Positions 1 through 64,000 of a DNA stretch of 64,000 bases are shown here, piece by piece. The notes under the pieces are model-generated. The model saw nothing but the letters and a program-made list of their open reading frames with translations, ran no database searches and was not told where the DNA came from. The translations under genes and the position numbers were made by a program. The stretch's first letter is position 1. The number at the start of each line of letters is the position of its first letter. Origin of the DNA: Methylorubrum sp. B1-46 (GTDB lineage Bacteria; Pseudomonadota; Alphaproteobacteria; Rhizobiales; Beijerinckiaceae). The DNA lies in the NCBI RefSeq assembly GCF_021117295.1, contig NZ_CP088247.1:4727001-4791000 (forward strand), written 5' to 3'.

Positions 1-122
1 AGCCGGAGAAGATGTACGCCGAGGCCGGTCTCGACGCCGAGGGCATCCTCAAGGCCGTGCGCGCCGCTCTGCCGGAGAAGGCGGTGCAGCGCGAGGGCAG
101 CGTGGTGAGCCTGAAGCGGTAG
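1..122 (+). CDS. dxs: 1-deoxy-D-xylulose-5-phosphate synthase, C-terminal end (partial)
   Basis: Only the last 39 codons are present (frame begins at base 3, stop TAG at 120-122). The visible tail contains PEKMYAEAGLDAEGI followed by a short basic end, which resembles the C-terminal transketolase domain of DXS, the thiamine-diphosphate enzyme that condenses pyruvate and glyceraldehyde-3-phosphate in the first step of the MEP isoprenoid pathway. The tlyA-type gene downstream supports this, because dxs and tlyA are frequent neighbours in alphaproteobacteria. No catalytic region is visible, so the call rests on the tail and the context. Confidence 0.7.
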   Translation, partial: PEKMYAEAGLDAEGILKAVRAALPEKAVQREGSVVSLKR

Positions 123-138
123 CCCGCACGGAGAGGAA

Positions 139-165
139 CCCTCCCCCGCAGAGGGGGAGGGTTTT
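139..165 (+). terminator. Rho-independent terminator after dxs
   Basis: A perfect 9-bp G/C-rich stem (139-147 with 153-161) with a 5-nt loop is followed directly by TTTT at 162-165. It lies 16 bases past the dxs stop and just before the end of the convergent sodC gene. Confidence 0.85.
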
Positions 166-174
166 GCGTCGCCT

Positions 175-786
175 TTACTTGATCACCGCGCAGCCGATCC
201 GTGGGCCCGCCCCGCCGATGGGCTGGCTGGTGTGGTCGTCCTCGTTGGCGTGGATGATCAGCGCCGAGCCGTCGCCGTCGCGCAGGCCGCCCTCGCCGGT
301 CAGCGGGGTCTCGCTCGACACTTCCGCGTTCACCGAGCCGTCGGCGTTGGCGTAGACGTTGGGCAGGTCGCCCTCGTCCGGACCATCGGGGTTGAGCAGG
401 CCGTGCTTGCTCTGGTCGTGATTCACGTGAGCCTTCGACTTCTCGAACTTCTCGGTGTCCGAGCAGTCGCCAACCGCGTGGAAATGGATGCCGTGCCAGC
501 CCGGAGGCAGGCCGCCGGGCTGAATCGTCACCCGCATGGCCAGCGAATTCGCCCCGTCGCGGATCATGATCTTGCCGATGGTCTCGCCCTTGCCGTTCGT
601 GATCCCGCTCTCGTAGGTCTGCGGCGCGCCCGCAGCCTCCGCCTTGGCGGGCGGCTGGGCCGTCTCCTTCGGCGCTTCCTTCGGTGCCTCCTTGGCGTCT
701 TGCGCGAAGGCGGGTCCGGCAAGGCCCGCGAGCAGGGCTGCGACCAAGGGGATGTGGCGGACAGCAGGCATCGTGGCCCTTTGCAT
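175..786 (-). CDS. sodC: Cu/Zn superoxide dismutase, secreted
   Basis: A 203-residue periplasmic superoxide dismutase that converts superoxide to peroxide and oxygen. Residues 1 to about 28 form a signal peptide (hydrophobic core LVAALLAGLAGPAFA, then QDAK), followed by an Ala/Lys/Pro/Glu-rich linker. The mature domain shows the copper/zinc ligand motifs: WHGIHFHAVGDC, then HVNHDQSKHG, and near the end HANEDDH. The C-terminal GPRIGCAVIK supplies the second disulfide cysteine. The start at 786 was chosen because GAGAGG lies 7 bases upstream. An ATG at 771 would still leave a signal peptide. The gene is convergent with dxs and shares its terminator region. Confidence 0.93.
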   Translation of the reverse strand: MQRATMPAVRHIPLVAALLAGLAGPAFAQDAKEAPKEAPKETAQPPAKAEAAGAPQTYESGITNGKGETIGKIMIRDGANSLAMRVTIQPGGLPPGWHGIHFHAVGDCSDTEKFEKSKAHVNHDQSKHGLLNPDGPDEGDLPNVYANADGSVNAEVSSETPLTGEGGLRDGDGSALIIHANEDDHTSQPIGGAGPRIGCAVIK

Positions 787-1148
787 GATGGCACCTCTCA
801 TGAACCGACTCACTCCGTTGCTGCGACCCGGCGGTCCCGTCCGGCATCCCGCCACCGCTTGAGGCGGTGCGCGATCCAGGCTACCCGGCAAAAGCGGATT
901 TCGCATCGCCCTTGATCGGACGAGCCGGCACGCGCCGTCTCAGGTGATGCTCTAGGTAACGCGAAGCGGTGCGTTTCGACAGGGGACGGGCTATCCGTCC
1001 GATCACTTGCGCATCGTTCCGAGGGGCGATGACCGGTTCTCGTAAAACAGCCGGTGCGGAATCGAGGCCCGCGGCGATCGGCCCGGATCCGATGTCAGGG
1101 CGGCCGTCGCGGCTGCGGCGGAGCGGTTTTCGAAAGAGGAAGGACCCG
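787..1148. other. Intergenic region between divergent sodC and tlyA
   Basis: About 360 bases between two divergent genes. No open frame here has a ribosome site or a recognisable product. It must hold both promoters, but I cannot assign clear -35/-10 boxes. Confidence 0.5.
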
Positions 1149-1898
1149 ATGACGGGTGAGCGGCGGCGGGCCGACCTTTTCCTGGTCGAGAACGGGCATT
1201 TCCGCAGCCGGGCGCAGGCGCGGGCGGCGATCGAAGCCGGCCTCGTCCGCGCCGACGGCTGCCTCGTCGCGCGTCCCTCCGACCCCATTGGCGCAGGCGC
1301 GCGGATCGAGGCGACGGCTCCCCACCCTTACGTCTCCCGCGGCGGCCTGAAGCTCGCGGCGGCGCTCGATGCCTTCGGCCTCGACCCCACCGGCCTGCCC
1401 TGCCTCGATGTCGGTGCCTCGACCGGGGGCTTCACCGACGTGCTACTGCGCCGCGGTGCCGCCCATGTCCACGCCGTCGATGTCGGCCGCGACCAACTCG
1501 ACGCGCGCTTGCGCGCCGACCCGCGGGTGACGAGCCTGGAGGCTACCGATATCCGTGGGCTCGTCCCCGGCGCGATCCAGCCCGCGCCGCGTCTGGCCAC
1601 CATCGACGTCAGCTTCATCGGCCTGCGGCTGGTTCTGCCGGCGGTTACCGAGCAGCTTGCCGATGAGGCGGCCATCGCCGCGCTGATCAAGCCGCAATTC
1701 GAGGCCGGCCGCGAGCGCGTCGGCCGCGGCGGCCTCGTGCGCGATCCGCAAATCCATGCCGAGGTCTGCGAAGGCGTGCGCGCCGTGCTCGTCGGCCTCG
1801 GTTTCACCGTCGCCGGGCCGATCCCCTCCCCGATCGAGGGCGGCGACGGCAACCGCGAGTTCCTGGTCGCCGCGAGGCGTTCCTCCCATGATGGATGA
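1149..1898 (+). CDS. tlyA: TlyA family rRNA 2'-O-methyltransferase
   Basis: A 249-residue protein of the TlyA family, which combines an N-terminal S4 RNA-binding domain (residues 5-60, RRRADLFLVENGHFRSR) with an FtsJ-like methyltransferase fold. YVSRGGLKL (about 61-70) holds the first conserved lysine. DVGASTGGFTD (about 87-97) is the SAM-binding loop, followed by IDVSFIGL (about 151) and LIKPQFE (about 179), in line with the K-D-K-E catalytic arrangement. Family members methylate cytidine 2'-O positions of 16S and/or 23S rRNA; some have been labelled haemolysins. The start at 1149 has AGGAAGG about 5 bases upstream. Its 3' end overlaps the next methyltransferase gene by 11 bases, so the two are probably co-expressed. 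Confidence 0.92.
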   Translation: MTGERRRADLFLVENGHFRSRAQARAAIEAGLVRADGCLVARPSDPIGAGARIEATAPHPYVSRGGLKLAAALDAFGLDPTGLPCLDVGASTGGFTDVLLRRGAAHVHAVDVGRDQLDARLRADPRVTSLEATDIRGLVPGAIQPAPRLATIDVSFIGLRLVLPAVTEQLADEAAIAALIKPQFEAGRERVGRGGLVRDPQIHAEVCEGVRAVLVGLGFTVAGPIPSPIEGGDGNREFLVAARRSSHDG

Positions 1899-3198
1899 CA
1901 TGTCCGACGTGACCGAAGAGAGCCGCCCCGAAGAAACCCTGACCATCGCCCGGCTCGGCGCCCGCGGCGACGGCATCAGCGAGGACGGGCTCCCCGTGCC
2001 CGGCGCCCTGCCCGGCGAGCGGGTGCGGGTGCGCCGGGGCGACCGCGTCGGCACGCTGGTCGCCGTCGAGGAAGCCTCGCCGGAGCGGATCGCGCCGTTC
2101 TGCCCCTACTTCGCCGCCTGCGGTGGCTGTGCCGTGCAGCACCTCGCGCCCACCCTCTACGCCGAGTGGAAGCGCGGCATCGTCGCCGGGGCGCTGGCGC
2201 AGGCACGCATCGAGACGGACCTGCGGCCGCTCGTCGACGCGCGCGGCACCGGCCGGCGGCGGATCACCCTGCATGTGCGCGAGATCGAGGGCCGGGCCGA
2301 GGCCGGGCTGATGGCGGCGCGCAGCCACGCGCTGGTTCCGATCGACCATTGCCCGATCACCGTGCCGGGCCTGCACCGGGCGCCCGCGGTGGCGCAGGCG
2401 CTGGCCGCCCCGCTCGGGCACGGCCGCAAGCCGCTCGACGTCGCCGCTACCGCGACCGTCACCGGCCTCGACATCGACATCCGCGGCCACGGGAAGGTGA
2501 GCGAGGGCGTGCGCGGCGTCCTCACCCGGCTTGCCGGCGAACTCGACCTCGCCCGGCTCTCGATCCACGGCGACGTGGTGGTGGAGCGCCGTCCGCCGGA
2601 AGTCGGCGAGGGCCCGGCCCGGCGCGTGCCCCCGCCCGGCGGCTTCCTCCAGGCGACGCAGGCCGGTGAGGCGGCGCTGACCGCCCTGGTGCTGGAGGCG
2701 CTGGACGAGGGGAAAGCCAAGGTGCGCCGCGTCGCCGACCTGTTCTGCGGCAGCGGCCCCTTCGCCCTGGCGCTTGCCGCCGGGGGCCGCGAGGTCCATG
2801 CCGTCGAGGGCGAGGCCGCGTCGATCACCGCCCTCACCCGCGCCTACCGCGCCGGGGCTGGCTTCGCCCGGATCACCCCGGAGGCCCGCGACCTGTTCCG
2901 CCGCCCCCTGCTCGGGCCTGAACTCGACGTCCTCGATGCGGTGGTGTTCGATCCGCCGCGGGCCGGAGCCGAGGCGCAGGTGCGCCGGATCGCGGAATCG
3001 AAGGTGCCCCTCGTCGTCGGCGTCGCCTGCGATCCCGGCACCTTTGCCCGCGACGCCGCGACCCTGATCGCCGGCGGCTACCGGCTGGAGCGGGTCACGC
3101 TGGTCGATCAGTTCGCATGGTCGGCCCATGTCGAGCTGGTCGGCGTGTTCCGCAAGGAGGCGAAGGCCGCCGGCCGGACATTGCGGCGCCCGCGCTGA
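1888..3198 (+). CDS. Class I SAM-dependent RNA uracil-C5 methyltransferase (RlmD/TrmA family)
   Basis: A 436-residue RumA/RlmD-type enzyme making 5-methyluridine in rRNA or tRNA. Residues about 10-65 look like a TRAM RNA-binding domain. CPYFAACGGC (about 72-81) plus the later HCPI match the cysteines that hold a [4Fe-4S] cluster in RlmD. DLFCGSGPFAL (about 283) is SAM motif I, and FDPPRAG (about 354) is the conserved DPPR motif. The nucleophile would be the cysteine in VACDPGTFARD (about 381), where SCNP is more usual. It overlaps tlyA by 11 bases and may start at 1888, 1891 or 1900. The target base cannot be read from the sequence. Confidence 0.88.
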   Translation: MMDDMSDVTEESRPEETLTIARLGARGDGISEDGLPVPGALPGERVRVRRGDRVGTLVAVEEASPERIAPFCPYFAACGGCAVQHLAPTLYAEWKRGIVAGALAQARIETDLRPLVDARGTGRRRITLHVREIEGRAEAGLMAARSHALVPIDHCPITVPGLHRAPAVAQALAAPLGHGRKPLDVAATATVTGLDIDIRGHGKVSEGVRGVLTRLAGELDLARLSIHGDVVVERRPPEVGEGPARRVPPPGGFLQATQAGEAALTALVLEALDEGKAKVRRVADLFCGSGPFALALAAGGREVHAVEGEAASITALTRAYRAGAGFARITPEARDLFRRPLLGPELDVLDAVVFDPPRAGAEAQVRRIAESKVPLVVGVACDPGTFARDAATLIAGGYRLERVTLVDQFAWSAHVELVGVFRKEAKAAGRTLRRPR

Positions 3199-3216
3199 GC
3201 CTTGGTGGGGAAAGAT

Positions 3217-3259
3217 CGGGGCTCTGCCCCGATACCCCCCAAAGGGATGGTCCCTTTGG
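3217..3259. repeat. Paired-hairpin intergenic repeat, copy 1
   Basis: Two adjacent hairpins lie between convergent genes: a 6-bp stem (3217-3222 with 3226-3231) and a perfect 9-bp stem (3239-3247 with 3251-3259). A clearly related module in inverted orientation lies at 16091-16172. It probably acts as a bidirectional terminator here and belongs to a dispersed REP-like family. Confidence 0.7.
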
Positions 3260-3271
3260 AATCCCGGAACC

Positions 3272-4537
3272 TTACCGCAGACCTTCCGCCGTGAGGGCTT
3301 CGCGCAGGACCTCCGGGTCGATCGCGAAATCGCGAAGGTATTCGGGCGCGTCCGACGGGATCCGGGGGCCGAACACCGCCGCGTAGCCCTGGCCGCAGGC
3401 GGTGGCGATCTCGCCGTAGAACTGGTCCTCCCAGCCCTCCGGCACGAGGTGAATCACCGGCGTGCCGGGCCGGCAGAACACCGTGTTGGCCATGCCCGCC
3501 CCGGCGATGCCGACCACGATCTCGGCCGCCGAGAACCGCACCGCCTGCTGCCGCACGCTGGTGAGTTCGGGATCGAACGCGTCGAAGCCGAGGCCGCGCA
3601 GCAGGCCGAGCACCGCCTCGCGGTTGGCGAGCCCCCGCCCCCGCCCCGGATGCCGGTCGACGAACAGGCGCCGGCCCCGCCCGGCCAGCCGCCGGAGCCC
3701 GAACAGCGCGCGCGGCAGGCGCGTCCGCGCCCGCACCTGCCGGGTGAGAAAGCGCAGGGCGTGCGGGGATTTGCCCGTGCTCGGCAGGCTGCACGGCGTG
3801 GCGTGGTAGAGGCGGGCGAAGTGATAGGACTTGTCGCGGTCGAGGAAGCGGATCGAGACGCCGCTCGACCTCCCGAGACACAGCGCGATCGAGTGCCGTC
3901 GGGCTGCGTCGATATGCGGGAAGTAGGAGACGAGCGCCACGGTGACCGGCTCACCTGGCCGGTGCGCACGCAAGTCCTTGAGGGCGCGCAGCCGGGGCAA
4001 GTCGTCGATCAGCCAATGGCCGTAATTGAACGAGCCCGCCGAGTTGAGGAGGAGGACGGGACCGGCCTCGGCGACGGTCTCGTCCACGTGCAGGAAATCG
4101 GGGCCGGGGCCGGGCACCACGTGCCGCTCCTGCGGTCGGAAGGTCTCGAACAGCACCTGCGGCTGGCCGTCCGCGACGTGGAACAGGGCGTTGCCGGCGA
4201 GCCGGACGTCGCGGGTCTCGCACAGGAGCGAGGGCGGCCCCACCGGGCGCGGGGCGGCGAGCGCGGCGCCCTGCTTGACGCGGAAAGCGGCGCTGCCGCC
4301 GTAGAGGCGCGGCGGCTCGGGATCGTGCGCGGGAAAGCCGGGAAAGACCTCGCCGATCACCTCGGTCTGCCGGCTCACCCGCCCCCGCAGCCGGTCGAGC
4401 AGGGCGGCCTCGCCGGCAAAGCCCCCGTCGCGGTAGAGGCGCGCGGCGTCGCAGGTGAGGACGAGCCCCTCCTCGATCCGCCGCGCATGGGCCGCTGCCT
4501 CGTCCGGTCCGGTCTCTTGCAATCCTGCCTCGTCCAA
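3272..4537 (-). CDS. Glycosyltransferase family 61 (DUF563) protein
   Basis: A 421-residue cytoplasmic glycosyltransferase-like protein. The family hallmark NYGHWLIDDLPRL is at about residue 170 and a second conserved block GIAGAGMANTVFCRPGT at about 343, followed by VIHLVPEGWEDQFY. No membrane segment is visible. GT61 members transfer sugars onto polysaccharides or glycoproteins; donor and acceptor cannot be predicted. It is divergent from the AlgJ/AlgX-like gene at 4828, which suggests a shared role in a surface polysaccharide. The 290 bases between the two contain two hairpin repeats. Confidence 0.82.
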   Translation of the reverse strand: MDEAGLQETGPDEAAAHARRIEEGLVLTCDAARLYRDGGFAGEAALLDRLRGRVSRQTEVIGEVFPGFPAHDPEPPRLYGGSAAFRVKQGAALAAPRPVGPPSLLCETRDVRLAGNALFHVADGQPQVLFETFRPQERHVVPGPGPDFLHVDETVAEAGPVLLLNSAGSFNYGHWLIDDLPRLRALKDLRAHRPGEPVTVALVSYFPHIDAARRHSIALCLGRSSGVSIRFLDRDKSYHFARLYHATPCSLPSTGKSPHALRFLTRQVRARTRLPRALFGLRRLAGRGRRLFVDRHPGRGRGLANREAVLGLLRGLGFDAFDPELTSVRQQAVRFSAAEIVVGIAGAGMANTVFCRPGTPVIHLVPEGWEDQFYGEIATACGQGYAAVFGPRIPSDAPEYLRDFAIDPEVLREALTAEGLR

Positions 4538-4586
4538 TTCCGCTCCTCGCGGATCGTCACCCGCTCAAGACATTCGCAATACGGCG

Positions 4587-4636
4587 AGAGCATCGTCCCG
4601 AAAGGTGGCCGCCGACTTTCGGAAAATGACGATGCG
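4587..4636 (+). repeat. Dispersed imperfect-palindrome repeat, copy A
   Basis: An imperfect inverted repeat running from GAGCATCGTCCCGAAAGG to CGATGCG. Related copies on the opposite strand lie at 11408-11465 and, more diverged, at 43095-43145. All three are intergenic, which fits a REP/MITE-like family. Confidence 0.65.
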
Positions 4637-4651
4637 TGAACAAACGGATAG

Positions 4652-4686
4652 AGCATCGTGCCGGATCGGATATCCGGCACGATGCT
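4652..4686. repeat. Perfect 15-bp hairpin
   Basis: Arms 4652-4666 and 4672-4686 are perfectly complementary with a 5-nt loop. The arm begins AGCATCGTGCCGGAT, so it shares the AGCATCGT tip with the repeat at 4587-4636 and is probably related. It lies in the leader of the gene at 4828 and could attenuate or insulate its transcription. Confidence 0.7.
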
Positions 4687-4827
4687 TTAGCACAGCGCTG
4701 CGGGCGAGGCCCGCCGCGCATTGCCGGCTCACGCAGCATTTGCCTTGGAGCAACCGGGGCCTGTAGGAGCCTCGGCCCGCCCGCGCGTTCGGCATCGGCG
4801 AAGACGGTTGAGAAGAACGGGATTTTC

Positions 4828-5820
4828 GTGTCGGACACGGCCACCGATCACATCCATGTCGGCAAGGACGGCTGGCTCTTCGTCGTGGCCGGCAGCAACA
4901 ACGTCATCGCGCAGTTCAATGCGTCGGGCTTCATGGCGCACCAGAGCGAGCTGTGGCGCCAGCGCATCGCCGCCCGCGCGGCGCGGGCGCGCGGGCTCGG
5001 CATCGCCTACCACCACCTCGTCGTCCCGGAAAAGCTCAGCGTCTACGACAACTTCCTCGACGGGATCGCGGTCGATCCCCGCCTCTCCCCGGCCCGCCGC
5101 CTGATCCGCGGCCTGCCGCGGCGGCGCTGGTTCTCGCGGCTGAAGGGCTGGCTGCGGGAATGGCCGACGACGCGCGTCCTGCGCCGGACCTGCATCGACC
5201 TCGTCGCGCCGATGCGGGCGGCGCGGGCGGGCGAGGATCTGTTCTACCGCACCGACAGCCACTGGACCTTCGCCGGCTGCCATCTCGCCTATCGCGCGAT
5301 CTGCCGCACGCTGCGGGCCGAGCCCTGCCCGGATCTCGCGAGCCGCGGCTTCCACGAGACCGAGATCTCCGGCGACCTCGGGGGGCGCTTCGATCCGCCC
5401 CGCACCGAGCAGACCCGGCTCCACACGATCCAGCGCGACGCCGTGCGCCGCTACGCCAGCCCGATCGTGGCGGCGCGGGAGGCGGCCGGCCGGGCCGACA
5501 CGCTCCATGTCGGCTCGCACGTGATCTACGCCAATGCCGCGGCGCGCGACCCGCGCCGTCTCGTCCTGTTCGGCGATTCGTATTCGCACTTCGCCCCGCT
5601 GATGCTCACCATCATGCTGGCCGAGACGTTTTCCGAGGTGCATTTCGTCTGGAGCACCTCGGTCGATTGGTCCTATGTCGAGCGGGTCCGGCCCGACATC
5701 CTGCTGACCGAGATCGCCGAACGCTTCATGTTCCGCGTCCCCGACGACGACTTCGACCTCGAGGCCTACGCCGCGGAGAGGTTCGGAGCCGAACTCGCCG
5801 GGGGCGGAGAGGCGGCCTGA
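4828..5820 (+). CDS. AlgJ/AlgX-like SGNH-fold polysaccharide acetylation protein
   Basis: A 330-residue protein resembling the SGNH hydrolase-like domain of AlgJ/AlgX, which O-acetylate exopolysaccharide. It begins HVGKDGWLFVVAGSNNV, typical of the family N-terminus. YRTDSHWTFAGC (about 139-150) carries the Asp-His pair and FGDSYSHFAP (about 248) the nucleophilic serine of a GDS motif, so the triad appears complete. No signal peptide is evident, whereas AlgX-type proteins are exported. The GTG at 4828 is the only plausible start near the conserved region. It is divergent from the GT61 gene. Confidence 0.75.
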   Translation: MSDTATDHIHVGKDGWLFVVAGSNNVIAQFNASGFMAHQSELWRQRIAARAARARGLGIAYHHLVVPEKLSVYDNFLDGIAVDPRLSPARRLIRGLPRRRWFSRLKGWLREWPTTRVLRRTCIDLVAPMRAARAGEDLFYRTDSHWTFAGCHLAYRAICRTLRAEPCPDLASRGFHETEISGDLGGRFDPPRTEQTRLHTIQRDAVRRYASPIVAAREAAGRADTLHVGSHVIYANAAARDPRRLVLFGDSYSHFAPLMLTIMLAETFSEVHFVWSTSVDWSYVERVRPDILLTEIAERFMFRVPDDDFDLEAYAAERFGAELAGGGEAA

Positions 5821-5833
5821 GGCAGCCCGTCCC

Positions 5834-6562
5834 TCAGAACAGCTCGCCCTGCACGGCTGGCGTCCGCGCCGGGGCCGCGGGCGGGCGCGCGGCCAGCGGC
5901 TCGGGAAGCGCGGCATCGTCGTTGCGCACGCTGTTGACGCGCTCGCTCACCGGATCGAGCCGCAGCCAGTCGTCGGGGCAGGGCCGGCACAGGCGGGCCG
6001 CCTCGGGGGCATCCACCGCCGCGTCGAGCCACGCGCCGATCGATTCCGGCGCCAGGATCGCCGGCATCCGCTCGTGGATCGCGCTGAGGGTCCCGTTGGC
6101 CGTGCAGGTGACGATCGCCGCGGTATCGACCTCCGAGCCGTCGGCGCCCATCCAGGGCTCCCACAGGCCGGCGAGCGCCATCGGCGCCCCGTCGGCCCGG
6201 CGCACGGCGAAGGGCGTCTTCGTCGCGGTTCTGCCTTCTCCGTCGCGGCGCCACTCGTAGAAGCCGTCGGCGAGGAAGACGCAGCGGCGGTGGCGCAGCG
6301 CCCCGCGGAAGGCCGGCTTCTCGGCGGCCGTCTCGATGCGCGCGTTGAACAGGGTGGGGAAGTCCGACGGGTCCTTGAGCCAGCCCGGCCACAGGCCCCA
6401 GCGCATCAGCCGGAAGTGCCGCTCGCCCTGCTCCCGCACCACCACCGGCACCGGCTGGGTCGGGGCCACGTTGAAGCGGCCGGGGAAGTTCGGCTGTTCC
6501 GGGTAGCCGTAGAGGGCGCGGTAGACCTCCGGCGGCTGGCCGATGAAGAAGCGCCCGCACAT
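5834..6562 (-). CDS. SOS response-associated peptidase (SRAP/YedK family)
   Basis: A 242-residue SRAP protein. After removal of Met1 the catalytic Cys2 (MCGRF) forms a thiazolidine crosslink with abasic sites in single-stranded DNA, shielding them. Further conserved elements are NVAPTQ (about 29-34, the crosslink-stabilising Asn), GFYEWRR (about 100) and the His in AIHERMPAIL (about 162). The start at 6562 is fixed by the required N-terminal MCGR; a longer open frame upstream would bury the cysteine. It is convergent with the SGNH gene with only 13 bases between. Confidence 0.93.
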   Translation of the reverse strand: MCGRFFIGQPPEVYRALYGYPEQPNFPGRFNVAPTQPVPVVVREQGERHFRLMRWGLWPGWLKDPSDFPTLFNARIETAAEKPAFRGALRHRRCVFLADGFYEWRRDGEGRTATKTPFAVRRADGAPMALAGLWEPWMGADGSEVDTAAIVTCTANGTLSAIHERMPAILAPESIGAWLDAAVDAPEAARLCRPCPDDWLRLDPVSERVNSVRNDDAALPEPLAARPPAAPARTPAVQGELF

Positions 6563-6785
6563 GGATGTGATATGGGCGCGCGGCAGGGGCCGGAGCAAGC
6601 TGTGCGGGCCTCCGACTCACCAGCAATGACCGAACCCCGACCCACCGCCTCATCCTTCGAGGCCGCTTTCGCGGCACCTCAGGATGAGGAGGAGAGTTGG
6701 ATCGAGGGCGGCTCCCGTTTTGTCGCGCCTTGCCGATGCCGATCCGGTATCCACTTCCGCGCTCGAGCGCTCTACCTTGGCGACC

Positions 6786-8006
6786 ATGACCACCCCCGCG
6801 ACGGCGAACGCTTCCGAGCCCGTCCTGCAGGTGCGCGCCGTGCCGGGCATGGCCCGCTTCGACGCGGCCGAGTGGGACGCGCTCGCCACCTCCCCCGAGA
6901 CGCTGGGCGCCGGCGACGAGACCTTCAACCCGTTCACCTCCCACGCCTTCCTCTCGGCGCTGGAAGAGGCGGGCTGCGTCTCCCGCCGCACCGGCTGGCT
7001 GCCTCTGCATGTCCGCGTCGAGCGCGAGGGCCGGCTCGTCGGCGCCGCGCCCTGCTACCTCAAATCCCACAGCCAGGGCGAATACGTGTTCGACCATGGC
7101 TGGGCCGATGCCTACGAGCGGGCCGGAGGCAGCTACTACCCGAAGCTCCAAGTGAGCGTGCCGTTCACGCCAGTGACCGGCCCCCGCTTCCTCGTCGCGC
7201 CCGGCGAGGATCCCGACACGGCGGCTGCGGCCCTCGTCGCGGGCCTGCGTGCCCTGCGGGCCGAGACCGAGGCCTCCTCGATTCACCTCACCTTCCTGCG
7301 CGAGCGAGAGGCCGTGCAGGCGGAGGCGCTCGGGATGATGCCGCGCATGGACCAGCAGTTCCACTGGCTGAACGAGGGCTATGGCGGCTTCGAGGATTTT
7401 CTCGGGGCGCTCGCCTCGCGCAAGCGCAAGGCGATCCGGCGCGAGCGGCGGGACGCCCTGAGCCGGGGGATCACGGTCGAGCACAGGACCGGCGCCGACA
7501 TCACGGAGGCCGACTGGGACGCCTTCTACGAGTTCTACCAGGATACCGGCGCCCGCAAATGGGGCCGGCCCTACCTCAACCGGACGTTCTTCTCGCTGAT
7601 CGGCGAGCGGATGGCGGATCGCATCCTGCTGGTGATCGCCCGGAATGCCGGCCGGCCGATCGCCGGGGCCATCAACTTCATCGGCGACACGGCGCTGTAC
7701 GGCCGAAACTGGGGTTGCATCGAGGATCACCCCTTCCTGCATTTCGAGGTCTGCTATTATCAGGCCATCGACTTCGCGATTGCCCGCGGGCTGAAGCGGG
7801 TCGAGGCCGGCGCCCAGGGTGAGCACAAGCTCGCCCGCGGCTACCGCCCGGTGCCGATGTACTCGGCCCACGACATCGCCGATCCGGCACTGGCCCGTGC
7901 CGTCGGCGATTATCTGCAGCGGGAGCGCCGCCACGTGCGCGCGGCGATGGCCGAGTACGAGGCGATGTCGCCCTTCCGCCGGACCTGTGAGGACGCAAGC
8001 GAATGA
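6786..8006 (+). CDS. FemAB/GNAT-type acyltransferase (DUF482, 'peptidogalycan' family)
   Basis: A 406-residue protein with a double-GNAT layout as in FemAB/DUF482 proteins. Landmarks are FNPFTSHAFLSALEEAG near the start, YLKSHSQGEYVFDHGWADA, SRKRKAIRRERR, and the C-terminal GCIEDHPFLHFEVCYYQAIDFA then EAGAQGEHKLARGY. Relatives are annotated as peptidoglycan-related N-acyltransferases, but substrates are mostly unknown. Its stop overlaps the start of the next gene (ATGA), so it is translationally coupled to the amidohydrolase. That pairing suggests one enzyme makes and the other breaks an amide bond, though nothing in the sequence proves it. Confidence 0.8.
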   Translation: MTTPATANASEPVLQVRAVPGMARFDAAEWDALATSPETLGAGDETFNPFTSHAFLSALEEAGCVSRRTGWLPLHVRVEREGRLVGAAPCYLKSHSQGEYVFDHGWADAYERAGGSYYPKLQVSVPFTPVTGPRFLVAPGEDPDTAAAALVAGLRALRAETEASSIHLTFLREREAVQAEALGMMPRMDQQFHWLNEGYGGFEDFLGALASRKRKAIRRERRDALSRGITVEHRTGADITEADWDAFYEFYQDTGARKWGRPYLNRTFFSLIGERMADRILLVIARNAGRPIAGAINFIGDTALYGRNWGCIEDHPFLHFEVCYYQAIDFAIARGLKRVEAGAQGEHKLARGYRPVPMYSAHDIADPALARAVGDYLQRERRHVRAAMAEYEAMSPFRRTCEDASE

Positions 8007-9160
8007 CTGTCATCGACCGCATCCGCACCTATGCCGACGAGCTGACCGCCCTGCGGCGCGATCTCCACGCCCATCCCGAGATCGGCTTCGAGGAGGTCCG
8101 CACCTCCGGCATCGTCGCCGAGCACCTCGAAAGGTTCGGCATCGAGGTCCACCGGGGCCTCGGCAAGACCGGCGTCGTCGGCGTGCTGCAGGGCCGGCCG
8201 GGCTCGCGCCGGATCGGGTTGCGCGCCGACATGGACGCCCTGCCGATCACCGAGGAGACCAACCTCCCCTACCGCTCCACCGTGCCGGGGAAGATGCATG
8301 CCTGCGGGCATGACGGGCACACCACCATGCTGATCGGCGCCGCCCGCTACCTTGCCGAGACGCGGGATTTCGACGGCACCGCCGTGTTCGTGTTCCAGCC
8401 GGCGGAGGAGGGTCTGGGCGGCGCCCGCGCCATGATCGCCGACGGCCTGTTCGAGAAGTTTCCGGTCGATGAGATCTACGCGATCCACAACGCGCCGCAC
8501 GGGCCGCACGGCGTGCTGCAGGTGAAGCCCGGCCCGATCATGGCGGCGGCCGACTTCTTCGACATCCGCATCACCGGCCGCGGCGCGCACGCGGCGATGC
8601 CGCATCAGGGTATCGACCCGATCGTGGTTGCCACGGGGCTGGCACAGGCGATGCAGTCGATCGTCAGCCGCAACAGCAACCCGCTGAAATCGGCGGTGGT
8701 CTCGATCACCCAGATCCATGCGGGCGCGGCCTACAACGTCATCCCCGAGGGCGCGCATCTCGCCGGCACCGTGCGCACCTTCGACCCGGATCTGCGCAAG
8801 CTGATTGCGCGCCGCATCCGAGAGCTGGCGGCGGGCTTCGCCACGGCCTACGGCGCCACTATCGAGGTGGACCTGCGCGACGTCTTCTCGGTCCTCGACA
8901 ACCATCCCGAACAGGCCGCCGCGGCGGCCGAAATCGCCACCGAGCTGTTCGGCCCCGACAAGGTCGAGGCCAACACCGTGCCGCGCATGGGCAGCGAGGA
9001 TTTCGCCGACATGGTCGCAGCGGTGCCCGGCGCCTATGCCTGGCTCGGTGCCACGCCGGGGGCCGGCCTGCACAATGCGAGCTTCGACTTCGACGACAGC
9101 CTGATCCCCCTCGGTGCGGCCTACCTCGCGCGGATGGTGGAGCGGCGCACGGCGGCGTAA
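8003..9160 (+). CDS. M20 family amidohydrolase (hippurate/amino-acyl amidase type)
   Basis: A 385-residue zinc-dependent peptidase of the M20D group that hydrolyses N-acyl amino acids. RRDLHAHPEIGFEE (about 18-31) opens the domain. MHACGHDGHTTML (about 98-110) provides metal ligands, PAEEG (about 133) the catalytic Glu pair, and GRGAHAAMPHQGIDP marks the lid/dimerisation domain. GSEDFADM near the end is the last metal-ligand region. No signal peptide, so it acts in the cytoplasm. It starts inside the stop of the FemAB-like gene (4-nt overlap). The natural substrate (N-acetyl, hippurate or another N-acyl amino acid) cannot be decided. Confidence 0.88.
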   Translation: MTVIDRIRTYADELTALRRDLHAHPEIGFEEVRTSGIVAEHLERFGIEVHRGLGKTGVVGVLQGRPGSRRIGLRADMDALPITEETNLPYRSTVPGKMHACGHDGHTTMLIGAARYLAETRDFDGTAVFVFQPAEEGLGGARAMIADGLFEKFPVDEIYAIHNAPHGPHGVLQVKPGPIMAAADFFDIRITGRGAHAAMPHQGIDPIVVATGLAQAMQSIVSRNSNPLKSAVVSITQIHAGAAYNVIPEGAHLAGTVRTFDPDLRKLIARRIRELAAGFATAYGATIEVDLRDVFSVLDNHPEQAAAAAEIATELFGPDKVEANTVPRMGSEDFADMVAAVPGAYAWLGATPGAGLHNASFDFDDSLIPLGAAYLARMVERRTAA

Positions 9161-9170
9161 CCGGGATGCG

Positions 9171-9198
9171 CCCCTCTCCCCGCATGCGGGGAGAGGGG
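9171..9198. terminator. Strong hairpin after the amidohydrolase gene
   Basis: A perfect 11-bp inverted repeat (9171-9181 with 9188-9198) encloses GCATGC, 10 bases after the stop codon. No T-tract follows, so termination is plausible but not certain. Confidence 0.5.
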
Positions 9199-9293
9199 GG
9201 TTGCGGCGGTATCGGGATTCGACAGCAAGGGACGGGATGCGCCGCTCGCGTCGCTCGGTCAGGATCGCTCATCCCAATATTCCCGGAGGAGCC

Positions 9294-10379
9294 ATGCTCG
9301 CCGAATCCGAGACCGCCCTGCCCGACGAGGCGCCGCTCACTGAGGCGCGGATGCGGGCGGCCGTCGCCGCGCGCGATGCCGGCTTCGACGGGTGCTTCGT
9401 CTACGCGGTGCGCTCGACGGGCGTCTATTGCCGGCCGGGCTGCCCGTCGCGGGCGGCGCGGCCCGAAAACCTCTCCTTCCATGCCGGTCCGGCCGAAGCG
9501 GAGTCGGCCGGCTTCCGGCCCTGCCGCCGCTGCCGGCCGGACGAGCCGGCCCCGTCTGAGCGGCAATCGGAACAAATCACCCGCGCCTGCCGGCTGATCG
9601 AGGCGGCGGAGACGCCGCCCTCCCTCGACGCGCTCGCTCGAGCGTCGGGCTTGAGCCCGTTCCACTTCCACCGCGTCTTCAAGGCCGTGACCGGGGTGAC
9701 GCCGGCGGCTTATGCCCAGGCGCACCGCGCGGCCCGCGCCGCCGACAGCCTCGCGGAGGGGAAGAGCGTGACCGAGAGCGTCTACGCGGCGGGCTACGGT
9801 GCGCCGAGCCGGTTCTATGCGGACGGGGCGGAGCGGCTCGGCATGAGCCCGTCGGCCTACCGCAAGGGCGGCGCGGGGGAGCGGATCGCCTTCGCGGTCG
9901 GCCCCTGCGCCCTGGGGCGGGTGCTGGTCGCGGCAACCGGGCGGGGGATCTGCGCGATCCTGCTCGGCGACGACGAAGAGGGGCTCCGGCGCGATCTCGC
10001 AGCGCGCTTCCCCCACGCGGAGATCGCGGAGGGCGCGGCGGATTTCGCGGCGACGGTGGGCGCGGTTGTCCGCCTCGTCGAGACGCCGGGCGCCGCCTTC
10101 GACCTGCCGCTCGACATCGGCGGCACCGCCTTCCAGCAGCGGGTCTGGCAGGCCCTGCGCCGGATTCCGGCCGGCACCACCGCGACCTATGCCGAGATCG
10201 CCCGCGTCATCGGCGCGCCGGCCGCGGTGCGGGCGGTGGCCATGGCCTGCGGCGCCAACGCGCTGGCGGTCGCGATCCCCTGCCACCGGGTGGTGCGCTC
10301 GGACGGGGCGCTCTCAGGGTATCGTTGGGGCACGGCGCGCAAGGCGGCCCTGCTCGCCCGCGAGGGCGGCGAGGGGTAG
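9294..10379 (+). CDS. ada: Ada bifunctional DNA methylation sensor and O6-methylguanine methyltransferase
   Basis: A 361-residue three-domain Ada protein. The N-terminal zinc domain has its four cysteines in GVYCRPGC (about 42-49) and PCRRC (about 77-81); the first becomes methylated by phosphotriesters and switches on transcription activation. An AraC-type helix-turn-helix follows (about 95-180, SLDALARASGLSPFHFHRVF). The C-terminal Ogt domain has the suicide cysteine in IPCHRVV (about 330) that removes methyl groups from O6-methylguanine. The start at 9294 is set by GGAGGAG 2-8 bases upstream. Family knowledge predicts that it activates its own promoter. It ends 4 bases from a convergent gene. 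Confidence 0.95.
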   Translation: MLAESETALPDEAPLTEARMRAAVAARDAGFDGCFVYAVRSTGVYCRPGCPSRAARPENLSFHAGPAEAESAGFRPCRRCRPDEPAPSERQSEQITRACRLIEAAETPPSLDALARASGLSPFHFHRVFKAVTGVTPAAYAQAHRAARAADSLAEGKSVTESVYAAGYGAPSRFYADGAERLGMSPSAYRKGGAGERIAFAVGPCALGRVLVAATGRGICAILLGDDEEGLRRDLAARFPHAEIAEGAADFAATVGAVVRLVETPGAAFDLPLDIGGTAFQQRVWQALRRIPAGTTATYAEIARVIGAPAAVRAVAMACGANALAVAIPCHRVVRSDGALSGYRWGTARKAALLAREGGEG

Positions 10380-10383
10380 GGGA

Positions 10384-11394
10384 TCAGGCCGGCACGGCCG
10401 AACCGGGCGGGGCCGCGTCGGGGCCGGTGGGCGCGTCGGTCGGCGCGCGACCCGCGGCGTGGGCCTTCCGTGCCTGGATCTCGATGAAGACGCGGGTGAC
10501 ATTGCGGCTCTTCGCCTTGATGCGGCTCTCCAGCCGCGCCACCGTCCGCTCGACCTCGCCCGCGGGTACGTCGTCGGCGAAGTCGAGGCTGAGGTTCACC
10601 AAGATGTCGGACGGGCCGAGATGCTGCGTCAGCACCTCGTTGACATGCTGCACGGCCGGCTCCTCCCGCACCGCCGCCTGGATCGTGCGCACAACGTCCG
10701 GGTCGGCGGCCTCGCCGATCAGCAGGCCGTGGGTCTCGATCATCAGGAAGATCGACATGCCGATCAGCACGAGGCCGATCCCGATCGAGGCCCAGCCGTC
10801 GAGCGCCGGCTTGTCGAGCATGTGGGCGAGCACCACGCCGGTCATGGCGATGACGAGGCCGATCAGCGCGGCCACATCCTCGACGAGGATGGTGTAGAGT
10901 GACGGATCCTTGCTGCGGTGGATCGCCGACAGCGCGCCGTGCTCGCCTTTCTCCGCCCAGAACGCCTTGAGCGCGACAAGGCACGAGTACCCCTCGGCCA
11001 GGATGGCGAAGCCGAGGATTGCGACGTTCACCCAGAAGCCGGACAGGTGGACGCCGAACACCGTCGAGTCGGTGATGGGCTCGGGATGCTCGATCTTGTG
11101 CGCGCCCTCGTAGATCGCGAAGATGCCGCCGCCGAGGAAGATGAACAGGGCGACGATGAAGGCGTAGAAATACACCTCGCGCCCGTAGCCGAAGGGATGC
11201 TTGGCATCCGCCGGCTTCTTCGCCCGCTTCAGACCAACGAGCAGCAGGAGCTGGTTGGCGGTGTCGACCAGTGAGTGCGCGCCCTCGGCCAGCATCGCCG
11301 TCGAACCGGTCAGGAAGGCGCCGACGAACTTGGCCGCCGCGATGGCGAGGTTGGCGCCCGCCGCCGTGTAGATCGCACCCGTGCTCTCGGCCAT
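10384..11394 (-). CDS. Cation diffusion facilitator (CDF) family metal exporter
   Basis: A 336-residue inner-membrane transporter with about six membrane segments. The N-terminal segment IAAAKFVGAFLTGSTAMLAEGAHSLVDT carries an H-S-L-V-D metal-site pattern near residues 40-45, and DGWASIGIGLVLIGMSIFLM lies later. The cytoplasmic C-terminal domain (about 245-310) fits the dimerising CDF tail, then an Ala/Pro-rich end follows. CDF proteins export Zn, Co, Fe or Mn in exchange for protons; specificity is not assigned. The variant second site (VEDVAALIG) is typical of the larger FieF-related subgroup. The start at 11394 has GGGAG 7-11 bases upstream. Confidence 0.88.
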   Translation of the reverse strand: MAESTGAIYTAAGANLAIAAAKFVGAFLTGSTAMLAEGAHSLVDTANQLLLLVGLKRAKKPADAKHPFGYGREVYFYAFIVALFIFLGGGIFAIYEGAHKIEHPEPITDSTVFGVHLSGFWVNVAILGFAILAEGYSCLVALKAFWAEKGEHGALSAIHRSKDPSLYTILVEDVAALIGLVIAMTGVVLAHMLDKPALDGWASIGIGLVLIGMSIFLMIETHGLLIGEAADPDVVRTIQAAVREEPAVQHVNEVLTQHLGPSDILVNLSLDFADDVPAGEVERTVARLESRIKAKSRNVTRVFIEIQARKAHAAGRAPTDAPTGPDAAPPGSAVPA

Positions 11395-11407
11395 GGCCCG
11401 CTCCCTG

Positions 11408-11465
11408 GAGCATCGTTCCGCTTCGGCATTCCCCGAAAGCCGGAAGCGACCTTTCGGGACGATGC
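11408..11465 (-). repeat. Dispersed imperfect-palindrome repeat, copy B
   Basis: Read on the minus strand, this matches the 4587-4636 repeat (GCATCGTCCCGAAAGG at one end) and forms a long imperfect palindrome through GAGCATCG / CGATGC ends. It lies in the leader of the CDF gene. Confidence 0.65.
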
Positions 11466-11528
11466 CGGTGCGGCGCAGGCTCACATCGCCTGCCGCCGTC
11501 ACGGGGGCGTCAACGCGGCCGGAGCGGT

Positions 11529-11558
11529 CAAGGTTGCTGGGAGCAAGGTTGCTGGGAG
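11529..11558. repeat. 15-bp tandem duplication
   Basis: Two exact adjacent copies of CAAGGTTGCTGGGAG at 11529-11543 and 11544-11558, upstream of the HIT gene. Probably a recent slippage duplication. Confidence 0.85.
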
Positions 11559-11605
11559 ACTGCGGCCCGTGCAACGTGCCGCCCGTTTCTGCGAGGAGCC
11601 GTGCG

Positions 11606-12037
11606 ATGACGCCCTACGATCCGGACAACATCTTCGGGAAGATCCTGCGCGGGGAGATCCCCGCCCACAAGGTCTACGAGGACGAGCACAGCCTCGCCTT
11701 CATGGACGTGATGCCCCAGGGCGAGGGCCACACCCTCGTCATCCCGAAGGCGCCCTCGCGCGGGCTGCTCGACGCCGAGCCGCAGACGCTCGCCGCGCTG
11801 ATCGGCACGGTGCAGCGGGTCGGGCACGCGGTGAAGGCGGCTTTCGACGCGGACGGTCTGACGCTGTTCCAGTACAACGAGCCGGCGGGGGGGCAGACGG
11901 TGTTCCACCTGCACTTCCACCTCGTGCCGCGCCACGACGGCGTGCCGCTGAAGCGCCACGAGGGCGGCATGGCCGACAATGCCGTACTGGCCGAGCACGC
12001 CGCGCGCATCCGGGCGGCGCTGGAGGCCGCGGCCTGA
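11606..12037 (+). CDS. HIT family nucleotide hydrolase/transferase
   Basis: A 143-residue histidine-triad protein. It begins YDPDNIFGKILRGEIPA, typical of the HINT/HIT branch, and carries the triad HLHFHLV (about 102-108), whose central histidine forms the nucleotidyl intermediate. Such proteins hydrolyse AMP-lysine, phosphoramidate or dinucleoside substrates in the cytoplasm; the physiological substrate is unknown. The start at 11606 has GAGGAG upstream. It stands alone between two divergent/convergent neighbours and ends at a bidirectional terminator. Confidence 0.92.
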   Translation: MTPYDPDNIFGKILRGEIPAHKVYEDEHSLAFMDVMPQGEGHTLVIPKAPSRGLLDAEPQTLAALIGTVQRVGHAVKAAFDADGLTLFQYNEPAGGQTVFHLHFHLVPRHDGVPLKRHEGGMADNAVLAEHAARIRAALEAAA

Positions 12038-12045
12038 TCCGGTTC

Positions 12046-12087
12046 AAGCGACGTCCGCCCGTGCCTTGGCGGGGGCGGGCGTCGCTT
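12046..12087. terminator. Bidirectional terminator between the HIT and PilZ genes
   Basis: A 15-bp stem with one G-T pair (12046-12060 with 12073-12087) and a 12-nt loop, between two convergent stop codons. The right arm includes the end of the PilZ gene. Confidence 0.75.
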
Positions 12088-12494
12088 CAGGCGAGCTGGG
12101 GACCTCTCGCCGATCCGGTGCCCATGGTGGCGATGACGGAGCGCAGGCCGGCATTCTCGGCCTCCAGCTCGGCGATCCGGCGCAGCAGGATGGCGATCGA
12201 CGGGTCGGTCGCCGGTGCCGGCTCGGGGGAGGCAGGCTTATGGGCTTCCGCGAAGGCGACGCCGACCGCGTCGCCGCGGCGCCAGCGCAGGTTCGACCGC
12301 AGGGTCATTTCCTTCTGCGGGATGTAGAGGTCGAACGATTCCGGCAGGGTGTTGGTCTCGCTCAGTTCCAGCCGCGCACCCATCTCCGAGAAGTCGCGGA
12401 TGAGGCAGTCCATGCTGGACGCCCCCTTGTTGAAGTGGATCCTTCCCTTGAGGAAGGTCCGCTTGCGCGTCTCCTGGCGCTTCTCGCTCATCAT
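12087..12494 (-). CDS. PilZ domain protein with C-terminal coiled coil
   Basis: A 135-residue protein. Residues about 3-90 fit a PilZ fold: a basic RKRTFLKGRI segment (the arginine-rich cyclic-di-GMP clamp) and DFSEMGARLEL (matching D-x-S-x-x-G). After a Pro/Ala linker, LLRRIAELEAENAGLRSVI (about 106-124) has heptad spacing and probably forms a short coiled coil. It may bind cyclic di-GMP and pass the signal by dimerisation or partner contact. The ATG at 12494 has GGAG 7 bases upstream; the adjacent ATG at 12491 is possible. Confidence 0.82.
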   Translation of the reverse strand: MMSEKRQETRKRTFLKGRIHFNKGASSMDCLIRDFSEMGARLELSETNTLPESFDLYIPQKEMTLRSNLRWRRGDAVGVAFAEAHKPASPEPAPATDPSIAILLRRIAELEAENAGLRSVIATMGTGSARGPQLA

Positions 12495-12576
12495 GATCGG
12501 TCTCCGGCCCCTCCGACGGCCCGATCTATCTGCCATGCCGGCCGTTAAGGAATGCTCGACACGATCGCGCACGCGC

Positions 12577-12825
12577 TCACGACCGGTCGGCCGATCGGTC
12601 CGTCCCGCCCTCGTCGAGGCACTGGAACAGGTAATAGCCGTTGAAGCGCACGGCGGTCGCCGCGGCGCGGTCGTCGAATCCGGGCGGAGGGCTCTTGCTG
12701 CCGTCGATTCGCCCGCCGAAGGTCCAGCGCCGTCCGCCGACGAAGCGCGGCACGGCGCAGCTCTCCGGGACCGCGCAAAGGAGCGATTCCTGGCCCCGGC
12801 GACGGAACAGGTTGTAGCTTCGCAT
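12577..12825 (-). CDS. Small hypothetical protein (82 aa)
   Basis: An 82-residue protein with no family I recognise. It begins MRSYNLFRRRGQ, has two cysteines in LLCAVPESCAVPRFVGG and ends in an acidic/basic tail. The start at 12825 is supported by a strong GGAGGTGATCC just upstream, which is why I treat it as real rather than a shadow frame. It lies upstream of the PilZ gene on the same strand. Confidence 0.6.
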   Translation of the reverse strand: MRSYNLFRRRGQESLLCAVPESCAVPRFVGGRRWTFGGRIDGSKSPPPGFDDRAAATAVRFNGYYLFQCLDEGGTDRSADRS

Positions 12826-12916
12826 CGGATCACCTCCGCATCGCCGCCCCTCGGACGAAGGGTTAACCCGACAATCGGTCCGGTTTGTGTCGATCGACGC
12901 GGATCGCGCCGGCCAA

Positions 12917-12950
12917 GTCATTTCATCGGACAGGTCATTTCATCGGACAG
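12917..12950. repeat. 17-bp tandem duplication
   Basis: Exact adjacent copies of GTCATTTCATCGGACAG at 12917-12933 and 12934-12950, with a partial third start (GTCA). It lies just past the end of the GH15 gene. Confidence 0.85.
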
Positions 12951-12965
12951 GTCACGTCATGTCGT

Positions 12966-14846
12966 TCACGCCGGGACCACCTCGGGCTGCGCCCGGCAAT
13001 CCGGCTCGTCGGTCCGGGTCCCGCCCTCGTCCGCGGCCAAGCGGACGGCGTGGTTGATCACCGCCATGTGGGTGAAGCCCTGGGGCAGGTTCCCGCGCTG
13101 CTCGCCCGATTCCGCGTCGATCTCCTCGGCGAACAGGTCGAGGTCGTTGCCCCGCGCCAACAGCCGTTCGAACAGGGCGGTCGCCTCATCACCTCGCCCG
13201 GCCAGCGCGAGGCAGCCGACCCGCCAGAAGGCGCAGGCGGTGAAGGTCGCCTCCTCGCCGATCAAGCCGTCATCGATCCGGTAGCGGTAGAGGAGGTCGC
13301 CCGCGCCGAGTTCAGCGCCGATGCGTTCGAGGGTTTGCGCGACGCGCGGATCGTCCGGGTCAAAGGCGTCGAACAGCACGGCGCGCAGCACCGCCGCGTC
13401 GAGATCGTCCGCCCCATAGGCCATGGTGTAGGCGCCGCGCGACGGATTCCAGCCGCGCGCATGATACTCCGCGCGGATCTCGGCGGCGGCCTGCTCCCAC
13501 CGCTCGATCGTTTCCGCGTCGGCGAGCCGGTGCTTTGGATCGGAGCGGGCGATCTGCACGGCGCGGTCGAGACCGACCCAGAGCATCGCCTTGGTGTGCA
13601 GGCTCTGGCGCTTCTCCGTCCGCATTTCCCACAGGCCGTGGTCGGGGGCGTGGCGGGCGCGCAGGATGTGGTCGGTGAGGTGGCCGAGCGCCTCGGGCAG
13701 GTGGTCGTTGACCTTGACCGGCGGGTCGTAGTCCACCGCCTCCAGGTAGCCGTGCAGCGCCACCAGGAATTCGCCGTAGATGTCGTACTGCTCCTGATCC
13801 GCCGCCGCGTTGCCGATCCGGACCGGTGTGACGCCGCGCCAGCCGCGCAGGTGGTCGAGGCACTCCTCCGGCGGCACCTCGCCGCCGAGGGCGTACATCA
13901 GGTGGAGGTTGCGGCCCCGGCTGGCATCGGCTTCGCGCAGGAAGCGTAGGAACTCGGCAGCCTCGCGGTCGTAACCCAGGTTGACGAAGGCGGTGACGGT
14001 GAAGCTCGCATCCCGCATCCAGACGTAGCGGTAATCGTAGTTGCGGTTGCCCGGTACCGCCTCGGGCAGGCCGACGGTCGCGGCGGCGACGATGCCGCCC
14101 GAGGGGCCGTGGGTCAGGAGCTTGAGGGTGAGCGCGCTGCGCAGCACCGTCTCCCGATAGGGCCCATCATAGGTGCAGCGGCCCGACCATTCCTCCCAAT
14201 AGGTCCGCGTGGCGGCGAGCGAGGCATCGACCGCGTCGAGCGCCCCCTCCCCCGCTGCCCCGTCCTCGCCGTGAGCGATCACGAGGTCGGCACGGGCGCC
14301 GGTCGTCAGCGCGAATTCGGCTTTAGCGACTCCCTCGTGGAGGGTAAGCGGCCGGGTGCAGGCGGCGCGGATCGCGTCACCGCCGCCGCGGAAACGGACG
14401 CAGGTCTCGCTCTCCGCCGAGGCCTCGGTCGGGGCGCGGGCATAGTCGAAGCGCGGGTGCAGGCGCCAGTGGCCGGCGACGCGGCCCGACACGCAGGCGA
14501 GGCGACGCACCACCTGGCCCTGGGCGCGGCCGTCCGGCCCCTCCTCCGGCACGGTTTCGAGGGGATGCAAGGGCATGAAGTCGGTAAGCACCGCCCGGCC
14601 GGTGGCGGTGACGAAGGTGGTCTCGAGGATGTTGGTGCCGGGCAGGTAGCGGCGGTTGGTCTCGCGTAGATCCTCGAGCACGAGGCGGCAGGCGCCGCCG
14701 CGCTCGCTGTCGAGCAGGGCCAGGAACAAAGCCGGACTGTCGTGCCGGGGCCAGCAGAGCCAGTCGAGCGAACCGTCGCGGGCGATGAGGGCCGTGGTGC
14801 AGGTATCGCCGATCACGGCGTAGTCGGCGATGGGTCTGTCCGTCAC
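12966..14846 (-). CDS. Glycoside hydrolase family 15 protein (trehalase/glucoamylase-like)
   Basis: A 626-residue GH15 protein as found in many proteobacteria and mycobacteria, where some are trehalases. It begins with DYAVIGDTCTTALIARDGSL, DWLCWPRHDSPALF, the usual N-terminal beta domain. RYVWMRDASFT (about 272-282) opens the (alpha/alpha)6 barrel, and NLPQGFTHMAVINHAVRLA closes it. No signal peptide, so a cytoplasmic alpha-glucan or trehalose-related role is likely. I chose GTG at 14846 because GGAA lies about 6 bases upstream and the conserved region begins at once; an ATG at 14912 would add 22 residues. It lies downstream of nagA on the same strand. Confidence 0.82.
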   Translation of the reverse strand: MTDRPIADYAVIGDTCTTALIARDGSLDWLCWPRHDSPALFLALLDSERGGACRLVLEDLRETNRRYLPGTNILETTFVTATGRAVLTDFMPLHPLETVPEEGPDGRAQGQVVRRLACVSGRVAGHWRLHPRFDYARAPTEASAESETCVRFRGGGDAIRAACTRPLTLHEGVAKAEFALTTGARADLVIAHGEDGAAGEGALDAVDASLAATRTYWEEWSGRCTYDGPYRETVLRSALTLKLLTHGPSGGIVAAATVGLPEAVPGNRNYDYRYVWMRDASFTVTAFVNLGYDREAAEFLRFLREADASRGRNLHLMYALGGEVPPEECLDHLRGWRGVTPVRIGNAAADQEQYDIYGEFLVALHGYLEAVDYDPPVKVNDHLPEALGHLTDHILRARHAPDHGLWEMRTEKRQSLHTKAMLWVGLDRAVQIARSDPKHRLADAETIERWEQAAAEIRAEYHARGWNPSRGAYTMAYGADDLDAAVLRAVLFDAFDPDDPRVAQTLERIGAELGAGDLLYRYRIDDGLIGEEATFTACAFWRVGCLALAGRGDEATALFERLLARGNDLDLFAEEIDAESGEQRGNLPQGFTHMAVINHAVRLAADEGGTRTDEPDCRAQPEVVPA

Positions 14847-14938
14847 GGTCGCTTCCGTCGAATGGCGCCGCGCCAACGTTCCCGCAACGCGCAGGGTTCG
14901 CCCCTGCGACATCAGGCGACGACAGAGCGAAGGTCGAC

Positions 14939-16096
14939 TCAGGCGGCGTGCTGCCCGCCGATCCAGGTGCCGAGCACGTCGCCCTCAGCGGTGAGCGCGA
15001 CGAGATCGGCCGCAAAGCCGGGGGCGATCCGGCCGAGCCGGGCATCGAGCCCGAGGAAGCGGGCTGGGGTGAGCGAGGCCATGGCCAGGGCCTCTTCGAG
15101 GGAGGCGCCGCCGTGGGTGCGCATGTGACGCACGGCCTCGGCCATGGTGATCGCCGCGCCCGCCAGGGTGCCGTCCTCGCCGGTGAGGCGATCACCGGTT
15201 CGGACGATGCGGCGCCCGAACAGGGTGAAGGCGGTGTCCGCGCGGGTGTCGCCGACCGGCGGCATGGCATCGCTCACCAGCATCAGTCGGTCGCGCCCCT
15301 TGAGGCGCAGGGCCAGCCGAAGCTGGTCGCCGCCGACATGGTGGCCGTCGGCGATGATCCCGGCAAACGTCGCCTCTTCCGCGAGGGCGACGCCCACCGC
15401 GCCGGCCTCGCGCGGGCCGATCTGGGACATCGCGTTGAACAGATGGGTGAAGCCGGTGAGCCCCTCCGCCACCGCCGCCCGGATCGCGGGGCCCGCATCC
15501 GCCGTATGCCCGGCGCAGACCCGTGCGCCGCGGGCGACGAGGTCCGCCACCGCGCCGGCCGGCACCCGCTCGGGCGCCAGGGTCACCAGGGTGATGCCCC
15601 GCGTCCCCAATCCGGTGAGCAGCTCGGCATCGCCGGGGCCGAATTCGGCGAGGCGGCCGGGATCGTGGATGCCGATCCGCTGCGGGCTCAGGAAAGGCCC
15701 TTCGAGGTGGATGCCGAGGATGCCCGGAACGCCCGCACGGATCGCTTCGGCAACGCCCTCGATCGCCGCCCGGATCGCCGGCCGCGTGTCGGTGATGAGG
15801 GTGGGCAGCAGGGCGGTGCTACCGCCTTTCCGGTGGGCGGCCGCGATCCGGGCGATGCCGATGACGCTCGAATCGTCGTTGAGCAGCACCCCGCCGCCGC
15901 CATTGACCTGACAATCGATGAAGCCCGGCGCCAGGACCGCGCCGGCCGGCAGCTGCACGAGCGGCACGTTGGCGGGCGGTTCGGCGGTGACGTCGGCGAT
16001 CCGCCCACCGCGCAGGACGACGACGCGGTCGCCGAGCATCCGCTCGCCGTCAAAGACCCGCTCGACGGCGAGGGCGCAATGATCCTGAGCTCCCAA
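14939..16096 (-). CDS. nagA: N-acetylglucosamine-6-phosphate deacetylase
   Basis: A 385-residue amidohydrolase-superfamily enzyme converting GlcNAc-6-phosphate to glucosamine-6-phosphate. APGFIDCQVNGGGGVLLND (about 56) is the family motif, with N-G replacing the usual HxH ligands. HLEGPF (about 129) has the metal-binding Glu, GHTAD and THLFNAMS provide histidines, DGHHV binds substrate, and VSDAM holds the catalytic Asp. The only start that retains the first strands is TTG at 16096, inside an intergenic hairpin repeat; no ATG or GTG lies upstream. It is the third gene of the murQ-SIS-nagA set, which together would return amino sugars to glucosamine-6-phosphate or fructose-6-phosphate. Confidence 0.9.
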   Translation of the reverse strand: MGAQDHCALAVERVFDGERMLGDRVVVLRGGRIADVTAEPPANVPLVQLPAGAVLAPGFIDCQVNGGGGVLLNDDSSVIGIARIAAAHRKGGSTALLPTLITDTRPAIRAAIEGVAEAIRAGVPGILGIHLEGPFLSPQRIGIHDPGRLAEFGPGDAELLTGLGTRGITLVTLAPERVPAGAVADLVARGARVCAGHTADAGPAIRAAVAEGLTGFTHLFNAMSQIGPREAGAVGVALAEEATFAGIIADGHHVGGDQLRLALRLKGRDRLMLVSDAMPPVGDTRADTAFTLFGRRIVRTGDRLTGEDGTLAGAAITMAEAVRHMRTHGGASLEEALAMASLTPARFLGLDARLGRIAPGFAADLVALTAEGDVLGTWIGGQHAA

Positions 16097-16172
16097 AGGG
16101 ATCAGCCCTTCGGCGGGGTATCGGGGCAGCGCCCCGATGGGATCCCAGGGCTCTGCCCTGGACCCGCGAAAA
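16091..16172 (-). repeat. Paired-hairpin intergenic repeat, copy 2
   Basis: On the minus strand this contains the same two modules as 3217-3259: a GGGGCNNNGCCCC hairpin and an AAGGG / CCCTT hairpin ending CCCTTTGGGA. A third hairpin CAGGGCTCTGCCCTG lies upstream. It fills the 103 bases between the SIS gene and nagA, and its end supplies the nagA start codon. Confidence 0.7.
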
Positions 16173-16199
16173 GGCTCGCCTTGTCGAAATCCGGATTCA

Positions 16200-17225
16200 T
16201 CACAGCGTCTCCGTCACCTTGGTGAGGCCGGTTGGCTTGTCCGGGTCGAGGCCGCGGCGGCGGGCCTCCGCCTCGATGGCGCGGTAGGCCGGCACCAACA
16301 TGGTGATGGGATCGCAGGCTGGATGGCCGTCCCCGATCCAGGGCAGCGTGCCGAGGGGGCCGCCGCAGGCATGGACCCGCAGGCCGTCCGCGGTCAGATC
16401 GCGCACCAGATCGTCCACGCCCTCGGCCAGCGGGTCGGCCTGGCGCAGGGCCAGGACCGGCGTCGCCGCCGAGACGGAGGCGCGGGGGCCGTGGCGCAGC
16501 TCCGCCGCCGAGTAGCCGAGGGCCGGCAGGCGCAGGGTCTCGGCGAGCTTGAGCGCGATCTCGCGCAAGGGGCCAAGGCTGTGGCCGCGCCCGGTGACGA
16601 AGGCTGTCGGCGCCTCCGCGAGATCGGCGCTCCAGGCCGACCAGTCGAGGGCGAGCGCTCGGTCGAGCCGCTCCGGCATGGCGGAAAGCCCCTGTTCCAG
16701 CTCCCGATCGCCGGCCCAAGCGGCCACGAGCGCTGCGCCCGCGATGGCTGAGTTCGTCACCGTCTTGGTGGCGGCGACCGCCTGCTCCGGTCCGGCGAGG
16801 ATCGGCAGGACGAGGTCGCTGGCTTGCGCGGCCGGCGAGTCGGGATCGTTGACGAGGGCGAGCGTCAGGGCGCCGCCCGCGCGTGCGGCTTGCGTCGCCG
16901 CGACGAGATCGGGCGAGCGGCCCGATTGCGAGACCACGACGAAGAGCGCACCCGCGACCTGCGGCGGGCGGGCATACCCCGTCACCACCGAGGGCGCGGC
17001 GGCCGAGACCGGCAGGCCGAGCCGCGTCTCGATCAGGTAGCGCAGATGGACGCCGGCATGGCCCGAACTGCCCCGCCCGCACACCACTACGAAGGGGAAA
17101 CTCTCGGCCCTCAGCCGCGCGCCGATGCGGGCCGCCTCGCCCGCCGCCAGCACCGCTTCGGCGGCAGCGGGAATCTCGGCGATCTCCCGCGCCATGAAGG
17201 TCGTCATCGAGGTCGTTGCAGTCAT
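16200..17225 (-). CDS. SIS domain glucosamine-6-phosphate deaminase/isomerase-like protein
   Basis: A 341-residue tandem-SIS protein resembling the isomerase half of GlmS and the NagB-II/AgaS deaminases. It lacks the glutaminase domain. It shows FVVVCGRGSSGHAG (about 45), VVVSQSGRSPDL (about 97), the ATKTVTNS loop and the second SIS domain with FVTGRGHSLGPLREIALKLAET and EAEARRRGLDPDKPTGLTKVTET. Near this context the expected reaction is glucosamine-6-phosphate to fructose-6-phosphate plus ammonia. It overlaps the murQ stop by 4 bases (ATGA). Confidence 0.85.
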   Translation of the reverse strand: MTATTSMTTFMAREIAEIPAAAEAVLAAGEAARIGARLRAESFPFVVVCGRGSSGHAGVHLRYLIETRLGLPVSAAAPSVVTGYARPPQVAGALFVVVSQSGRSPDLVAATQAARAGGALTLALVNDPDSPAAQASDLVLPILAGPEQAVAATKTVTNSAIAGAALVAAWAGDRELEQGLSAMPERLDRALALDWSAWSADLAEAPTAFVTGRGHSLGPLREIALKLAETLRLPALGYSAAELRHGPRASVSAATPVLALRQADPLAEGVDDLVRDLTADGLRVHACGGPLGTLPWIGDGHPACDPITMLVPAYRAIEAEARRRGLDPDKPTGLTKVTETL

Positions 17226-18109
17226 GATCGCCCCACTTCACGAAGCGCCCGGCGCAAGCTGCCGTCGTGGCGGTTGAGCAGGTCGTCGGCCCGCATCACG
17301 CTCATTCCTCCGGCGATCAGCACCGCGCGCTTGATGTCGCCCTCGGCCCGCGTCAGCGCGTCGGCGGCCGTCTCCGCCGGGCAGCCGGCGAGTTCGGAGA
17401 CCATGGCGACGCCGCGGGCGCGTAGCTTCCGGTTGGTCGCCCGCATCGCCACCATCCGCCCGCGATAGACCCGGCCGAGCCGGATCATCACCAGAGTCGA
17501 GAACAGGTTGAGGATCACCTTCTGCGCCGTGCCCGCCTTCATGCGGGTGGAGCCCGCCAGCACCTCTGCTCCGGTCGCGGCGAGGATGCCGTGGGCGGCC
17601 TCGCGCAGGATCGGCGCCTCGGGATTGTTGCTGATGCCGACGGTGACGGCGCCGAGGATGCGGGCCGCCTTCAGCGCCTCGACGGTGAACGGCGTCGAGC
17701 CGCTGGCGGCGAGCCCTATCACAACGTCGCGCGGGCCGATCTCGGCACGGCTGATCCAGGTCGCCCCGTCGGAGGCGGAATCCTCCGCATCCTCCACGGC
17801 GCGCAGCAGGGCGCCCTCCCCGCCGGCGATGGCGAAGCCGAGCTGCGTCTCCGGCCAGTCGAAGGTCGGCGGCAATTCCGCTCCGTCCTGCACGCCGATC
17901 CGCGCCGAGGTGCCGGCCCCGACATAGACCAGCCGCCCGCCCTCGCGCAGGCCCGGCTCGGCGGCCCGCGCCGCCGCCTCGATCGCCGGCAGGGCCGGCC
18001 CCACCGCCGCGACCGCCGCGAGCTGGCCCTCCCAGAGCGCCTGGAGGATATCGAGCCCGCCCCAGGCATCGAGATCGACGTAGCGGGCGCTGGCGTCCTC
18101 GGTCCTCAT
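17222..18109 (-). CDS. murQ: N-acetylmuramic acid 6-phosphate etherase
   Basis: A 295-residue SIS-fold etherase that removes the lactyl ether from MurNAc-6-phosphate, giving GlcNAc-6-phosphate and lactate for cell-wall recycling. VYVGAGTSARIGVQDGAELPP (starting near residue 60) has the SIS loop and the catalytic Glu. GLAASGSTPF (about 131) and STRMKAGTAQKVILNLFST are the other conserved blocks. The product feeds directly into NagA and the SIS protein downstream. A 14-bp tandem duplication spans the start codon, so a second, out-of-frame ATG lies 14 bases upstream. No MurNAc kinase or transporter is in the cluster. Confidence 0.94.
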   Translation of the reverse strand: MRTEDASARYVDLDAWGGLDILQALWEGQLAAVAAVGPALPAIEAAARAAEPGLREGGRLVYVGAGTSARIGVQDGAELPPTFDWPETQLGFAIAGGEGALLRAVEDAEDSASDGATWISRAEIGPRDVVIGLAASGSTPFTVEALKAARILGAVTVGISNNPEAPILREAAHGILAATGAEVLAGSTRMKAGTAQKVILNLFSTLVMIRLGRVYRGRMVAMRATNRKLRARGVAMVSELAGCPAETAADALTRAEGDIKRAVLIAGGMSVMRADDLLNRHDGSLRRALREVGRS

Positions 18110-18124
18110 GCCTCGGTCCTCATG
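18097..18124. repeat. 14-bp tandem duplication across the murQ start codon
   Basis: Exact adjacent copies of CCTCGGTCCTCATG at 18097-18110 and 18111-18124. Each copy contains one ATG on the minus strand; only the one at 18109-18107 is in frame with murQ. Confidence 0.9.
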
Positions 18125-18371
18125 CCCCGCGCACCTCTCTCGTCCGCATCACGTCCATCCGCTCCTGCTCTCGCCGCACCGTGCGCCTCGCCCTTTCGAA
18201 AGAGGTCATCCCCGATGCGGTTCCGCCGAGCTCGGAAAACGGCTGTCGGCGCGGTTTTGCCGCGCGGACGGTGCCGCGATCAGGGATCGGTTGGCCGGTC
18301 CCGGCGTTCGGTTGGCGCGCCTCTCCGGTCCTTGGCAGACGGATGCGCGGGGATCGGCCGGGGGAGGGGGC

Positions 18372-19196
18372 GTGCGCGGGGAGCCAATCGAAGGGCAGAC
18401 GGAGGAGCGGCCACGGATCGCGGCGGAGGCGCCGAATCCGGTGGCGTCGCGGCGCCTGCGCCTTGTCACCTACAATGTCCGCCACTGCCGCGGCACCGAC
18501 GGGCGGGTGGCGCCGGAGCGGGTCGCGCAGGTGATCGCTGCCTTGGAGCCCGACATCGTCGCGCTCCAAGAGGTCGATGTCGGACGTGCGCGCACCGGCG
18601 GCCTCGATCAGGCGGAGGAGATCGCGCGGCTCGTCGGCATGTTCGCGCATTTCCACCCGGCCCTGCATATCGAGGAGGAGCGCTACGGCGACGCGCTGCT
18701 CACCCACCTGCCCTCGCGGCTCAAGCGCGCCGACGCCCTGCCCGGCCTGCTGCAGCGCCCCGGCCTGGAGCCGCGCGGCGCCCTCTGGGTCGAGGTGAGT
18801 GCGGGTGATGTTGCGCTCCAGGTTCTCACCACCCATTTCGGGCTGCTCGGGGCGGAGCGCATCGCCCAGGCCGAGGCGCTGCTCGGACCCGACTGGCTCG
18901 GCGATCCCGCCTGCCGTGTGCCGACGGTGCTGCTCGGCGATTTCAACGCCACCGGCTGGTCGCGCGCCTACCGCCGGCTGAGCCGACGCCTCACCGATGC
19001 GCGCCGCCTGACCGGGGACCGTCGCTGGCGCGGCGGGGCGAGCTTCCCGAGCCGCTTCCCCCTGCTGCGCATCGACCATGTCTTCGTCAGCGAGCAGGTC
19101 GCCGTCGAGCGCGTCGCGGTGGTGGACACTCCGCTGGCGCGGCAGGCCTCCGATCACCTGCCGGTTCTGGCGGAGATCCGGATCGGGCCGGGTTGA
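18372..19196 (+). CDS. Endonuclease/exonuclease/phosphatase family hydrolase
   Basis: A 274-residue metal-dependent phosphoesterase of the EEP fold. RLVTYNVRHCRG (about 31-42), ALQEVD (about 65, catalytic Glu), LLGDFNATGWS (about 186) and SDHLPVLAEI at the end (about 260) are the four family blocks. Such proteins act on nucleic acids, phospholipids or inositol phosphates; this one is unassigned. GTG at 18372 was chosen because a long purine tract (GGGGGAGGGGGC) lies just upstream. No signal peptide is seen. It is divergent from murQ. Confidence 0.83.
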   Translation: MRGEPIEGQTEERPRIAAEAPNPVASRRLRLVTYNVRHCRGTDGRVAPERVAQVIAALEPDIVALQEVDVGRARTGGLDQAEEIARLVGMFAHFHPALHIEEERYGDALLTHLPSRLKRADALPGLLQRPGLEPRGALWVEVSAGDVALQVLTTHFGLLGAERIAQAEALLGPDWLGDPACRVPTVLLGDFNATGWSRAYRRLSRRLTDARRLTGDRRWRGGASFPSRFPLLRIDHVFVSEQVAVERVAVVDTPLARQASDHLPVLAEIRIGPG

Positions 19197-19272
19197 GGGT
19201 TTGCACCCGCACGCGCATGGTCGCCCGCGAGCCGGCCCGACGACCGGCCGTGGACGGGAGAGAACGCGCGTG

Positions 19273-20337
19273 ATGATGAAGACCACCGGACCTCTGACCG
19301 CCCTCGGTCTCGCCGCCCTGATCGCGCTCGCCGGGCCGGCGCTCGCCGAACCGCCGCGGATCGCCGTGGTCGCGACCGGTGGCACCATCGCGATGAAGCT
19401 CGATCCGACGACCCACGCGCCGGTTCCGGCGCTCTCCGGCGCGGATCTCGTGACGGCGGTGCCGAAGCTCAAGGACATCGCCACCATCGAGGTCACCGAG
19501 TTCAGCAATGTGCCGAGCGACTATATGGGCCCGGACCGCTGGCCGGCGCTGGCTCGCCGGATCGACGCGCTGCTCGCCGATCCCGGCATCCGCGGGGCGA
19601 TCGTCCTGCACGGGACCGACACCCTGGACCAGACCGCCTACTTCCTCGACCTGACCCTGAAGAGCGACAAGCCTGTGGTGCTGGTGGGCGCGCAGCGCAA
19701 CGCCTCCGACGCCGATGCCGACGGGCCGCGCAACCTCCTCAACGCCGCCCGCCAGATCCTGGCCGAGGGCGCGGTCGGCCAGGGGGTGACGGTGACGCTC
19801 AACCACCGCATCAACGCGGCCCGCGAGGTGCGCAAGACCCACACCAGCAACGTCGAGACCTTCAACTCGGGCGAGGCCGGCATCCTCGGTTACGTGGACG
19901 AGGATCGCGTCGTGTTCGGCCGCCGCTCCCTGCGCCGCCAGACCCTGCCGCTGCCGGAGCGGATGCCGCGGGTCGATCTCGTGGCGATGTATGCCGGCGC
20001 GGACGGCTCGCAGGTGCGGCACGCCGCTGAGAGCGGCGCCGAGGCGATCGTGGTCGAGGCCTATGGCTGGGGCAACGTCAATGCCGAGATGCACGACGCC
20101 ATCGCCGAGGTCATCGCCAAAGGCGTGCCGGTGATCGTGGCGACCAAGGTCGCGGATGGCCGCGCGCTGCCGGTCTACGGCTTCAAGGGCGGCGGCAACA
20201 CCCTGCGCAAGGCCGGCGCCGTGTTCGCGGGCGACCTCACGCCGGACAAGGCGCGCATCCTCACCCTGCTCGCCCTGCCCGCGGACAAGGACGCGCGGAA
20301 AGATCAGGCGGCTCTGCAGCGCGTGTTCGACAAGTAG
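19273..20337 (+). CDS. Type II L-asparaginase, exported
   Basis: A 354-residue periplasmic asparaginase that hydrolyses L-asparagine (often also glutamine) to aspartate and ammonia. Residues 1-25 are a signal peptide (LTALGLAALIALAGPALA). VVATGGTIAMK (about 32) has the nucleophile Thr and LHGTDTLDQTAYFLDL (about 112) the second Thr-Asp pair. TLNHRINAAREVRKTHT and EAYGWGNVN are further conserved parts. A GTG at 19270 immediately before the ATG could also serve. It may form an operon with the EEP gene (76-base gap). Confidence 0.93.
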   Translation: MMKTTGPLTALGLAALIALAGPALAEPPRIAVVATGGTIAMKLDPTTHAPVPALSGADLVTAVPKLKDIATIEVTEFSNVPSDYMGPDRWPALARRIDALLADPGIRGAIVLHGTDTLDQTAYFLDLTLKSDKPVVLVGAQRNASDADADGPRNLLNAARQILAEGAVGQGVTVTLNHRINAAREVRKTHTSNVETFNSGEAGILGYVDEDRVVFGRRSLRRQTLPLPERMPRVDLVAMYAGADGSQVRHAAESGAEAIVVEAYGWGNVNAEMHDAIAEVIAKGVPVIVATKVADGRALPVYGFKGGGNTLRKAGAVFAGDLTPDKARILTLLALPADKDARKDQAALQRVFDK

Positions 20338-20429
20338 TCGTCAGGACGGCCCCGTCGCCGGACCTCCTTCGAGCCGGGCTTTCGAAGATCGGCTCGATCG
20401 ACCCGTCCCGGCGCCCGCGAAACAGGGGC

Positions 20430-21959
20430 TCAGGTCGCCTCTAAAACCTCCCCCGGCGATGGCGCCCCGGCCTTCGAAGCCACCTCGCCTCTGGCTCGGC
20501 GCAGCGCCTTGCGCCGCCGCCAGGGGCGCCACGCATCGGCGGGGCTCACCGGGTCGCCGAGATGGAACGCCTCGACGAGGCGGGCCACGGGGCCGCGGCG
20601 GGAGGGAACCAGCGGGCAGACCCGTGGGCTCGGCATCAACCGGGGATCGTCGAGCACCGCCCGCAGGGAGCCGCGGGCCTCGAAGGCCTGCGCGAACACG
20701 TCGGGCGGGCAGCCGCCGTGATGGGCGAGCAGCCGCACGAGCAGCCGCCGCACCGCCGCGCGGGATTCACCGTCCTCGGGCGGCACCTCCACGGCCAGAT
20801 CGCACTCGGTGTCGTAGCCGAAGGAGCGGTTGTTGAGGTTGGTCGAGCCGATCCGGAGCAGGCGCTCGTCGATGATCGCGACCTTGGCGTGAACCAGGAT
20901 CGGCCGGCGCTTCTCGGTATGCGGCGCCACGATCCGCAGGCGGCCGAAGCGATCTGCGCGCCGCAAGCCGCGGATCAGGCCGCGGCGTGCGCTGTCCATG
21001 GTCAGGCGGTCGAAGCCGCTCGGGCTGCGCTCGGACAGGACGATCACGATCTCCGGCCCCTCCGGCTCGGCGAGGCGCGCGGCCAGCGCCTCCGCCACCA
21101 CCGGCGAGGCGAGGTACTGGTTCTCCAAATAGATGAACCGCTCCGCCGCACGGATCGAGGCGAGATAGAGGGCGGCGCTCTCCGTGACCGCCGCACGGCC
21201 GCCGAGCGGCGGATCGGTCCGGGCGATGCCCACCGTCACGTCGGTCAGGTGCGGCGCCAGGGTGCCGGGCCAGGGATCGTGATCGGCCTCGGAATCGGCG
21301 AAGGGGAAGGTCTCGCCGGTGGCGCGGCGCCAGCGCTCGCGGGCCAGTTCGGCCAGGGCGGTGGCGGCGGAGCGATCGACCAGCATCATCACGTCGTGGC
21401 GCGGCGGGTAGTCCTCGCCCGACGGCAGGCGGCGGCGGGGATCGCGGTCGCGGTGGGCAGGCGTGTCCCAGCGGTTCACCTCGAAATCGCTGCCGCCGCA
21501 GAAGGCGATCCGATCGTCGATCACCAGGATCTTCTGATGTTGGCAGGCGCCGAAGGGCAGCGTGCTGTCGATGCGGAAGTCGATATCGGGGCCGAGGCTC
21601 GCGCGCACGCTGTCGGGCGTGTGGTCGTTGCCCGCCGAGATCGGCCAGGGCATGTCCCAGATCAGGATGCGGACGGCGAGTTCCGGCCGCGCCGTCTTGA
21701 GGCGGCGCAGCAACTCGGCCAGCGTCTCGCCGGCATCCGGCGCATCGCCCGGCAACAGGCGCGAGCGCGGATCGAAGCTCCAGCCGATCAGGGTGATGGA
21801 GCGGCGCGCGTTCAGTAGCGCCGCGTGGGCGGCGGCGAAATAGGCCGCGCCGTCATGCAGCACCGCGGCGCGCCCCGCCCGCTCCTGCCGCCAGCAGGTG
21901 AGCCCGGGCCGCAGCCAGCTCTCGGCCGATCCTTTGCCCACTCCGAGATCCATCCTCAT
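20430..21959 (-). CDS. Phospholipase D-like / cardiolipin synthase family protein
   Basis: A 509-residue protein with two HKD motifs: HQKILVIDDRIAFCGG (about 139-154) and HAKVAIIDERLLRIGS (about 356-371), each followed by the S-N or S-D pattern. It lacks the N-terminal membrane anchors of Cls enzymes, like plant-type PLDs and bacterial relatives that hydrolyse or transfer phosphatidyl groups. It overlaps the upstream VTT-domain gene by 4 bases (ATGA), so they are co-translated; PLD-VTT pairing is common and suggests phospholipid handling at the inner membrane. Confidence 0.88.
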   Translation of the reverse strand: MRMDLGVGKGSAESWLRPGLTCWRQERAGRAAVLHDGAAYFAAAHAALLNARRSITLIGWSFDPRSRLLPGDAPDAGETLAELLRRLKTARPELAVRILIWDMPWPISAGNDHTPDSVRASLGPDIDFRIDSTLPFGACQHQKILVIDDRIAFCGGSDFEVNRWDTPAHRDRDPRRRLPSGEDYPPRHDVMMLVDRSAATALAELARERWRRATGETFPFADSEADHDPWPGTLAPHLTDVTVGIARTDPPLGGRAAVTESAALYLASIRAAERFIYLENQYLASPVVAEALAARLAEPEGPEIVIVLSERSPSGFDRLTMDSARRGLIRGLRRADRFGRLRIVAPHTEKRRPILVHAKVAIIDERLLRIGSTNLNNRSFGYDTECDLAVEVPPEDGESRAAVRRLLVRLLAHHGGCPPDVFAQAFEARGSLRAVLDDPRLMPSPRVCPLVPSRRGPVARLVEAFHLGDPVSPADAWRPWRRRKALRRARGEVASKAGAPSPGEVLEAT

Positions 21960-22639
21960 GCGCGGGCCGGCTTGCCCGTCTCAAGCTTGGCCCGCACCCG
22001 CCGCCGGGTCAGTTCCACCGCCGCCACGGTGGCGAGAAGGCCGAGACCGAGGGTGATCCAGTGGGTCGGCTCGTCGCTGCCGGCATGGCGGCCGATCACG
22101 CCGAGATAGACGCAGACCAGAGTGCCCGGCAGCATGCCGATGATTGTGGAGACCAGATAGGCGGAGGTGCGGACATCCGTCACCCCGAACACGTAGTTCT
22201 GGGCGTTGAACGGCACGAAGGGACTGAGCCGCATCAGGGTCATCAGCCGCCAGCCGCCGTCGCCGACCGCCTCCACGGTGGCATTCAGCGCCGGCCGGCG
22301 CGCGATCAGCCCCCGCACCCGCTCGCGAAACAAGTAGCGGGCGGCCACGAAGGCGAGCCAGGAGCCGAGTGTCGCCGCGAGCAGCACCACCGGCATCACC
22401 GCCCAGCCGAAGGCGACCGCCCCGGCGATGGTGAGCGGCGTGCCCGGCACGACGAGGAGGGTCGCGAGGAAGAACAGCACGCCGAAGGCCGCGAGGCCGT
22501 AGGGGCCGAGACCGTTCGCCCAATTCGAGAAGGCGCGCAGCCAATCCTCGACGGGCAGGAGGTACCATGCGCCGACCGCCAGGGCGGCGGCGCCGGCCGT
22601 GGCTGCCCAGGTCTGGGCCGATCGGCTGGGTCTGTCCAT
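21956..22639 (-). CDS. TVP38/TMEM64 (VTT domain) membrane protein
   Basis: A 227-residue inner-membrane protein of the DedA-related VTT family, probably with five or six hydrophobic segments. GVLFFLATLLVVPGTPLTIAGAVAFG (about 54) and LMRLSPFVPFNAQNYVFG (about 134) are the signature blocks; the re-entrant VPG and P-F-N motifs match lipid scramblase-like members. The C-terminus is basic (RRRVRAKLETGKPARA). Its partner is the phospholipase D-like gene that overlaps its stop. Substrate transported or flipped is unknown. Confidence 0.87.
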   Translation of the reverse strand: MDRPSRSAQTWAATAGAAALAVGAWYLLPVEDWLRAFSNWANGLGPYGLAAFGVLFFLATLLVVPGTPLTIAGAVAFGWAVMPVVLLAATLGSWLAFVAARYLFRERVRGLIARRPALNATVEAVGDGGWRLMTLMRLSPFVPFNAQNYVFGVTDVRTSAYLVSTIIGMLPGTLVCVYLGVIGRHAGSDEPTHWITLGLGLLATVAAVELTRRRVRAKLETGKPARA

Positions 22640-22753
22640 TCGGTGGCTCGAGGGGGAACGGCGCGGCGAGTGTCCGCGTCCGCAAACCTTTGGCCGGCGT
22701 AACTGTTCCCGCCAAGCTCGGCCGTTTTCGCGTGCCTCGTCCGGCTCCTGCCC

Positions 22754-23164
22754 CTACCAGTCGCGGTCGAGCCGCACTGCGATCCGGCTCGGGCGGGCGT
22801 CCGCCAGCGTCCGTTCGAGAGACGCGAGCGCTTGCCGGGCCTTGCTCAGGCGGGCGCTGCACCACCGGCGCTCGTAGCCTCGCGGCGCGATCACCGCCTC
22901 GCCGAGGCGGTCGCCGGCCAGAACGAAACGATCCACCGCCCGCCGGATCCGCGGGGTCTCCTCGGTCAGCACGCAGAGGTCGGAGAGCGTGTTGCGCAGG
23001 GCATGCAGCTCGTTGCGGCCCCCGTTCTCCCCGGTCAGCGTAACGAGCGTCCGCTCCATGTGAACGATGAGACCCGCCAGAGGCTCAGGCACGCGACGGG
23101 CGAACTCGTCGCCGTCGCGGCGATCGAGCCCTTCCCGCCCAAGCCCGTGCAGGGCGACTCCCAT
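22754..23164 (-). CDS. Hypothetical protein, helical (136 aa)
   Basis: A 136-residue protein I do not recognise. It has no signal peptide or membrane segment, is charged, and appears mostly alpha-helical (for example RNTLSDLCVLTEETPRIRRA and ARLSKARQALASLERTLADA). The start at 23164 has GGGGGGA about 8 bases upstream, and codon usage is like its neighbours. It stands alone upstream of the VTT gene, with an AT-rich 200-base region behind it. Confidence 0.65.
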   Translation of the reverse strand: MGVALHGLGREGLDRRDGDEFARRVPEPLAGLIVHMERTLVTLTGENGGRNELHALRNTLSDLCVLTEETPRIRRAVDRFVLAGDRLGEAVIAPRGYERRWCSARLSKARQALASLERTLADARPSRIAVRLDRDW

Positions 23165-23373
23165 ATCGATTCCCCCCTTTATCCGGCGTCACGGAGCGGC
23201 CGCGAATCGCGACAGCCCCTGTGCGCAAAGGGTTAACAACCTCAGCCATTAAATCGATACGGCGGGGTGATCTGAAATATAAAAAATTGTTTTCGAGCCC
23301 GCCGGGCGTCTCGTCACGCAGTAGTGCGACCGTCCGCCCACCGCAGATGCGTCAATGTGCCGAGGGAGGACTA

Positions 23374-24060
23374 TCAGCGACGGGACACCCTGCGTGATCC
23401 TCTGAGCGCGTAGACGAGGGCCGCAGCACTCATGCCGGCGAGCGCGTACCACGTCAGCGCGTAGACGAGATGATTGTTGTGGAACGCCACCACGGTGAGG
23501 CCGCCGACCGGCAGGCCGCCCAGATTCGGAGCGGCGTCGGCATCCACGAAGTAGGGCGCGACCTCGGCCTGCTTCCGGTCGATCCCGCGGGCAGCGGCGA
23601 TGGCGGCGACGTCGCGGGAGTACCAGCGATCCGCCGCCGGATCGTTGCGGCGCAGGAAGCCGCCGCCGGGCTCGGTCAGACGCAGAAGCCCCGTGACCGT
23701 CACCTCCCCGTCCGGTTCGCCCGTCGCACGGGCCGCACGCTCGCGGGATTCCGACGGGACGAAGCCGCGATTGACGAGCACGGTGAAGCCGCGGTCGGTG
23801 GCCAGCGGCACCAGCACCCAGAACCCGGCGCCGCGCCCGGTCACGGCCTGGACCAGGGTGGCGCGGTCATGGGCGAAGCGCCCGGTGAGCCGAACCCGCC
23901 GGTACTCGGCCGAGGCCGCCGTGAGGCCGGCCCAGTCCTCCGGTCCCGGTGCGGACACCGGCTCGGCATGGATGCGGGCCTCGACCCGGTCGATCAGGTC
24001 GAGCTTCCACACCCGGCGCTCGACCTGCCACGTGCCGAGGGCAAGGAACATGCCGATCAA
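23374..24060 (-). CDS. SURF1 family cytochrome oxidase assembly protein (start uncertain)
   Basis: SURF1 helps insert haem into haem-copper oxidases and has two membrane segments joined by a periplasmic domain. Visible are LGTWQVERRVWKLDLI near the start, FVPSESR and NRGFVP in the middle, NNHLVYALTWYALA and a final membrane segment. The TTG at 24060 gives 228 residues but cuts the first membrane helix. The frame stays open to 24198 and reads LLARIALVLAGLALIGMFLA upstream, with no ATG, GTG or other TTG. An ACG at 24171 is preceded by GAGGAG 7 bases upstream and would give a full helix, overlapping the cyoD stop. Last gene of the cyo operon. Confidence 0.85.
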   Translation of the reverse strand: MIGMFLALGTWQVERRVWKLDLIDRVEARIHAEPVSAPGPEDWAGLTAASAEYRRVRLTGRFAHDRATLVQAVTGRGAGFWVLVPLATDRGFTVLVNRGFVPSESRERAARATGEPDGEVTVTGLLRLTEPGGGFLRRNDPAADRWYSRDVAAIAAARGIDRKQAEVAPYFVDADAAPNLGGLPVGGLTVVAFHNNHLVYALTWYALAGMSAAALVYALRGSRRVSRR

Positions 24061-24160
24061 GGCGAGGCCTGCCAGAACCAGCGCAATGCGGGCGAGTAAG
24101 GAACGCCCCGGACCCGCTGCCGCAGCAGCGGGTCCGGGCGCGCCGGACTCCGGGGAGGCG

Positions 24161-24577
24161 TCAGGGGGCGTGACGCATCTCCTCGGCCGAGATCGGCATC
24201 ATGTTGGTGTTGAGGTGGTGCATGACCCAGATCGAGCCGCACAGCGTGATGACCACGATCGTGACCGTGAAGATCAGCGCCAGGAAGGTCCAGCCGCCCT
24301 CCGACTTGGTGTTCATGTGCAGGAAGTAGATCATGTGAACCACGATCTGCACCATCGCCAGCGCGAGGATAACGACGCCCGTGACGAGCTTGTCCTCGAT
24401 GACGTTGCCCATCACCAGCCAGAACGGGATCGCCGTCAGGATGACGGAGAGGACGAAGCCCGTCACGTAATCCTTGAACGAGCCGTGGCCGTGGGCGTCC
24501 TGCCCATGGCCGCCGTGGCCATGACCATCGTGGCCATGACCATGGGCGTGATCGTCCGCGCGCGCTGCCCCGCTCAT
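24161..24577 (-). CDS. cyoD: Cytochrome o ubiquinol oxidase subunit IV
   Basis: A 138-residue membrane protein with three helices ([56 protein letters not shown]). [13 protein letters not shown] is typical of CyoD, which stabilises the CuB-containing subunit I. The N-terminus is an unusual His/Gly-rich run ([20 protein letters not shown]), longer than in E. coli CyoD and possibly metal-binding. It overlaps cyoC by 4 bases (ATGA). Confidence 0.93.
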
Positions 24578-25215
24578 TGCAGGACTCCCATCAGGTACAC
24601 GAAGGTGAAGACGCCGATCCAGATGACGTCGAGGAAGTGCCAGAACATCGACAGGCACATCAGCCGGCGCTGGTTCTCCGGGATCAGGCCCTTGAGCTGG
24701 GTCTGGACCATCAGCACGACGAGCCAGATCAGGCCGAAGGTGACGTGCAGGCCGTGGGTGCCGACCAGGGTGAAGAACGCCGACAGGAAGCCGCTGCGCT
24801 GGGGCGTGGCGCCCTCGTGGATCAGGTGCGCGAACTCGTAGAGTTCGAGCCCGACGAAGGCCGCGCCGAACAGGCCGGTGACCGCCAGCCACGCTTGTGT
24901 CTTGGCGACATCGTTCTTCGCCATCGCCAGCATGGCGAAACCGTAGGTGATGGAGGAGAACAGCAGCATCGACGTGTTCACCGCCACCAGGGACAGGTCG
25001 AACAGGTCTTTCGGCGAGGGCCCGGCCGCATAGTTGCGGCCGAGCACGGCGTAGGTGGCGAACAGGACCGCGAAGATGAGGCAGTCGCTCATCAGGTAGA
25101 TCCAGAAGCCGAGCATCGTGCTCCCTTCCGGGTGATGCTCGCCCTCGAGATCGAGGTAGCGCGGCACGTCGGCGGAGGCCGCCCCAGTCAGGGCGGAGTT
25201 TGCATGGGATGCCAT
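24574..25215 (-). CDS. cyoC: Cytochrome o ubiquinol oxidase subunit III
   Basis: A 213-residue five-helix membrane subunit of the bo3 quinol oxidase. [20 protein letters not shown] near the N-terminus, [23 protein letters not shown] and [15 protein letters not shown] in the middle, and [18 protein letters not shown] at the C-terminus are the conserved blocks. Starts 8 bases after cyoB ends. Confidence 0.95.
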
Positions 25216-25222
25216 GGTGTCC

Positions 25223-27229
25223 TCAGGCCCGCACCGCCGCCAGCGCCTCGGTCCGCTGCTCTTCCGTGCGGCGAACCGTTTCGGCGGGGATGTAGTAGTC
25301 GCGGTTGTAGTTGAAGGTGTGGCCGATCGCGACGACGAAGGTCGCCACGAGGGTCAGCGCCGCCAGCCACCAGATGTACCAGATCATTGCGAAGGAGAAG
25401 GCGATGCTGATCACGCCCAGGATCACGCCGGTGGCGGTGTTCTTGGGCATGTGGATCGGCTTGTAGCCCTGGAGCGGGCGCTGGAAGCCGCGGGCCTTCA
25501 TCTCCCACCACGCGTCGAGGCCGTGCACCACGGGCGTGAAGGCGAAGTTGTAGTCCGGCGGCGGCGAGGAGGTGGACCATTCGAGGGTGCGGCCCTCCCA
25601 CGGATCGCCGGTGACGTCGCGCAGCTTCTCGCGGTTTTTGATCGAGACCGCGAACTGGACGATCATCGCGCCGATGCCGATGGCGATCAGGCCCGCGCCG
25701 ATGGCGGCGACCACGAACCACGGCTGCAGCGAGGGATCGTCGAAGTGCTGGGCACGGCGGGTCACGCCCATCAGGCCGAGCACGTAGAGCGGCATGAAGG
25801 CGACGTAGAAGCCGATGGTCCAGAACCAGAAGCTGACCTTGCCCCAGAACTCGTCGAGCTTGAATCCGAAGGCCTTCGGGAACCAGTAGTTCACGCCGGC
25901 GAACATGCCGAACAGCACGCCGCCGATGATCACGTTGTGGAAGTGCGCGATCAGGAACAGCGAGTTGTGGAGCACGAAGTCGGCCGGCGGCACGGCGAGC
26001 AGCACGCCGGTCATGCCGCCGATGACGAAGGTCACCATGAAGCTGACGGTCCACAGCATCGGCACGTCGAACCGGATGCGGCCGCGATACATCGTGAACA
26101 GCCAGTTGAAGATCTTGGCACCCGTCGGGATCGAGATGATCATCGTCGTGATGCCGAAGAACGAGTTCACGCTCGCGCCCGACCCCATCGTAAAGAAGTG
26201 GTGCAGCCACACGAGGTAGGACAGGATCGTGATGACGATGGTCGCGTAGACCATCGAGGTGTAGCCGAACAGGCGCTTGCCGCAGAAGGCCGAGGTGACC
26301 TCCGAGAACACGCCGAAGGCCGGCAGGATGAGGATGTAGACCTCCGGATGACCCCAGATCCAGATGAGGTTGAAGTACATCATCGGATTGCCGCCGAGGT
26401 CGTTCGTGAAGAAGTGCGTGCCGACGTAGCGGTCGAGGGTCAGCAGCGCGAGAACGGCGGCGAGGATCGGGAAGGCGGCGACAATCAGCACGTTGGTGCA
26501 GAGCGAGGTCCAGGTGAAGATCGGCAGCTTCATCATCGACATGCCGGGCGCGCGCATCTTCACGATGGTCGCGATCAGGTTGATGCCCGACAGCGTCGTG
26601 CCGATGCCCGCGATCTGCAGGCCCCAAATGTAGTAGTCGACGCCGACGCCGGGACTCATGTCCGCGCCCGAGAGCGGCGGGTAGGCGAGCCAGCCGGTGC
26701 GGGCGAACTCACCCACGAACAGCGAGATCATGATCGTGACCGCGCCAGAGACCGTCATCCAGAACGAGAAGTTGTTCAGGAACGGGAAGGCGACGTCGCG
26801 GGCGCCGATCTGCAGCGGCACGACGTAGTTCATCAGGCCGGTGACGAAGGGCATCGCCACGAAGAAGATCATGATCACGCCGTGCGCCGTGAAGATCTGG
26901 TCGTAGTGGTGCGGCGGCAGGTAGCCCTCGTTGGCGCCGAAGGCGATCGCCTGCTGCGAGCGCATCAGCAGCGCGTCGGCAAAGCCGCGCAGCAGCATCA
27001 CGAGCGCCAGGATGACGTACATGATGCCGATCTTCTTGTGATCGACCGAGGTCAGCCAGTCGCGCCAGAGCGGGCCCCAGAAGCGGAAATAGGTGATCGC
27101 GGCGAGCACCGCGATCCCGGCCACGGCGACGCCTGCAAAGGTTACTTGCAGGATCGGTTCGTGGAACGGGATGTCCTCGAGAGAGAGGCGCCCGAACAGC
27201 AGATGCTGCAGGTCCGTGTTTGCGAACAT
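25223..27229 (-). CDS. cyoB: Cytochrome o ubiquinol oxidase subunit I
   Basis: A 668-residue haem-copper oxidase catalytic subunit with about 15 membrane helices. It oxidises ubiquinol, reduces oxygen to water and pumps protons. [10 protein letters not shown] has a haem b ligand, [12 protein letters not shown] the CuB His with the cross-linked Tyr, WLHHFFTMG two more CuB ligands and HFHNVIIGG the haem o3/b pair. [14 protein letters not shown] keeps the Arg and Asp of the E. coli quinone site, which argues for quinol rather than cytochrome c as donor. No haem O synthase (cyoE) gene follows. Confidence 0.97.
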
Positions 27230-27268
27230 GGAATGAGGCTCGTCCGTAAATCCTGGGGCGGCGACGGA

Positions 27269-28411
27269 TCAGTTGTTGGTCTGGTCGGGAGCGGTGCGGC
27301 CTTGGCCGCTCCCCTCGTGGGTCTTGTCGGAGTCGGGTGACTCGCTCTTGGGCGCGCGGTGCGAGGCCGGCGTGGTCGCGCCCGGGGGCTCGTCGCCGCG
27401 CTGCGTGTGGCGGTTGTCGTATTGCAGCCGGTCGACGTTCTCGCGGCTCTCCTTGCCGGCGCCGCCCTTGGCGTCGATGGCCATCATCTCGCCCATGCAC
27501 ATCTTGCCGGGCATGGCGCACATGCCGACGATCTTGCCGAAGAGCCCGTCGGCGAACTTCGAATAATAGGTGACGGGCACCCGCTCGCTCGGGCGTTCGA
27601 GCTCAAGATAAGCATCGCGGGTCAGGTCCGAACCCTGCTGCTTCACTTTGGCAATCCACTGGTCGAAGCCGTCGCCATCGAGCCCGTGGAACTTGAAGGT
27701 CATGCGCGAGAAGCCGGTGCCGCTGTAGTGCGAGGACAGGCCCTCGTACTCGCCGGCCTTGTTGATCACCGCGTGGAGCTGCGTCTGCATGCCGGGCATG
27801 GCGTAGATCATGCCGGCGAGCGCGGGGACGTAGAAGGCGTTCATCACCGAGGAGGCGGTGATCTTGAACTGGATCGGCCGGTTCACCGGCGCGGCCAATT
27901 CGTTGACGGTGGCGACGTTGTATTCGGGGTAGAAGAACAGCCACTTCCAATCGAGGGCGACGACCTGCACCTCGAGCGGCTTCACGTCCGCCGCCACCGG
28001 CTTGCCGGGTTCGATGCGCGAGAGCGGCCGGAACGGGTCGAGGGTGTGGGTGCTGATCCAGGTCAGGGCGCCGAGGGCGATGATGATCAGCAGCGGCGCG
28101 GTCCAGATCACCACTTCGAGCCCGGTCGAGTGATCCCAGTCGGGGTCGTGGCGGGCGGCCGTGTTCGAGGCACGGTAGCGCCACGCGAACAGCAGGGTCA
28201 GCGCGATGACGGGCACGATGATGAGCAGCATCAGCCCCGTCGAGGCGAGGATGAGGTTGCGCTGCTGCACGGCGATGTCGCCCGACGGCTGCATCACCAC
28301 GAGGTTGCAGCCGGCGAGCAGGCCGAACAGGGGCAGCAGGACGGCGCCCTGCAGGATCCGGCGCACGGAGCCGGCCCCGGAACGGGCTCTCAATGAACGG
28401 TCGGCGGTCAT
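27269..28411 (-). CDS. cyoA: Cytochrome o ubiquinol oxidase subunit II (lipoprotein)
   Basis: A 380-residue subunit with a lipoprotein signal ending in LLAGC (Cys at about 35), two membrane helices, and a periplasmic cupredoxin-like domain. The domain lacks the CuA ligand cysteines, as expected for quinol oxidases (WKWLFFYPEYNVATVNELA, then MNAFYVPALAGMIYAMPGM). The C-terminal tail is long and hydrophilic (about 70 residues after MCMGEM). Starts at 28411, 28432 or GTG 28480 are possible; I prefer 28411 because it gives a normal-length signal. First of the cyoABCD-surf1 operon, 112 bases after the MFS gene on the same strand. Confidence 0.93.
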   Translation of the reverse strand: MTADRSLRARSGAGSVRRILQGAVLLPLFGLLAGCNLVVMQPSGDIAVQQRNLILASTGLMLLIIVPVIALTLLFAWRYRASNTAARHDPDWDHSTGLEVVIWTAPLLIIIALGALTWISTHTLDPFRPLSRIEPGKPVAADVKPLEVQVVALDWKWLFFYPEYNVATVNELAAPVNRPIQFKITASSVMNAFYVPALAGMIYAMPGMQTQLHAVINKAGEYEGLSSHYSGTGFSRMTFKFHGLDGDGFDQWIAKVKQQGSDLTRDAYLELERPSERVPVTYYSKFADGLFGKIVGMCAMPGKMCMGEMMAIDAKGGAGKESRENVDRLQYDNRHTQRGDEPPGATTPASHRAPKSESPDSDKTHEGSGQGRTAPDQTNN

Positions 28412-28523
28412 GGCCACGAATCTTCGTTCCATCGCAAGGGCCGCGCGGGCATCGTCCCGCACGGCGACGGTTCGTTTCACTCAAGATCCCGCGGCGAGAG
28501 GCTCTCCGCCCGCGGGCCCACAA

Positions 28524-29858
28524 TCACATCTGGCGCATCTCGGAGCGGTCGAGGGAGAGCGCGAGCAGCGTCGCCAGAGCACCGGACAGCAGGTACACGC
28601 CGACCATGGCGAGGCCGTAGGCGGTGGAGAGGTACAGCACCACGAGGGGGGCGAACCCTGCGCCGAACAGCCAGGCGAGATCCGAGGTCAGCGCCGCGCC
28701 GGTATAGCGGTAGCGCGAGCCGAGCCGCGACGTCACGGCGCCGGTGGTCTGGCCGTAGGACAGGCCGAGCAGCATGAAGCCGATATTGACGTAGATCGTC
28801 TGGCCGATGGCGTTCTCGCCGAAGATCAGCGGCGCCAGGATCGAGCCGCAGGCGAAGGCGGCGATCAGGCCGGCACTGATGAGCAGCATGTTGCGGCGCC
28901 CGATCTGGTCGGCGATCAGGCCCGAGGCGGCGACCGCGCCGGCGCAGATGACGGCGCCGGAGAACTGCACCATCAGGAAGTCGCCGGCGGAACGGTCGCT
29001 CGACAGCACGAGCCACGCGATCGGGAAGATCGTCACGAGGTGGAACAGGGCGAAGCTCGCCAGCGGCACGAAGGCGCCGATCCACACGTCCAGCGCGTGG
29101 TGGCGGGCGAGATCGACGATGCCGACGGGCTCGAGCTGGCCCTTGTCGAGGAGGCGGGTGAATTCCGGCGTCGCGACGAGGCGCAGGCGGGCGAACAGGG
29201 CCACGACGTTGATGGTGAAGGCGCAGAAGAACGGGAAGCGCCAGCCCCAGTCGGTGAAGTCCTCAGGCGTCAGGTTGACCACGAAGAAGGCGAACAGGGC
29301 GCTCGCCACCATGAAGCCGAACGGCGCGCCGAGCTGCGGGATCATCGCGTACCAGCCGCGGCGCTCGCGCGGCGCGTTGAGGGCGAGAAGCGAGGCCATG
29401 CCGTCCCAGGCGCCGCCCAGCGCGAAACCCTGCGCCACCCGCAGGATCGCCAGCAGCTCGATGGAGACGACCCCGATCGAGTTGTAGCTCGGCAGGAAGC
29501 TGATCGCCGCGGTCGAGCCGCCGAGCAGGAACAGGGCGGCGGTGAGCTTCACCCCGCGCCCGTGCCGCTTGTGCACCCACATGAAGAAGATCGAGCCGAG
29601 CGGGCGGGCGATGAAGGCGAGCGCGAAGATCGCGAACGCGTAGAGCGTGCCCGTCAGTGGGTCGGCGAAGGGGAAGAACACCTTCGGGAACACCAGTACC
29701 GAGGCGATGCCGAACACGAAGAAGTCGAAATATTCCGAAGCGCGTCCGATCACCACGCCGAGCGCGATATCGTTGGGACTGACGTCGTGGTGGCTCATGG
29801 CCACCTGCGCGTCGCGCTCGAGCGGACGGGAATTGGCCGTGGCGTGGTCGGTGGTCAT
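28524..29858 (-). CDS. MFS transporter, metabolite:H+ symporter (MHS) type
   Basis: A 444-residue, 12-helix permease of the major facilitator superfamily. NDIALGVVIGRASEYFDFFVFG opens helix 1 with the MHS family pattern. FIARPLGSIFFMWVHKRHGRG is the loop 2-3 motif, and RVAQGFALGGAWDG and GLIADQIGRRNML are further signatures. MHS members import dicarboxylates, osmolytes or aromatic acids; this substrate is unknown. The start could be 29858 or the ATG at 29799, which has a better ribosome site (AGGTGG). It lies just upstream of cyoA, so read-through into the oxidase operon is possible. Confidence 0.85.
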   Translation of the reverse strand: MTTDHATANSRPLERDAQVAMSHHDVSPNDIALGVVIGRASEYFDFFVFGIASVLVFPKVFFPFADPLTGTLYAFAIFALAFIARPLGSIFFMWVHKRHGRGVKLTAALFLLGGSTAAISFLPSYNSIGVVSIELLAILRVAQGFALGGAWDGMASLLALNAPRERRGWYAMIPQLGAPFGFMVASALFAFFVVNLTPEDFTDWGWRFPFFCAFTINVVALFARLRLVATPEFTRLLDKGQLEPVGIVDLARHHALDVWIGAFVPLASFALFHLVTIFPIAWLVLSSDRSAGDFLMVQFSGAVICAGAVAASGLIADQIGRRNMLLISAGLIAAFACGSILAPLIFGENAIGQTIYVNIGFMLLGLSYGQTTGAVTSRLGSRYRYTGAALTSDLAWLFGAGFAPLVVLYLSTAYGLAMVGVYLLSGALATLLALSLDRSEMRQM

Positions 29859-30133
29859 CGCGGGCAGCCGGCTCGCCTGAAGGTACGATCGAAGCCGCCG
29901 CCTTGTCGCGGCGTTCGGCACGTGCCTAGCGGATGGGTTGACATACGAAAAGAGAATTTGGTGCCGCAGCAGGTTACACAGAACGGCTATGCAAACAGAG
30001 CAGGGGTGATGCGTTTAAGCGCGCAATATTCCCTACACTGCGCGTAAACTGCATAATAGGTCCGGTCTTGCTCCGGCCGACGGGACGAATCTTCCCGCCG
30101 GACAGACCGCTTCCGCCCGGTCAGCGTCCTGCG

Positions 30134-33100
30134 TCAGTGCCCGACGGCATGGCGCGCGGACGCCTTGCCCCGCGGCGGCGGCTTGATTCGGTACCAGCCG
30201 ACATAGAGCGCGGGCAGGAACAGCAGGGTCAGCGCCGTCGCCGCCAGGATGCCGCCGATCATCGCGTAGGCCATCGGGCCCCAGAACACCTCGCGGGCGA
30301 TCGGAATCAGGCCCAGGCTCGCCGCCGCCGCGGTGAGCAGGATCGGCCGCATGCGGTGCCGGGTGGCTTCCACCACCGCATCCCAGGGCTCCATCCCGTC
30401 CGCCTCGCATTCCTCGATCTGGCTCACCAGGATCACCGCGTTGCGCACGATGATGCCGATGAGCGCCAGGATGCCGAGGATCGCGACGAAGCCCATCGGC
30501 TTGTCGAACAGCAGAAGGGCCGGAACCACCCCGATCAGGCCCAGCGGCGCGACCGAGAACACCAGGAACAGCTTCTGGAAGCTCTGGAGCTGGATCATCA
30601 GGAAGAAGGCCATGGCCAGCAGCATCACCGGCACCACGGCCGCGATCGGACCCTGGCCCTTGCCCGCCTCCTCGACCGCGCCGCCGACGGCCAGCGTGTA
30701 GCCCTCCGGCAGCGCCGCGACGTAGGCGTCGATGGCGGGCTGGAGCGCGGCGACGATCGTCGGCGGCTGTGTCGCGTCGTTGATGGTGGCACGCACCGTC
30801 AGCGTCGGCACCCGGTCGCGGCGCCAGACGATCGGCTGCTCCAGGTCGTAGTCGATCTTGGCGAAAGCCAGGATCGGCACGACCGACCCGTTGGAGAGCG
30901 CGACCTGAAGGCTCTGGAGCGTGTCGAGCGAGGTGCGCTCGACAGTGCGCGCTCGGCCGACCACGTTCACGAGGTAGATCGAATCGCGCACCTGCGTGAT
31001 CGCCTGGCCGCCGACGATGCCGTTGAGGATGCCGGCGATGTCCTGGCTGGTGACGCCGAGCTGGCGCGCCTTGTCCTGCAGGATCTCGACGCGCAGCACC
31101 TTGCCGGGCTCGTTCCAGTCGAAGGTCGGCACGGCGAGACGCTTGTCGGTGGCGACCACGTCGGCGAGCTTGAGCGCAAGGCGGCGCACCTCCTGCACGT
31201 TCGGCCCGGAGAGGCGGTACTGGATCGGACGGCCCACGGGCGGGCCGAGATTGAGCGGCTGGACCAGCACGTCGGTGCCGACGAAGTCGTGCCGGCCGAT
31301 CTTTTGCAGCCGCGCGATCACTTGGTCGCGGATCTCCAGCGACTTCGTGACGATCACGATCTGCCCGAAGAAGGCGTTGGCGAGCTGCTGGTCGAGCGGC
31401 AGGTAGAAGCGCACCGCGCCCTGTCCGACATAGGAGGACCAGCGCTCGATATCGGGATCATCCTTCAGATGAGCTTCGAAGCGGTCCATCTGCGCTCGTG
31501 TCTCGGTGACGGTGGCGTTCTGCGGCAGGGTCAGATCGACCAGCACCTCGGAGCGATCGGAGGAGGGAAAGAACTGCTGCTGCACGTGGCCCATCCCGAC
31601 GACGGCGAGACCCATCAGGGCGACGCAGACGATTACGGTGATCCAGCGCAGCCGCATCGCCACCCGTAAGGCCGCCATGAAGGCACGGGTGAACAGGCCC
31701 TGCTTCTCGGCGTGGTGCTTCATGGTCTTGGGCAGGATCGTCACGCCGAGCAGCGGCGCGAACAGCACCGCGACCACCCAGGAGACCAGCAGCGAGGCGG
31801 CGATCACCACGAACAGCGAGTAGGTGTACTCGCCCGCCGACGAGCCGTTGAAGCCGATCGGTAGAAAGCCCGCCACCGTCACCAGGGTGCCGGTGAGCAT
31901 CGGGAAGGCGGTGGAGGTGTAGGCGTAGGTCGCCGCCTTCTTCAGGTTGTCGCCGAGTTCGAGCCGGGCCACCATCATCTCGACGGTGATCATTGCGTCG
32001 TCGACAAGGAGGCCGAGCGCGATGATGAGGGCGCCGAGCGAGATGCGCTGCAGCGTCACGCCCATGATCTGCATGATGACGAAGACGATGGCGAGCACGA
32101 GCGGGATCGAGATCGCGACGACGAGCCCGGCACGCAGCCCCAGGCTGACGAAGCTGACGAGCAGCACGATGACCACTGCCTCGACCAGCGCCTTGGTGAA
32201 GCCGCCGACCGCTTCCTCCACGATCTTGGGCTGGTCGGAGACGAGATGGATGCCGACGCCGATGGGCAGCTTGCCCTCGATGCGGTGCATGCGCTCCTTC
32301 AGATCCTCGCCGAACTTCAGGAGGTTGGCGTTGGGGCGCATGGCGATGGCGAGCCCGATCGCCGGCTTGCCGCCGACGCGGAACAGGGCGGCCGGCGGGT
32401 CCTCGTAGCCGCGGGAGATCTCGGCCACATCCGCGAGGCGGAAGAAGCGGTCGTTGAAGCGAAGATTCACGTTGCGCAGCGAGTCTTCCGACGTGAATTG
32501 GCCGCTGACGCGCAAGCTCACTCGCTCCGGTCCCGCCTGGACCACGCCGGAGGCGGCCACCGCGTTCTGCGATTGCAGCGCCTTGATCAGCGCCTGGATG
32601 TCGATGCCGTAGCCCGCGAGCTTGCGGGTCGAGAAGTCGAGGTAGATCGTCTCGCCTTGCACGCCCATCAGCAGGGTCTTGCCGATATTGGGAACCTTCA
32701 GGATCTCGGTGCGCACGCCCTCTACGTAGTCGCGCAACTGCCGGTGGGTCAGGCCGTCGGCGGTGAAGGCGTAGACGTTGCCGTAGACGTCGCCGAACTC
32801 GTCGTTGAAGGCTGGCCCCTGCACCCCTTGCGGGAAGGTGTGCGCGATGTCGCCGAGGCGCTTCCTCACTTGGTAGAAGGCGGGCTGGATCTCCTCCTTC
32901 TGCGTCGTGTCGCGGAATTGCACGAACACCGTCGACTGGCCCGGCGTGGTGTAGCTGCGGACATAATCGAGGGCGTTGATCTGCTGCAGCTCCTTCTCGA
33001 TCCGGTCGGTGACCTGATCGAGGGTGTCCTTGATCGTGGCGCCGGGCCAGCTCGCCTGGACCACCATGGTCTTGATGGCAAAGGGCGGATCCTCCTCGCG

Positions 33101-33208
33101 GCCGAGCCGGGAATAGGCCATCACGCCGGCCACGAGGCACACGAGCATCAGGAACCAGACCAGCGAACGGTGGCCGAGCGCCCAGTCGGAAAGGTTGAAG
33201 TCCTTCAC
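30134..33208 (-). CDS. RND family efflux permease
   Basis: A 1024-residue inner-membrane pump of the AcrB/HAE1-like superfamily with 12 helices and two large periplasmic loops. It starts LSDWALGHRSLVWFLMLVCL, then LGREEDPPFAIKTMVVQASWPGA. LLVDDAMITVEMM in helix 4 keeps the proton-relay Asp pair, and IVRNAVILVSQIEE is the matching helix 10 segment. The protein resembles the single-substrate-group permeases that pair with two adaptor proteins. Start codon is GTG. It is the last gene of an operon with two membrane-fusion proteins; no outer-membrane factor gene is present. Confidence 0.93.
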   Translation of the reverse strand: MKDFNLSDWALGHRSLVWFLMLVCLVAGVMAYSRLGREEDPPFAIKTMVVQASWPGATIKDTLDQVTDRIEKELQQINALDYVRSYTTPGQSTVFVQFRDTTQKEEIQPAFYQVRKRLGDIAHTFPQGVQGPAFNDEFGDVYGNVYAFTADGLTHRQLRDYVEGVRTEILKVPNIGKTLLMGVQGETIYLDFSTRKLAGYGIDIQALIKALQSQNAVAASGVVQAGPERVSLRVSGQFTSEDSLRNVNLRFNDRFFRLADVAEISRGYEDPPAALFRVGGKPAIGLAIAMRPNANLLKFGEDLKERMHRIEGKLPIGVGIHLVSDQPKIVEEAVGGFTKALVEAVVIVLLVSFVSLGLRAGLVVAISIPLVLAIVFVIMQIMGVTLQRISLGALIIALGLLVDDAMITVEMMVARLELGDNLKKAATYAYTSTAFPMLTGTLVTVAGFLPIGFNGSSAGEYTYSLFVVIAASLLVSWVVAVLFAPLLGVTILPKTMKHHAEKQGLFTRAFMAALRVAMRLRWITVIVCVALMGLAVVGMGHVQQQFFPSSDRSEVLVDLTLPQNATVTETRAQMDRFEAHLKDDPDIERWSSYVGQGAVRFYLPLDQQLANAFFGQIVIVTKSLEIRDQVIARLQKIGRHDFVGTDVLVQPLNLGPPVGRPIQYRLSGPNVQEVRRLALKLADVVATDKRLAVPTFDWNEPGKVLRVEILQDKARQLGVTSQDIAGILNGIVGGQAITQVRDSIYLVNVVGRARTVERTSLDTLQSLQVALSNGSVVPILAFAKIDYDLEQPIVWRRDRVPTLTVRATINDATQPPTIVAALQPAIDAYVAALPEGYTLAVGGAVEEAGKGQGPIAAVVPVMLLAMAFFLMIQLQSFQKLFLVFSVAPLGLIGVVPALLLFDKPMGFVAILGILALIGIIVRNAVILVSQIEECEADGMEPWDAVVEATRHRMRPILLTAAAASLGLIPIAREVFWGPMAYAMIGGILAATALTLLFLPALYVGWYRIKPPPRGKASARHAVGH

Positions 33209-33245
33209 GCGGAAACCTTTGCAGCCTGTCTTACCGGGTTCCGGC

Positions 33246-34379
33246 TCAGTTCCGGTCGTCCGCCAGCCGGACGGTCTGGCCGTCGCGCAGGGAGTGGACG
33301 CCCGCCACCACGACCCGCTCGCCGGGTTTCAGGCCCATGCGCACGGCGACGCGCCCGTTCCTGTCCGGCCCGTCCCCGTCGAGGGTGACGTCGCGGCGCT
33401 CGACCCGCCGGGTGCCCGATTCGCCGGGCTGCGCATCGTCCGCACTCCCGTTTCCCGGTTGGCCGGCTTCCGGCACGATCCAGACCGAGCGGCGCCCCTC
33501 CGAATCGAGGAGCGCGGTGGCCGGCAGGACGAAGCGGCGCTCGATGCCGCGCTCCAGCGCGACGGTGATGGTGGCTCCCAGGCGGAAGGCCGGACCGGGC
33601 TCCTCCAGGGTGAGGCGGACGCGGCGGGTGCGGGTGCCGGATTCGGCGAAGGGGGCGACTTCGCGCACCCGGCCGCGGGCGGTGATCTCCGGCGCGCTCT
33701 GGAGCACCACCGTGAACCGCCCATCCTTGGGCATGGCGCCGGCCAGCGTCTCCGGGATGTCGACCACCGCCTCGCGGGTCTCGGGCCGGGCGAGCGTGAC
33801 GATTCCCTGCCCCGGGCTCACCACCTGCCCGATCTCGGCGAGCCGCTGGGTGACGACGCCGTCGAAATCGGCGTGCAGCTCGGTATAGCCGATCTGATCG
33901 CGGGCCTTCTGCAGGCTGGCCCCGGCCTGGGCGAGGCGGGCCTGGGCGGTGTCACGCCGGGCCACCGCCGCGTCGAGTTGGGCCTGGGTGACGTTGTTGC
34001 CCTCCATCAGGCGCCGGGTGCGCGCCTCGGTGGCCGTCGCGTTCTCGGCCTGGGCCTTGGCGTCGGCCAGTTCCGCCTCGGCGCGGCTGAGATCGAAGCG
34101 CGACACGATCGGGTCGAGGGCGGCCAGCCGCTGCCCCTTCTTCACGACGTCGCCGACGGTGACGTCGCGCGCCACCACGCGGCCGCCGATCTGGAAGCCG
34201 AGCTGCGACTGGTAGCGCGGCTCGACCGTGCCGGCGAAGGGACCGAAGATCACGCTGTCGGTGGGATGCGCCAGAGTCGTCAGGACCGGCCGCACGGGGG
34301 GCGGCGTCGGCGCCTCCTGCGACGGCTGGCAGGCGGCCAGCAGAGAGGCACCGGCGGCGACGAGGAGTATGCGCCTCAT
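33246..34379 (-). CDS. RND efflux periplasmic adaptor (membrane fusion lipoprotein)
   Basis: A 377-residue adaptor with a lipoprotein signal (LLVAAGASLLAAC, Cys at about 17). It shows the barrel-sandwich half-motifs (GGRVVARDVTVGDVVKKGQ and YTELHADFDGVVTQRLAEIG), a coiled-coil hairpin between them (about 95-165), and a beta-barrel domain. Start overlaps the previous adaptor's stop by 4 bases (ATGA). It bridges the RND pump to an outer-membrane channel encoded elsewhere. Confidence 0.92.
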   Translation of the reverse strand: MRRILLVAAGASLLAACQPSQEAPTPPPVRPVLTTLAHPTDSVIFGPFAGTVEPRYQSQLGFQIGGRVVARDVTVGDVVKKGQRLAALDPIVSRFDLSRAEAELADAKAQAENATATEARTRRLMEGNNVTQAQLDAAVARRDTAQARLAQAGASLQKARDQIGYTELHADFDGVVTQRLAEIGQVVSPGQGIVTLARPETREAVVDIPETLAGAMPKDGRFTVVLQSAPEITARGRVREVAPFAESGTRTRRVRLTLEEPGPAFRLGATITVALERGIERRFVLPATALLDSEGRRSVWIVPEAGQPGNGSADDAQPGESGTRRVERRDVTLDGDGPDRNGRVAVRMGLKPGERVVVAGVHSLRDGQTVRLADDRN

Positions 34380-35548
34380 CGTCCACCCTCCCCCGCCGCG
34401 GCCTTGGCCGACTCCCGCGTGGCCTCGTCCGTGGTCGCCGGCCCGGCCAGCGCGACGTGCTGACCCGGACGCAGGAACTGGATTCCGGCGGTGACCACCG
34501 TCTCGCCGGGCTCGACGCCGGTCTTGAGCACGATGTCGTCGAAGCCGTAGCGGTCGATCTCGACATCGCGAATCGCGACCGTGCCCGCCCCGGCATCGTA
34601 GATCCACACCGCCGGGCGGCCGTCGGAGCGGTAGAGGGCCGACCATGGCAGCACCACCGCCTCCCGCGAGGCGAAGCGGCCCCGGCCGATCACCACGGCG
34701 CCCAGCGACATCGCCGGCGGGGTCTCGTCGAGCCCGACCTTGACGCGCACCGTCCCGCTCGCCGCATCCACCGTCGGCGAGATCTCGCGCACATGGCCGT
34801 TGACCGACACCGCGGGGTCGGACTGGAGGGTGACGTGAATCGTCTTGTCGCCGGGCGGGTGTGCGGTCAGCGCCTCGTAGACGTTGAACACCGCGTCGCG
34901 CGGGCCGTCCTGGGCCAGCACCATCACCGCCTGGCCCGACTGCACCACCTGACCGACCTCGAAGGTGCGGCTCATGACGATGCCGGGCACGCCCGCCCTC
35001 AACTCGGTATAGGAGAGCTGTTCCTCGGCGGTGCCGAGCGCCGCCTTGGCCGAATCGACCGCGGCCTGCGAGGTGCGCAATTGCTGCTCGGCGTTGTCGT
35101 AGGCCGGGCGCGTGGTGTAGCCGCCGCCGATGAGCTGCTTCTGGCGCTCGAAGGTCACCTTGGCCTGGGTGAGCTGCGCCTCCGCCGAGACCAGGGCGGC
35201 GCGGGCATTGTCGAGGTTGGCCCGCTGCACCAGCGGCTCCAGCACCGCCAGCACCTGATCGGCGGTGACGTGGTCGCCGACCTCGACCCGGCGCTCGGCG
35301 ACCTTGCCGTTGGTGCGGAAGGCGATGTTGGTCTGGGCCTGGGCCTGGACGTCACCGGTCAGAACCACGTCCGACGTGACCGGCCCCTTCCGGGCGGTCA
35401 CCACACGGACCAGCACCACGGAGGGGTTCTCCGCCTCCGGCACGGCGGATGCTGCCGGCGTGCCCGCCGGGAGCGCCGCGGTGACGGAAAGGGCCGAGAG
35501 GGCCGCTGCGAGCACTGCGGTGAGGACGGGGCGGAGCCCTGAGGACAT
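34376..35548 (-). CDS. RND efflux periplasmic adaptor subunit
   Basis: A 390-residue membrane-fusion protein with an N-terminal signal or anchor (AVLAAALSALSVTAALPAG). The lipoyl halves are FRTNGKVAERRVEVGDHVTADQ and YTELRAGVPGIVMSRTFEVG, with an alpha-hairpin between (about 105-190). It is the first gene of the pump operon. Two different adaptors for one RND protein is a known but less common layout. A TetR-type palindrome lies 113 bases upstream of the start. Confidence 0.92.
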   Translation of the reverse strand: MSSGLRPVLTAVLAAALSALSVTAALPAGTPAASAVPEAENPSVVLVRVVTARKGPVTSDVVLTGDVQAQAQTNIAFRTNGKVAERRVEVGDHVTADQVLAVLEPLVQRANLDNARAALVSAEAQLTQAKVTFERQKQLIGGGYTTRPAYDNAEQQLRTSQAAVDSAKAALGTAEEQLSYTELRAGVPGIVMSRTFEVGQVVQSGQAVMVLAQDGPRDAVFNVYEALTAHPPGDKTIHVTLQSDPAVSVNGHVREISPTVDAASGTVRVKVGLDETPPAMSLGAVVIGRGRFASREAVVLPWSALYRSDGRPAVWIYDAGAGTVAIRDVEIDRYGFDDIVLKTGVEPGETVVTAGIQFLRPGQHVALAGPATTDEATRESAKAAAGEGGR

Positions 35549-35660
35549 CGGCCGAGGTTCCGGGCAGAGGACGAGGCGCAGACGCGGGATTGGGACGGGA
35601 TAGGTGCCCCCCTTCCGCCAAGGCGTCTTTCGCGGCGCAGGCTTATCGTCTATCTTACCG

Positions 35661-35674
35661 ACCGTCCAGACGGT
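35661..35674. promoter_or_regulatory. Palindromic TetR-type operator
   Basis: ACCGTCCAGACGGT is a perfect 6-2-6 palindrome in the region between the pump operon (start 35548) and the divergent TetR gene (start 35872). The surrounding bases are AT-rich (TTTTTAATC), as in a promoter. The spacing and form match operators of RND-linked TetR repressors. Confidence 0.7.
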
Positions 35675-35871
35675 TTTTAATCTTTGCTGGTGAGGCGTGC
35701 CGTCTCTGCGCGCTTTGCGCGTTCGATACGGTCTCTACTTGATCAGAGCGGGGAGCGTATCAGCAAGCCCGCGCGGCGCTGGAGCGAAGTCCAAATCCGC
35801 CATCCGGCGATTGTTGAGCGGCAGAGACCGGATCGAATGTCCGGGACGGCGTACAGGGTTCGGGGTCGATC

Positions 35872-36432
35872 ATGTCGCAGAGGACGCGCACCCGCCGCGA
35901 CGACCGTGCGGAAGTGATTCTCGACGCGGCCGGTGCGGTGCTGCGCCGCGGCGATGCGCGGGCCCTGACCATCGATGCGGTTGCGGCGGAGGCGGGCCTG
36001 AGCAAGGGCGGCGTGCTGCACCACTATGCCTCGAAGGACGCGCTGATCCTCGCCCTCGTCGATCGCAAGCTGCAGCACCTGCGCGCCGGCATCGCTGCCT
36101 GCGAGGCCGAGCGGGCGGGGGGAGCCTCGGGGCTCGCGCTCGGCATGATCGAGCACCTGCGCCGCAGCTACGGCGAGGAGGAAGACTTTAGTCGGGCCCT
36201 GCTGCTCGCCTCCGCCGAGAATCCGGATGCGCTCGCCGGATACCGCGCCTTCGTGGCCGAGCGGCTCGCCCGGTTCGAGGCCACGGAGGGACCGGCGGGG
36301 GTCGGAGCCGCCCTGTTCTTCGCGTTGCTCGGCGTCGTGATGGGCCGCACCCTCGGCTTCCACGATCTGAGTGCTGCGCAGATCGAACCCCTTCTCGGGG
36401 CACTGGAGCGCGCGGCGCAGGAGCTCGACTGA
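35872..36432 (+). CDS. TetR family repressor of the adjacent RND pump
   Basis: A 186-residue regulator. Residues about 10-60 are the TetR helix-turn-helix (AEVILDAAGAVLRRGDARAL, then VAAEAGLSKGGVLHHYASKDAL). The C-terminal ligand domain is short and helical. It is divergent from the two-adaptor RND operon and has a perfect palindrome between, so it most likely represses the pump and itself until an inducer binds. The inducer is unknown. The start at 35872 has only a weak GGGG site. Confidence 0.9.
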   Translation: MSQRTRTRRDDRAEVILDAAGAVLRRGDARALTIDAVAAEAGLSKGGVLHHYASKDALILALVDRKLQHLRAGIAACEAERAGGASGLALGMIEHLRRSYGEEEDFSRALLLASAENPDALAGYRAFVAERLARFEATEGPAGVGAALFFALLGVVMGRTLGFHDLSAAQIEPLLGALERAAQELD

Positions 36433-36631
36433 GGGTGTTTCACAAGACGCCCGGTCGCCGATCGTCCTCGCTTGGACGAGGAGAGCGCAGCGGGCGTATT
36501 AAAGAGCGCTCTGGAGCGGCGGGCGCTTCCGGCAAGCGATCCGATCGACAGTCTCGAAGATCGAGGTGACGACCCAGGATGGCCTTGAGGGGCGGTGATA
36601 CGGCAGGGGCGAAAGGGTGTTTTCGAAAAGC

Positions 36632-37342
36632 TCACATCAAGGATGGTGGCCGATCAGTTGAGAGGCGCCTATTCTCCGTCTCGAGCCAACCTTGCCCGAG
36701 GGCGTAGCGGACGATGCTGGCGCGGGAGCGGAGACCGAGCTTCTTGCAACCGCGGATCTTGTAGGTATCGACCGAGGCCACCGAGATCGACATCGAGAGG
36801 CTGACCTCCTTCATCGTCATGCCGAGGGCAATGAGCCGGAGCACCTCGCGCTCCCGCACGGTGAGGCCGCCCTCCTCGCCGGGATGGGGAGCGGGTGGCC
36901 CGGCCTCCGTGCGGCCGGGCGGAGAGGGAGCCGCGCGCATCTCTTTGTCGACATAACGGCCGCCGGAAACGACGGCCTCAATCGCCTCCAGAAGGCTGGT
37001 GCCGGCGGAGCGTTTCAGGACGTAGCCCTGGGCGCCCGCGCTCAGCGCCTCGTCGACGAAGCCGAGATCCTCGTTGACCGTCAAGAAAACGATGTGCACC
37101 GCCGAACCCGCCTCGCGAAGTGCACGGGCCACGGCGAGCCCGCTCATGCCGGTCATGGTGATATCCATGACGACGACGTCGGGCTGTGTCCGGTGGACGA
37201 GGTCCAGAGCGTGCCGTCCGTCGCTCGCCTCCCCGACGACCTCGATGCCGGCGGTCTCGCCGAGCAGGCCGCGGACGCCGCTTCTGAAGATCGGATGGTC
37301 GTCGATCAGGGCGACCCTGACACTTGCTTCTGCCCTGCCCAT
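36632..37342 (-). CDS. NarL/FixJ-type response regulator
   Basis: A 236-residue two-component response regulator. The receiver domain is canonical: VALIDDHPIFRSG (acid pocket), VVVMDITMTGMSG (phospho-acceptor Asp at about 59) and YVLKRSAG (conserved Lys). A LuxR-type HTH follows (about 158-215, LTVREREVLRLIALGMTMKE). It starts one base after the kinase gene stop, so the two form a cognate pair. Target genes are not evident. Confidence 0.92.
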   Translation of the reverse strand: MGRAEASVRVALIDDHPIFRSGVRGLLGETAGIEVVGEASDGRHALDLVHRTQPDVVVMDITMTGMSGLAVARALREAGSAVHIVFLTVNEDLGFVDEALSAGAQGYVLKRSAGTSLLEAIEAVVSGGRYVDKEMRAAPSPPGRTEAGPPAPHPGEEGGLTVREREVLRLIALGMTMKEVSLSMSISVASVDTYKIRGCKKLGLRSRASIVRYALGQGWLETENRRLSTDRPPSLM

Positions 37343-37343
37343 A

Positions 37344-38507
37344 TCAGCCCCCTGTCATCGGCAAACGCGCCAGAATCGTCGTCCCGCCGCCAGGAGGCGA
37401 TTCGATCATGAGCTGTCCCCCGAGCAGCATCAGCCGCTCGCGCATCCCCGCGAGACCGAAACCGCTCCCCGCGCGGCGCGCGTCCGGCGCCGGCTCGATT
37501 TTGAGGCCCGGTCCGTCATCCTCGATCGCCAGCGTGACGTCGGCGCGGGCGTATTGCAGGGTCACGGAGACGTGGCGCACCCCCGGTGCGTGCTTGACGA
37601 CGTTGGTCAGGGCTTCCTGAACGAGCCGGAAGATCGTCACCTCGATCTCCGGCGTGAGGGTCACAGTGATTCCGGAGAGCTGGAACTCGATGGGGATCCC
37701 GCACCGATCCGACCACTCCCGCACGAGCCCGGACAGGGCGAGGATCAGGCCGAGCTCGGTCAGCGCCACCGGGCGCAGTTCCCGAACCACCTGGCGCAGG
37801 CTGGCCGAGATCGCATCGACCTGCTTCAGCATCGCCTCGATTTCCTCGGGTGACGGCGCGCGCCGCAACCGGTCCAGCCGCAGCTTCAGCCATGCGAGCT
37901 GCTGGCCGGCCTCGTCGTGAAGCTCGCGGGCAAGGCGTTCCCGCTCCGCGTGATGCGCCCGGTAGAGCTGAGCCAGAACCGCGTCCCGGTCGCGCTCGGC
38001 GCGGGTCCGGGCCTGGGCGGTGCGGCGCAGGTCGGCCAGCAGCAGGTCGCGCTCGCGCAGCAGTGACTGCAGGCGGCGCTGGTAGCGCTCGCGCTCTGCG
38101 AGCTCACGCCGCAACATCACCGCCTCACTCGCCAACAGGTTGAAGCGCGCATCCCGAACCGGCAGGATCCGCAGCAGGACGAGGGGATCGATGCTCTCGC
38201 GATTCAGGCGGCAGCCCTGGCAGCGGTAGCGGTACACGCCCGCTCTCCGCTTGACCGCGATCACGCCGGGGAGCGGCCTGCGCGTGGTCCGGGCGCGAGC
38301 CAGAAAGGCCGTCGAGGCCTTGCCCGTGAGGTGGATCGGGACCGGATCTTCCCGCGTCAGTAGTTGGCGGGCGGGGTTGTTGGCATAGGCGACGCTGCCC
38401 GAGCGGGCGACGACGAGGACAGGATCACTGATCGCTTCCAAGGTCCGCACGGCTTCCGCGCTCAGCGGGCCCATGCCGATTGGCGCCGGTGCCGCGTGCT
38501 GATTCAT
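37344..38507 (-). CDS. Sensor histidine kinase (HisKA_3 type) with PAS domain
   Basis: A 387-residue soluble kinase without membrane segments. The N-terminal PAS-like domain (about 15-130) includes a CxxC pair (YRYRCQGCRLN) that could bind a metal or react to redox change. A coiled coil (about 130-190) leads to the phospho-acceptor His in RLARELHDEAGQQ (about 194). The ATPase domain has LVQEALTNVVKHA (N-box), DDGPGLKIE and GFGLAGMRERL. Partner is the response regulator encoded next to it. The signal is not identifiable. Confidence 0.9.
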   Translation of the reverse strand: MNQHAAPAPIGMGPLSAEAVRTLEAISDPVLVVARSGSVAYANNPARQLLTREDPVPIHLTGKASTAFLARARTTRRPLPGVIAVKRRAGVYRYRCQGCRLNRESIDPLVLLRILPVRDARFNLLASEAVMLRRELAERERYQRRLQSLLRERDLLLADLRRTAQARTRAERDRDAVLAQLYRAHHAERERLARELHDEAGQQLAWLKLRLDRLRRAPSPEEIEAMLKQVDAISASLRQVVRELRPVALTELGLILALSGLVREWSDRCGIPIEFQLSGITVTLTPEIEVTIFRLVQEALTNVVKHAPGVRHVSVTLQYARADVTLAIEDDGPGLKIEPAPDARRAGSGFGLAGMRERLMLLGGQLMIESPPGGGTTILARLPMTGG

Positions 38508-39210
38508 CGACGGAGCCCCGACACGTCAGCGGCTGGGCGTGCGGAGATGAGGCGGCCGCTTTCTTGATCGATGGTGGACGGGACACGCGGCAAGGGTTTT
38601 GCACGCCGATGCGTGCTGCACCTTCGCGGCCGAATTCGTGACTCGGCGGGGATTGCCCGCTGCAATGACTGAGACCATCGAAGCCCCCCGATCACCTACG
38701 GTCGCCGCAGCGGCATGATCCATCTGAGTTATACGCTGAGCACCGGACCAGGATCGCTCGATCAACCGTAGGGTTGTAAGATACGACTCCGCTGCAGCGC
38801 AGTATATAACAAAAGTGTCAGGCGGATACCTCGTAGTTGATAGCCCAAAGGGCGTATTCAATGGTCACCGCTGTGCCAGCCTGGATTTTTTTGGATTCAA
38901 TCGATAGCGCGATTGAGTAAGTAAAATAATGTTTGCCTATATAGGGTAGTCTCTTGAGAGAAACTTGTTGGTATCGGCCAGGGTGATAAAACTCGATAGC
39001 TTCGAGCTTTGCTGTGATGCAGCATCGGCTCGACCGAACGCATAACTATAGTTTGAATTATCTCTTTGTCTGTTATCTAGCGTTGTGCGGTGCAGCTGAA
39101 AATCTTTCGGAGGCCGTGAGGCGGCCGTCCCGTTGCTCGAGGTGAGGTTATCAAGACAAGCCGGGCTTGTCTCTGACATCGACGTCCGCCAGTGGAGTAA
39201 AGCAAACGTC
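38508..39210. other. Long AT-richer intergenic region
   Basis: About 700 bases with lower GC than the flanks and no convincing gene. Open frames here lack ribosome sites and known domains. It must contain the kinase promoter (leftward) and the promoter of the LuxR-type gene at 39211. A small RNA is possible but I see no hairpin with a T-tract to support one. Confidence 0.5.
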
Positions 39211-39861
39211 ATGTGGCGGATCATTATCGCAGATGACCAGAAAAGCTTCCGCGTCGGTTTGCGGAAGGCTCTGGAGATCGGTTCGAGCGGAATGATTATC
39301 GTCGATGTGTCCGGGGCGTCGGAACTCATCAATCATCTTCGCTCTCCGCTGAAAACCGATCTCGTCATCGTCGGATCGCGCCTGCTTCCCGCCGGGGATC
39401 CGACTTATCTCGGGGGGCTGAAGCGGGCGGCCGGCGCCGCGCGCCTCCTGCTCGTCGTTTCGCACGCGTCAGCCGACCTGTTTCAGGATGCCCTGAGCCT
39501 CGGCTTCCACGGATTGATCGTCCGTCGGCAGCGCCACGAGGAGATGCTCGAGGCCATCCGCACGACGCTCGAGGGCCGGCTCTACGCCCCCAACACCATC
39601 CTGGCCGTGAAGTCGCCGGAACCCGCCTCCGCGATGCGGCAGCCGGAGCGCGGTGCGCGGACGATCGGTCTGACGCTGCGTCAGCGCGAAGTTCTGGCCT
39701 TGATCGGCAAGGGATTGTCCAATCGAGAGATCGCCTTCGCGCTGAACATTGCCGAGGCGACAGTGAAAATTCATGTTTCCGCCGTGATCCGAATGCTCGG
39801 AGTCAGAAATCGCACGGAAGCTGCGCTTCTCGCGCCGACCATCCTCAAGGGTAAAATCTAG
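39211..39861 (+). CDS. LuxR-type regulator with degenerate receiver domain (1)
   Basis: A 216-residue protein shaped like a NarL response regulator. The receiver starts IIIADDQKSFRVGL, but the phospho-acceptor position is Gly (DLVIVGSRLL, about 55) and the conserved Lys is missing (LIVRRQRH). It therefore probably is not phosphorylated in the usual way. The C-terminal HTH is intact (LTLRQREVLALIGKGLSNRE, then AEATVKIHVSAVIRMLGVRN). Similar to the next gene, with which it forms a tandem pair ahead of two glycosyltransferase genes. It may control exopolysaccharide synthesis. ATG 39211 lacks a strong ribosome site. Confidence 0.8.
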   Translation: MWRIIIADDQKSFRVGLRKALEIGSSGMIIVDVSGASELINHLRSPLKTDLVIVGSRLLPAGDPTYLGGLKRAAGAARLLLVVSHASADLFQDALSLGFHGLIVRRQRHEEMLEAIRTTLEGRLYAPNTILAVKSPEPASAMRQPERGARTIGLTLRQREVLALIGKGLSNREIAFALNIAEATVKIHVSAVIRMLGVRNRTEAALLAPTILKGKI

Positions 39862-40052
39862 TACGAATTGGATAGGCCCTGTTGGGTGTCCAAGTTTTTT
39901 CTGACATGACACGGACGCTCCCATTCGGTCTAGTTAATTTGTGCCTAACATCCTGCGACGCACAATATGTTTGTGCGAAGGGCTCGAATAGAACGGGCCG
40001 CTCAGGAAGATTCGGCGCGGGAGGTTTCCGGCAGATCAGGGGAGTAGCTCCG

Positions 40053-40832
40053 ATGGAACACATCGATACGCTGATTGTCAGTGACAATCGCATGGTCAGA
40101 GAAAGTCTGGTCTCGCTTCTGGCCGGAACGCGCTTCACGGTGCGACAGGTCGCGGCCAGCCCGGCCCTGCCTCTGTCCGACCTCGAGGCGGCGCGTCTAG
40201 CGCTCGTCGTCATCGACGAGGAGGCGGGGGACCTGATCGGGCAGGTCGCCGAAGCCTTGCCGGAGGTCAAGATCGTGGCGTTGGCGCTGCGCGATACCGA
40301 AGGATTGATGCTGCGTAGCCTCCAGCTCGGTGCCTCGGCCTATCTGACCGAGGACGTGTCTCCCGCCGATCTTCTCAAGACCCTGGAGGTGGTGATCGCC
40401 GATTGCGCGGTGCTGCCGATGAGCTTCCTCGGGCGTCTGTGCCTGGCCGTCGAGCCGGTGCGGTCCCCCGGTCCGGTCGCCGCCCTGACCGGGCTTCAGC
40501 GGGCGGACGGGACCTCGCTCTCCAGCCTGTCGAGCCGCGAGGTCAACATCCTCGAAGGTCTGGCTCTGGGCGAATCCAACAAGGTCATCGCCCGCAATCT
40601 CGACATCGCGGAGGCCACGGTCAAGGTTCACGTCAAGGCGATCCTGCGCAAGGTTCGGGTGAAGAACCGGACGCAGGCCGCGGTCTGGGCGATGAACAAG
40701 GGCATCGTCAGCCACGGCAGCGCCCCGGTCGAGCGGTTCGGAGGCCTCGTATCCCCCCTCCCCTTGAGCGCGGGCCGCGACGGCTTCTCCTCCGGCGCGC
40801 TCTCCTCGGGCGTCCTGGCGGCCGTCGCCTGA
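40053..40832 (+). CDS. LuxR-type regulator with partly degenerate receiver domain (2)
   Basis: A 259-residue protein. The receiver keeps an Asp at the acceptor position (LVVIDEE, about 55) but has YLTEDVS where a Lys is expected (YLTKD), and the N-terminal acid pocket is reduced to VSDN. The HTH domain is intact (LSSREVNILEGLALGESNKV, then AEATVKVHVKAILRKVRVKN). A Gly/Ser-rich tail follows. Start 40053 has GGGGAG 9 bases upstream. The 190 bases before it are AT-rich and probably hold its promoter. Tandem paralogue of the preceding gene. Confidence 0.83.
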   Translation: MEHIDTLIVSDNRMVRESLVSLLAGTRFTVRQVAASPALPLSDLEAARLALVVIDEEAGDLIGQVAEALPEVKIVALALRDTEGLMLRSLQLGASAYLTEDVSPADLLKTLEVVIADCAVLPMSFLGRLCLAVEPVRSPGPVAALTGLQRADGTSLSSLSSREVNILEGLALGESNKVIARNLDIAEATVKVHVKAILRKVRVKNRTQAAVWAMNKGIVSHGSAPVERFGGLVSPLPLSAGRDGFSSGALSSGVLAAVA

Positions 40833-40868
40833 CGATCCTGCGCCTGACGATCCCTCGCCTGACGATCC
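40826..40868. repeat. Three copies of a 13-mer at 15-bp period
   Basis: CGCCTGACGATCC occurs at 40826-40838, 40841-40853 and 40856-40868, starting within the last codons of the LuxR-type gene. The unit contains its TGA stop. Probably a slippage expansion. Confidence 0.85.
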
Positions 40869-40972
40869 CGCGGCGCCATGAGGCCCGGCGCTGCCGCTAC
40901 ACCCGTGCAATCCAAAGCGCGATCCAACTCGCAATCGAGTCGTGATCCGAGCCAGAGACGAGGGAGCCTGCG

Positions 40973-41791
40973 ATGAAGGTGTCCGTGGTCACCCCGACGC
41001 TCAACGGCGTCGAATACCTGCGCGAATGCATCGAATCCTCGCGCGCCAGCGCCCGCAACGGCATCGAAGTCGAGCACGTGATCGTCGATGCGGGCAGCAC
41101 GGACGGTACGGTGGAACTCGCCCGGAGCCTCGGCGCCACGGTGCTTCAGGGCAAGGATCGCGGCATCTTCGATGCGATCAACAAGGGCTCCTTTGCCGCC
41201 TCGGGCGAATTGCTCGGGTTCCTCGGCGCCGATGACATCCTGCTTCCCGGCGGCCTGGAGGCCGTCGTCGCGGCCTACCGGAGCCACCGTCGGCGCTGGG
41301 TCGTCGGCGGCATCCGCTGGATCGATGGGCGCGGCCGGAGCCTGGGCGGGCTGGCCGCCCCACCCAACTGGATGACGCCGCGCATGCTCGTGTGCCTCGG
41401 ATGGAATCCGGTGATGCACATGGCGACCTACATCGCCCGCGACTTCTACGCCGAGCTCGGCGGCTTCGATCACGCCTTCAAGGATTGCGGCGACTACGAG
41501 ATGTTCTGCCGTGCCCTGGCGCGGGAGCCCTACGCGCGCGTCGGCCGCCCGGTGGCCTGCTTCCGCCGCACGGGGCAGAACAACAGCGCCAACCTCGCCC
41601 ACAAGGCGCGGGCGCTGGGCGAGGTCGCCCAGGTGAAGGCGGTGCACGGACCCTCCTCCCGCGCGGAGGATCTGTTCTGGCGCTACGCGCTGAAGAGCTA
41701 CTTCAATGCCCGCAACCTGGACTGGCTCGTCAGCAAGCAGCTCGATTTCGGCCGCAGCCGGCTGAAGCTGCAGCCGCACGCCCATTTCTAA
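40973..41791 (+). CDS. Family 2 glycosyltransferase
   Basis: A 272-residue GT-A fold enzyme. MKVSVVTPTLNGVEYLRECI (1-20) binds the nucleotide, and VDAGSTDGTVELA and KDRGIFDAINKG follow. GFLGADDILLPGG (about 83) supplies the DxD-like metal site. It is soluble and probably transfers a sugar to a lipid-linked or surface polysaccharide. GGGAG 8-12 bases upstream supports the start. It follows the two LuxR-type genes and precedes an exostosin-like gene. Confidence 0.9.
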   Translation: MKVSVVTPTLNGVEYLRECIESSRASARNGIEVEHVIVDAGSTDGTVELARSLGATVLQGKDRGIFDAINKGSFAASGELLGFLGADDILLPGGLEAVVAAYRSHRRRWVVGGIRWIDGRGRSLGGLAAPPNWMTPRMLVCLGWNPVMHMATYIARDFYAELGGFDHAFKDCGDYEMFCRALAREPYARVGRPVACFRRTGQNNSANLAHKARALGEVAQVKAVHGPSSRAEDLFWRYALKSYFNARNLDWLVSKQLDFGRSRLKLQPHAHF

Positions 41792-41900
41792 TGTCCCGGG
41801 CGGCCCCTCCCCGCTCCCGCCGGAAGCGCGGCTGCCGGCCGGCAGGTCGGGCAGGCGTCGTCGGCGGGAAGGCCCGCTCTGAGACCGCCGGGGACCAGCC

Positions 41901-43088
41901 ATGGAGACGGTGAGCGAGCGCCCCCGCGCGGCGGCGCCGGACTGTCCGCCGGGATCCCCGCAGATCCTCGAACTCGGCCTGATGCCGCTCGTCACCACCG
42001 CCTTCCCCGAACGCACGACCTTCCTCGACACGCGGCTGCGCTGGGCCGATGTCAGGACCCGCGCGCCCCGTTCCGGCAGCCTGCCGGTGCGGCTGCTGAG
42101 GCTGGCGCGGCGGGTGGCCGGTATCGGCCGCACCTGCCTCGTCCAGGACTACGACATCGTCGTCGCCCGCTGTGTCGGCCCCGTGAACAGCGCCGGGCGC
42201 TCCCTGCCGGTCCATGCGGCCCTCAGCCTGATCGGCCTCGCCTTCCGCGGCCTCGTCCTGTTCGCCGCCCGCGGCCCCCGCGTCCGGCTCGCGATCCTCG
42301 ACGTCACCGACCATCTCACGATCCATCCGCGCGACCGCGCCTTCCTTCGCCGCTGTGACCTGTTCTTCAAGCGGGAACTCGCCGCCAACCGCTGGAACAC
42401 GCTCGAGACGGTCCTGCCCCGCGGCGCCTGCGCCGGCCATGCCCGGCAGGACCCCGCCTGCCTCGCGCTCCGGGCCAAGCTGCGCCCCTTTGCCCTCGGG
42501 ATCGAGGCCGCGGCGCTGTCGCCGCCGATCCCAGCCTCCGCTCGCCGCTACGACCTGTTCTACGCCGGCTCGGCGCAGGGGATCGGCTTCCGCGAGGCCG
42601 TGAGCAGCGTTCTGCCGCGCTTGGCTGCCCGAGGCTGGCGCATCCACGCGCCCCCGCACCGACTGAGCCGCCAAGCCTTCGCCGAGGCGATCGCCGGGAG
42701 CCGGTTCTGCCTGTCGCCGGGCGGTGTCGGCTGGGACTGCTACCGGCATTACGAGGTCGCGGCTTTGGGCAGCGTCCCGATCTTCGACACCCGCCCGCTG
42801 ACCGGCATCGAACCCTTCCTGCACGGCCGCGAGGGGTTCTATCTCGATCCGCAGGAGGATCTGGAACGCGGCCTCGACCTCTTGCTGCGCACCGACGATG
42901 CCGGGGTCGATCGGATGACGGCCGCGGCCCAGGCACTGGTCGAACGGGTCTACACCTTCGACGCGCTGGCTCGTTACGTCATCGGCGAGACCCTGGCGCT
43001 GGGCCCGGTCGCCCGGCCCGCTCCCCCGTCCGCGCAGCCGTCGCGCGTCGAGGCTGAAGGCGGGCACGGGCAGCCCTCGATGCGCTAG
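41901..43088 (+). CDS. Exostosin-like glycosyltransferase family protein
   Basis: A 395-residue protein resembling the GT47-type C-terminal region of exostosins: FYAGSAQGIGFREAV, then SRFCLSPGGVGWDCYRHYEV, then ALGSVPIFDTRPLTG. Helix-rich N-terminal half without recognisable features. It probably acts with the preceding GT2 enzyme in polysaccharide assembly; substrate unknown. 109 bases separate the two genes. Confidence 0.72.
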   Translation: METVSERPRAAAPDCPPGSPQILELGLMPLVTTAFPERTTFLDTRLRWADVRTRAPRSGSLPVRLLRLARRVAGIGRTCLVQDYDIVVARCVGPVNSAGRSLPVHAALSLIGLAFRGLVLFAARGPRVRLAILDVTDHLTIHPRDRAFLRRCDLFFKRELAANRWNTLETVLPRGACAGHARQDPACLALRAKLRPFALGIEAAALSPPIPASARRYDLFYAGSAQGIGFREAVSSVLPRLAARGWRIHAPPHRLSRQAFAEAIAGSRFCLSPGGVGWDCYRHYEVAALGSVPIFDTRPLTGIEPFLHGREGFYLDPQEDLERGLDLLLRTDDAGVDRMTAAAQALVERVYTFDALARYVIGETLALGPVARPAPPSAQPSRVEAEGGHGQPSMR

Positions 43089-43094
43089 CCCCCT

Positions 43095-43145
43095 GTTTCG
43101 GCATTGTTTTCCCCTAAAAGCCGTGGCCACTTTTCAGGACGATGG
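43095..43145 (-). repeat. Dispersed imperfect-palindrome repeat, copy C (diverged)
   Basis: The sequence keeps the layout of copies A and B (TTTCGGCATT, CCCCTAAAAGCCG and CAGGACGATG in place of CGGGACGATG) with several changes. It lies between the exostosin-like gene and tRNA-Gln. Confidence 0.5.
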
Positions 43146-43356
43146 TCGAGGTTCACGAGCCCGCAGGTCCCGCAACCGGACCGGGGAGGGAGCAGGCGAG
43201 CGTGTCGCTTTGGCCTCACCGCGCCGATCATGCGTCATCCATGTTGACGCGGCGCCCGGCACAGCCTATCTGACGCCAGCACCGTTGGCGGGGACGCAAG
43301 GTCCACGCTTTCCCGAACGCAACAGCCCGTACCGGCCTGATGCGTGACGGTTCCGG

Positions 43357-43430
43357 TGGGGGATAGTTTAACGGTAGAACCGCGGACTCTGACTCCGCTA
43401 GTCCTGGTTCGAATCCAGGTCCCCCAGCCA
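43357..43430 (+). tRNA. tRNA-Gln (anticodon CTG)
   Basis: A 74-nt cloverleaf with CCA encoded. The acceptor stem pairs TGGGGGA with TCCCCCA. The anticodon arm is GCGGA-CTCTGAC-TCCGC, giving CTG in the 7-nt loop. The T arm is CCTGG-TTCGAAT-CCAGG. Its 3' 47 bases are duplicated at 54360-54406, showing that a mobile element has integrated here while the tRNA stays intact. Confidence 0.97.
43384..43430 (+). other. Attachment site attL (47-bp direct repeat, tRNA 3' end)
   Basis: The sequence from the anticodon stem to the CCA end is identical to 54360-54406. Bases on either side differ (C versus T before, T versus C after), so the identity ends sharply at 47 bases. Confidence 0.95.
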
Positions 43431-43469
43431 TTGAAAAGACTACGCTTTTTCCAATTCATCGTGAGAACA

Positions 43470-44519
43470 TTACGCCCGGTCGGGAACGCGGTCGGGTGTT
43501 TGCGTTCTCGTTTCGAGCTTGCGGATCGCGGCCAGGGCGAGCGCCGGGTCGCGGTTGAGGTAGTGGGCGTCGAGGATCGACCGAACGTCCGCGAGGCTAT
43601 GCCCCGTGAGAGTTGCGATCTCCGCTTCCGTGCATCCCGCAAGAGCCAGACGGCTTACGGCGGTCCCGCGCAGGTCGTGGAACGTCACGCCACTGATGCC
43701 GGCCGAGCGGCACGCCTTGCCCCATGAGGAGCGGAAGCCGTCGCCGGTCCAGGGCCGCCCCTCGGAGTTGAGCAGGATCACCGGGCTCAGGCGCGGCGCG
43801 GCATCCAGCCGAGTTTTCAGCGCGGCCCCGACCGGCACCACGACCCGCGCGCCCGTCTTCCCCTGCGTCAGACGAATCGTGCTGCCGTCGTAGGCCGACC
43901 AGGGCAGGCGCAGGAGATCTCCTTGGCGCTGTCCGGTCCAGAGGGCCAAGATCAGCGGCAGGTGCAGGTGGGCCGGTGCGCGAGCCAGGAACGCTGCCTC
44001 GTCCGCGTCGGTCCACACCTTGTCGGTTCGTGCGGCCCGGTAGAGCCGCCCTCCTCGCTCGCACGGGTTGGCCAGGACCAAGCCGCGGTCGAGCGCCCAC
44101 GACAGGATGCGCGCCAGCACGCTCCATGCGTAGTCGGCCTGTCGGCGGGAGCGCAGCGCGAGGCGGTCGCGCCATGCCATGAACTCGCCGCGGGTGCGCC
44201 GGTCCGTGAGGGCGCCGAGCGGGAAGTCCCCGAACTCAACCTCGATCGCCTTGATGTGGCGGATGTAGTCGGCTCGGGTCCGCGGCTCCCGGCCGAGAAA
44301 GGCGTCGCTGGCCTGGAAGCCCTGCATGATTGAGAACAAGGTGCCAGCCGCCGGGGTCCGCCGGGCTGTCACCGCCGCGTTGTAGCTCGCCATGAACTCC
44401 GGCGTGCCGGGCTTGCCCTCGATCCGGGGGCCACCCTTCCAGGCGTACCAGTAGGTTCGCTTGGTCCCGTCCGCCAAGACCTTCGTCTTGGAGTTGAGAC
44501 CCTTCAATCTAACGCGCAT
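43470..44519 (-). CDS. Tyrosine recombinase (integrase)
   Basis: A 349-residue phage-type integrase. N-terminal arm-binding and core-binding domains cover about 1-170. The catalytic residues are all present: Arg in TGQRQGD (about 194), Lys in QGKTGARV (about 218), HDLRG (about 280), His in LTGHSLAD (about 305) and the nucleophile Tyr in DAHYLNRD (about 317). It lies 39 bases from the tRNA-Gln site and is convergent with it, the usual place for an integrase that targets that tRNA. It overlaps the 64-aa gene by 11 bases. Confidence 0.95.
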   Translation of the reverse strand: MRVRLKGLNSKTKVLADGTKRTYWYAWKGGPRIEGKPGTPEFMASYNAAVTARRTPAAGTLFSIMQGFQASDAFLGREPRTRADYIRHIKAIEVEFGDFPLGALTDRRTRGEFMAWRDRLALRSRRQADYAWSVLARILSWALDRGLVLANPCERGGRLYRAARTDKVWTDADEAAFLARAPAHLHLPLILALWTGQRQGDLLRLPWSAYDGSTIRLTQGKTGARVVVPVGAALKTRLDAAPRLSPVILLNSEGRPWTGDGFRSSWGKACRSAGISGVTFHDLRGTAVSRLALAGCTEAEIATLTGHSLADVRSILDAHYLNRDPALALAAIRKLETRTQTPDRVPDRA

Positions 44520-44703
44520 TGCGCTTGGCCCTCCATGCGTCGAGTTCGGACGCCGGCTCCGGCCGGACGTCCTCGCTGGGATGGACCACGATCCGATTGC
44601 CGTCGATCTCCACGCGGCCGACCTTGAGGCCGGCGGCCAGCGCGCCCTTCACGGCGCGGGTGATGGCGGCCTGAGTTGCCTTGGGCTGACGGGGCACGGT
44701 CAC
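44509..44703 (-). CDS. Small hypothetical protein in satellite (64 aa)
   Basis: A 64-residue protein (QAAITRAVKGALAAGLKVGR, then VEIDGNRIVVHPSED) that looks like a short alpha-beta domain with a charged tail. It starts at GTG 44703, overlapping the portal stop by 4 bases (GTGA), and runs into the integrase start. The tight overlaps argue that it is translated. I do not recognise the family; its position beside int makes a recombination directionality factor thinkable, but there is no HTH pattern to support it. Confidence 0.7.
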   Translation of the reverse strand: MTVPRQPKATQAAITRAVKGALAAGLKVGRVEIDGNRIVVHPSEDVRPEPASELDAWRAKRNAR

Positions 44704-45935
44704 GCCTCCACCACGGGTGCGGCGGCCGGGGCCGTGTTGCCGAGCGGCATCCAGTTGGCGGGCTGGTGGTAGACATCGCCGTTGGCGATCGGCGGCTCGT
44801 TCTCGCGGCGCCGGATGTCGTTCGGGCTGAAGGCGCCGATCTCACGGCCGAGCCGATAGGCCTCGAACCGGGCCTTCACGTCGCCCCGGAGCAACGTGTC
44901 GAGGTCGTGCTCGACGTAGAGGAATCGGCGCGACACGTCCGTGAGCAGGCATCGCAGCATGGCCGCCTCAATCCGGCCGGCGAGCGGCCCAAGCGCGTTC
45001 TGGACCAGCGCCCGGCCTTCCTGCTCCGTATTGCTGTAGGTGGCCTTGTCCGTGATGCCGACGGAGGTCGGAGGAAGCCCGAAGATCCGGGCCACGTCCT
45101 CGTTCCCGAGCTTGCGGCTGTCGAGGAACTCGGCGTCTTCCGGGGTGAAGGCCATGCGCTCGAACTTGGCGCCGCCGTCCATCACCATCAGCTTGCCGGC
45201 CTTGTCCGACCCGACGTAGCGCTCCTCCATGCTCTTGCGGACCTGGATGCGCTGCTCGGGCGTCAGGCGTTCGGCGAACGAGAGGATGCCGGAGGGGCGC
45301 AGGCTGTTGGCCGAGAGAGCCGACGCCGTATCGTGATTCGTGAGGGCGAGGCCGAGGGAGCCCCGCGAAATCGAGATGGGGCTTTGCCCGAGGATGCCGT
45401 CGCGGGAAGGGCCGCGCAGGTGCAGCATCTCTTCCTGCAGGAGGATGTAGGGGGCACCGCGTTCCTGACTGACACGGTAGCGCAGCCGGCCGGAGGCGAG
45501 CCGTTCCACGCCAACGGAGAGCGGCGCCAGCGGGTAGAGCGCCGTCACCTGCCCGCGGGCGTTCCGCTCGATCCGGGCGTAGGCGTTGCCCGTCAGGTCG
45601 AGCGAGCGCACCAGAAACTCCCGCGCTTCGAACGCCGTCATGTTCGGGTTGGCGATATCATGGAGCACGCCGTAGAGCGGGTTGTCGTCGGCCCGCTCCC
45701 GGCCGCCGTTCTCGGTGCGCCGGTAGAGGTAGAGGCCGACGCTCGCCATCATCTCGGAGCGCAGCGCCACGCACCGGGCCGCTACCGCGAGGTTGGAGAG
45801 CACGGCGTCGGGCGTGACGGTGCCGCCCCGGCCCTGTATCCCGAAGAATTCGCCGAGGTAGGGATCGGACAGGCGCACGTCGCCCTCGCCGGCGGCGCGC
45901 GTCTCGGTTCCGAACAGGCGTGCCAGGATGCCCAT
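44700..45935 (-). CDS. HK97-type phage portal protein
   Basis: A 411-residue portal protein, the dodecameric ring through which DNA enters the capsid. VTPDAVLSNLAVAARCVALR, SEMMASVGLYLYRR, AFEAREFLVRSLDLTGNAYA and the internal LGNEDVARIFGLPPTSVG are HK97-portal features. YVEHDLDTLLRGDVKARFEA is also typical near the C-terminus. It follows the protease by one base and overlaps the 64-aa gene. Being downstream of capsid and protease is the reverse of the common portal-protease-capsid order. Confidence 0.95.
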   Translation of the reverse strand: MGILARLFGTETRAAGEGDVRLSDPYLGEFFGIQGRGGTVTPDAVLSNLAVAARCVALRSEMMASVGLYLYRRTENGGRERADDNPLYGVLHDIANPNMTAFEAREFLVRSLDLTGNAYARIERNARGQVTALYPLAPLSVGVERLASGRLRYRVSQERGAPYILLQEEMLHLRGPSRDGILGQSPISISRGSLGLALTNHDTASALSANSLRPSGILSFAERLTPEQRIQVRKSMEERYVGSDKAGKLMVMDGGAKFERMAFTPEDAEFLDSRKLGNEDVARIFGLPPTSVGITDKATYSNTEQEGRALVQNALGPLAGRIEAAMLRCLLTDVSRRFLYVEHDLDTLLRGDVKARFEAYRLGREIGAFSPNDIRRRENEPPIANGDVYHQPANWMPLGNTAPAAAPVVEA

Positions 45936-45936
45936 C

Positions 45937-46476
45937 TTAGCTCCGAAGGGTGTCGAGGTAGCGGGCGGCGAGCGCCAGGCGGTGGCCGGCCGGCGGCGCC
46001 GCCGAGCGGGCTTGGACGATGGTGCCAGGGTAGGCGGGCAGCGCCTGGATCACGCTGATTTCGAAGAGCGTGACGGCGCGCAGCTCGCGCTTCTCCCCGG
46101 ACCATGCCTCCCCGCCCGGGGACGCCGTGAAGCCGAAGGACATGCCGCCGAGATCGCCCCGCTCGGCGAGCGCCAGGATGTCCCGGCCGATGCTGGTGTC
46201 CGGCACGTCGAGGTCGAAGGCGAGCCCGCGGGTATCCTCCGCGAGCCGCAGGGTGCCGGACCGGGTGCGGGCCAGGACCCGGCTCGGGTCGTGATCCACC
46301 AGGGCCAGCACGTCCCGGCCGAGCGAGTCCTTGAACGCGCCCGCCCGGATCGTTTCGGAGAAGGTGCCGATGCGGGCCTCCACTCCGAAGAGCGCAGCGT
46401 GCCCCTCCAGGCGCCGGCCCTTGGCCCGCACCTCGATCGAGGCGGAACGGCGCTCGGGGGGTGCCGCGTCGGTCAT
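45937..46476 (-). CDS. HK97 family prohead protease
   Basis: A 179-residue serine protease that matures the procapsid. EGHAALFGVEARIGTFSETI and RAGAFKDSL open the domain. The His in LVDHDPSRVLAR (about 59) and the Ser in GGMSFGF (about 112) are the expected catalytic residues. It overlaps the capsid gene by 4 bases (ATGA) and leads straight into the portal gene. Confidence 0.93.
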   Translation of the reverse strand: MTDAAPPERRSASIEVRAKGRRLEGHAALFGVEARIGTFSETIRAGAFKDSLGRDVLALVDHDPSRVLARTRSGTLRLAEDTRGLAFDLDVPDTSIGRDILALAERGDLGGMSFGFTASPGGEAWSGEKRELRAVTLFEISVIQALPAYPGTIVQARSAAPPAGHRLALAARYLDTLRS

Positions 46477-47732
46477 GCCGTCTTCGCGTCCTTCACGGCC
46501 ACGAAGTTCTCGACATGCCGGGTCGCCACATCGGCGTCGAGGAAGGCGTGGAGCAGCAAGCCGCCCTTGGACGCCACATCCGCGTGGTAGGGGTTCGGGA
46601 CGATATCGACGCTCGACCAGTAGCCGATGATGAGGTCCGACCAGATGCCGTAGATCGCGGCCGAGAGGTTGGTCCCGGTGCCCTTGGTCAGGTTGCTCGG
46701 CAGCGCCTTGGAAACCCGCACCGGCTCGTTGGAGAACACCGTGGCGAGGCCGTAGGGCTGGCCCTGCCCGTCCTTCATCTTGAGCGCCGCGGTGCGAATG
46801 GCCTTGGTGATGAGGAAGCCTCGGTTCCCGTCCGCATCGTCGTCGATCGCCGCGATCATGTCGGCCGCCGTATCGATCGAGAGCACGCCGCCGTTGGTGC
46901 CCAGAGGCAGGACGTTGAGGCCCGGCGTGGCGAGGATGCCGACCGGCTCGTTGGTGCCGCCGCCCTGGATCGCCGCGGCGTCAAGGGCCTGCCGGAGCAG
47001 GAAGGCGATGTCCGCGCGCAGGATCGGTTCCAGCGCCGTCGCCTGGAGCAGCATCCGGCGGGAGACCTCGTACTCGGCGCCGACCGTCTTCGGCCCCATG
47101 CTCACCTTGTCGAACTTCATGTCCGACCGGGTGACGTTGCCGTGCTCCGGCACCCAGAACGCCTGCCCCGAATCCTTCACCCGCGGGAGATCGAGGTTGC
47201 CGGTCAGGCCGCGCAGCACCGTGGCGCCCAGGCTCTCCGTCACCAGCGTCGGGCGTACCCGGTCGATGAGGGCACCCTGCTGGGTCGGGACAAGGTTGCC
47301 GCCGGGGCCGGCCGCCGGGCTGGTGGTGAGCAGCGCGCGGGTCTCGCCCATGAAGGCAGAGACGGGCATGGCGATGGCACCCTGCCGGCCGGAACGGTGT
47401 TCGGCGGCCCACTCGGCCTCGGCTCCGGTGAGGCGGCCGTTCTCGACGTACTCGGCCAGGGCCTTGGCCGGGCTGTAACGGACCTCGATGTCCGCCATGT
47501 CGTTGTGCCGCTCGCCGACCGGCTCGGCCTCGGCGCGGCGCTCGGCATCGGCCAGGAACTCATGGTTCCGTATCTCGCGTTCCAGGCGCTCGACCTCGCC
47601 CTTGCCGGTGTCGAAGGCGGACTGCTCCGCGTCGTTCAGGTCACGGTTCTCGGTCGCCGCCTTGGCGTGGATGGCGCGGATCGCATCGACCTTCAGGCCG
47701 CGCTGCTCGCGAAGTTGGATGAGGGTGCGCAT
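46473..47732 (-). CDS. HK97-type major capsid protein
   Basis: A 419-residue capsid protein. Residues 1-75 are a charged coiled coil (the delta/scaffold domain, NDAEQSAFDTGKGEVERLER) removed by the prohead protease. The shell domain has GGNLVPTQQGALIDRVRP, EYEVSRRMLLQATALEPILR, AAIQGGGTNEPVGILATPG and the C-terminal GYWSSVDIVPNPYHAD, all typical of HK97-type shells. It is the first gene of the capsid-protease-portal-64aa-int block. A small particle sized for an 11-kb genome would be expected if it behaves like known satellites, but size cannot be read from the sequence. Confidence 0.95.
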   Translation of the reverse strand: MRTLIQLREQRGLKVDAIRAIHAKAATENRDLNDAEQSAFDTGKGEVERLEREIRNHEFLADAERRAEAEPVGERHNDMADIEVRYSPAKALAEYVENGRLTGAEAEWAAEHRSGRQGAIAMPVSAFMGETRALLTTSPAAGPGGNLVPTQQGALIDRVRPTLVTESLGATVLRGLTGNLDLPRVKDSGQAFWVPEHGNVTRSDMKFDKVSMGPKTVGAEYEVSRRMLLQATALEPILRADIAFLLRQALDAAAIQGGGTNEPVGILATPGLNVLPLGTNGGVLSIDTAADMIAAIDDDADGNRGFLITKAIRTAALKMKDGQGQPYGLATVFSNEPVRVSKALPSNLTKGTGTNLSAAIYGIWSDLIIGYWSSVDIVPNPYHADVASKGGLLLHAFLDADVATRHVENFVAVKDAKTA

Positions 47733-47753
47733 GATGATCTATCCTTCCCGCCG

Positions 47754-48224
47754 TTACTCGCGCTCGCCGATGATCGACCGCTCTTCCTCGGTGTAGTGCG
47801 CGATCAACTTGCGCATCTTCTCGATGTTGAAGGTCGTGGTCTTACGAACATCGTGGCCGCTGAACATGGCCGTGTCCCACTGAGCAGGATCGGGCACGAT
47901 GTCGGATGGCCACGCACTGCCGTGATCGGGGCCGAAGTAGCTCTGCACGTAGGTGATCGCCGGGGCCTCGGGGTGAGCACGGGCGGCGTTGCTGACCTCG
48001 CACGCGATGGCGCCTGCGCGAGCGGCGTTGAGGCCGTCGTCCAGCAGTTCGCGGAACAGGTAGAGGCCGATCATGTCGTCCGGATCGAAGAGGCGCGCCT
48101 TGCCGGCGGTGGTGGCGGGGGCGCAGGGGTATCGGCCGGCGGCGACGTGCTCGTTGAAGCGGTCGCGGTCGATGCGGGCCACGCGGCACGCGGCGAGGGG
48201 TGTGAGCTTCGGTGCAATCGTCAT
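47754..48224 (-). CDS. MerR-like helix-turn-helix protein (possible satellite regulator)
   Basis: A 156-residue protein. Residues about 8-85 resemble a MerR/AlpA-type winged helix: an HTH start (LAACRVARIDRDRFNEHVAAG), then ARLFDPDDMIGLYLFRELLD and DGLNAARAGAIACEV. The C-terminal half is not recognised. It lies 21 bases upstream of the capsid gene, so it may activate or repress the head-gene block, or it could be a divergent small terminase, which also begin with an HTH. GAGG upstream supports the start at 48224; a longer frame to 48251 is possible. Confidence 0.65.
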   Translation of the reverse strand: MTIAPKLTPLAACRVARIDRDRFNEHVAAGRYPCAPATTAGKARLFDPDDMIGLYLFRELLDDGLNAARAGAIACEVSNAARAHPEAPAITYVQSYFGPDHGSAWPSDIVPDPAQWDTAMFSGHDVRKTTTFNIEKMRKLIAHYTEEERSIIGERE

Positions 48225-48246
48225 GGCAGGGCTACCTCTTGGTTCG

Positions 48247-48291
48247 AACAATAGGTAGTCCTGCCTCTTGGGAAACGCAAGAGCGATTGTT
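48247..48291. promoter_or_regulatory. Nested inverted repeats upstream of the MerR-like gene
   Basis: An inner repeat CTCTTG-7-CAAGAG (48265-48283) lies within an outer AACAAT / ATTGTT pair (48247-48252 and 48286-48291). The region is AT-richer and precedes the MerR-like gene, so it is a candidate operator/promoter. MerR-type operators are dyads with long spacers. Confidence 0.45.
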
Positions 48292-48349
48292 GGCGGACTG
48301 AATAATTTCCAGAGGCTTTAGGCAGCGTATGCCGCAGCCGAAGCCGGGA

Positions 48350-48757
48350 TCACGCGCATAGCGTGCCCTCCTCGGCCATCTCACGCAGGAACGCCATCAA
48401 GGCGCGCTCACCCGCATTGGCCTCGAGATCGCCCCCAAGATTTTCTCGAAACTCACAGAGCAGGAGGCGAGCCTTGGCTGATAGGTCGCCTAGACAGCTC
48501 GCCTTCTCAGTCGCCGACCTTTCGAGAGCTGCGTCGAAAGCCATGTTTTCGGCGGTGATACGCTCATCAGGCCAGCATTCATCCGGCTCGTCGTTCTCAT
48601 TGACGTACCGCAATCGAGCAACGGCCGCGTCGCAGGCGCGAGCGAGGTCGGAAGGCACATTGGCCGCCGAAGCACTGCCGATGAGCGTCACGCCGCCGCC
48701 GATGAGCGGAAGCGTGGTGAGGCCGCGGAGGAAGCCGCGTCGAGAAGCCGGCGCCAT
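48350..48757 (-). CDS. Small protein with Tat-like signal peptide (135 aa)
   Basis: A 135-residue protein beginning APASRRGFLRGLTTLPLIGG, a good twin-arginine motif with a hydrophobic core ending in SASA, which predicts Sec-independent export. The mature part (about 105 residues) is acidic, helical and has three cysteines, including ones near CWPDE and CLGDL. No family is recognised. The start overlaps the stop of the 63-aa gene (TGATG); GTG at 48760 is an alternative. An exported protein is unusual in a capsid satellite and could act at the cell envelope. Confidence 0.7.
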   Translation of the reverse strand: MAPASRRGFLRGLTTLPLIGGGVTLIGSASAANVPSDLARACDAAVARLRYVNENDEPDECWPDERITAENMAFDAALERSATEKASCLGDLSAKARLLLCEFRENLGGDLEANAGERALMAFLREMAEEGTLCA

Positions 48758-48948
48758 CACGCGGCCTCCCCAGAAACCGGGGCGTCGAAATCGACCGAGA
48801 GGTCGATGCCGGCGAAAAACTCCTCCAGCCCCTCACGGATCGCGGCGATGGGATCGCACTCGCCCCGGCCGGCCGTGATGGCGGCGGAGACGGGCCCGCC
48901 GCTTGCGATGATCTTGGGCGCAGGTGTGCTATGGGCTTGGTCAGCCAT
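48757..48948 (-). CDS. Small hypothetical protein in satellite (63 aa)
   Basis: A 63-residue acidic protein (begins MADQAHSTPAPKIIASGG, then CDPIAAIREGLEEFFAGIDL) without a recognised domain. The start at 48948 has a perfect AGGAG 7 bases upstream. It is the first gene of the leftward small-protein operon, facing the RHH gene across an 85-base region with a 12-bp inverted repeat. Confidence 0.7.
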   Translation of the reverse strand: MADQAHSTPAPKIIASGGPVSAAITAGRGECDPIAAIREGLEEFFAGIDLSVDFDAPVSGEAA

Positions 48949-49015
48949 TTCGATCTCCTGACGATCGCGGTGGTTAGGGCCGTCTCGGTGTTCCACCACC
49001 GTTGCGGCCCGCTCT

Positions 49016-49064
49016 ATTTTCTGTCATCAGATAATGATGGCGTCAATACCCAATGACAGAAAAT
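49016..49064. promoter_or_regulatory. 12-bp inverted repeat, candidate RHH operator
   Basis: ATTTTCTGTCAT (49016-49027) is the exact reverse complement of ATGACAGAAAAT (49053-49064), with 25 bases between. It lies between two divergent small genes and overlaps the start of the RHH gene (ATG 49034), as expected for an autoregulated repressor. Confidence 0.65.
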
Positions 49065-49228
49065 CACGAGGCCGGCCGAAAGTCGGAGCAACGCACGTCG
49101 GTGTGCGCATTCCTCCCGATCAGCTTGCGGCCCTTGATGCCTGGATAGTTGCTCAAGCGGATCCGAAGCCGTCTAGGCCCGAAGCTATCCGTCAGCTTGT
49201 AGAACTTGCATTGCGAGCACAGAGATGA
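49034..49228 (+). CDS. Ribbon-helix-helix (CopG/Arc-like) DNA-binding protein
   Basis: A 64-residue RHH protein: a basic N-terminus (NDRKSRGRPKVGATHVGVRI), a beta strand (HVGVRI), helix 1 (PDQLAALDAWIVAQA), then SRPEAIRQLVELALRAQR as helix 2. Probably a repressor of the operon with the gene that follows (ATGA overlap). The start ATG (49034 or 49037) has no good ribosome site and sits inside an inverted repeat, so translation may be leaderless or start elsewhere. GC content is lower than in flanking genes. Confidence 0.75.
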   Translation: MMASIPNDRKSRGRPKVGATHVGVRIPPDQLAALDAWIVAQADPKPSRPEAIRQLVELALRAQR

Positions 49229-49563
49229 ACCCGGAAGAGATCGCACAGGTGCAAATGCAGCAAATTGCCCAGATGATGGCGCTGCAATTGATTATGCAAA
49301 ACATAATTGCTGGGCAAATCGTACAATCCTCAATTGACAGCACGAAGGAAGCGGAGGTCCGGCAGTTAGCCTCTGAGCTTTCCAACATGCTGAACGAGGC
49401 TGCCGAGCGGGCTCTGGGTCAGATGAAAAGCACGCCAGAAGGCCAGTACGTTTTCTCAATCGTGTCTGATACGATCAAGAAAGTGTATGAGCAAGCCGGA
49501 GAGCAGGTTGTACAGACTTCGGCGATGCATTTTGGCGAGATGCCGTCGAAGTCTGCCAACTAA
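49225..49563 (+). CDS. Hypothetical Gln/Met-rich helical protein paired with the RHH gene (112 aa)
   Basis: A 112-residue protein, mostly amphipathic helix, rich in Gln and Met at the N-terminus (QVQMQQIAQMMALQLIMQNI), then a charged helical part with Glu and Lys. No family is recognised and no catalytic motif is seen. GC content is about 42-53% by line, far below the rest of the window. It overlaps the RHH gene by 4 bases, like a toxin following an RHH antitoxin, although it lacks toxin-like features. It is oriented opposite to the head and replication genes and its stop overlaps the terL stop by 4 bases. Candidate cargo of the satellite. Confidence 0.65.
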   Translation: MNPEEIAQVQMQQIAQMMALQLIMQNIIAGQIVQSSIDSTKEAEVRQLASELSNMLNEAAERALGQMKSTPEGQYVFSIVSDTIKKVYEQAGEQVVQTSAMHFGEMPSKSAN

Positions 49564-51188
49564 ACAAAGTCGCACATGGGGCTCCACTCCGCCTCTGGCT
49601 CGTGGCGGTTCGCCGCCCCGAGCGCCATGGCGAGGGCCTGAAGCCCGTCGATCCGGCCCGTGCTCTTCTTCTTGTCGAACTTCCGGTTCCCGGCCGGATC
49701 GGGGACCGTCTTCGCATTGCCGGCGCACCACGTCAGGACCGGGTGCATCCCGTGCCGTAGCTTCGCCTCCACCGCGAGGCGTTCCAGCACGTCGATTGCC
49801 GGGCTCATGTCCTTGAACCCCTGCCCCCACTCCACCAGCGGCACCTCCGCGCCGATCGCGCCCAACTCGCGGCGCAGGTCCTCGATCCGCCAGCGGTCGT
49901 AGGCCAGGGCCGTGAAGCCGAAGCGGCCATGCAGTTCGGCGATCTTGCGGGCGATCACCTCCGGGTCCGTCGTCTTCCCCGGCATGGTGAGCAGGAAGCC
50001 CGCGTCCCGCCACTGGACGTAGGGCACCCGGTCGGTGTCCTCCCGCTCGCGGAGATCGTCGTCGGGGAGCCAGAAGAACGGCACCACGTCGTATCCGCCA
50101 TCCTCGTCCTCGAACACGAGCACTAGGGCCGTGAGGTCGCGCGAGGCCGCCAGATCGAGCGCGGCGTGGCAGGGCCGGCCCTTGAGGGTGTCGAGATCGG
50201 GCACCGCCTCGCCGCAGGCCTTCCAGACCGGCACGGTGAGGAACTGCTGGGTCGCGTCCACCCGCTGATTCAGGATCAGGTTGCGGAACGAGGCCTCTCG
50301 GCTCGGCATCCGCTGCGCCTGCGAGGCGAGGCGCTGAACGTCCTCCAGGGACCGGAAGTCGGCGAGCGCCGGGTTAGCGGCCTTCCACGTCGCCCGCTCC
50401 CACGGATCGGCGTCGAGGGGCGCCGAGTAGAGCGTGAGGTGGAAGCTCGCGTCCTTCACCTCGCCCCGGTTCACCCGGAGCCCGTAGTCGACCAATTCGG
50501 ACATCGGCGCTTCGTCCCGCGCCGCCTGGGTCGAGATGACCACGCTCAGCGGCTCGCCGCGGGCACCCATGGCGGTGTCGAGCGTGTCGTAGAGATCCCG
50601 GCTCGGCGACTGCCCCAACTCGTCGTAGATCCACATCGACGGCGAGAGGCCGTGCTTCGTCGCCACGTCGGCCGAGAGCGCCGCGAACACGGTGCCGGTG
50701 CCGCCGATGTCCTCCAACTCCTTCGAGTGCCGCCGGATCGAGATGCGCTCCGAGAGCCACGGCACCCGCTCGATGAGGGCACAGATCTCCGAGAAGATGC
50801 GCCCCGCCTGGAAGCGGTCGTTGGCCGCCGAGTAGACCTCGCCGCGCTCCTCCGCCTCCGGCCCCGCGATGTGGCAGAGGGCGAGGCGGGCCGCCACGTC
50901 CGTCTTCCCGTTCTTCCGGGCCATCGAGAGCACGGCGGTTCGCACCTGCCGCCGGCCGCGCCGGTCGGTGGCGTAGACCGCTTTCAGGAACTTCCGCTGC
51001 CACGGCCGGACCCGGAACGTCGTACCGGCGAGTGCGCCCGACGTGACGGGCAGGCTCTCCATGAAGGCGATGACGCGCTCCGCCCTCGTGAGGCCTTCCG
51101 CCTCCCACGTGTGCGGTTCCGATGACGCCTCGGCGACGGGATCGGACGGCCTTTTGATGGGCTTCGCGCCGGGGCCACGCTGTCCCAT
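49560..51188 (-). CDS. Phage terminase large subunit
   Basis: A 542-residue packaging motor. The ATPase domain has Walker A MARKNGKTD (about 88-96), Walker B WIYDELG (about 183) and a coupling segment VVISTQAARDE. The nuclease domain has ALDLAASRDLTALVL (about 342) and ends in GRIDGLQALAMALGAANR (about 510), where acidic residues bind metal. It belongs to the HK97-type TerL group. It follows the HNH gene (TGATG overlap). An upstream TerS gene is normally expected but is not recognisable. Its stop overlaps a convergent gene's stop. Confidence 0.95.
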   Translation of the reverse strand: MGQRGPGAKPIKRPSDPVAEASSEPHTWEAEGLTRAERVIAFMESLPVTSGALAGTTFRVRPWQRKFLKAVYATDRRGRRQVRTAVLSMARKNGKTDVAARLALCHIAGPEAEERGEVYSAANDRFQAGRIFSEICALIERVPWLSERISIRRHSKELEDIGGTGTVFAALSADVATKHGLSPSMWIYDELGQSPSRDLYDTLDTAMGARGEPLSVVISTQAARDEAPMSELVDYGLRVNRGEVKDASFHLTLYSAPLDADPWERATWKAANPALADFRSLEDVQRLASQAQRMPSREASFRNLILNQRVDATQQFLTVPVWKACGEAVPDLDTLKGRPCHAALDLAASRDLTALVLVFEDEDGGYDVVPFFWLPDDDLREREDTDRVPYVQWRDAGFLLTMPGKTTDPEVIARKIAELHGRFGFTALAYDRWRIEDLRRELGAIGAEVPLVEWGQGFKDMSPAIDVLERLAVEAKLRHGMHPVLTWCAGNAKTVPDPAGNRKFDKKKSTGRIDGLQALAMALGAANRHEPEAEWSPMCDFV

Positions 51189-51592
51189 CAGCGGCCTCCC
51201 CGAAACTTAGTGCGCGATCGACTACCCATGCGGTCCCGCCCCCTAAGCGGCTGGTCCTTCGAGGGGGTATACCCCTTGCTAGGACCGCCGAAGAACGGGT
51301 GCGAGGGGTCCACAGGCAGGCCGGAGGCGTCGCAGCCGGGGAAGGCCACTCCAGATCCCCCTGCCCTGTCCACGGCCCGTGTCTTGGCGTTGTGACAGGC
51401 AGGGCACATGGACATCAGGCCGGAGAGCGGAGGGAAGGCCGGGCCGCCCTTCGCGATGCTGGTACGATGGTCCACCGTGTTGGCTGGCACCGTGCGTCCC
51501 CGCTTCTCGCAGGGCTCACAGATGGGCGAGGCCTGGAGCTTCGCCGCTCGCAACGCCTTCCACTCGGACGTGCCGTAGGGCCACTTAGCCAT
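51188..51592 (-). CDS. HNH endonuclease (packaging-associated)
   Basis: A 134-residue nuclease. Zinc-binding CxxC pairs CEPCEKRG and CPACHNAK flank VDHRTSIAKGGPAF, the catalytic HNH segment. HNH proteins encoded beside TerL assist DNA cleavage during packaging in HK97-type phages. The C-terminus is basic. It overlaps the 55-aa gene upstream and TerL downstream, so all are probably co-translated. Confidence 0.92.
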   Translation of the reverse strand: MAKWPYGTSEWKALRAAKLQASPICEPCEKRGRTVPANTVDHRTSIAKGGPAFPPLSGLMSMCPACHNAKTRAVDRAGGSGVAFPGCDASGLPVDPSHPFFGGPSKGYTPSKDQPLRGRDRMGSRSRTKFRGGR

Positions 51593-51752
51593 GTGCCACC
51601 TCCCGAGCGATCAGGCGCAGGGCGTGCACGATCTCGCTCTTCTCCTCGTGGAAGCGCTCGGGGTTGCGGGAGGACGGAGCCAGCCGGCGCAGGCGTTCGG
51701 CGAGATCCGTGAGGGCATGGGCCGGGGGCGGCCGGAGGCGTGCGCTCTTCAT
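51585..51752 (-). CDS. Very small protein between helicase and HNH genes (55 aa)
   Basis: A 55-codon reading frame: starts MKSARLRPPPAHALTDLAER, then LRRLAPSSRNPERFHEEKSE, ending in REVAHG. Its ATG overlaps the helicase stop (ATGA, 4 bases) and its stop overlaps the HNH start by 8 bases, so both ends are fixed by neighbours and it is almost certainly translated. It is basic and helical, without a known family; a packaging or replication accessory role fits the context. Confidence 0.75.
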   Translation of the reverse strand: MKSARLRPPPAHALTDLAERLRRLAPSSRNPERFHEEKSEIVHALRLIAREVAHG

Positions 51753-53227
51753 CGGCTCGCCCCCTCGGTGATGTGGATCAGGCGCGTGACCCTGCTGGCG
51801 TTAGACGCTCTGGTAGCCTCGATCCTGATGAGGCCACGCTGCTCCAGCTCCTGCAGGATCGGGTCTCGCACCTCCTGCGCCCGGATGTGCTTGGGCGCGT
51901 GGCTGGTGATGAGGCGGGCGTTCACCGGCTGCTCGGTACGGGAGCGGAGCCAGTTTAGGAACTCGGTGGCCGGGGCCGAAAGCCCGGTGTCAGGCGCACC
52001 GATCACATCGGCACCGTCGATCACATCGATCACAAGATCACAAGCGGACGTATCGCAGATCGCGGCTTGTGACTCCGTGATGGGGGCGGGATCACAAACG
52101 GGCACGTCGCAGACTGGTGCGAGATACGGCTCTGCCCCCTTATCGCTGCTGATCGCAGGCGGGTTTGTGATCTTGTGATCGTTGTGATCGGGGGTACGGT
52201 TGTGATCGGGATGCAGATATCGGCCGCGACCGGCTTTGATGACCTCGCCGGCCTTGACCATGCTCACCAGCAACTGCCGGACGTTCTGGTTCGACATCCG
52301 GGTCGCGTCCGAGATCTCCCCGGGTGACAGAGGCTCCTCTGCCTCATCCAGGGCCGCCAGGATCGAGCCACGTTCGTCCGTGCGCCGGACCTCGCTCGCC
52401 TCGCCCTGGACCAGCCAGCGGCAGGCCACCTTGTCGAAGACGACGGCGCTCTCGATCTCCTCGATGTCGCGGCCCCGGCCGTAGAGCGTCGCCCCGTTGC
52501 CGTCCCGGTCGAGGATAACCACGCTGTCGGCTGCGCCGGAGAGCCCGAGGGTGCCAGAGACCTTCTCGAACGGATCGCTCTCAGACCCGCTTTTCCGGGT
52601 GTGGTGCACGATGACGATCGCCACGCCGAACTCGCCCGCGAGGGCCTGGAGGCCTTTGATCGAGAGGTAATCGGCCTCGTACAGGCTCTCCTTGTCGCCG
52701 CGCACCGGCTTGAACATCGCGAGCACGTCCACGACGACGAGGCGCGGGTTCTCCTTCGACATGATCCATTCGCGGATGGCGTCGATGCCACCCTCGTTGG
52801 CACGGGGCCACTCGGTGGCGAACTCGAACGCCGCCGGCCACTCCTCCGTGAAGGCGCCGAGCACCTTGTCCATACGGCGCTGGAGACGACGGGCGTTGTC
52901 CTCGAGCGCGAGGTACAGCACGTCGCCCTGCTCGCAGCCGATGCCGCCGAGGCAGTCGCCGCCGCGCGCTACGGCGAGTCCCGCCTCCAGCACCAGCCAC
53001 GACTTGCCGAGCTTGGGCCGGCCCGCCAGGAGCGTGCAGCCCTCGGCGATGTATCCGGGAACCACGTAGCGGATCGGATCGAACTCCCGGCGGCGCAGCT
53101 CGGCGGCCGAGAAGATAACGGGCTTCACGGGGGTTTTAGCCCCACTGCGGGGCGCTCTCGCGTCTGAGGATGCCCCGCGGGCGTAGGGCGCGCCGCGCTC
53201 GATGGTGTAGCCGTGCTGCTCAAGCAT
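51749..53227 (-). CDS. RepA-like AAA helicase with C-terminal winged helix
   Basis: A 492-residue protein. Residues about 45-270 form a RecA/AAA_25 fold like hexameric RepA helicases: Walker A GRPKLGKSW (about 66), Walker B LVVVDVLAM (about 161) and VHHTRKSG (about 207). Two winged-helix-like stretches follow (about 290-335, SPGEISDATRMSNQNVRQLL; and about 430-492). Between them the linker (about 340-410) is low in complexity and is coded by DNA dense in GATCACA repeats. With the Toprim primase it would drive autonomous replication of the excised satellite. Overlaps the primase by 8 bases. Confidence 0.88.
   Translation of the reverse strand: MLEQHGYTIERGAPYARGASSDARAPRSGAKTPVKPVIFSAAELRRREFDPIRYVVPGYIAEGCTLLAGRPKLGKSWLVLEAGLAVARGGDCLGGIGCEQGDVLYLALEDNARRLQRRMDKVLGAFTEEWPAAFEFATEWPRANEGGIDAIREWIMSKENPRLVVVDVLAMFKPVRGDKESLYEADYLSIKGLQALAGEFGVAIVIVHHTRKSGSESDPFEKVSGTLGLSGAADSVVILDRDGNGATLYGRGRDIEEIESAVVFDKVACRWLVQGEASEVRRTDERGSILAALDEAEEPLSPGEISDATRMSNQNVRQLLVSMVKAGEVIKAGRGRYLHPDHNRTPDHNDHKITNPPAISSDKGAEPYLAPVCDVPVCDPAPITESQAAICDTSACDLVIDVIDGADVIGAPDTGLSAPATEFLNWLRSRTEQPVNARLITSHAPKHIRAQEVRDPILQELEQRGLIRIEATRASNASRVTRLIHITEGASR
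52001..52207. repeat. Nine heptamer iterons in two opposed arrays (candidate replication origin)
   Basis: GATCACA occurs at 52001, 52019, 52028, 52036 and 52090; its reverse complement TGTGATC at 52166, 52174, 52183 and 52201 (start positions). Seven of nine extend to GATCACAA. A 69-base centre separates the two arrays. The copies fall in different reading frames of the helicase gene, so the pattern is DNA-level. A heptamer (both strands) is expected about once per 8 kb by chance. Confidence 0.8.
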
Positions 53228-54116
53228 GGTGCGCCCCCTGGTACAGGTCGTTGAGATCCGCGCCGGGGACGGCCGGCGTGATGAGGTAGGTTTCGGCGCC
53301 GGAGGCCTGCCAGCGGTCGGCGCAGGCGCGGGTAGCCCGGAGCCCGGCCGGGTCGTGATCGACCGCGAGCCACAGCGTCTCGATGCCGGAGAGCACGGGG
53401 AAGGTGCTGATGCCGCCGGCCGCCAACAGGGACCACACGGACGATTCCCCGAACTCGGGGGACCTTCGGAGCGAGAGGGTGGATTCGATCCCCTCCCCGA
53501 TCCCGAGGCAGGTGGTCACGTTCTCATCGGCGGTGAGCTTCACGGCCCCGCCGCCGATCGGCCCGAGCGCCAGGCGGTCGGCGCCGTTCACCTCGACCTT
53601 GATGCCCTGGAAACTCAGGGCAGTGCGGTGGATTGCGACGGGGGCGTTGGTCACGATGTCTCGCACCAGCGCGACCATGGCCGGGGTGCGGGTGCCCGCG
53701 AAGGGGCAAGCCGAGTGGTAGCGCAGGACCTCGGCGGAATCGGCAGGCAGGCTCAGACCTCGGCCCGACAGATACGTCTCCACGGGGGTGCCGGCCGGGT
53801 GCCGAGCCTCTGTCCAGATCGCCAGGGCGCGCGCGGTGCGGTCGCCCGATCCGGGGACCTCAACTGGGGGCGACGCAAAATTGCGTTCTGCCTGGAAATC
53901 GTCGGGTAGCCGTAACCGCTGCCGCACGTAGTCCTTTGCGGCAAGGGGATCGTCTCCCGCGAAGGAATGGACGACGAGGCCGCCGGGCGAGCGCGGGTCG
54001 AGGCGGACGGAGAGCGAGCGGTCGCGGGAGCTATGGCCGGGACCGGGGCACAGGATCTGCCCGATACCAGCCACCTCGCCGCCGAGGTCGCGAGCCATGG
54101 CGCGGAGGTCGGTCAT
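53220..54116 (-). CDS. Toprim-domain primase-like protein
   Basis: A 298-residue protein. The N-terminal part (about 1-60, with ILCPGPGHSSRDRSLSVRL) resembles the zinc-finger-like region of phage/satellite primases but has only a single clear Cys. ALAIWTEARHPAGTPVETYL precedes the Toprim domain: GIGEGIEST (catalytic Glu, about 203) and LAVDHDPAG (Asp pair, about 250). It makes primers for the helicase encoded next. Its start overlaps the 63-aa gene by 4 bases (ATGA). Confidence 0.88.
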   Translation of the reverse strand: MTDLRAMARDLGGEVAGIGQILCPGPGHSSRDRSLSVRLDPRSPGGLVVHSFAGDDPLAAKDYVRQRLRLPDDFQAERNFASPPVEVPGSGDRTARALAIWTEARHPAGTPVETYLSGRGLSLPADSAEVLRYHSACPFAGTRTPAMVALVRDIVTNAPVAIHRTALSFQGIKVEVNGADRLALGPIGGGAVKLTADENVTTCLGIGEGIESTLSLRRSPEFGESSVWSLLAAGGISTFPVLSGIETLWLAVDHDPAGLRATRACADRWQASGAETYLITPAVPGADLNDLYQGAHHA

Positions 54117-54304
54117 ACCGTGCCTCCGATCTCAATGGACGCGACCGCCGTCTCGCGGTAGGTTCCGTGTCCGAAGGCTCCTTCCCAGATGCTTTCTCGA
54201 CATCCGCCGTTCTGGGCTCCAACCCCCAGGGCGGCGGTTTCATTTCCGGGGTCCGGCGGCCCGTTTCCGGTGGACGTTCCCGTTCTAACCCATTGGTCCG
54301 TCAT
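54113..54304 (-). CDS. Small hypothetical protein heading the replication operon (63 aa)
   Basis: A 63-residue Gly/Thr-rich protein (MTDQWVRTGTSTGNGPPDPG at the N-terminus, ending ETAVASIEIGGTV) without a recognised family. The start at 54304 is preceded by GGAGG with 9 bases between, and its stop overlaps the primase start (ATGA). It is the first gene from the right attachment site, 56 bases inside. Confidence 0.7.
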   Translation of the reverse strand: MTDQWVRTGTSTGNGPPDPGNETAALGVGAQNGGCRESIWEGAFGHGTYRETAVASIEIGGTV

Positions 54305-54359
54305 GATCGCTTTCCTCCGTATTCGGAGAAAAAGCGCAGTATTTTCAAAGCTTAGGGAT

Positions 54360-54406
54360 GGACTCTGACTCCGCTAGTCCTGGTTCGAATCCAGGTCCCC
54401 CAGCCA
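54360..54406 (+). other. Attachment site attR (47-bp copy of the tRNA-Gln 3' end)
   Basis: Identical to 43384-43430 and ends in the CCA. The 5' half of the tRNA is missing here, so this is not a second tRNA gene. Confidence 0.95.
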
Positions 54407-54824
54407 CTCGAATCTCCAAACATATCGAATAGACCGACGCTCCGCTCCCTTATGCTGTGGCGTGAGTGCTTTGCGTTTGCGTGCTGCGAAGGCCCCCACG
54501 GGAGGCGGCTCCTGCGCGTCGATACCACCCTGTTCGGAGCAGAGGCCGAGCGCCTTCCCACCGGAGGAAGGCCTGAGAAGCCCCTCGCGCGCAGCCTCGG
54601 CTTTGTTTGCGACCTGACCGCCTCCGCAGCGCGGCTGGCATCCCGCAATTCACCGAAGCATCGCGGGCACGCATTTCGCGTGATCGGATCGGCGGGGGCG
54701 AGGTGCATCGGCGTCAATCGTGCATCTGTCGAAAGCCGGTGCCAAAAGCCGGCAGCGGCCCCCGGGACCGGTGGGCTGTTTGGGCCGGGAGCGCCCGCGC
54801 TCCGCAACAGGATGTGCGTCAACG
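54407..54824. other. Intergenic region right of the satellite
   Basis: About 420 bases with no gene I can support. It must contain the GntR promoter; I see no clear boxes. Overlapping open frames have no ribosome site or domain. Confidence 0.5.
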
Positions 54825-55526
54825 ATGAGACAGGGCGAGACGAGCCCCCCGGCCGACCGCGTCGGAACGATCTGCCGGTCCCTGCGACGGGCCATCGTGG
54901 AGCGGGCCCTGACGCCGGGCGACCGGCTGCCCGAGGACGCGCTCGGCGAGCGGTTCAGCGTCAGCCGCACCATCGCGCGCCAGGCGCTGGTTCAGCTCGC
55001 GGGTGAAGGATTGGTCGAACTGCGCCGCAATCGCATCGCCGTGGTCGCGAGCCCGAGCTGGGAGGAGGCGCGCGATACCTTCGACGTGCGCATCAGCCTG
55101 GAGCGCCTCGTGGTCCAGCGGCTCGCCGGCCGCCTGAGCGCCGAGCAGCGAGCCGCGCTCGACGCGCATATCGCCGGAGAGGAACGGGCGAGCGGCGGGC
55201 CGGAGGCGGCCTCGATCCGGCTCGCCACGGAGTTCCACCTGCTGCTTGCCGAGATGACCGGAAGTCCGGTGCTCGGCCGCTACGTCGCCGAACTGGGCTA
55301 TCGCTGCGCCCTGATTCTATCGCTCTATAGCCGGCCGCACTCGTCCGACTGCGCCGTGAGCGAGCACCGGGACATCGTGGCGGCTTTGGTCGCCGGCGAT
55401 GCCGGGCGAGCGGTTGCCCTGATGGACCACCATCTCGATGCGGTGGCGGAGCGGGCGCGCATCCTCACGGAGCCCCGGCGCGAGCGCGACCTCCTCCGCC
55501 TGCTCGCGCCCTACGTCGAGGGGTGA
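54825..55526 (+). CDS. GntR family (FadR/FCD type) transcriptional regulator
   Basis: A 233-residue regulator. The N-terminal winged helix (about 12-75) has LRRAIVERALTPGDRLPEDA and FSVSRTIARQALVQLAGEGL. The FCD ligand domain (about 90-225) has DTFDVRISLERLVVQRLA, EFHLLLAEMTGSPVL and SEHRDIVAALVAGDAGRAV, whose His residues typically bind a metal and a carboxylate. It lies near an ABC operon transcribed in the same direction, with an intervening minus-strand gene, and probably controls it through the palindromes at 56115-56148. Confidence 0.92.
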   Translation: MRQGETSPPADRVGTICRSLRRAIVERALTPGDRLPEDALGERFSVSRTIARQALVQLAGEGLVELRRNRIAVVASPSWEEARDTFDVRISLERLVVQRLAGRLSAEQRAALDAHIAGEERASGGPEAASIRLATEFHLLLAEMTGSPVLGRYVAELGYRCALILSLYSRPHSSDCAVSEHRDIVAALVAGDAGRAVALMDHHLDAVAERARILTEPRRERDLLRLLAPYVEG

Positions 55527-55634
55527 CGCGGTGCCGCTTGATGGAAGCGGACACCGCATCACCAAGCCCGCACGGCACTTGAGCAAGGCACACAATCCGC
55601 ATCGCGAAGCGATCGCCGGATTTTGTATGACCGG

Positions 55635-56045
55635 TCAGGCCGGCCCACCCTGCCGTTCGAGAATCCGCTCGGCGCTGTCGTTCCACACCTCCATGGAAAC
55701 GATCAGGCCGTCCCGCACGGTGAAGCGGTCGACGTAGCGGTTGCCCTCGAACGCGGTGCCGTCCGGCCACGCGCCGTAGAGCGTACCGAGGCTGTAGACG
55801 GTGGTGACGCCCTCGCCCGGCACCACGTCGAGCCGCTCCATCCGCTTCTTCACCCAGGCGTAGCGGCCGGCATTGAAGGCCGTGACCTCGCGCGGATGCC
55901 GGAACACCCGGCCGCCGGTGAAGACGATCGCGATGCCGGGCTTCATGTAGCCCGCAGCGGTCTCGGGATCGGGCACCATCGAGGCTTCCAGATAGGCCGT
56001 CACTGCCGCCGCGTCGCGCGCGGTCTCCGCTTCCTTCGCGTCCAT
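55635..56045 (-). CDS. SnoaL/NTF2-like small protein
   Basis: A 136-residue protein of the NTF2-like fold (SnoaL/DUF4440 type): AVTAYLEASMVPDPETAAGY near the N-terminus, then FRHPREVTAFNAGRYAWVKK, TTVYSLGTLYGAWPDGTAFE and YVDRFTVRDGLIVSMEVWN. Members are enzymes or ligand-binding proteins, so function is not predicted. The start at 56045 has GGAGG 8 bases upstream. It is divergent from the ABC substrate-binding gene and probably shares its regulation. Confidence 0.8.
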   Translation of the reverse strand: MDAKEAETARDAAAVTAYLEASMVPDPETAAGYMKPGIAIVFTGGRVFRHPREVTAFNAGRYAWVKKRMERLDVVPGEGVTTVYSLGTLYGAWPDGTAFEGNRYVDRFTVRDGLIVSMEVWNDSAERILERQGGPA

Positions 56046-56114
56046 GCCGGAATCCTCCATCGTGCTCGGCGATACCGGCCGAACATGGCGGAGTCGGCCG
56101 ATGCCTGCATGCAG

Positions 56115-56148
56115 AAAGTGTATGCACTTTGCCGCGACTTTGTGCACA
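56115..56148. promoter_or_regulatory. Two palindromes between the SnoaL and substrate-binding genes
   Basis: AAAGTGTATGCACTTT (56115-56130) is a perfect 6-4-6 palindrome, and TGTGCACA (56141-56148) a perfect 8-mer. Both share a GTG...CAC core, typical of GntR/FadR operators, and lie in the divergent promoter region. Confidence 0.6.
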
Positions 56149-56258
56149 CTTCTTGGGCAATCCGCACGCGATTCGGGAAACCTGAGAGAAATTTGCGTCG
56201 CAGCGACTGGCACGGCTGTTGCGGTCGTCGGTCGACCACATACGGGGATCGGACCGCC

Positions 56259-57449
56259 ATGCCTCACCGCCTCTCTGCCGCCCGCGCCCTGACACGGCGC
56301 CTCGCTCTCGGCGCCGTCCTGGCGGGCTTCACGAGCTTGGCACCGGTCGAGGCGGCCGAGCCGGTGCGAATCGGTCTCGTCACCGCGCTCAGCGGCCAAT
56401 CCGCCAAGTCCGGCGAGGCGATCTCCCGCGGGATCGGACTGGCGATCGAGGAGATCAACCGCAATGGCGGCGTCCTGGGCCGGCCCCTGGAACTCGTCGC
56501 CCGCGACGACGAGGCCAACCCGTCGAAGGGCGTGCTCGCTGCTCGCGAGCTGGTTCAGCGCGCCAGGGTGGTGGCGCTGATCGGCGGGCTCGACACGCCG
56601 GTCTCGATGGCGATCGTGCCGATCGCTAACCAGATGAAGGTGCCCTTCGTCGGGCCCTGGGCGGCCGGCACCGGGATCACCCGCAACGGCGCGGCCGACA
56701 ACTACGTGTTCCGGGTCTCCGCGGTCGATGCGCTCGTGGACGAGGCCCTCGTCGCCTACGCGATCAAGACCTACAGCGCCAAGAAGCCCGGCGCGATCCT
56801 CGTCAACAACGCCTGGGGCGAGTCGAACCAGCAGGGAATCGTCGCGGCGCTGAAGGCGGCGGGGCTGCCCAGCGCCGGCATCGAGAAGTACGAAGCCAAC
56901 GACATCGACATGGTGCCGCAACTGTCGCGGCTGCGCGAGGCCGGCGCCGACGCGCTGTTTCTCGTCGGCAATGTCGGCCCCTCGGCTCAGGTGGTGAAAT
57001 CCCTCGACCGGATGGGCTGGACCGTGCCGGTGATCTCCCATTGGGGCCCGGCCGGCGGGCGCTTCGACGAACTCGCCGGGCCGGGTGCGGCGCGGGTCCA
57101 CTTCGTCCAGACCTTCACCTTCGCCGGCAACGACAGCCCGAAGGCGAAGGCGGTGCTCGACGCGCTGAAGGCGAAGTACCCGGCGATCAAGTCCATGGCC
57201 GACGTCACGCCCGCCGTCGGCATCGCCAACGCCTACGACGCCACGCACCTGATCGCGCTCGCGATCCAGGCGGCCGGCACCACCGAGGGGCCGAAGGTCC
57301 GCGACGGCTTCTACAAGGTCCCGGCCTATGCTGGCCTGATCAAGACCTACGAGGCGCCCTTCGCCCCGGACCGGCACGACGCGTTGAAGCCGGAGGACTA
57401 CATCTTCGCCAGCTTCCGCAACGGCGAGATCGTCGCGGTGTCCAAGTGA
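56259..57449 (+). CDS. ABC transporter substrate-binding protein (branched-chain amino acid type)
   Basis: A 396-residue periplasmic binding protein of the LivJ/LivK-like family. Signal peptide 1 to about 32 (RRLALGAVLAGFTSLAPVEA). The mature part begins RIGLVTALSGQSAKSGEAIS, a typical Peripla_BP_6 start, with NRNGGVLGRPLELVARDDE and VNNAWGESNQQGIVAAL later. The ligand may be an amino acid, a peptide, an amide or an aromatic acid. First gene of an operon with fused permease-ATPase genes. Confidence 0.9.
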   Translation: MPHRLSAARALTRRLALGAVLAGFTSLAPVEAAEPVRIGLVTALSGQSAKSGEAISRGIGLAIEEINRNGGVLGRPLELVARDDEANPSKGVLAARELVQRARVVALIGGLDTPVSMAIVPIANQMKVPFVGPWAAGTGITRNGAADNYVFRVSAVDALVDEALVAYAIKTYSAKKPGAILVNNAWGESNQQGIVAALKAAGLPSAGIEKYEANDIDMVPQLSRLREAGADALFLVGNVGPSAQVVKSLDRMGWTVPVISHWGPAGGRFDELAGPGAARVHFVQTFTFAGNDSPKAKAVLDALKAKYPAIKSMADVTPAVGIANAYDATHLIALAIQAAGTTEGPKVRDGFYKVPAYAGLIKTYEAPFAPDRHDALKPEDYIFASFRNGEIVAVSK

Positions 57450-57495
57450 GCGGCCTCAGGAGCATCTCTCGGAGCCGTTGCACGGGGAGGCGCCC

Positions 57496-58365
57496 ATGCT
57501 GACCGGGACCCTCGTCAGCGGCCTCGGCCTCGGCAGCATGTACGGGCTCGTGGCGCTCGGCTTCCACATCACCTTCGCGGTTTCCGGCACCGTGAATTTC
57601 GCGCAGGGCAGCGCCGTCACCCTGGGCGCGGTGCTGGGCTACGCCTTCGCGGTCCAGCTCGGCTGGCCGATGCCGCTGGCGGCGGCTGCGGCGCTCGCCG
57701 GCTGCGCAGGGCTCGGGCTCGCCGTCGAGCGCCTGCTGGTGCGCCCCTTCGTGACCCGCGGCTCCGACGCGTGGCTGCTCGCGACGGTGGCCGGCGGCAT
57801 CATCCTCGACAACGTGCTGCTGTTCACCTTCGGCAAGGAGCCGCGCAGCCTGCCCTCCCCGCTGGTCTCGGCTCCGGTCCAGATCCTCGGCGCGGGCATC
57901 TACCCGCTCCAGCTCCTGATCCCGGTGGTCGGCGTCGCGGCGGCGGTCGCAATCCGCACCGTCTTCCGCCGGACCGAGCTCGGCCGGGTGTTGCTGGCGG
58001 TGGCGCAGAACGCGGAAGCCGCGCGGCTGATGGGCATCGACGTCGCCCGCACCGTGGCCTGCGCCTTCGCGCTCTCGGCGGTGCTCGCGGGCGCGGCGGG
58101 CCTGCTCATCGCGCCGCTCTTCTCCGTCTCGGCCGAGATGGGGGCGCTGTTCGGGATCAAGGCGTTCGCTGTGGCGATTCTCGGCGGCATCGGCTCGGCC
58201 ACCGGCGTGGTGCTGGCGGGCCTGCTCTACGGCCTCGTGGAGGCCGGCGTCACCGCGACGCTGGGCTCCGGCGCGACCCAGATCGTCGTGTTCTCGGTCA
58301 TCATCCTCGCGCTGGCGATCCGTCCGAACGGCCTGCTGGGCCGCGCTGCCGTCAACAAGGTCTAG
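57496..58365 (+). CDS. ABC transporter permease (LivH type)
   Basis: A 289-residue inner-membrane permease with about eight helices. It has GLGLGSMYGLVALGFHITFA, VSGTVNFAQGSAVTLGAVLG (the LivH N-F-A-Q-G motif), QNAEAARLMGIDV (the ATPase-coupling loop) and AVAILGGIGSATGVVLAGLL. Start 57496 is supported by GGGGAGG 6 bases upstream. It is followed 5 bases later by the fused LivM-LivG-LivF gene. Confidence 0.93.
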   Translation: MLTGTLVSGLGLGSMYGLVALGFHITFAVSGTVNFAQGSAVTLGAVLGYAFAVQLGWPMPLAAAAALAGCAGLGLAVERLLVRPFVTRGSDAWLLATVAGGIILDNVLLFTFGKEPRSLPSPLVSAPVQILGAGIYPLQLLIPVVGVAAAVAIRTVFRRTELGRVLLAVAQNAEAARLMGIDVARTVACAFALSAVLAGAAGLLIAPLFSVSAEMGALFGIKAFAVAILGGIGSATGVVLAGLLYGLVEAGVTATLGSGATQIVVFSVIILALAIRPNGLLGRAAVNKV

Positions 58366-58370
58366 AGACC

Positions 58371-60842
58371 ATGCGCGCGCTTCTCCGGGCACCGGCCGCG
58401 ATGCCGCTCGCCATCCTGGCTCTGACGCTCGCGGGCCTCGGCCTCGTCGCGGGCACGAGCGGCTACAGCCACTTCGTCATCGCCCTCGTGGCGCTGACGG
58501 TTCTCGCCGGCACCGGCCTCAACGTCCTGCTGGGGCTCGCCGGCCTGATCTCCTTCGGCCATGCCGGCTTCTACGCGCTCGGCGCCTATGCCAGCGCGAT
58601 CCTGACGCTGAAGGGGTTCAGCTTCTGGCTGGCGCTTCCGGCCGCGGCGGGCCTCTCGGCCCTCGTCGGCGCGGCTCTCGCGGTGCCGGCGATGCGGGTG
58701 CGCGGGCCCTACCTCGCCATGGTGACGATCGCCTTCGGCTTCCTGGTCGAGCACGCGCTGATCGAGGGCGGGGAACTCACCGGCGGCCAGAACGGCCTCG
58801 TGGTCGCGACCGGCCCGAGCCTGTTCGGCCACCCTCTCGGCGAGCGCGACCTTGCGATCCTCGCGGTGATCGCGGCGTCCTTGAGCCTCTACGGCTTCCA
58901 CCGGCTGCGCCATGCCCGCCTCGGCCAGGCGCTCCGCGCGGTGCGCGACGCGGATGTCGCCGCCGCCTCGCTCGGCTTCGATCCGGTGCGGGTGAAGACC
59001 GCTGCCTTCGCGATCTCGGCGGCGCTGACCGGGCTCGCGGGTGCGGTGCTGCCGCCCTTGATGCTGTTCATCGCGCCGAGCTCCTTCCCGTTCACGCAGT
59101 CGATCCTGTTCGTGCTGGCGGTGGTGGTCGGCGGAGCCGGCACCGTACTCGGGCCGCTGTTCGGCGCCCTGGTGACGGTGCTGCTGCCCGAGGCGCTGGC
59201 GGGGCTCGCCGAGTACCGCCTGCTGTTCTTCGGCCTGACCACCCTGGTGGTGCTCTGGCTCGTGCCGGCCGGCATCGTCGGCAGCCTCGCTCGCCTGTTG
59301 CCGCGGGGCGGCGAGGCGCGCCCGCAAGCCGGATCGGAAGCGCTGGACTTCCTGCACCGGACCGGGGGCGAGCCGCTCACAGTCGAGGGCCTCGGCATCG
59401 CCTTCGGCGGCATCCGGGCGGCGGACGGCGTCGCCTTCGAAGCGCGGCCCGGCGCGATCACCAGCGTGATCGGTCCGAACGGGGCTGGCAAGACCACCGT
59501 CCTCAACATGATCTCGGGCTTCTACCGGCCGAGCGCCGGCACGATCCGTCTGGGCGCGCGCGACCTCGCTGGCCGGCCGGCCCACGCCATCGCCCGCGCC
59601 GGCATCGCCCGCACCTACCAGACGACGCGGCTGTTCGGCTCGCTCAGCGTGGTCGAGAACGTCATCCTCGCCCGCGCCCCCGGGCGTCTGCTGCGCCGGG
59701 CGCAGGCGCGGGACCGTCGAGACGCGGCGGCCCTGCTGGCTTTCGTCGGCTATGCCGGCGCCCTCGATCGGCCGGCCTCCGAGCTGCCCCATGTCGACCG
59801 GCGGCTGGTGGAAATCGCCCGCGCGCTCGCCGGGGCTCCTCGGGTGCTGCTCCTCGACGAGCCGGCTGCCGGCCTTGCCCGTGCCGAGACCGACCGCCTC
59901 GGCGCGCTGCTGCGCCGGATCGCGGCCTGCGGCATCGCGGTGATCCTCGTCGAGCACGACATGCCCCTGGTGATGGGGGTGTCCGACCATATCCTCGTCA
60001 TGGATGCCGGCCGCCCCATCGCCCGCGGCGCACCGGCCGAGGTGCGCCGGGACCCCGCCGTGCTGCGCGCCTATCTCGGGGCCGCCGAGACCCCGGCCCG
60101 GCCGCGATCCGCGCCCTGGAGCGGTCCGGGCGACACGGTCCTCGCGGCGCTTGACCTGCGCGCGGGCTACGGCGCCGCGCCGGTTCTCGATGGCATCGAC
60201 CTCGCCGTGCGGCCGGGCGAGACCGTGGCTTTGCTCGGCTCGAACGGCGCCGGCAAGTCGACGGCGATGCGGGCGCTCGCCGGCCTGCTGCGCCCGGTCG
60301 AGGGATCGGTGGTGCTGGCCGACGCCCCGATCGCGGCGCTGCCGGCGCACAGGATCGCGCGGCTGGGCCTCGCCCTCGTGCCGGAGGGGCGGCAGGTCTT
60401 TCCCGAACTCACCGTCGTCGAGAACATCCGCCTCGGCGCCTGGAGTCGCGGCGGCCGGGTCGATCCGGCCGAGGTCGAGGCGCTGCTCGACCGGTTCCCG
60501 CGCCTGCGCGAGCGGGCGGGCAGCCGTGCCGGCCTGCTCTCGGGCGGGGAGCAGCAGATGCTCGCCATCGCCCGCGGGATGATGGCGCATCCGCGCATCC
60601 TCCTACTCGACGAACCCTCCCTCGGCCTGGCTCCCGCGATCATCAACAGCCTCTACGCCACCGTTGCCGAGCTGCGCGATGCAGGCACGACGATCCTGAT
60701 CGTCGATCAGATGGCCGCCCTCGCGCTCACCGTAGCGGACCGGGGCTACGTCCTGGAGCAGGGGCGCGTCGCCGCTTCCGGCACCGCGGCGGAGCTCAAG
60801 GCGGACGCGGCGCTCGAGGCGGCCTATCTCGGGGCGGCGTGA
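58371..60842 (+). CDS. Fused LivM permease-LivG ATPase-LivF ATPase
   Basis: An 823-residue three-part protein. Residues 1 to about 315 form a LivM-type permease (LNVLLGLAGLISFGHAGFYA, then GFDPVRVKTAAFAISA). About 345-575 is a LivG-type nucleotide-binding domain with Walker A GPNGAGKTT (about 366) and Walker B VLLLDEPAAG (about 493), but its signature is LPHVDRRLVEIARA rather than LSGGQ-like. About 590-823 is a LivF-type domain with GSNGAGKST (about 622), LSGGEQQMLAIARG (about 723) and ILLLDEPSLG. Permease-LivG fusions are known; a three-way fusion is unusual. It overlaps GTGA with the open frame of the next gene. Confidence 0.92.
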   Translation: MRALLRAPAAMPLAILALTLAGLGLVAGTSGYSHFVIALVALTVLAGTGLNVLLGLAGLISFGHAGFYALGAYASAILTLKGFSFWLALPAAAGLSALVGAALAVPAMRVRGPYLAMVTIAFGFLVEHALIEGGELTGGQNGLVVATGPSLFGHPLGERDLAILAVIAASLSLYGFHRLRHARLGQALRAVRDADVAAASLGFDPVRVKTAAFAISAALTGLAGAVLPPLMLFIAPSSFPFTQSILFVLAVVVGGAGTVLGPLFGALVTVLLPEALAGLAEYRLLFFGLTTLVVLWLVPAGIVGSLARLLPRGGEARPQAGSEALDFLHRTGGEPLTVEGLGIAFGGIRAADGVAFEARPGAITSVIGPNGAGKTTVLNMISGFYRPSAGTIRLGARDLAGRPAHAIARAGIARTYQTTRLFGSLSVVENVILARAPGRLLRRAQARDRRDAAALLAFVGYAGALDRPASELPHVDRRLVEIARALAGAPRVLLLDEPAAGLARAETDRLGALLRRIAACGIAVILVEHDMPLVMGVSDHILVMDAGRPIARGAPAEVRRDPAVLRAYLGAAETPARPRSAPWSGPGDTVLAALDLRAGYGAAPVLDGIDLAVRPGETVALLGSNGAGKSTAMRALAGLLRPVEGSVVLADAPIAALPAHRIARLGLALVPEGRQVFPELTVVENIRLGAWSRGGRVDPAEVEALLDRFPRLRERAGSRAGLLSGGEQQMLAIARGMMAHPRILLLDEPSLGLAPAIINSLYATVAELRDAGTTILIVDQMAALALTVADRGYVLEQGRVAASGTAAELKADAALEAAYLGAA

Positions 60843-60904
60843 GGCCGCGCGTTTCCCTCAACCTCAGGATCGAGACAATCCCCGTGACGAGTTCGGAGCC
60901 GACC

Positions 60905-61777
60905 GTGTCGAGCCATGGCCGCTACCCCTATTCCGCCCTGCCGGACCGGCCGGTCTACGATTGGCCGGATGGAAAGCGCTTGGCAGTCTACCTCGCTCTC
61001 AACCTCGAAACCTTCGATTTCGGAGACGGCCTCGGCGCCGAACTGGCGCCGGGCGGGCCGCAGCCGGATGTGCTGAACTATGCGTGGCGCGACTGGGGCA
61101 ATCGGGTCGGCGCGTGGCGCATCCGCGACATGCTCGACGACCTGCGGATGCCGGCGAGCGTCCTCGTCAACAGCCGGATCTACCGGGATTGTCCGGGCCT
61201 GATCGAGGCCTTCCGGGCGCGGGGCGACGAGATCGTCGGGCACGGCCGCACCAATGCCGAGCGGCAGGGCACCCTCACCGAGGCCGAGGAACGGGCGCTG
61301 ATCGCCGAGGCGACCGCTGTGCTGACGCGGGAGGAAGGCAAGGCGCCGGCCGGCTGGCTCGGCCCCTGGATCTCGCAGTCGCGGGTCACGCCGGACCTGC
61401 TGGCGGAGGCGGGCTACCGCTACCTGCTCGACTGGTGCCACGACGATCAGCCGACATGGTTCGCCACCCGCAACGGCGGGCGCATCCTCTCGGTGCCCTA
61501 TCCGCAGGAGCTGAACGACATTCCGGCCATCGTCGCCCGCAAGGAGACGGGACGGCAATTCGCCGAGGCCGTCGCGGACGGCTTCGAGGAGATGCTGGAG
61601 CAGTCGCGCCGCGCGCCGCTGGTCATGGGCATCGCGCTCCACCCCTACATCGTCGGCCAGCCGCACCGGCTGCGCCCCCTGCGGCAGGCGCTTGAACGGA
61701 TCGCCGGGCATCGGGACACGGTCTGGCTCACCACGGCCGGCGCGATCGCGGCGCACGCCGCCGAGCGGGCAGCGTAG
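60905..61777 (+). CDS. Polysaccharide deacetylase family protein (allantoinase/PuuE-like)
   Basis: A 290-residue NodB-fold protein with a variant motif set. RLAVYLALNLETFDFGDGLG is near the start, then NYAWRDWGNRVGAWRIRDML. VLVNSRIYRDCPGLIE follows, then ARGDEIVGHGRTN, and late LVMGIALHPYIVGQPHRLRP. The pattern matches PuuE-like carbon-nitrogen hydrolases more than chitin deacetylases. Three GTG starts are possible: 60839 (overlapping the ATPase stop), 60884 and 60905; I chose 60905 because GGAG lies about 6 bases upstream and conserved sequence begins soon after. It is in the ABC operon, so its substrate may be the imported compound. Confidence 0.8.
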   Translation: MSSHGRYPYSALPDRPVYDWPDGKRLAVYLALNLETFDFGDGLGAELAPGGPQPDVLNYAWRDWGNRVGAWRIRDMLDDLRMPASVLVNSRIYRDCPGLIEAFRARGDEIVGHGRTNAERQGTLTEAEERALIAEATAVLTREEGKAPAGWLGPWISQSRVTPDLLAEAGYRYLLDWCHDDQPTWFATRNGGRILSVPYPQELNDIPAIVARKETGRQFAEAVADGFEEMLEQSRRAPLVMGIALHPYIVGQPHRLRPLRQALERIAGHRDTVWLTTAGAIAAHAAERAA

Positions 61778-61857
61778 ACCCCCGATGCGGTCGGCCTGGC
61801 CAATCCTCGGTGGAGAGCCTCGCGCCCGGCCCGAGCGATCATCCCGGAGATGCCAGC

Positions 61858-63567
61858 ATGGATCGTAACGAAGGCCTGCCCCATCCCACGCCGGACGCTT
61901 CGCGGCGCGCGCTTCTCCTGACCTCCGCTTCTGCCCTGGGGGCGACGATGATGCCGAGCCGACTCTTCGCCGAGGCGGGTGCTCCCCGCGGCGCCCTCGC
62001 CCGGTCCCGCCAGGGCATGGTGACGAGCCCGCACGAACTCGCCAGCGAGGCGGGCCGGGAGGTGCTGCGGGCGGGCGGCAACGCCATCGAGGCGGCGATC
62101 GCCATCAACGCCACCCTCTGCGTGACCTACCCGCATTTCTGCGGCCTGGGTGGCGACGCCTTCATGATCGTCAGCGATCGCAACGGCGCCAGCTTCACCC
62201 TGTCCGGCATCGGGCAGGCGGCAGCAACGGTGCCGCAGGATGGACGGCCGATCCCGGTGCGCGGCCCCGGCTCGGCGATCACGGCGGCGGCCGCCGTCGA
62301 TACCTGGGAACAGGCCTTCATCTACAGTCAGCGAGCCCTGGGCGGGCGGCAATCCTGGCGCGGTCTGTTTCAGCGCGCCATCGCGTATGCGGGGGACGGC
62401 TTCCCCCTGACACCGTCGCAACGGTTCTGGGCGAATTTCCGCGCCAAGGAGATCGGCAACTGGCCCGATATCGTGCGCGTGTTCACCGCCGAGGGCCGCA
62501 TCCCGGAGGCCGGGGAGACCTTTCGCCAGCCCGACCTCGCCCGCACGCTCACGATGCTGGCCGAGAACGGCGGGCGCGACTTCTACGAGGGCGAGCTGGC
62601 CCGCCGGATCGCGCGGGGGCTGCAACAAGCGGGCTCGCCCCTCACAGTTGACGACCTCGCCCGCTGCCGGGCCCGGAACGAGAGCGCGCTGCGCGTGCCC
62701 TACCGGGGCGGGGAACTCGTCAGCCTGCGTCCGCCGACGCAGGGGCTGACCACCCTCGAGATCATGGGCGTCCTCGACCGCTTCGACATGGCCTCCGTCC
62801 TCGAGGGCAGCGCCGACTACTACCACCTCCTCGTCGAGGCGGTGAAGCTGGCCTTCATCGACCGCAACCGCTTCATCGCCGATCCCGATTTCACGGAGGT
62901 TCCCGTCGAGCGGCTGCTGTCGCCCTCCCACCTCGATGGGCTGGCCCGCAGCATCGATCCGCGCCAGGCCGTGCCCTGGCCGCATGTCTTCAAGACCGGC
63001 GACACCGTCTTCATTGGCGCGGCCGACCGGGACGGCAATTGCGTCAGCCTGCTGCAGACGGTCTATTTCGACTGGGGAAGCGGCGTCGTCGCGGGCGATA
63101 CCGGCATCCTCTGGCACAATCGCGGTGCGGCCTTCAGCACGGAGGCCGGCCATATCAACGCGCTGCAGCCCGGAAAGCGGCCGTTCCACACGCTCAATCC
63201 CGGCATGTACTTCCAGAACGGCCGCCCGCGGCTGCTCTACGGCACGCAAGGGGCGGACGGGCAGCCGCAGACGCTGGCGGCGGTGCTGACGCGCCTGATC
63301 GATTATCACATGGACCCGCTCACCGCCCTCGCCCGGCCGCGGTTCCTGCTGGGCAAGACGTTCTCCGACAGCCGCGACAGCCTGAAGCTCGAACTCGATG
63401 CCGGGGACAGCGTGTTCGCGGAGCTGAAAGCCCGCGGCCACGCCATCAGTCCCATCCCGGCGCAGAGCCCGCTCGCCGGCCATCCGGGTGCGATCCGCAT
63501 CGAGGACGATGGCGGCTTCGTCGGCGCCCACGATCCGCGCAGCGACGGCCTCGCCCTCGGCCTCTGA
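61858..63567 (+). CDS. Gamma-glutamyltransferase family protein, Tat-exported
   Basis: A 569-residue Ntn-hydrolase precursor. The signal has a twin-arginine pair (DASRRALLLTSASALGATMM), pointing to folded export. GMVTSPHELASEAGREVLRA and YPHFCGLGGDAFMIV are N-terminal GGT features. The autocatalytic Thr is in KTGDTVFIGAADRDGN (about 383), where TTH-type sites carry a second Thr; here the next residue is Val. FDWGSGVVAGDTGILWHNRG and HTLNPGMYFQNGRPR follow. It would cleave gamma-glutamyl or related amides in the periplasm. It is 80 bases downstream of the deacetylase, and the uptake operon context suggests product import. Confidence 0.9.
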   Translation: MDRNEGLPHPTPDASRRALLLTSASALGATMMPSRLFAEAGAPRGALARSRQGMVTSPHELASEAGREVLRAGGNAIEAAIAINATLCVTYPHFCGLGGDAFMIVSDRNGASFTLSGIGQAAATVPQDGRPIPVRGPGSAITAAAAVDTWEQAFIYSQRALGGRQSWRGLFQRAIAYAGDGFPLTPSQRFWANFRAKEIGNWPDIVRVFTAEGRIPEAGETFRQPDLARTLTMLAENGGRDFYEGELARRIARGLQQAGSPLTVDDLARCRARNESALRVPYRGGELVSLRPPTQGLTTLEIMGVLDRFDMASVLEGSADYYHLLVEAVKLAFIDRNRFIADPDFTEVPVERLLSPSHLDGLARSIDPRQAVPWPHVFKTGDTVFIGAADRDGNCVSLLQTVYFDWGSGVVAGDTGILWHNRGAAFSTEAGHINALQPGKRPFHTLNPGMYFQNGRPRLLYGTQGADGQPQTLAAVLTRLIDYHMDPLTALARPRFLLGKTFSDSRDSLKLELDAGDSVFAELKARGHAISPIPAQSPLAGHPGAIRIEDDGGFVGAHDPRSDGLALGL

Positions 63568-63631
63568 TGCGCCGGCCCGTCGATCCCTCCGGTCTCGCCT
63601 CCGTCAGTGCGAGGCGGAGCCGTGGCAATCC

Positions 63632-63668
63632 AGGGCGCGACGTTTCAGGATCGGTCGCGCCCTGTTTT
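63632..63668 (+). terminator. Rho-independent terminator after the GGT gene
   Basis: A perfect 10-bp stem AGGGCGCGAC / GTCGCGCCCT (63632-63641 with 63654-63663) with a 12-nt loop, then GTTTT. It ends the ABC-deacetylase-GGT operon. Confidence 0.85.
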
Positions 63669-63738
63669 CTCTCGGGCAAGGTTCGACCGTCCGCCCTCCG
63701 GCCGGCATGATGGCGGCTCGGATGCGCGAGGGCGAACC

Positions 63739-64000
63739 ATGTCGCTGGTCTGGGACGGCATCACCATCGACGGTGTGGTGAACGCGGAAATCGCGGCCGA
63801 GCGGCATCGGCTGGCCGATGCCGCCAAAGCCTATGACTGGTCGACGGTGCTGGCCCTGCTGCGCGCACACCCCGACCTCGTGAATACGACGCGGCTCGGC
63901 GGCGCCTCGCTGTTCGCGCCCCTGCATCAGGCCGCGCACGGAAATGCGCCGCCCGCCGTTCTGGAGGCGCTGATCGGCCTGGGTGCCTGGCGGATGCTCT
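63739..64000 (+). CDS. Ankyrin-repeat-like protein (5' part, cut by window end)
   Basis: The first 87 codons are present. VWDGITIDGVVNAEIAAERH leads to an ankyrin-like helix pair (RLADAAKAYDWSTVLALLRA, HPDLVNTTRLGG) and LHQAAHGNAPPAVLEALIGLG, matching the consensus L-H-x-A-A-x-x-G. Such proteins mediate protein contacts. No signal peptide. ATG at 63739 is chosen because the reading frame starts cleanly there. Confidence 0.65.
   Translation, partial: MSLVWDGITIDGVVNAEIAAERHRLADAAKAYDWSTVLALLRAHPDLVNTTRLGGASLFAPLHQAAHGNAPPAVLEALIGLGAWRML

Follow-up and report, generated by a model that had tools for sequence, protein, structure and literature searches.

The window, by which we mean the whole analysed stretch of 64,000 nucleotides, carries an integrated element of 11,023 bp flanked by an exact 47-bp direct repeat (Table 1). 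The first-pass annotation had described a capsid-forming satellite of about 11 kb in tRNA-Gln, and its boundaries were confirmed: the 3' part of the tRNA-Gln(ctg) gene is the first copy of the repeat. The integrase, primase, helicase, HNH, TerL, capsid, protease and portal genes that it listed are all present and open at the places it gave. About 96% of the element is coding, and the intergenic gaps sum to 436 bp within the 10,929 bp that the repeats enclose. The GC content of the element is 67.7% versus 69.6% and 71.2% in the flanks, and the host genome has a size of 5.5 Mb. Some gene details were mended, as two small genes lie on the forward strand (one of them of the RHH type) and a MerR-like gene precedes that of the capsid. 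The true start of this MerR-like gene is probably about nine codons inside the open reading frame, giving a protein of 156 aa. For the 64-aa protein next to the integrase, an excisionase-like role is our guess. The TerL matches HK97-group phages at 46.5-46.9% among the first matches listed.

Table 1. Features of the integrated element (positions in the window)
Feature	Position	Strand	Evidence
tRNA-Gln (ctg), integration target	43357..43430	+	ARAGORN
att repeat copy 1, 47 bp, within tRNA	43384..43430	.	exact repeat
Tyrosine integrase, 349 aa	43470..44519	-	PF00589 E 1.2e-11; phrog_1 E 9.6e-38
Conserved small protein of 64 aa, located between portal and integrase	44509..44703	-	37/137 sequences including window; no PHROG match
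Portal protein, 411 aa	44700..45935	-	PF04860 E 1.7e-95
Prohead protease S78, 179 aa	45937..46476	-	PF04586 E 4.4e-35
HK97-type major capsid protein, 419 aa	46473..47732	-	PF05065 E 3.2e-24; phrog_617 E 4.5e-49
MerR-type DNA-binding protein	47754..48251	-	
Small protein, twin-arginine-like N-terminus	48350..48760	-	no PHROG or Pfam match
ORF of 80 aa, no assigned function	48757..48999	-	2/137 sequences including window
RHH/CopG-like repressor, 64 aa	49034..49228	+	phrog_4738 transcriptional repressor E 4.9e-7; 24/137 sequences
ORF of 112 aa, no assigned function, overlapping repressor gene	49225..49563	+	window alone among 137 sequences
Terminase large subunit (TerL), 542 aa	49560..51188	-	TerL_ATPase and TerL_nuclease
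HNH endonuclease, 134 aa	51188..51592	-	PF01844, phrog_2323
Small conserved protein, 55 aa	51585..51752	-	33/137 sequences
AAA_25 (RepA-like) helicase, 492 aa	51749..53227	-	PF13481 E 2.9e-29
DUF7146 and Toprim primase, 298 aa	53220..54116	-	PF23639, PF13362
att repeat copy 2, 47 bp, far end of element	54360..54406	.	exact repeat

Tail or lysis families were recognised neither in the ten main proteins (Pfam and PHROGs) nor in the nine small open reading frames (PHROGs). The first-pass annotation had named such genes among the small proteins as one finding that would overturn it. It had also reported that no TerS gene is visible, and none was recognised in the 19 scanned proteins except for a weak match of the HNH protein to phrog_4581 (E 3.9e-5) over its HNH part; because TerS is divergent, the element may carry one that escapes recognition. 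Profiles of the gp6-like connector and the head-tail adaptor, run with filters off, gave no match in the window, and from capsid to integrase only the 64-aa gene remains beside the protease and portal genes. As connectors were not found here, a helper would also have to supply the neck and bind the satellite portal with it.

To place the element, relatives were collected by a capsid search, which gave 516 among 8,000 scored candidates; more than ten, among 120 listed, are on contigs of 10-11 kb. Species genomes yielded 56 loci, by title all from Alphaproteobacteria except one MAG titled only Proteobacteria. Of 229 stretches matched on viral contigs, 207 encode a relative; the 80 best were retained. 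The annotated set comprised 137 sequences, namely 136 capsid-fetched loci and the window (L001, L002 and L006 were left out), and the annotation profiles were built from the window and from L004/L005. Every sequence has the capsid by construction, and a protease was found in all 137 as well; the counts for portal, integrase, TerL, HNH and the gp6-like connector are 136, 127, 112, 105 and 101, many of the sequences being cut contigs. Most members share an order in which the replication genes are followed by HNH, TerL, some small genes, a gene that is MerR-like or of another kind, and the capsid gene; protease and portal come next, with gp6, where present, ahead of the protease and the adaptor, where present, behind the portal, and the integrase stands last. 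The integrase is found at the opposite end in some members and is absent from L019, L059 and L065.

A flanking repeat of at least 15 bp beside the integrase was found in 50 of the 137 sequences, the window included. All 50 elements measure 9.3-11.3 kb, within a search range that permitted roughly 7.5-15 kb; the 24 repeats of only 15-19 bp may include some that arose by chance, and certain genome loci recur among the viral contigs. For the 26 elements with repeats of at least 20 bp, the median is 10,163.5 bp (range 9,598-11,262). A tRNA is found at a repeat in 38 of the 50. Portal and protease are present in 50 each, and TerL and HNH in 48 each (capsid and integrase by construction), while the gp6-like connector is found in 39 and the head-tail adaptor in nine. 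The narrow size range fits a head of fixed volume. Uniform size across many hosts and sites makes tail loss from larger prophages hardly likely, and the larger sister prophages that the first-pass annotation had set as a counter-test do not appear among these relatives.

The nearest relatives, L007 (11,114 bp) and L008 (10,813 bp), resemble the window element in core genes and size. A capsid with 89% identity is found in a record of Methylobacterium sp. J-078. Among 111 genomes of the host genus, its own included, a capsid match of E 1e-100 or better occurs in five and any match at E 0.001 in 21. Capsids of isolated phages are distant (77 records; 23.5-32.8% identity in the best 20 of the 77 listed). 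In the capsid tree, 133 of 135 family capsids, including that of the window, form one clade (support 0.934) without the five phage and two GTA (gene transfer agent) capsids used. The suggestion of a distinct lineage is supported.

The relatives were also scanned for tail genes. The 267 unassigned open reading frames of the 50 elements fall into 197 clusters, 196 of them outside the window, and 149 of these 196 representatives (at least 75 aa; 47 short ones were left out) were compared with PHROGs and Pfam. Among the matches listed (25 of 71 PHROG and 25 of 27 Pfam families), tail families trace to one protein, L033:3349-5028. This is a tape-measure-like protein of 559 aa, encoded immediately within the repeat of an Aquisalinus MAG element that is tail-less in all other respects, and no relative of it was found among the open reading frames of the other sequences. 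With the short frames left out and the listed families only, a rare tail gene in some relative could be missed. One SieB-like match (E 1.8e-4) is the only hint of superinfection functions among the matches listed.

Two relatives without an integrase, L193 (G130:C33) and L065, carry capsid and portal genes and, by eye, a ParA-like gene. The family profiles for integrase and TerL give no match in them. Their terminal overlaps of 111 and 114 bp suggest circles near 10.1 and 10.6 kb, that is, plasmid-form relatives.

Several known systems resemble the element. Like capsid-forming PICIs (cf-PICIs, e.g., EcCIEDL933), it is integrative, has its own capsid, protease, portal, TerL and HNH genes, an integrase and a site-specific att, and shows no recognised tail genes. 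The definition of cf-PICIs, as given in PMC10690885, includes head-tail connectors, said to be self-made; these were not found in the window and are variable in its relatives, and TerS is unrecognised here. The average cf-PICI size stated in PMC10803314 is 14 kb, against 9.3-11.3 kb in the family, and the main hosts named in that account do not include Alphaproteobacteria, to which the family belongs. The HK97 order is portal, protease, capsid, whereas that of the family is capsid, protease, portal. Compared by published description, the element is best read as working like a cf-PICI. Since connectors were not found, TerS is unrecognised and the order is unlike that of HK97, we do not file it as one, and the membership in cf-PICI proper that had first been proposed is not retained. 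The broader proposal is supported, namely an integrative satellite in Methylobacterium that makes heads and has no recognised tail genes.

Candidate PICIs of Mycobacterium and phiRv1/phiRv2-like elements likewise combine integrase, capsid and replication genes, and in the account of PMC10654092 three of the four drawn occupy tRNA sites and the satellite role is putative. They differ in belonging to Actinobacteria, and the likeness is one of description (PMC10654092). The Streptomyces satellites MulchRoom and MiniFlayer also have their own terminase, portal and capsid, and the tail of MulchRoom is suggested to be helper-derived from its length in EM and the absence of tail genes; unlike the present element, they have virulent helpers, terminal repeats, TerS and scaffold, as described in PMC10690885. 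RcGTA-like agents have HK97-type head genes and occur in many of the same hosts, and their terL is the attB of one sub-lineage of the family. In contrast to the family, they package host DNA according to PMC7947584. In the capsid tree, moreover, both of the included GTA capsids are separate from those of the satellites. Neither this family nor satellites in GTA terL are described in the titles or opening lines of abstracts among the matches listed in the open-licence literature, which is weak evidence of absence.

The insertions of relatives in GTA genes are the most unexpected result and the most promising one to follow. Related satellites lie inside GTA terL in Bosea (L060), Pararhizobium (L021), a MAG and several metagenomes, and those with capsid, portal, TerL and protease there are L060, L021, L034, L197, L199, L200 and L201. 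In L060 and L021, GTA terL precedes the satellite, and GTA-type portal, protease (L060) and capsid genes come after it. The upstream terL part in L060, L021 and L034 ends 1-10 residues past the core, and the lost C-terminal part is found behind the integrase, in a frame of its own. With the L060 integrase as query, 19 viral loci were found, of which 12 (L196-L207) show the displaced terL part and seven do not; L196 and L203 repeat the L060 and L021 elements, and L201 and L202 seem to be a single element. Once L034 is added, there are 12 distinct cases: the seven named above, two partial (L198, L204) and three without a satellite capsid (L205-L207). Six distinct elements measured inside terL are 10,184-10,752 bp long. 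One conserved codon stretch of GTA terL serves as the insertion site in L060, L021, L034, L196-L207 and L219.

The cut removes about 37 residues compared to the intact host TerL, and the alignments end at 421 of 458 in seven of the eight viral loci with an upstream part. In the Terminase_6C match, the cut TerLs of L060 and L021 stop at 132 and 131 of 155, while the intact host TerL reaches 154. The capsids of L197, L199, L200 and L201 form a second lineage (support 1.0) outside the clade of 133; the site at GTA terL was thus occupied by two capsid lineages or more. It is also used by elements that have related integrases and bear tail genes, at least L205 (tape measure) and L206 (tape measure, baseplate hub and neck protein). 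Related integrases were found in four of 397 sampled genomes of the order and at GTA terL in one of these 397. In G619, a cut terL lies beside a related integrase in opposite orientation on a contig that ends soon after. According to PMC11409702, Agrobacterium and one strain of Rhizobium have a lysozyme gene in the interval from GTA terL to the portal gene.

The element is real, intact and mobile-looking, belongs to a large compact family and is a new variant of head-making satellites. We consider it an integrative satellite from a lineage of Alphaproteobacteria, one that builds and packs a small head of its own and borrows tails (probability about 0.77). Its gene content, att sites, conservation in the family and narrow size range are directly observed and form the grounds for this reading. 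Excision, packaging, transfer and the helper are the parts that we infer. The integrase would excise an 11-kb circle from tRNA-Gln, which the primase and AAA_25 helicase would replicate. Capsid, protease and portal would assemble a procapsid, and HNH and TerL may cut and package the element DNA by a cos mechanism, as is the case for HK97-type terminases. A tailed helper would provide neck proteins, tail and lysis, and the MerR-like and RHH proteins are likely the switches. Head-making, tail-borrowing satellites would thereby come to include a family in Alphaproteobacteria that is large, compact and uniform. As the neck proteins are variably kept, the head-tail junction of satellites becomes comparable over many natural variants.

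The host contains two candidate helpers, its GTA and a phage-plasmid-like contig. That ordinary tailed phages help the family, as with EcCIEDL933, and that the link to GTAs is a shared integrase target, is the version we favour as probable. There is a cf-PICI precedent with helpers foreign to the host, as described in PMC11389934. Furthermore, the integrase type and the site are shared with tail-bearing elements, satellites are found in hosts without the GTA_TIM marker, and contig C4 of the host (16 kb) has TerL, portal, tape-measure-like and tail-terminator genes. On the other hand, a helper phage was identified for no member here. Contig C4 (L176, 16,127 bp) also carries ParA; it has no exact terminal overlap and, by eye, a capsid gene may span the contig ends.

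Alternatively, the host's own GTA could be the helper, with the satellite head taking GTA tails and leaving by GTA lysis. The window genome has a GTA_TIM marker with a portal gene about 10 kb away, and a PF10145 tape measure was not found in it. GTA_TIM is above the cut-off in 37 of 50 satellite-bearing genomes (50 of 56 were tested, and three of the 37 are the GTA-inserted ones) versus 40 of 387 in a class sample; the two samples differ in kinship, the latter spanning many families, so the contrast is suggestive only. The seven satellites within GTA terL, the Terminase_6C end cut in L060 and L021, and the two capsid lineages common to the site point in the same direction. However, the marker was not found in 13 of the 50, and the tail-bearing L205 and L206 indicate that the site may be a mere integrase target. 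Only one of the 397 sampled order genomes was seen with a related integrase there, and the window element itself lies in a tRNA gene of a genome whose GTA TerL looks intact. We regard a GTA helper as unlikely. A family of GTA satellites, one sub-lineage of which disarms the GTA by integrating into its terminase gene, is equally doubtful; such an insertion removes the end of the nuclease domain and would stop host-DNA packaging and free tails. If this were true, a gene-exchange device of the host would become the vehicle of a selfish element. The repeated terL insertion permits a direct test of whether selfish elements parasitise or silence GTAs.

That the element is an autonomous virus, tail-less and independent of any helper tail, is improbable. 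Of the virions in Bradyrhizobium cultures whose shape was icosahedral or doubtful, 71% looked tail-less, with heads of about 20-80 nm, and tail loss is also weighed in the same account (PMC11599138). The satellite family is one candidate source of the small particles without tails that have been described in cultures of rhizobia. Against such a virus, no entry or lysis gene was recognised in the window copy, and the gp6-like connectors and adaptors of its relatives would make little sense if no tail were attached. Tail loss from a degenerating prophage would account for head genes of prophage type and the missing tail, and is the least credible explanation given the intact genes of the window, the nearly equal size and core genes of L007 and L008, the compact size and core content shared by the 50 repeat-flanked elements with their many tRNA targets, and the fact that neither broken genes nor larger sister prophages were met.

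Two further identities were rejected. GTAs have a tail cluster and are not known to carry an integrase, whereas the element has an integrase and att sites and no recognised tail gene. A tailed temperate phage is contradicted by the fact that no tail or lysis module was recognised. In G567:C11 (about 455601-464436), a weakly satellite-like capsid (E 1e-48) and a GTA_TIM gene are separated by about 7 kb; this locus is perhaps a phage with a GTA-like tail.

The small protein at 48350..48760 has 119 homologues, the named ones from Methylobacterium or Methylorubrum, and for most of them the likeness is confined to about a quarter of the query. Its N-terminus carries what we take to be a twin-arginine-like motif. 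The pattern is found in seven unassigned open reading frames, and inspection by eye adds the window protein and those of L205-L207; outside the window, the sequences that encode small proteins of this kind are L023, L085, L026, L029, L039, L040, L099 and L205-L207. They sit upstream of capsid or integrase, both in satellites and in the tail-bearing elements of GTA terL.
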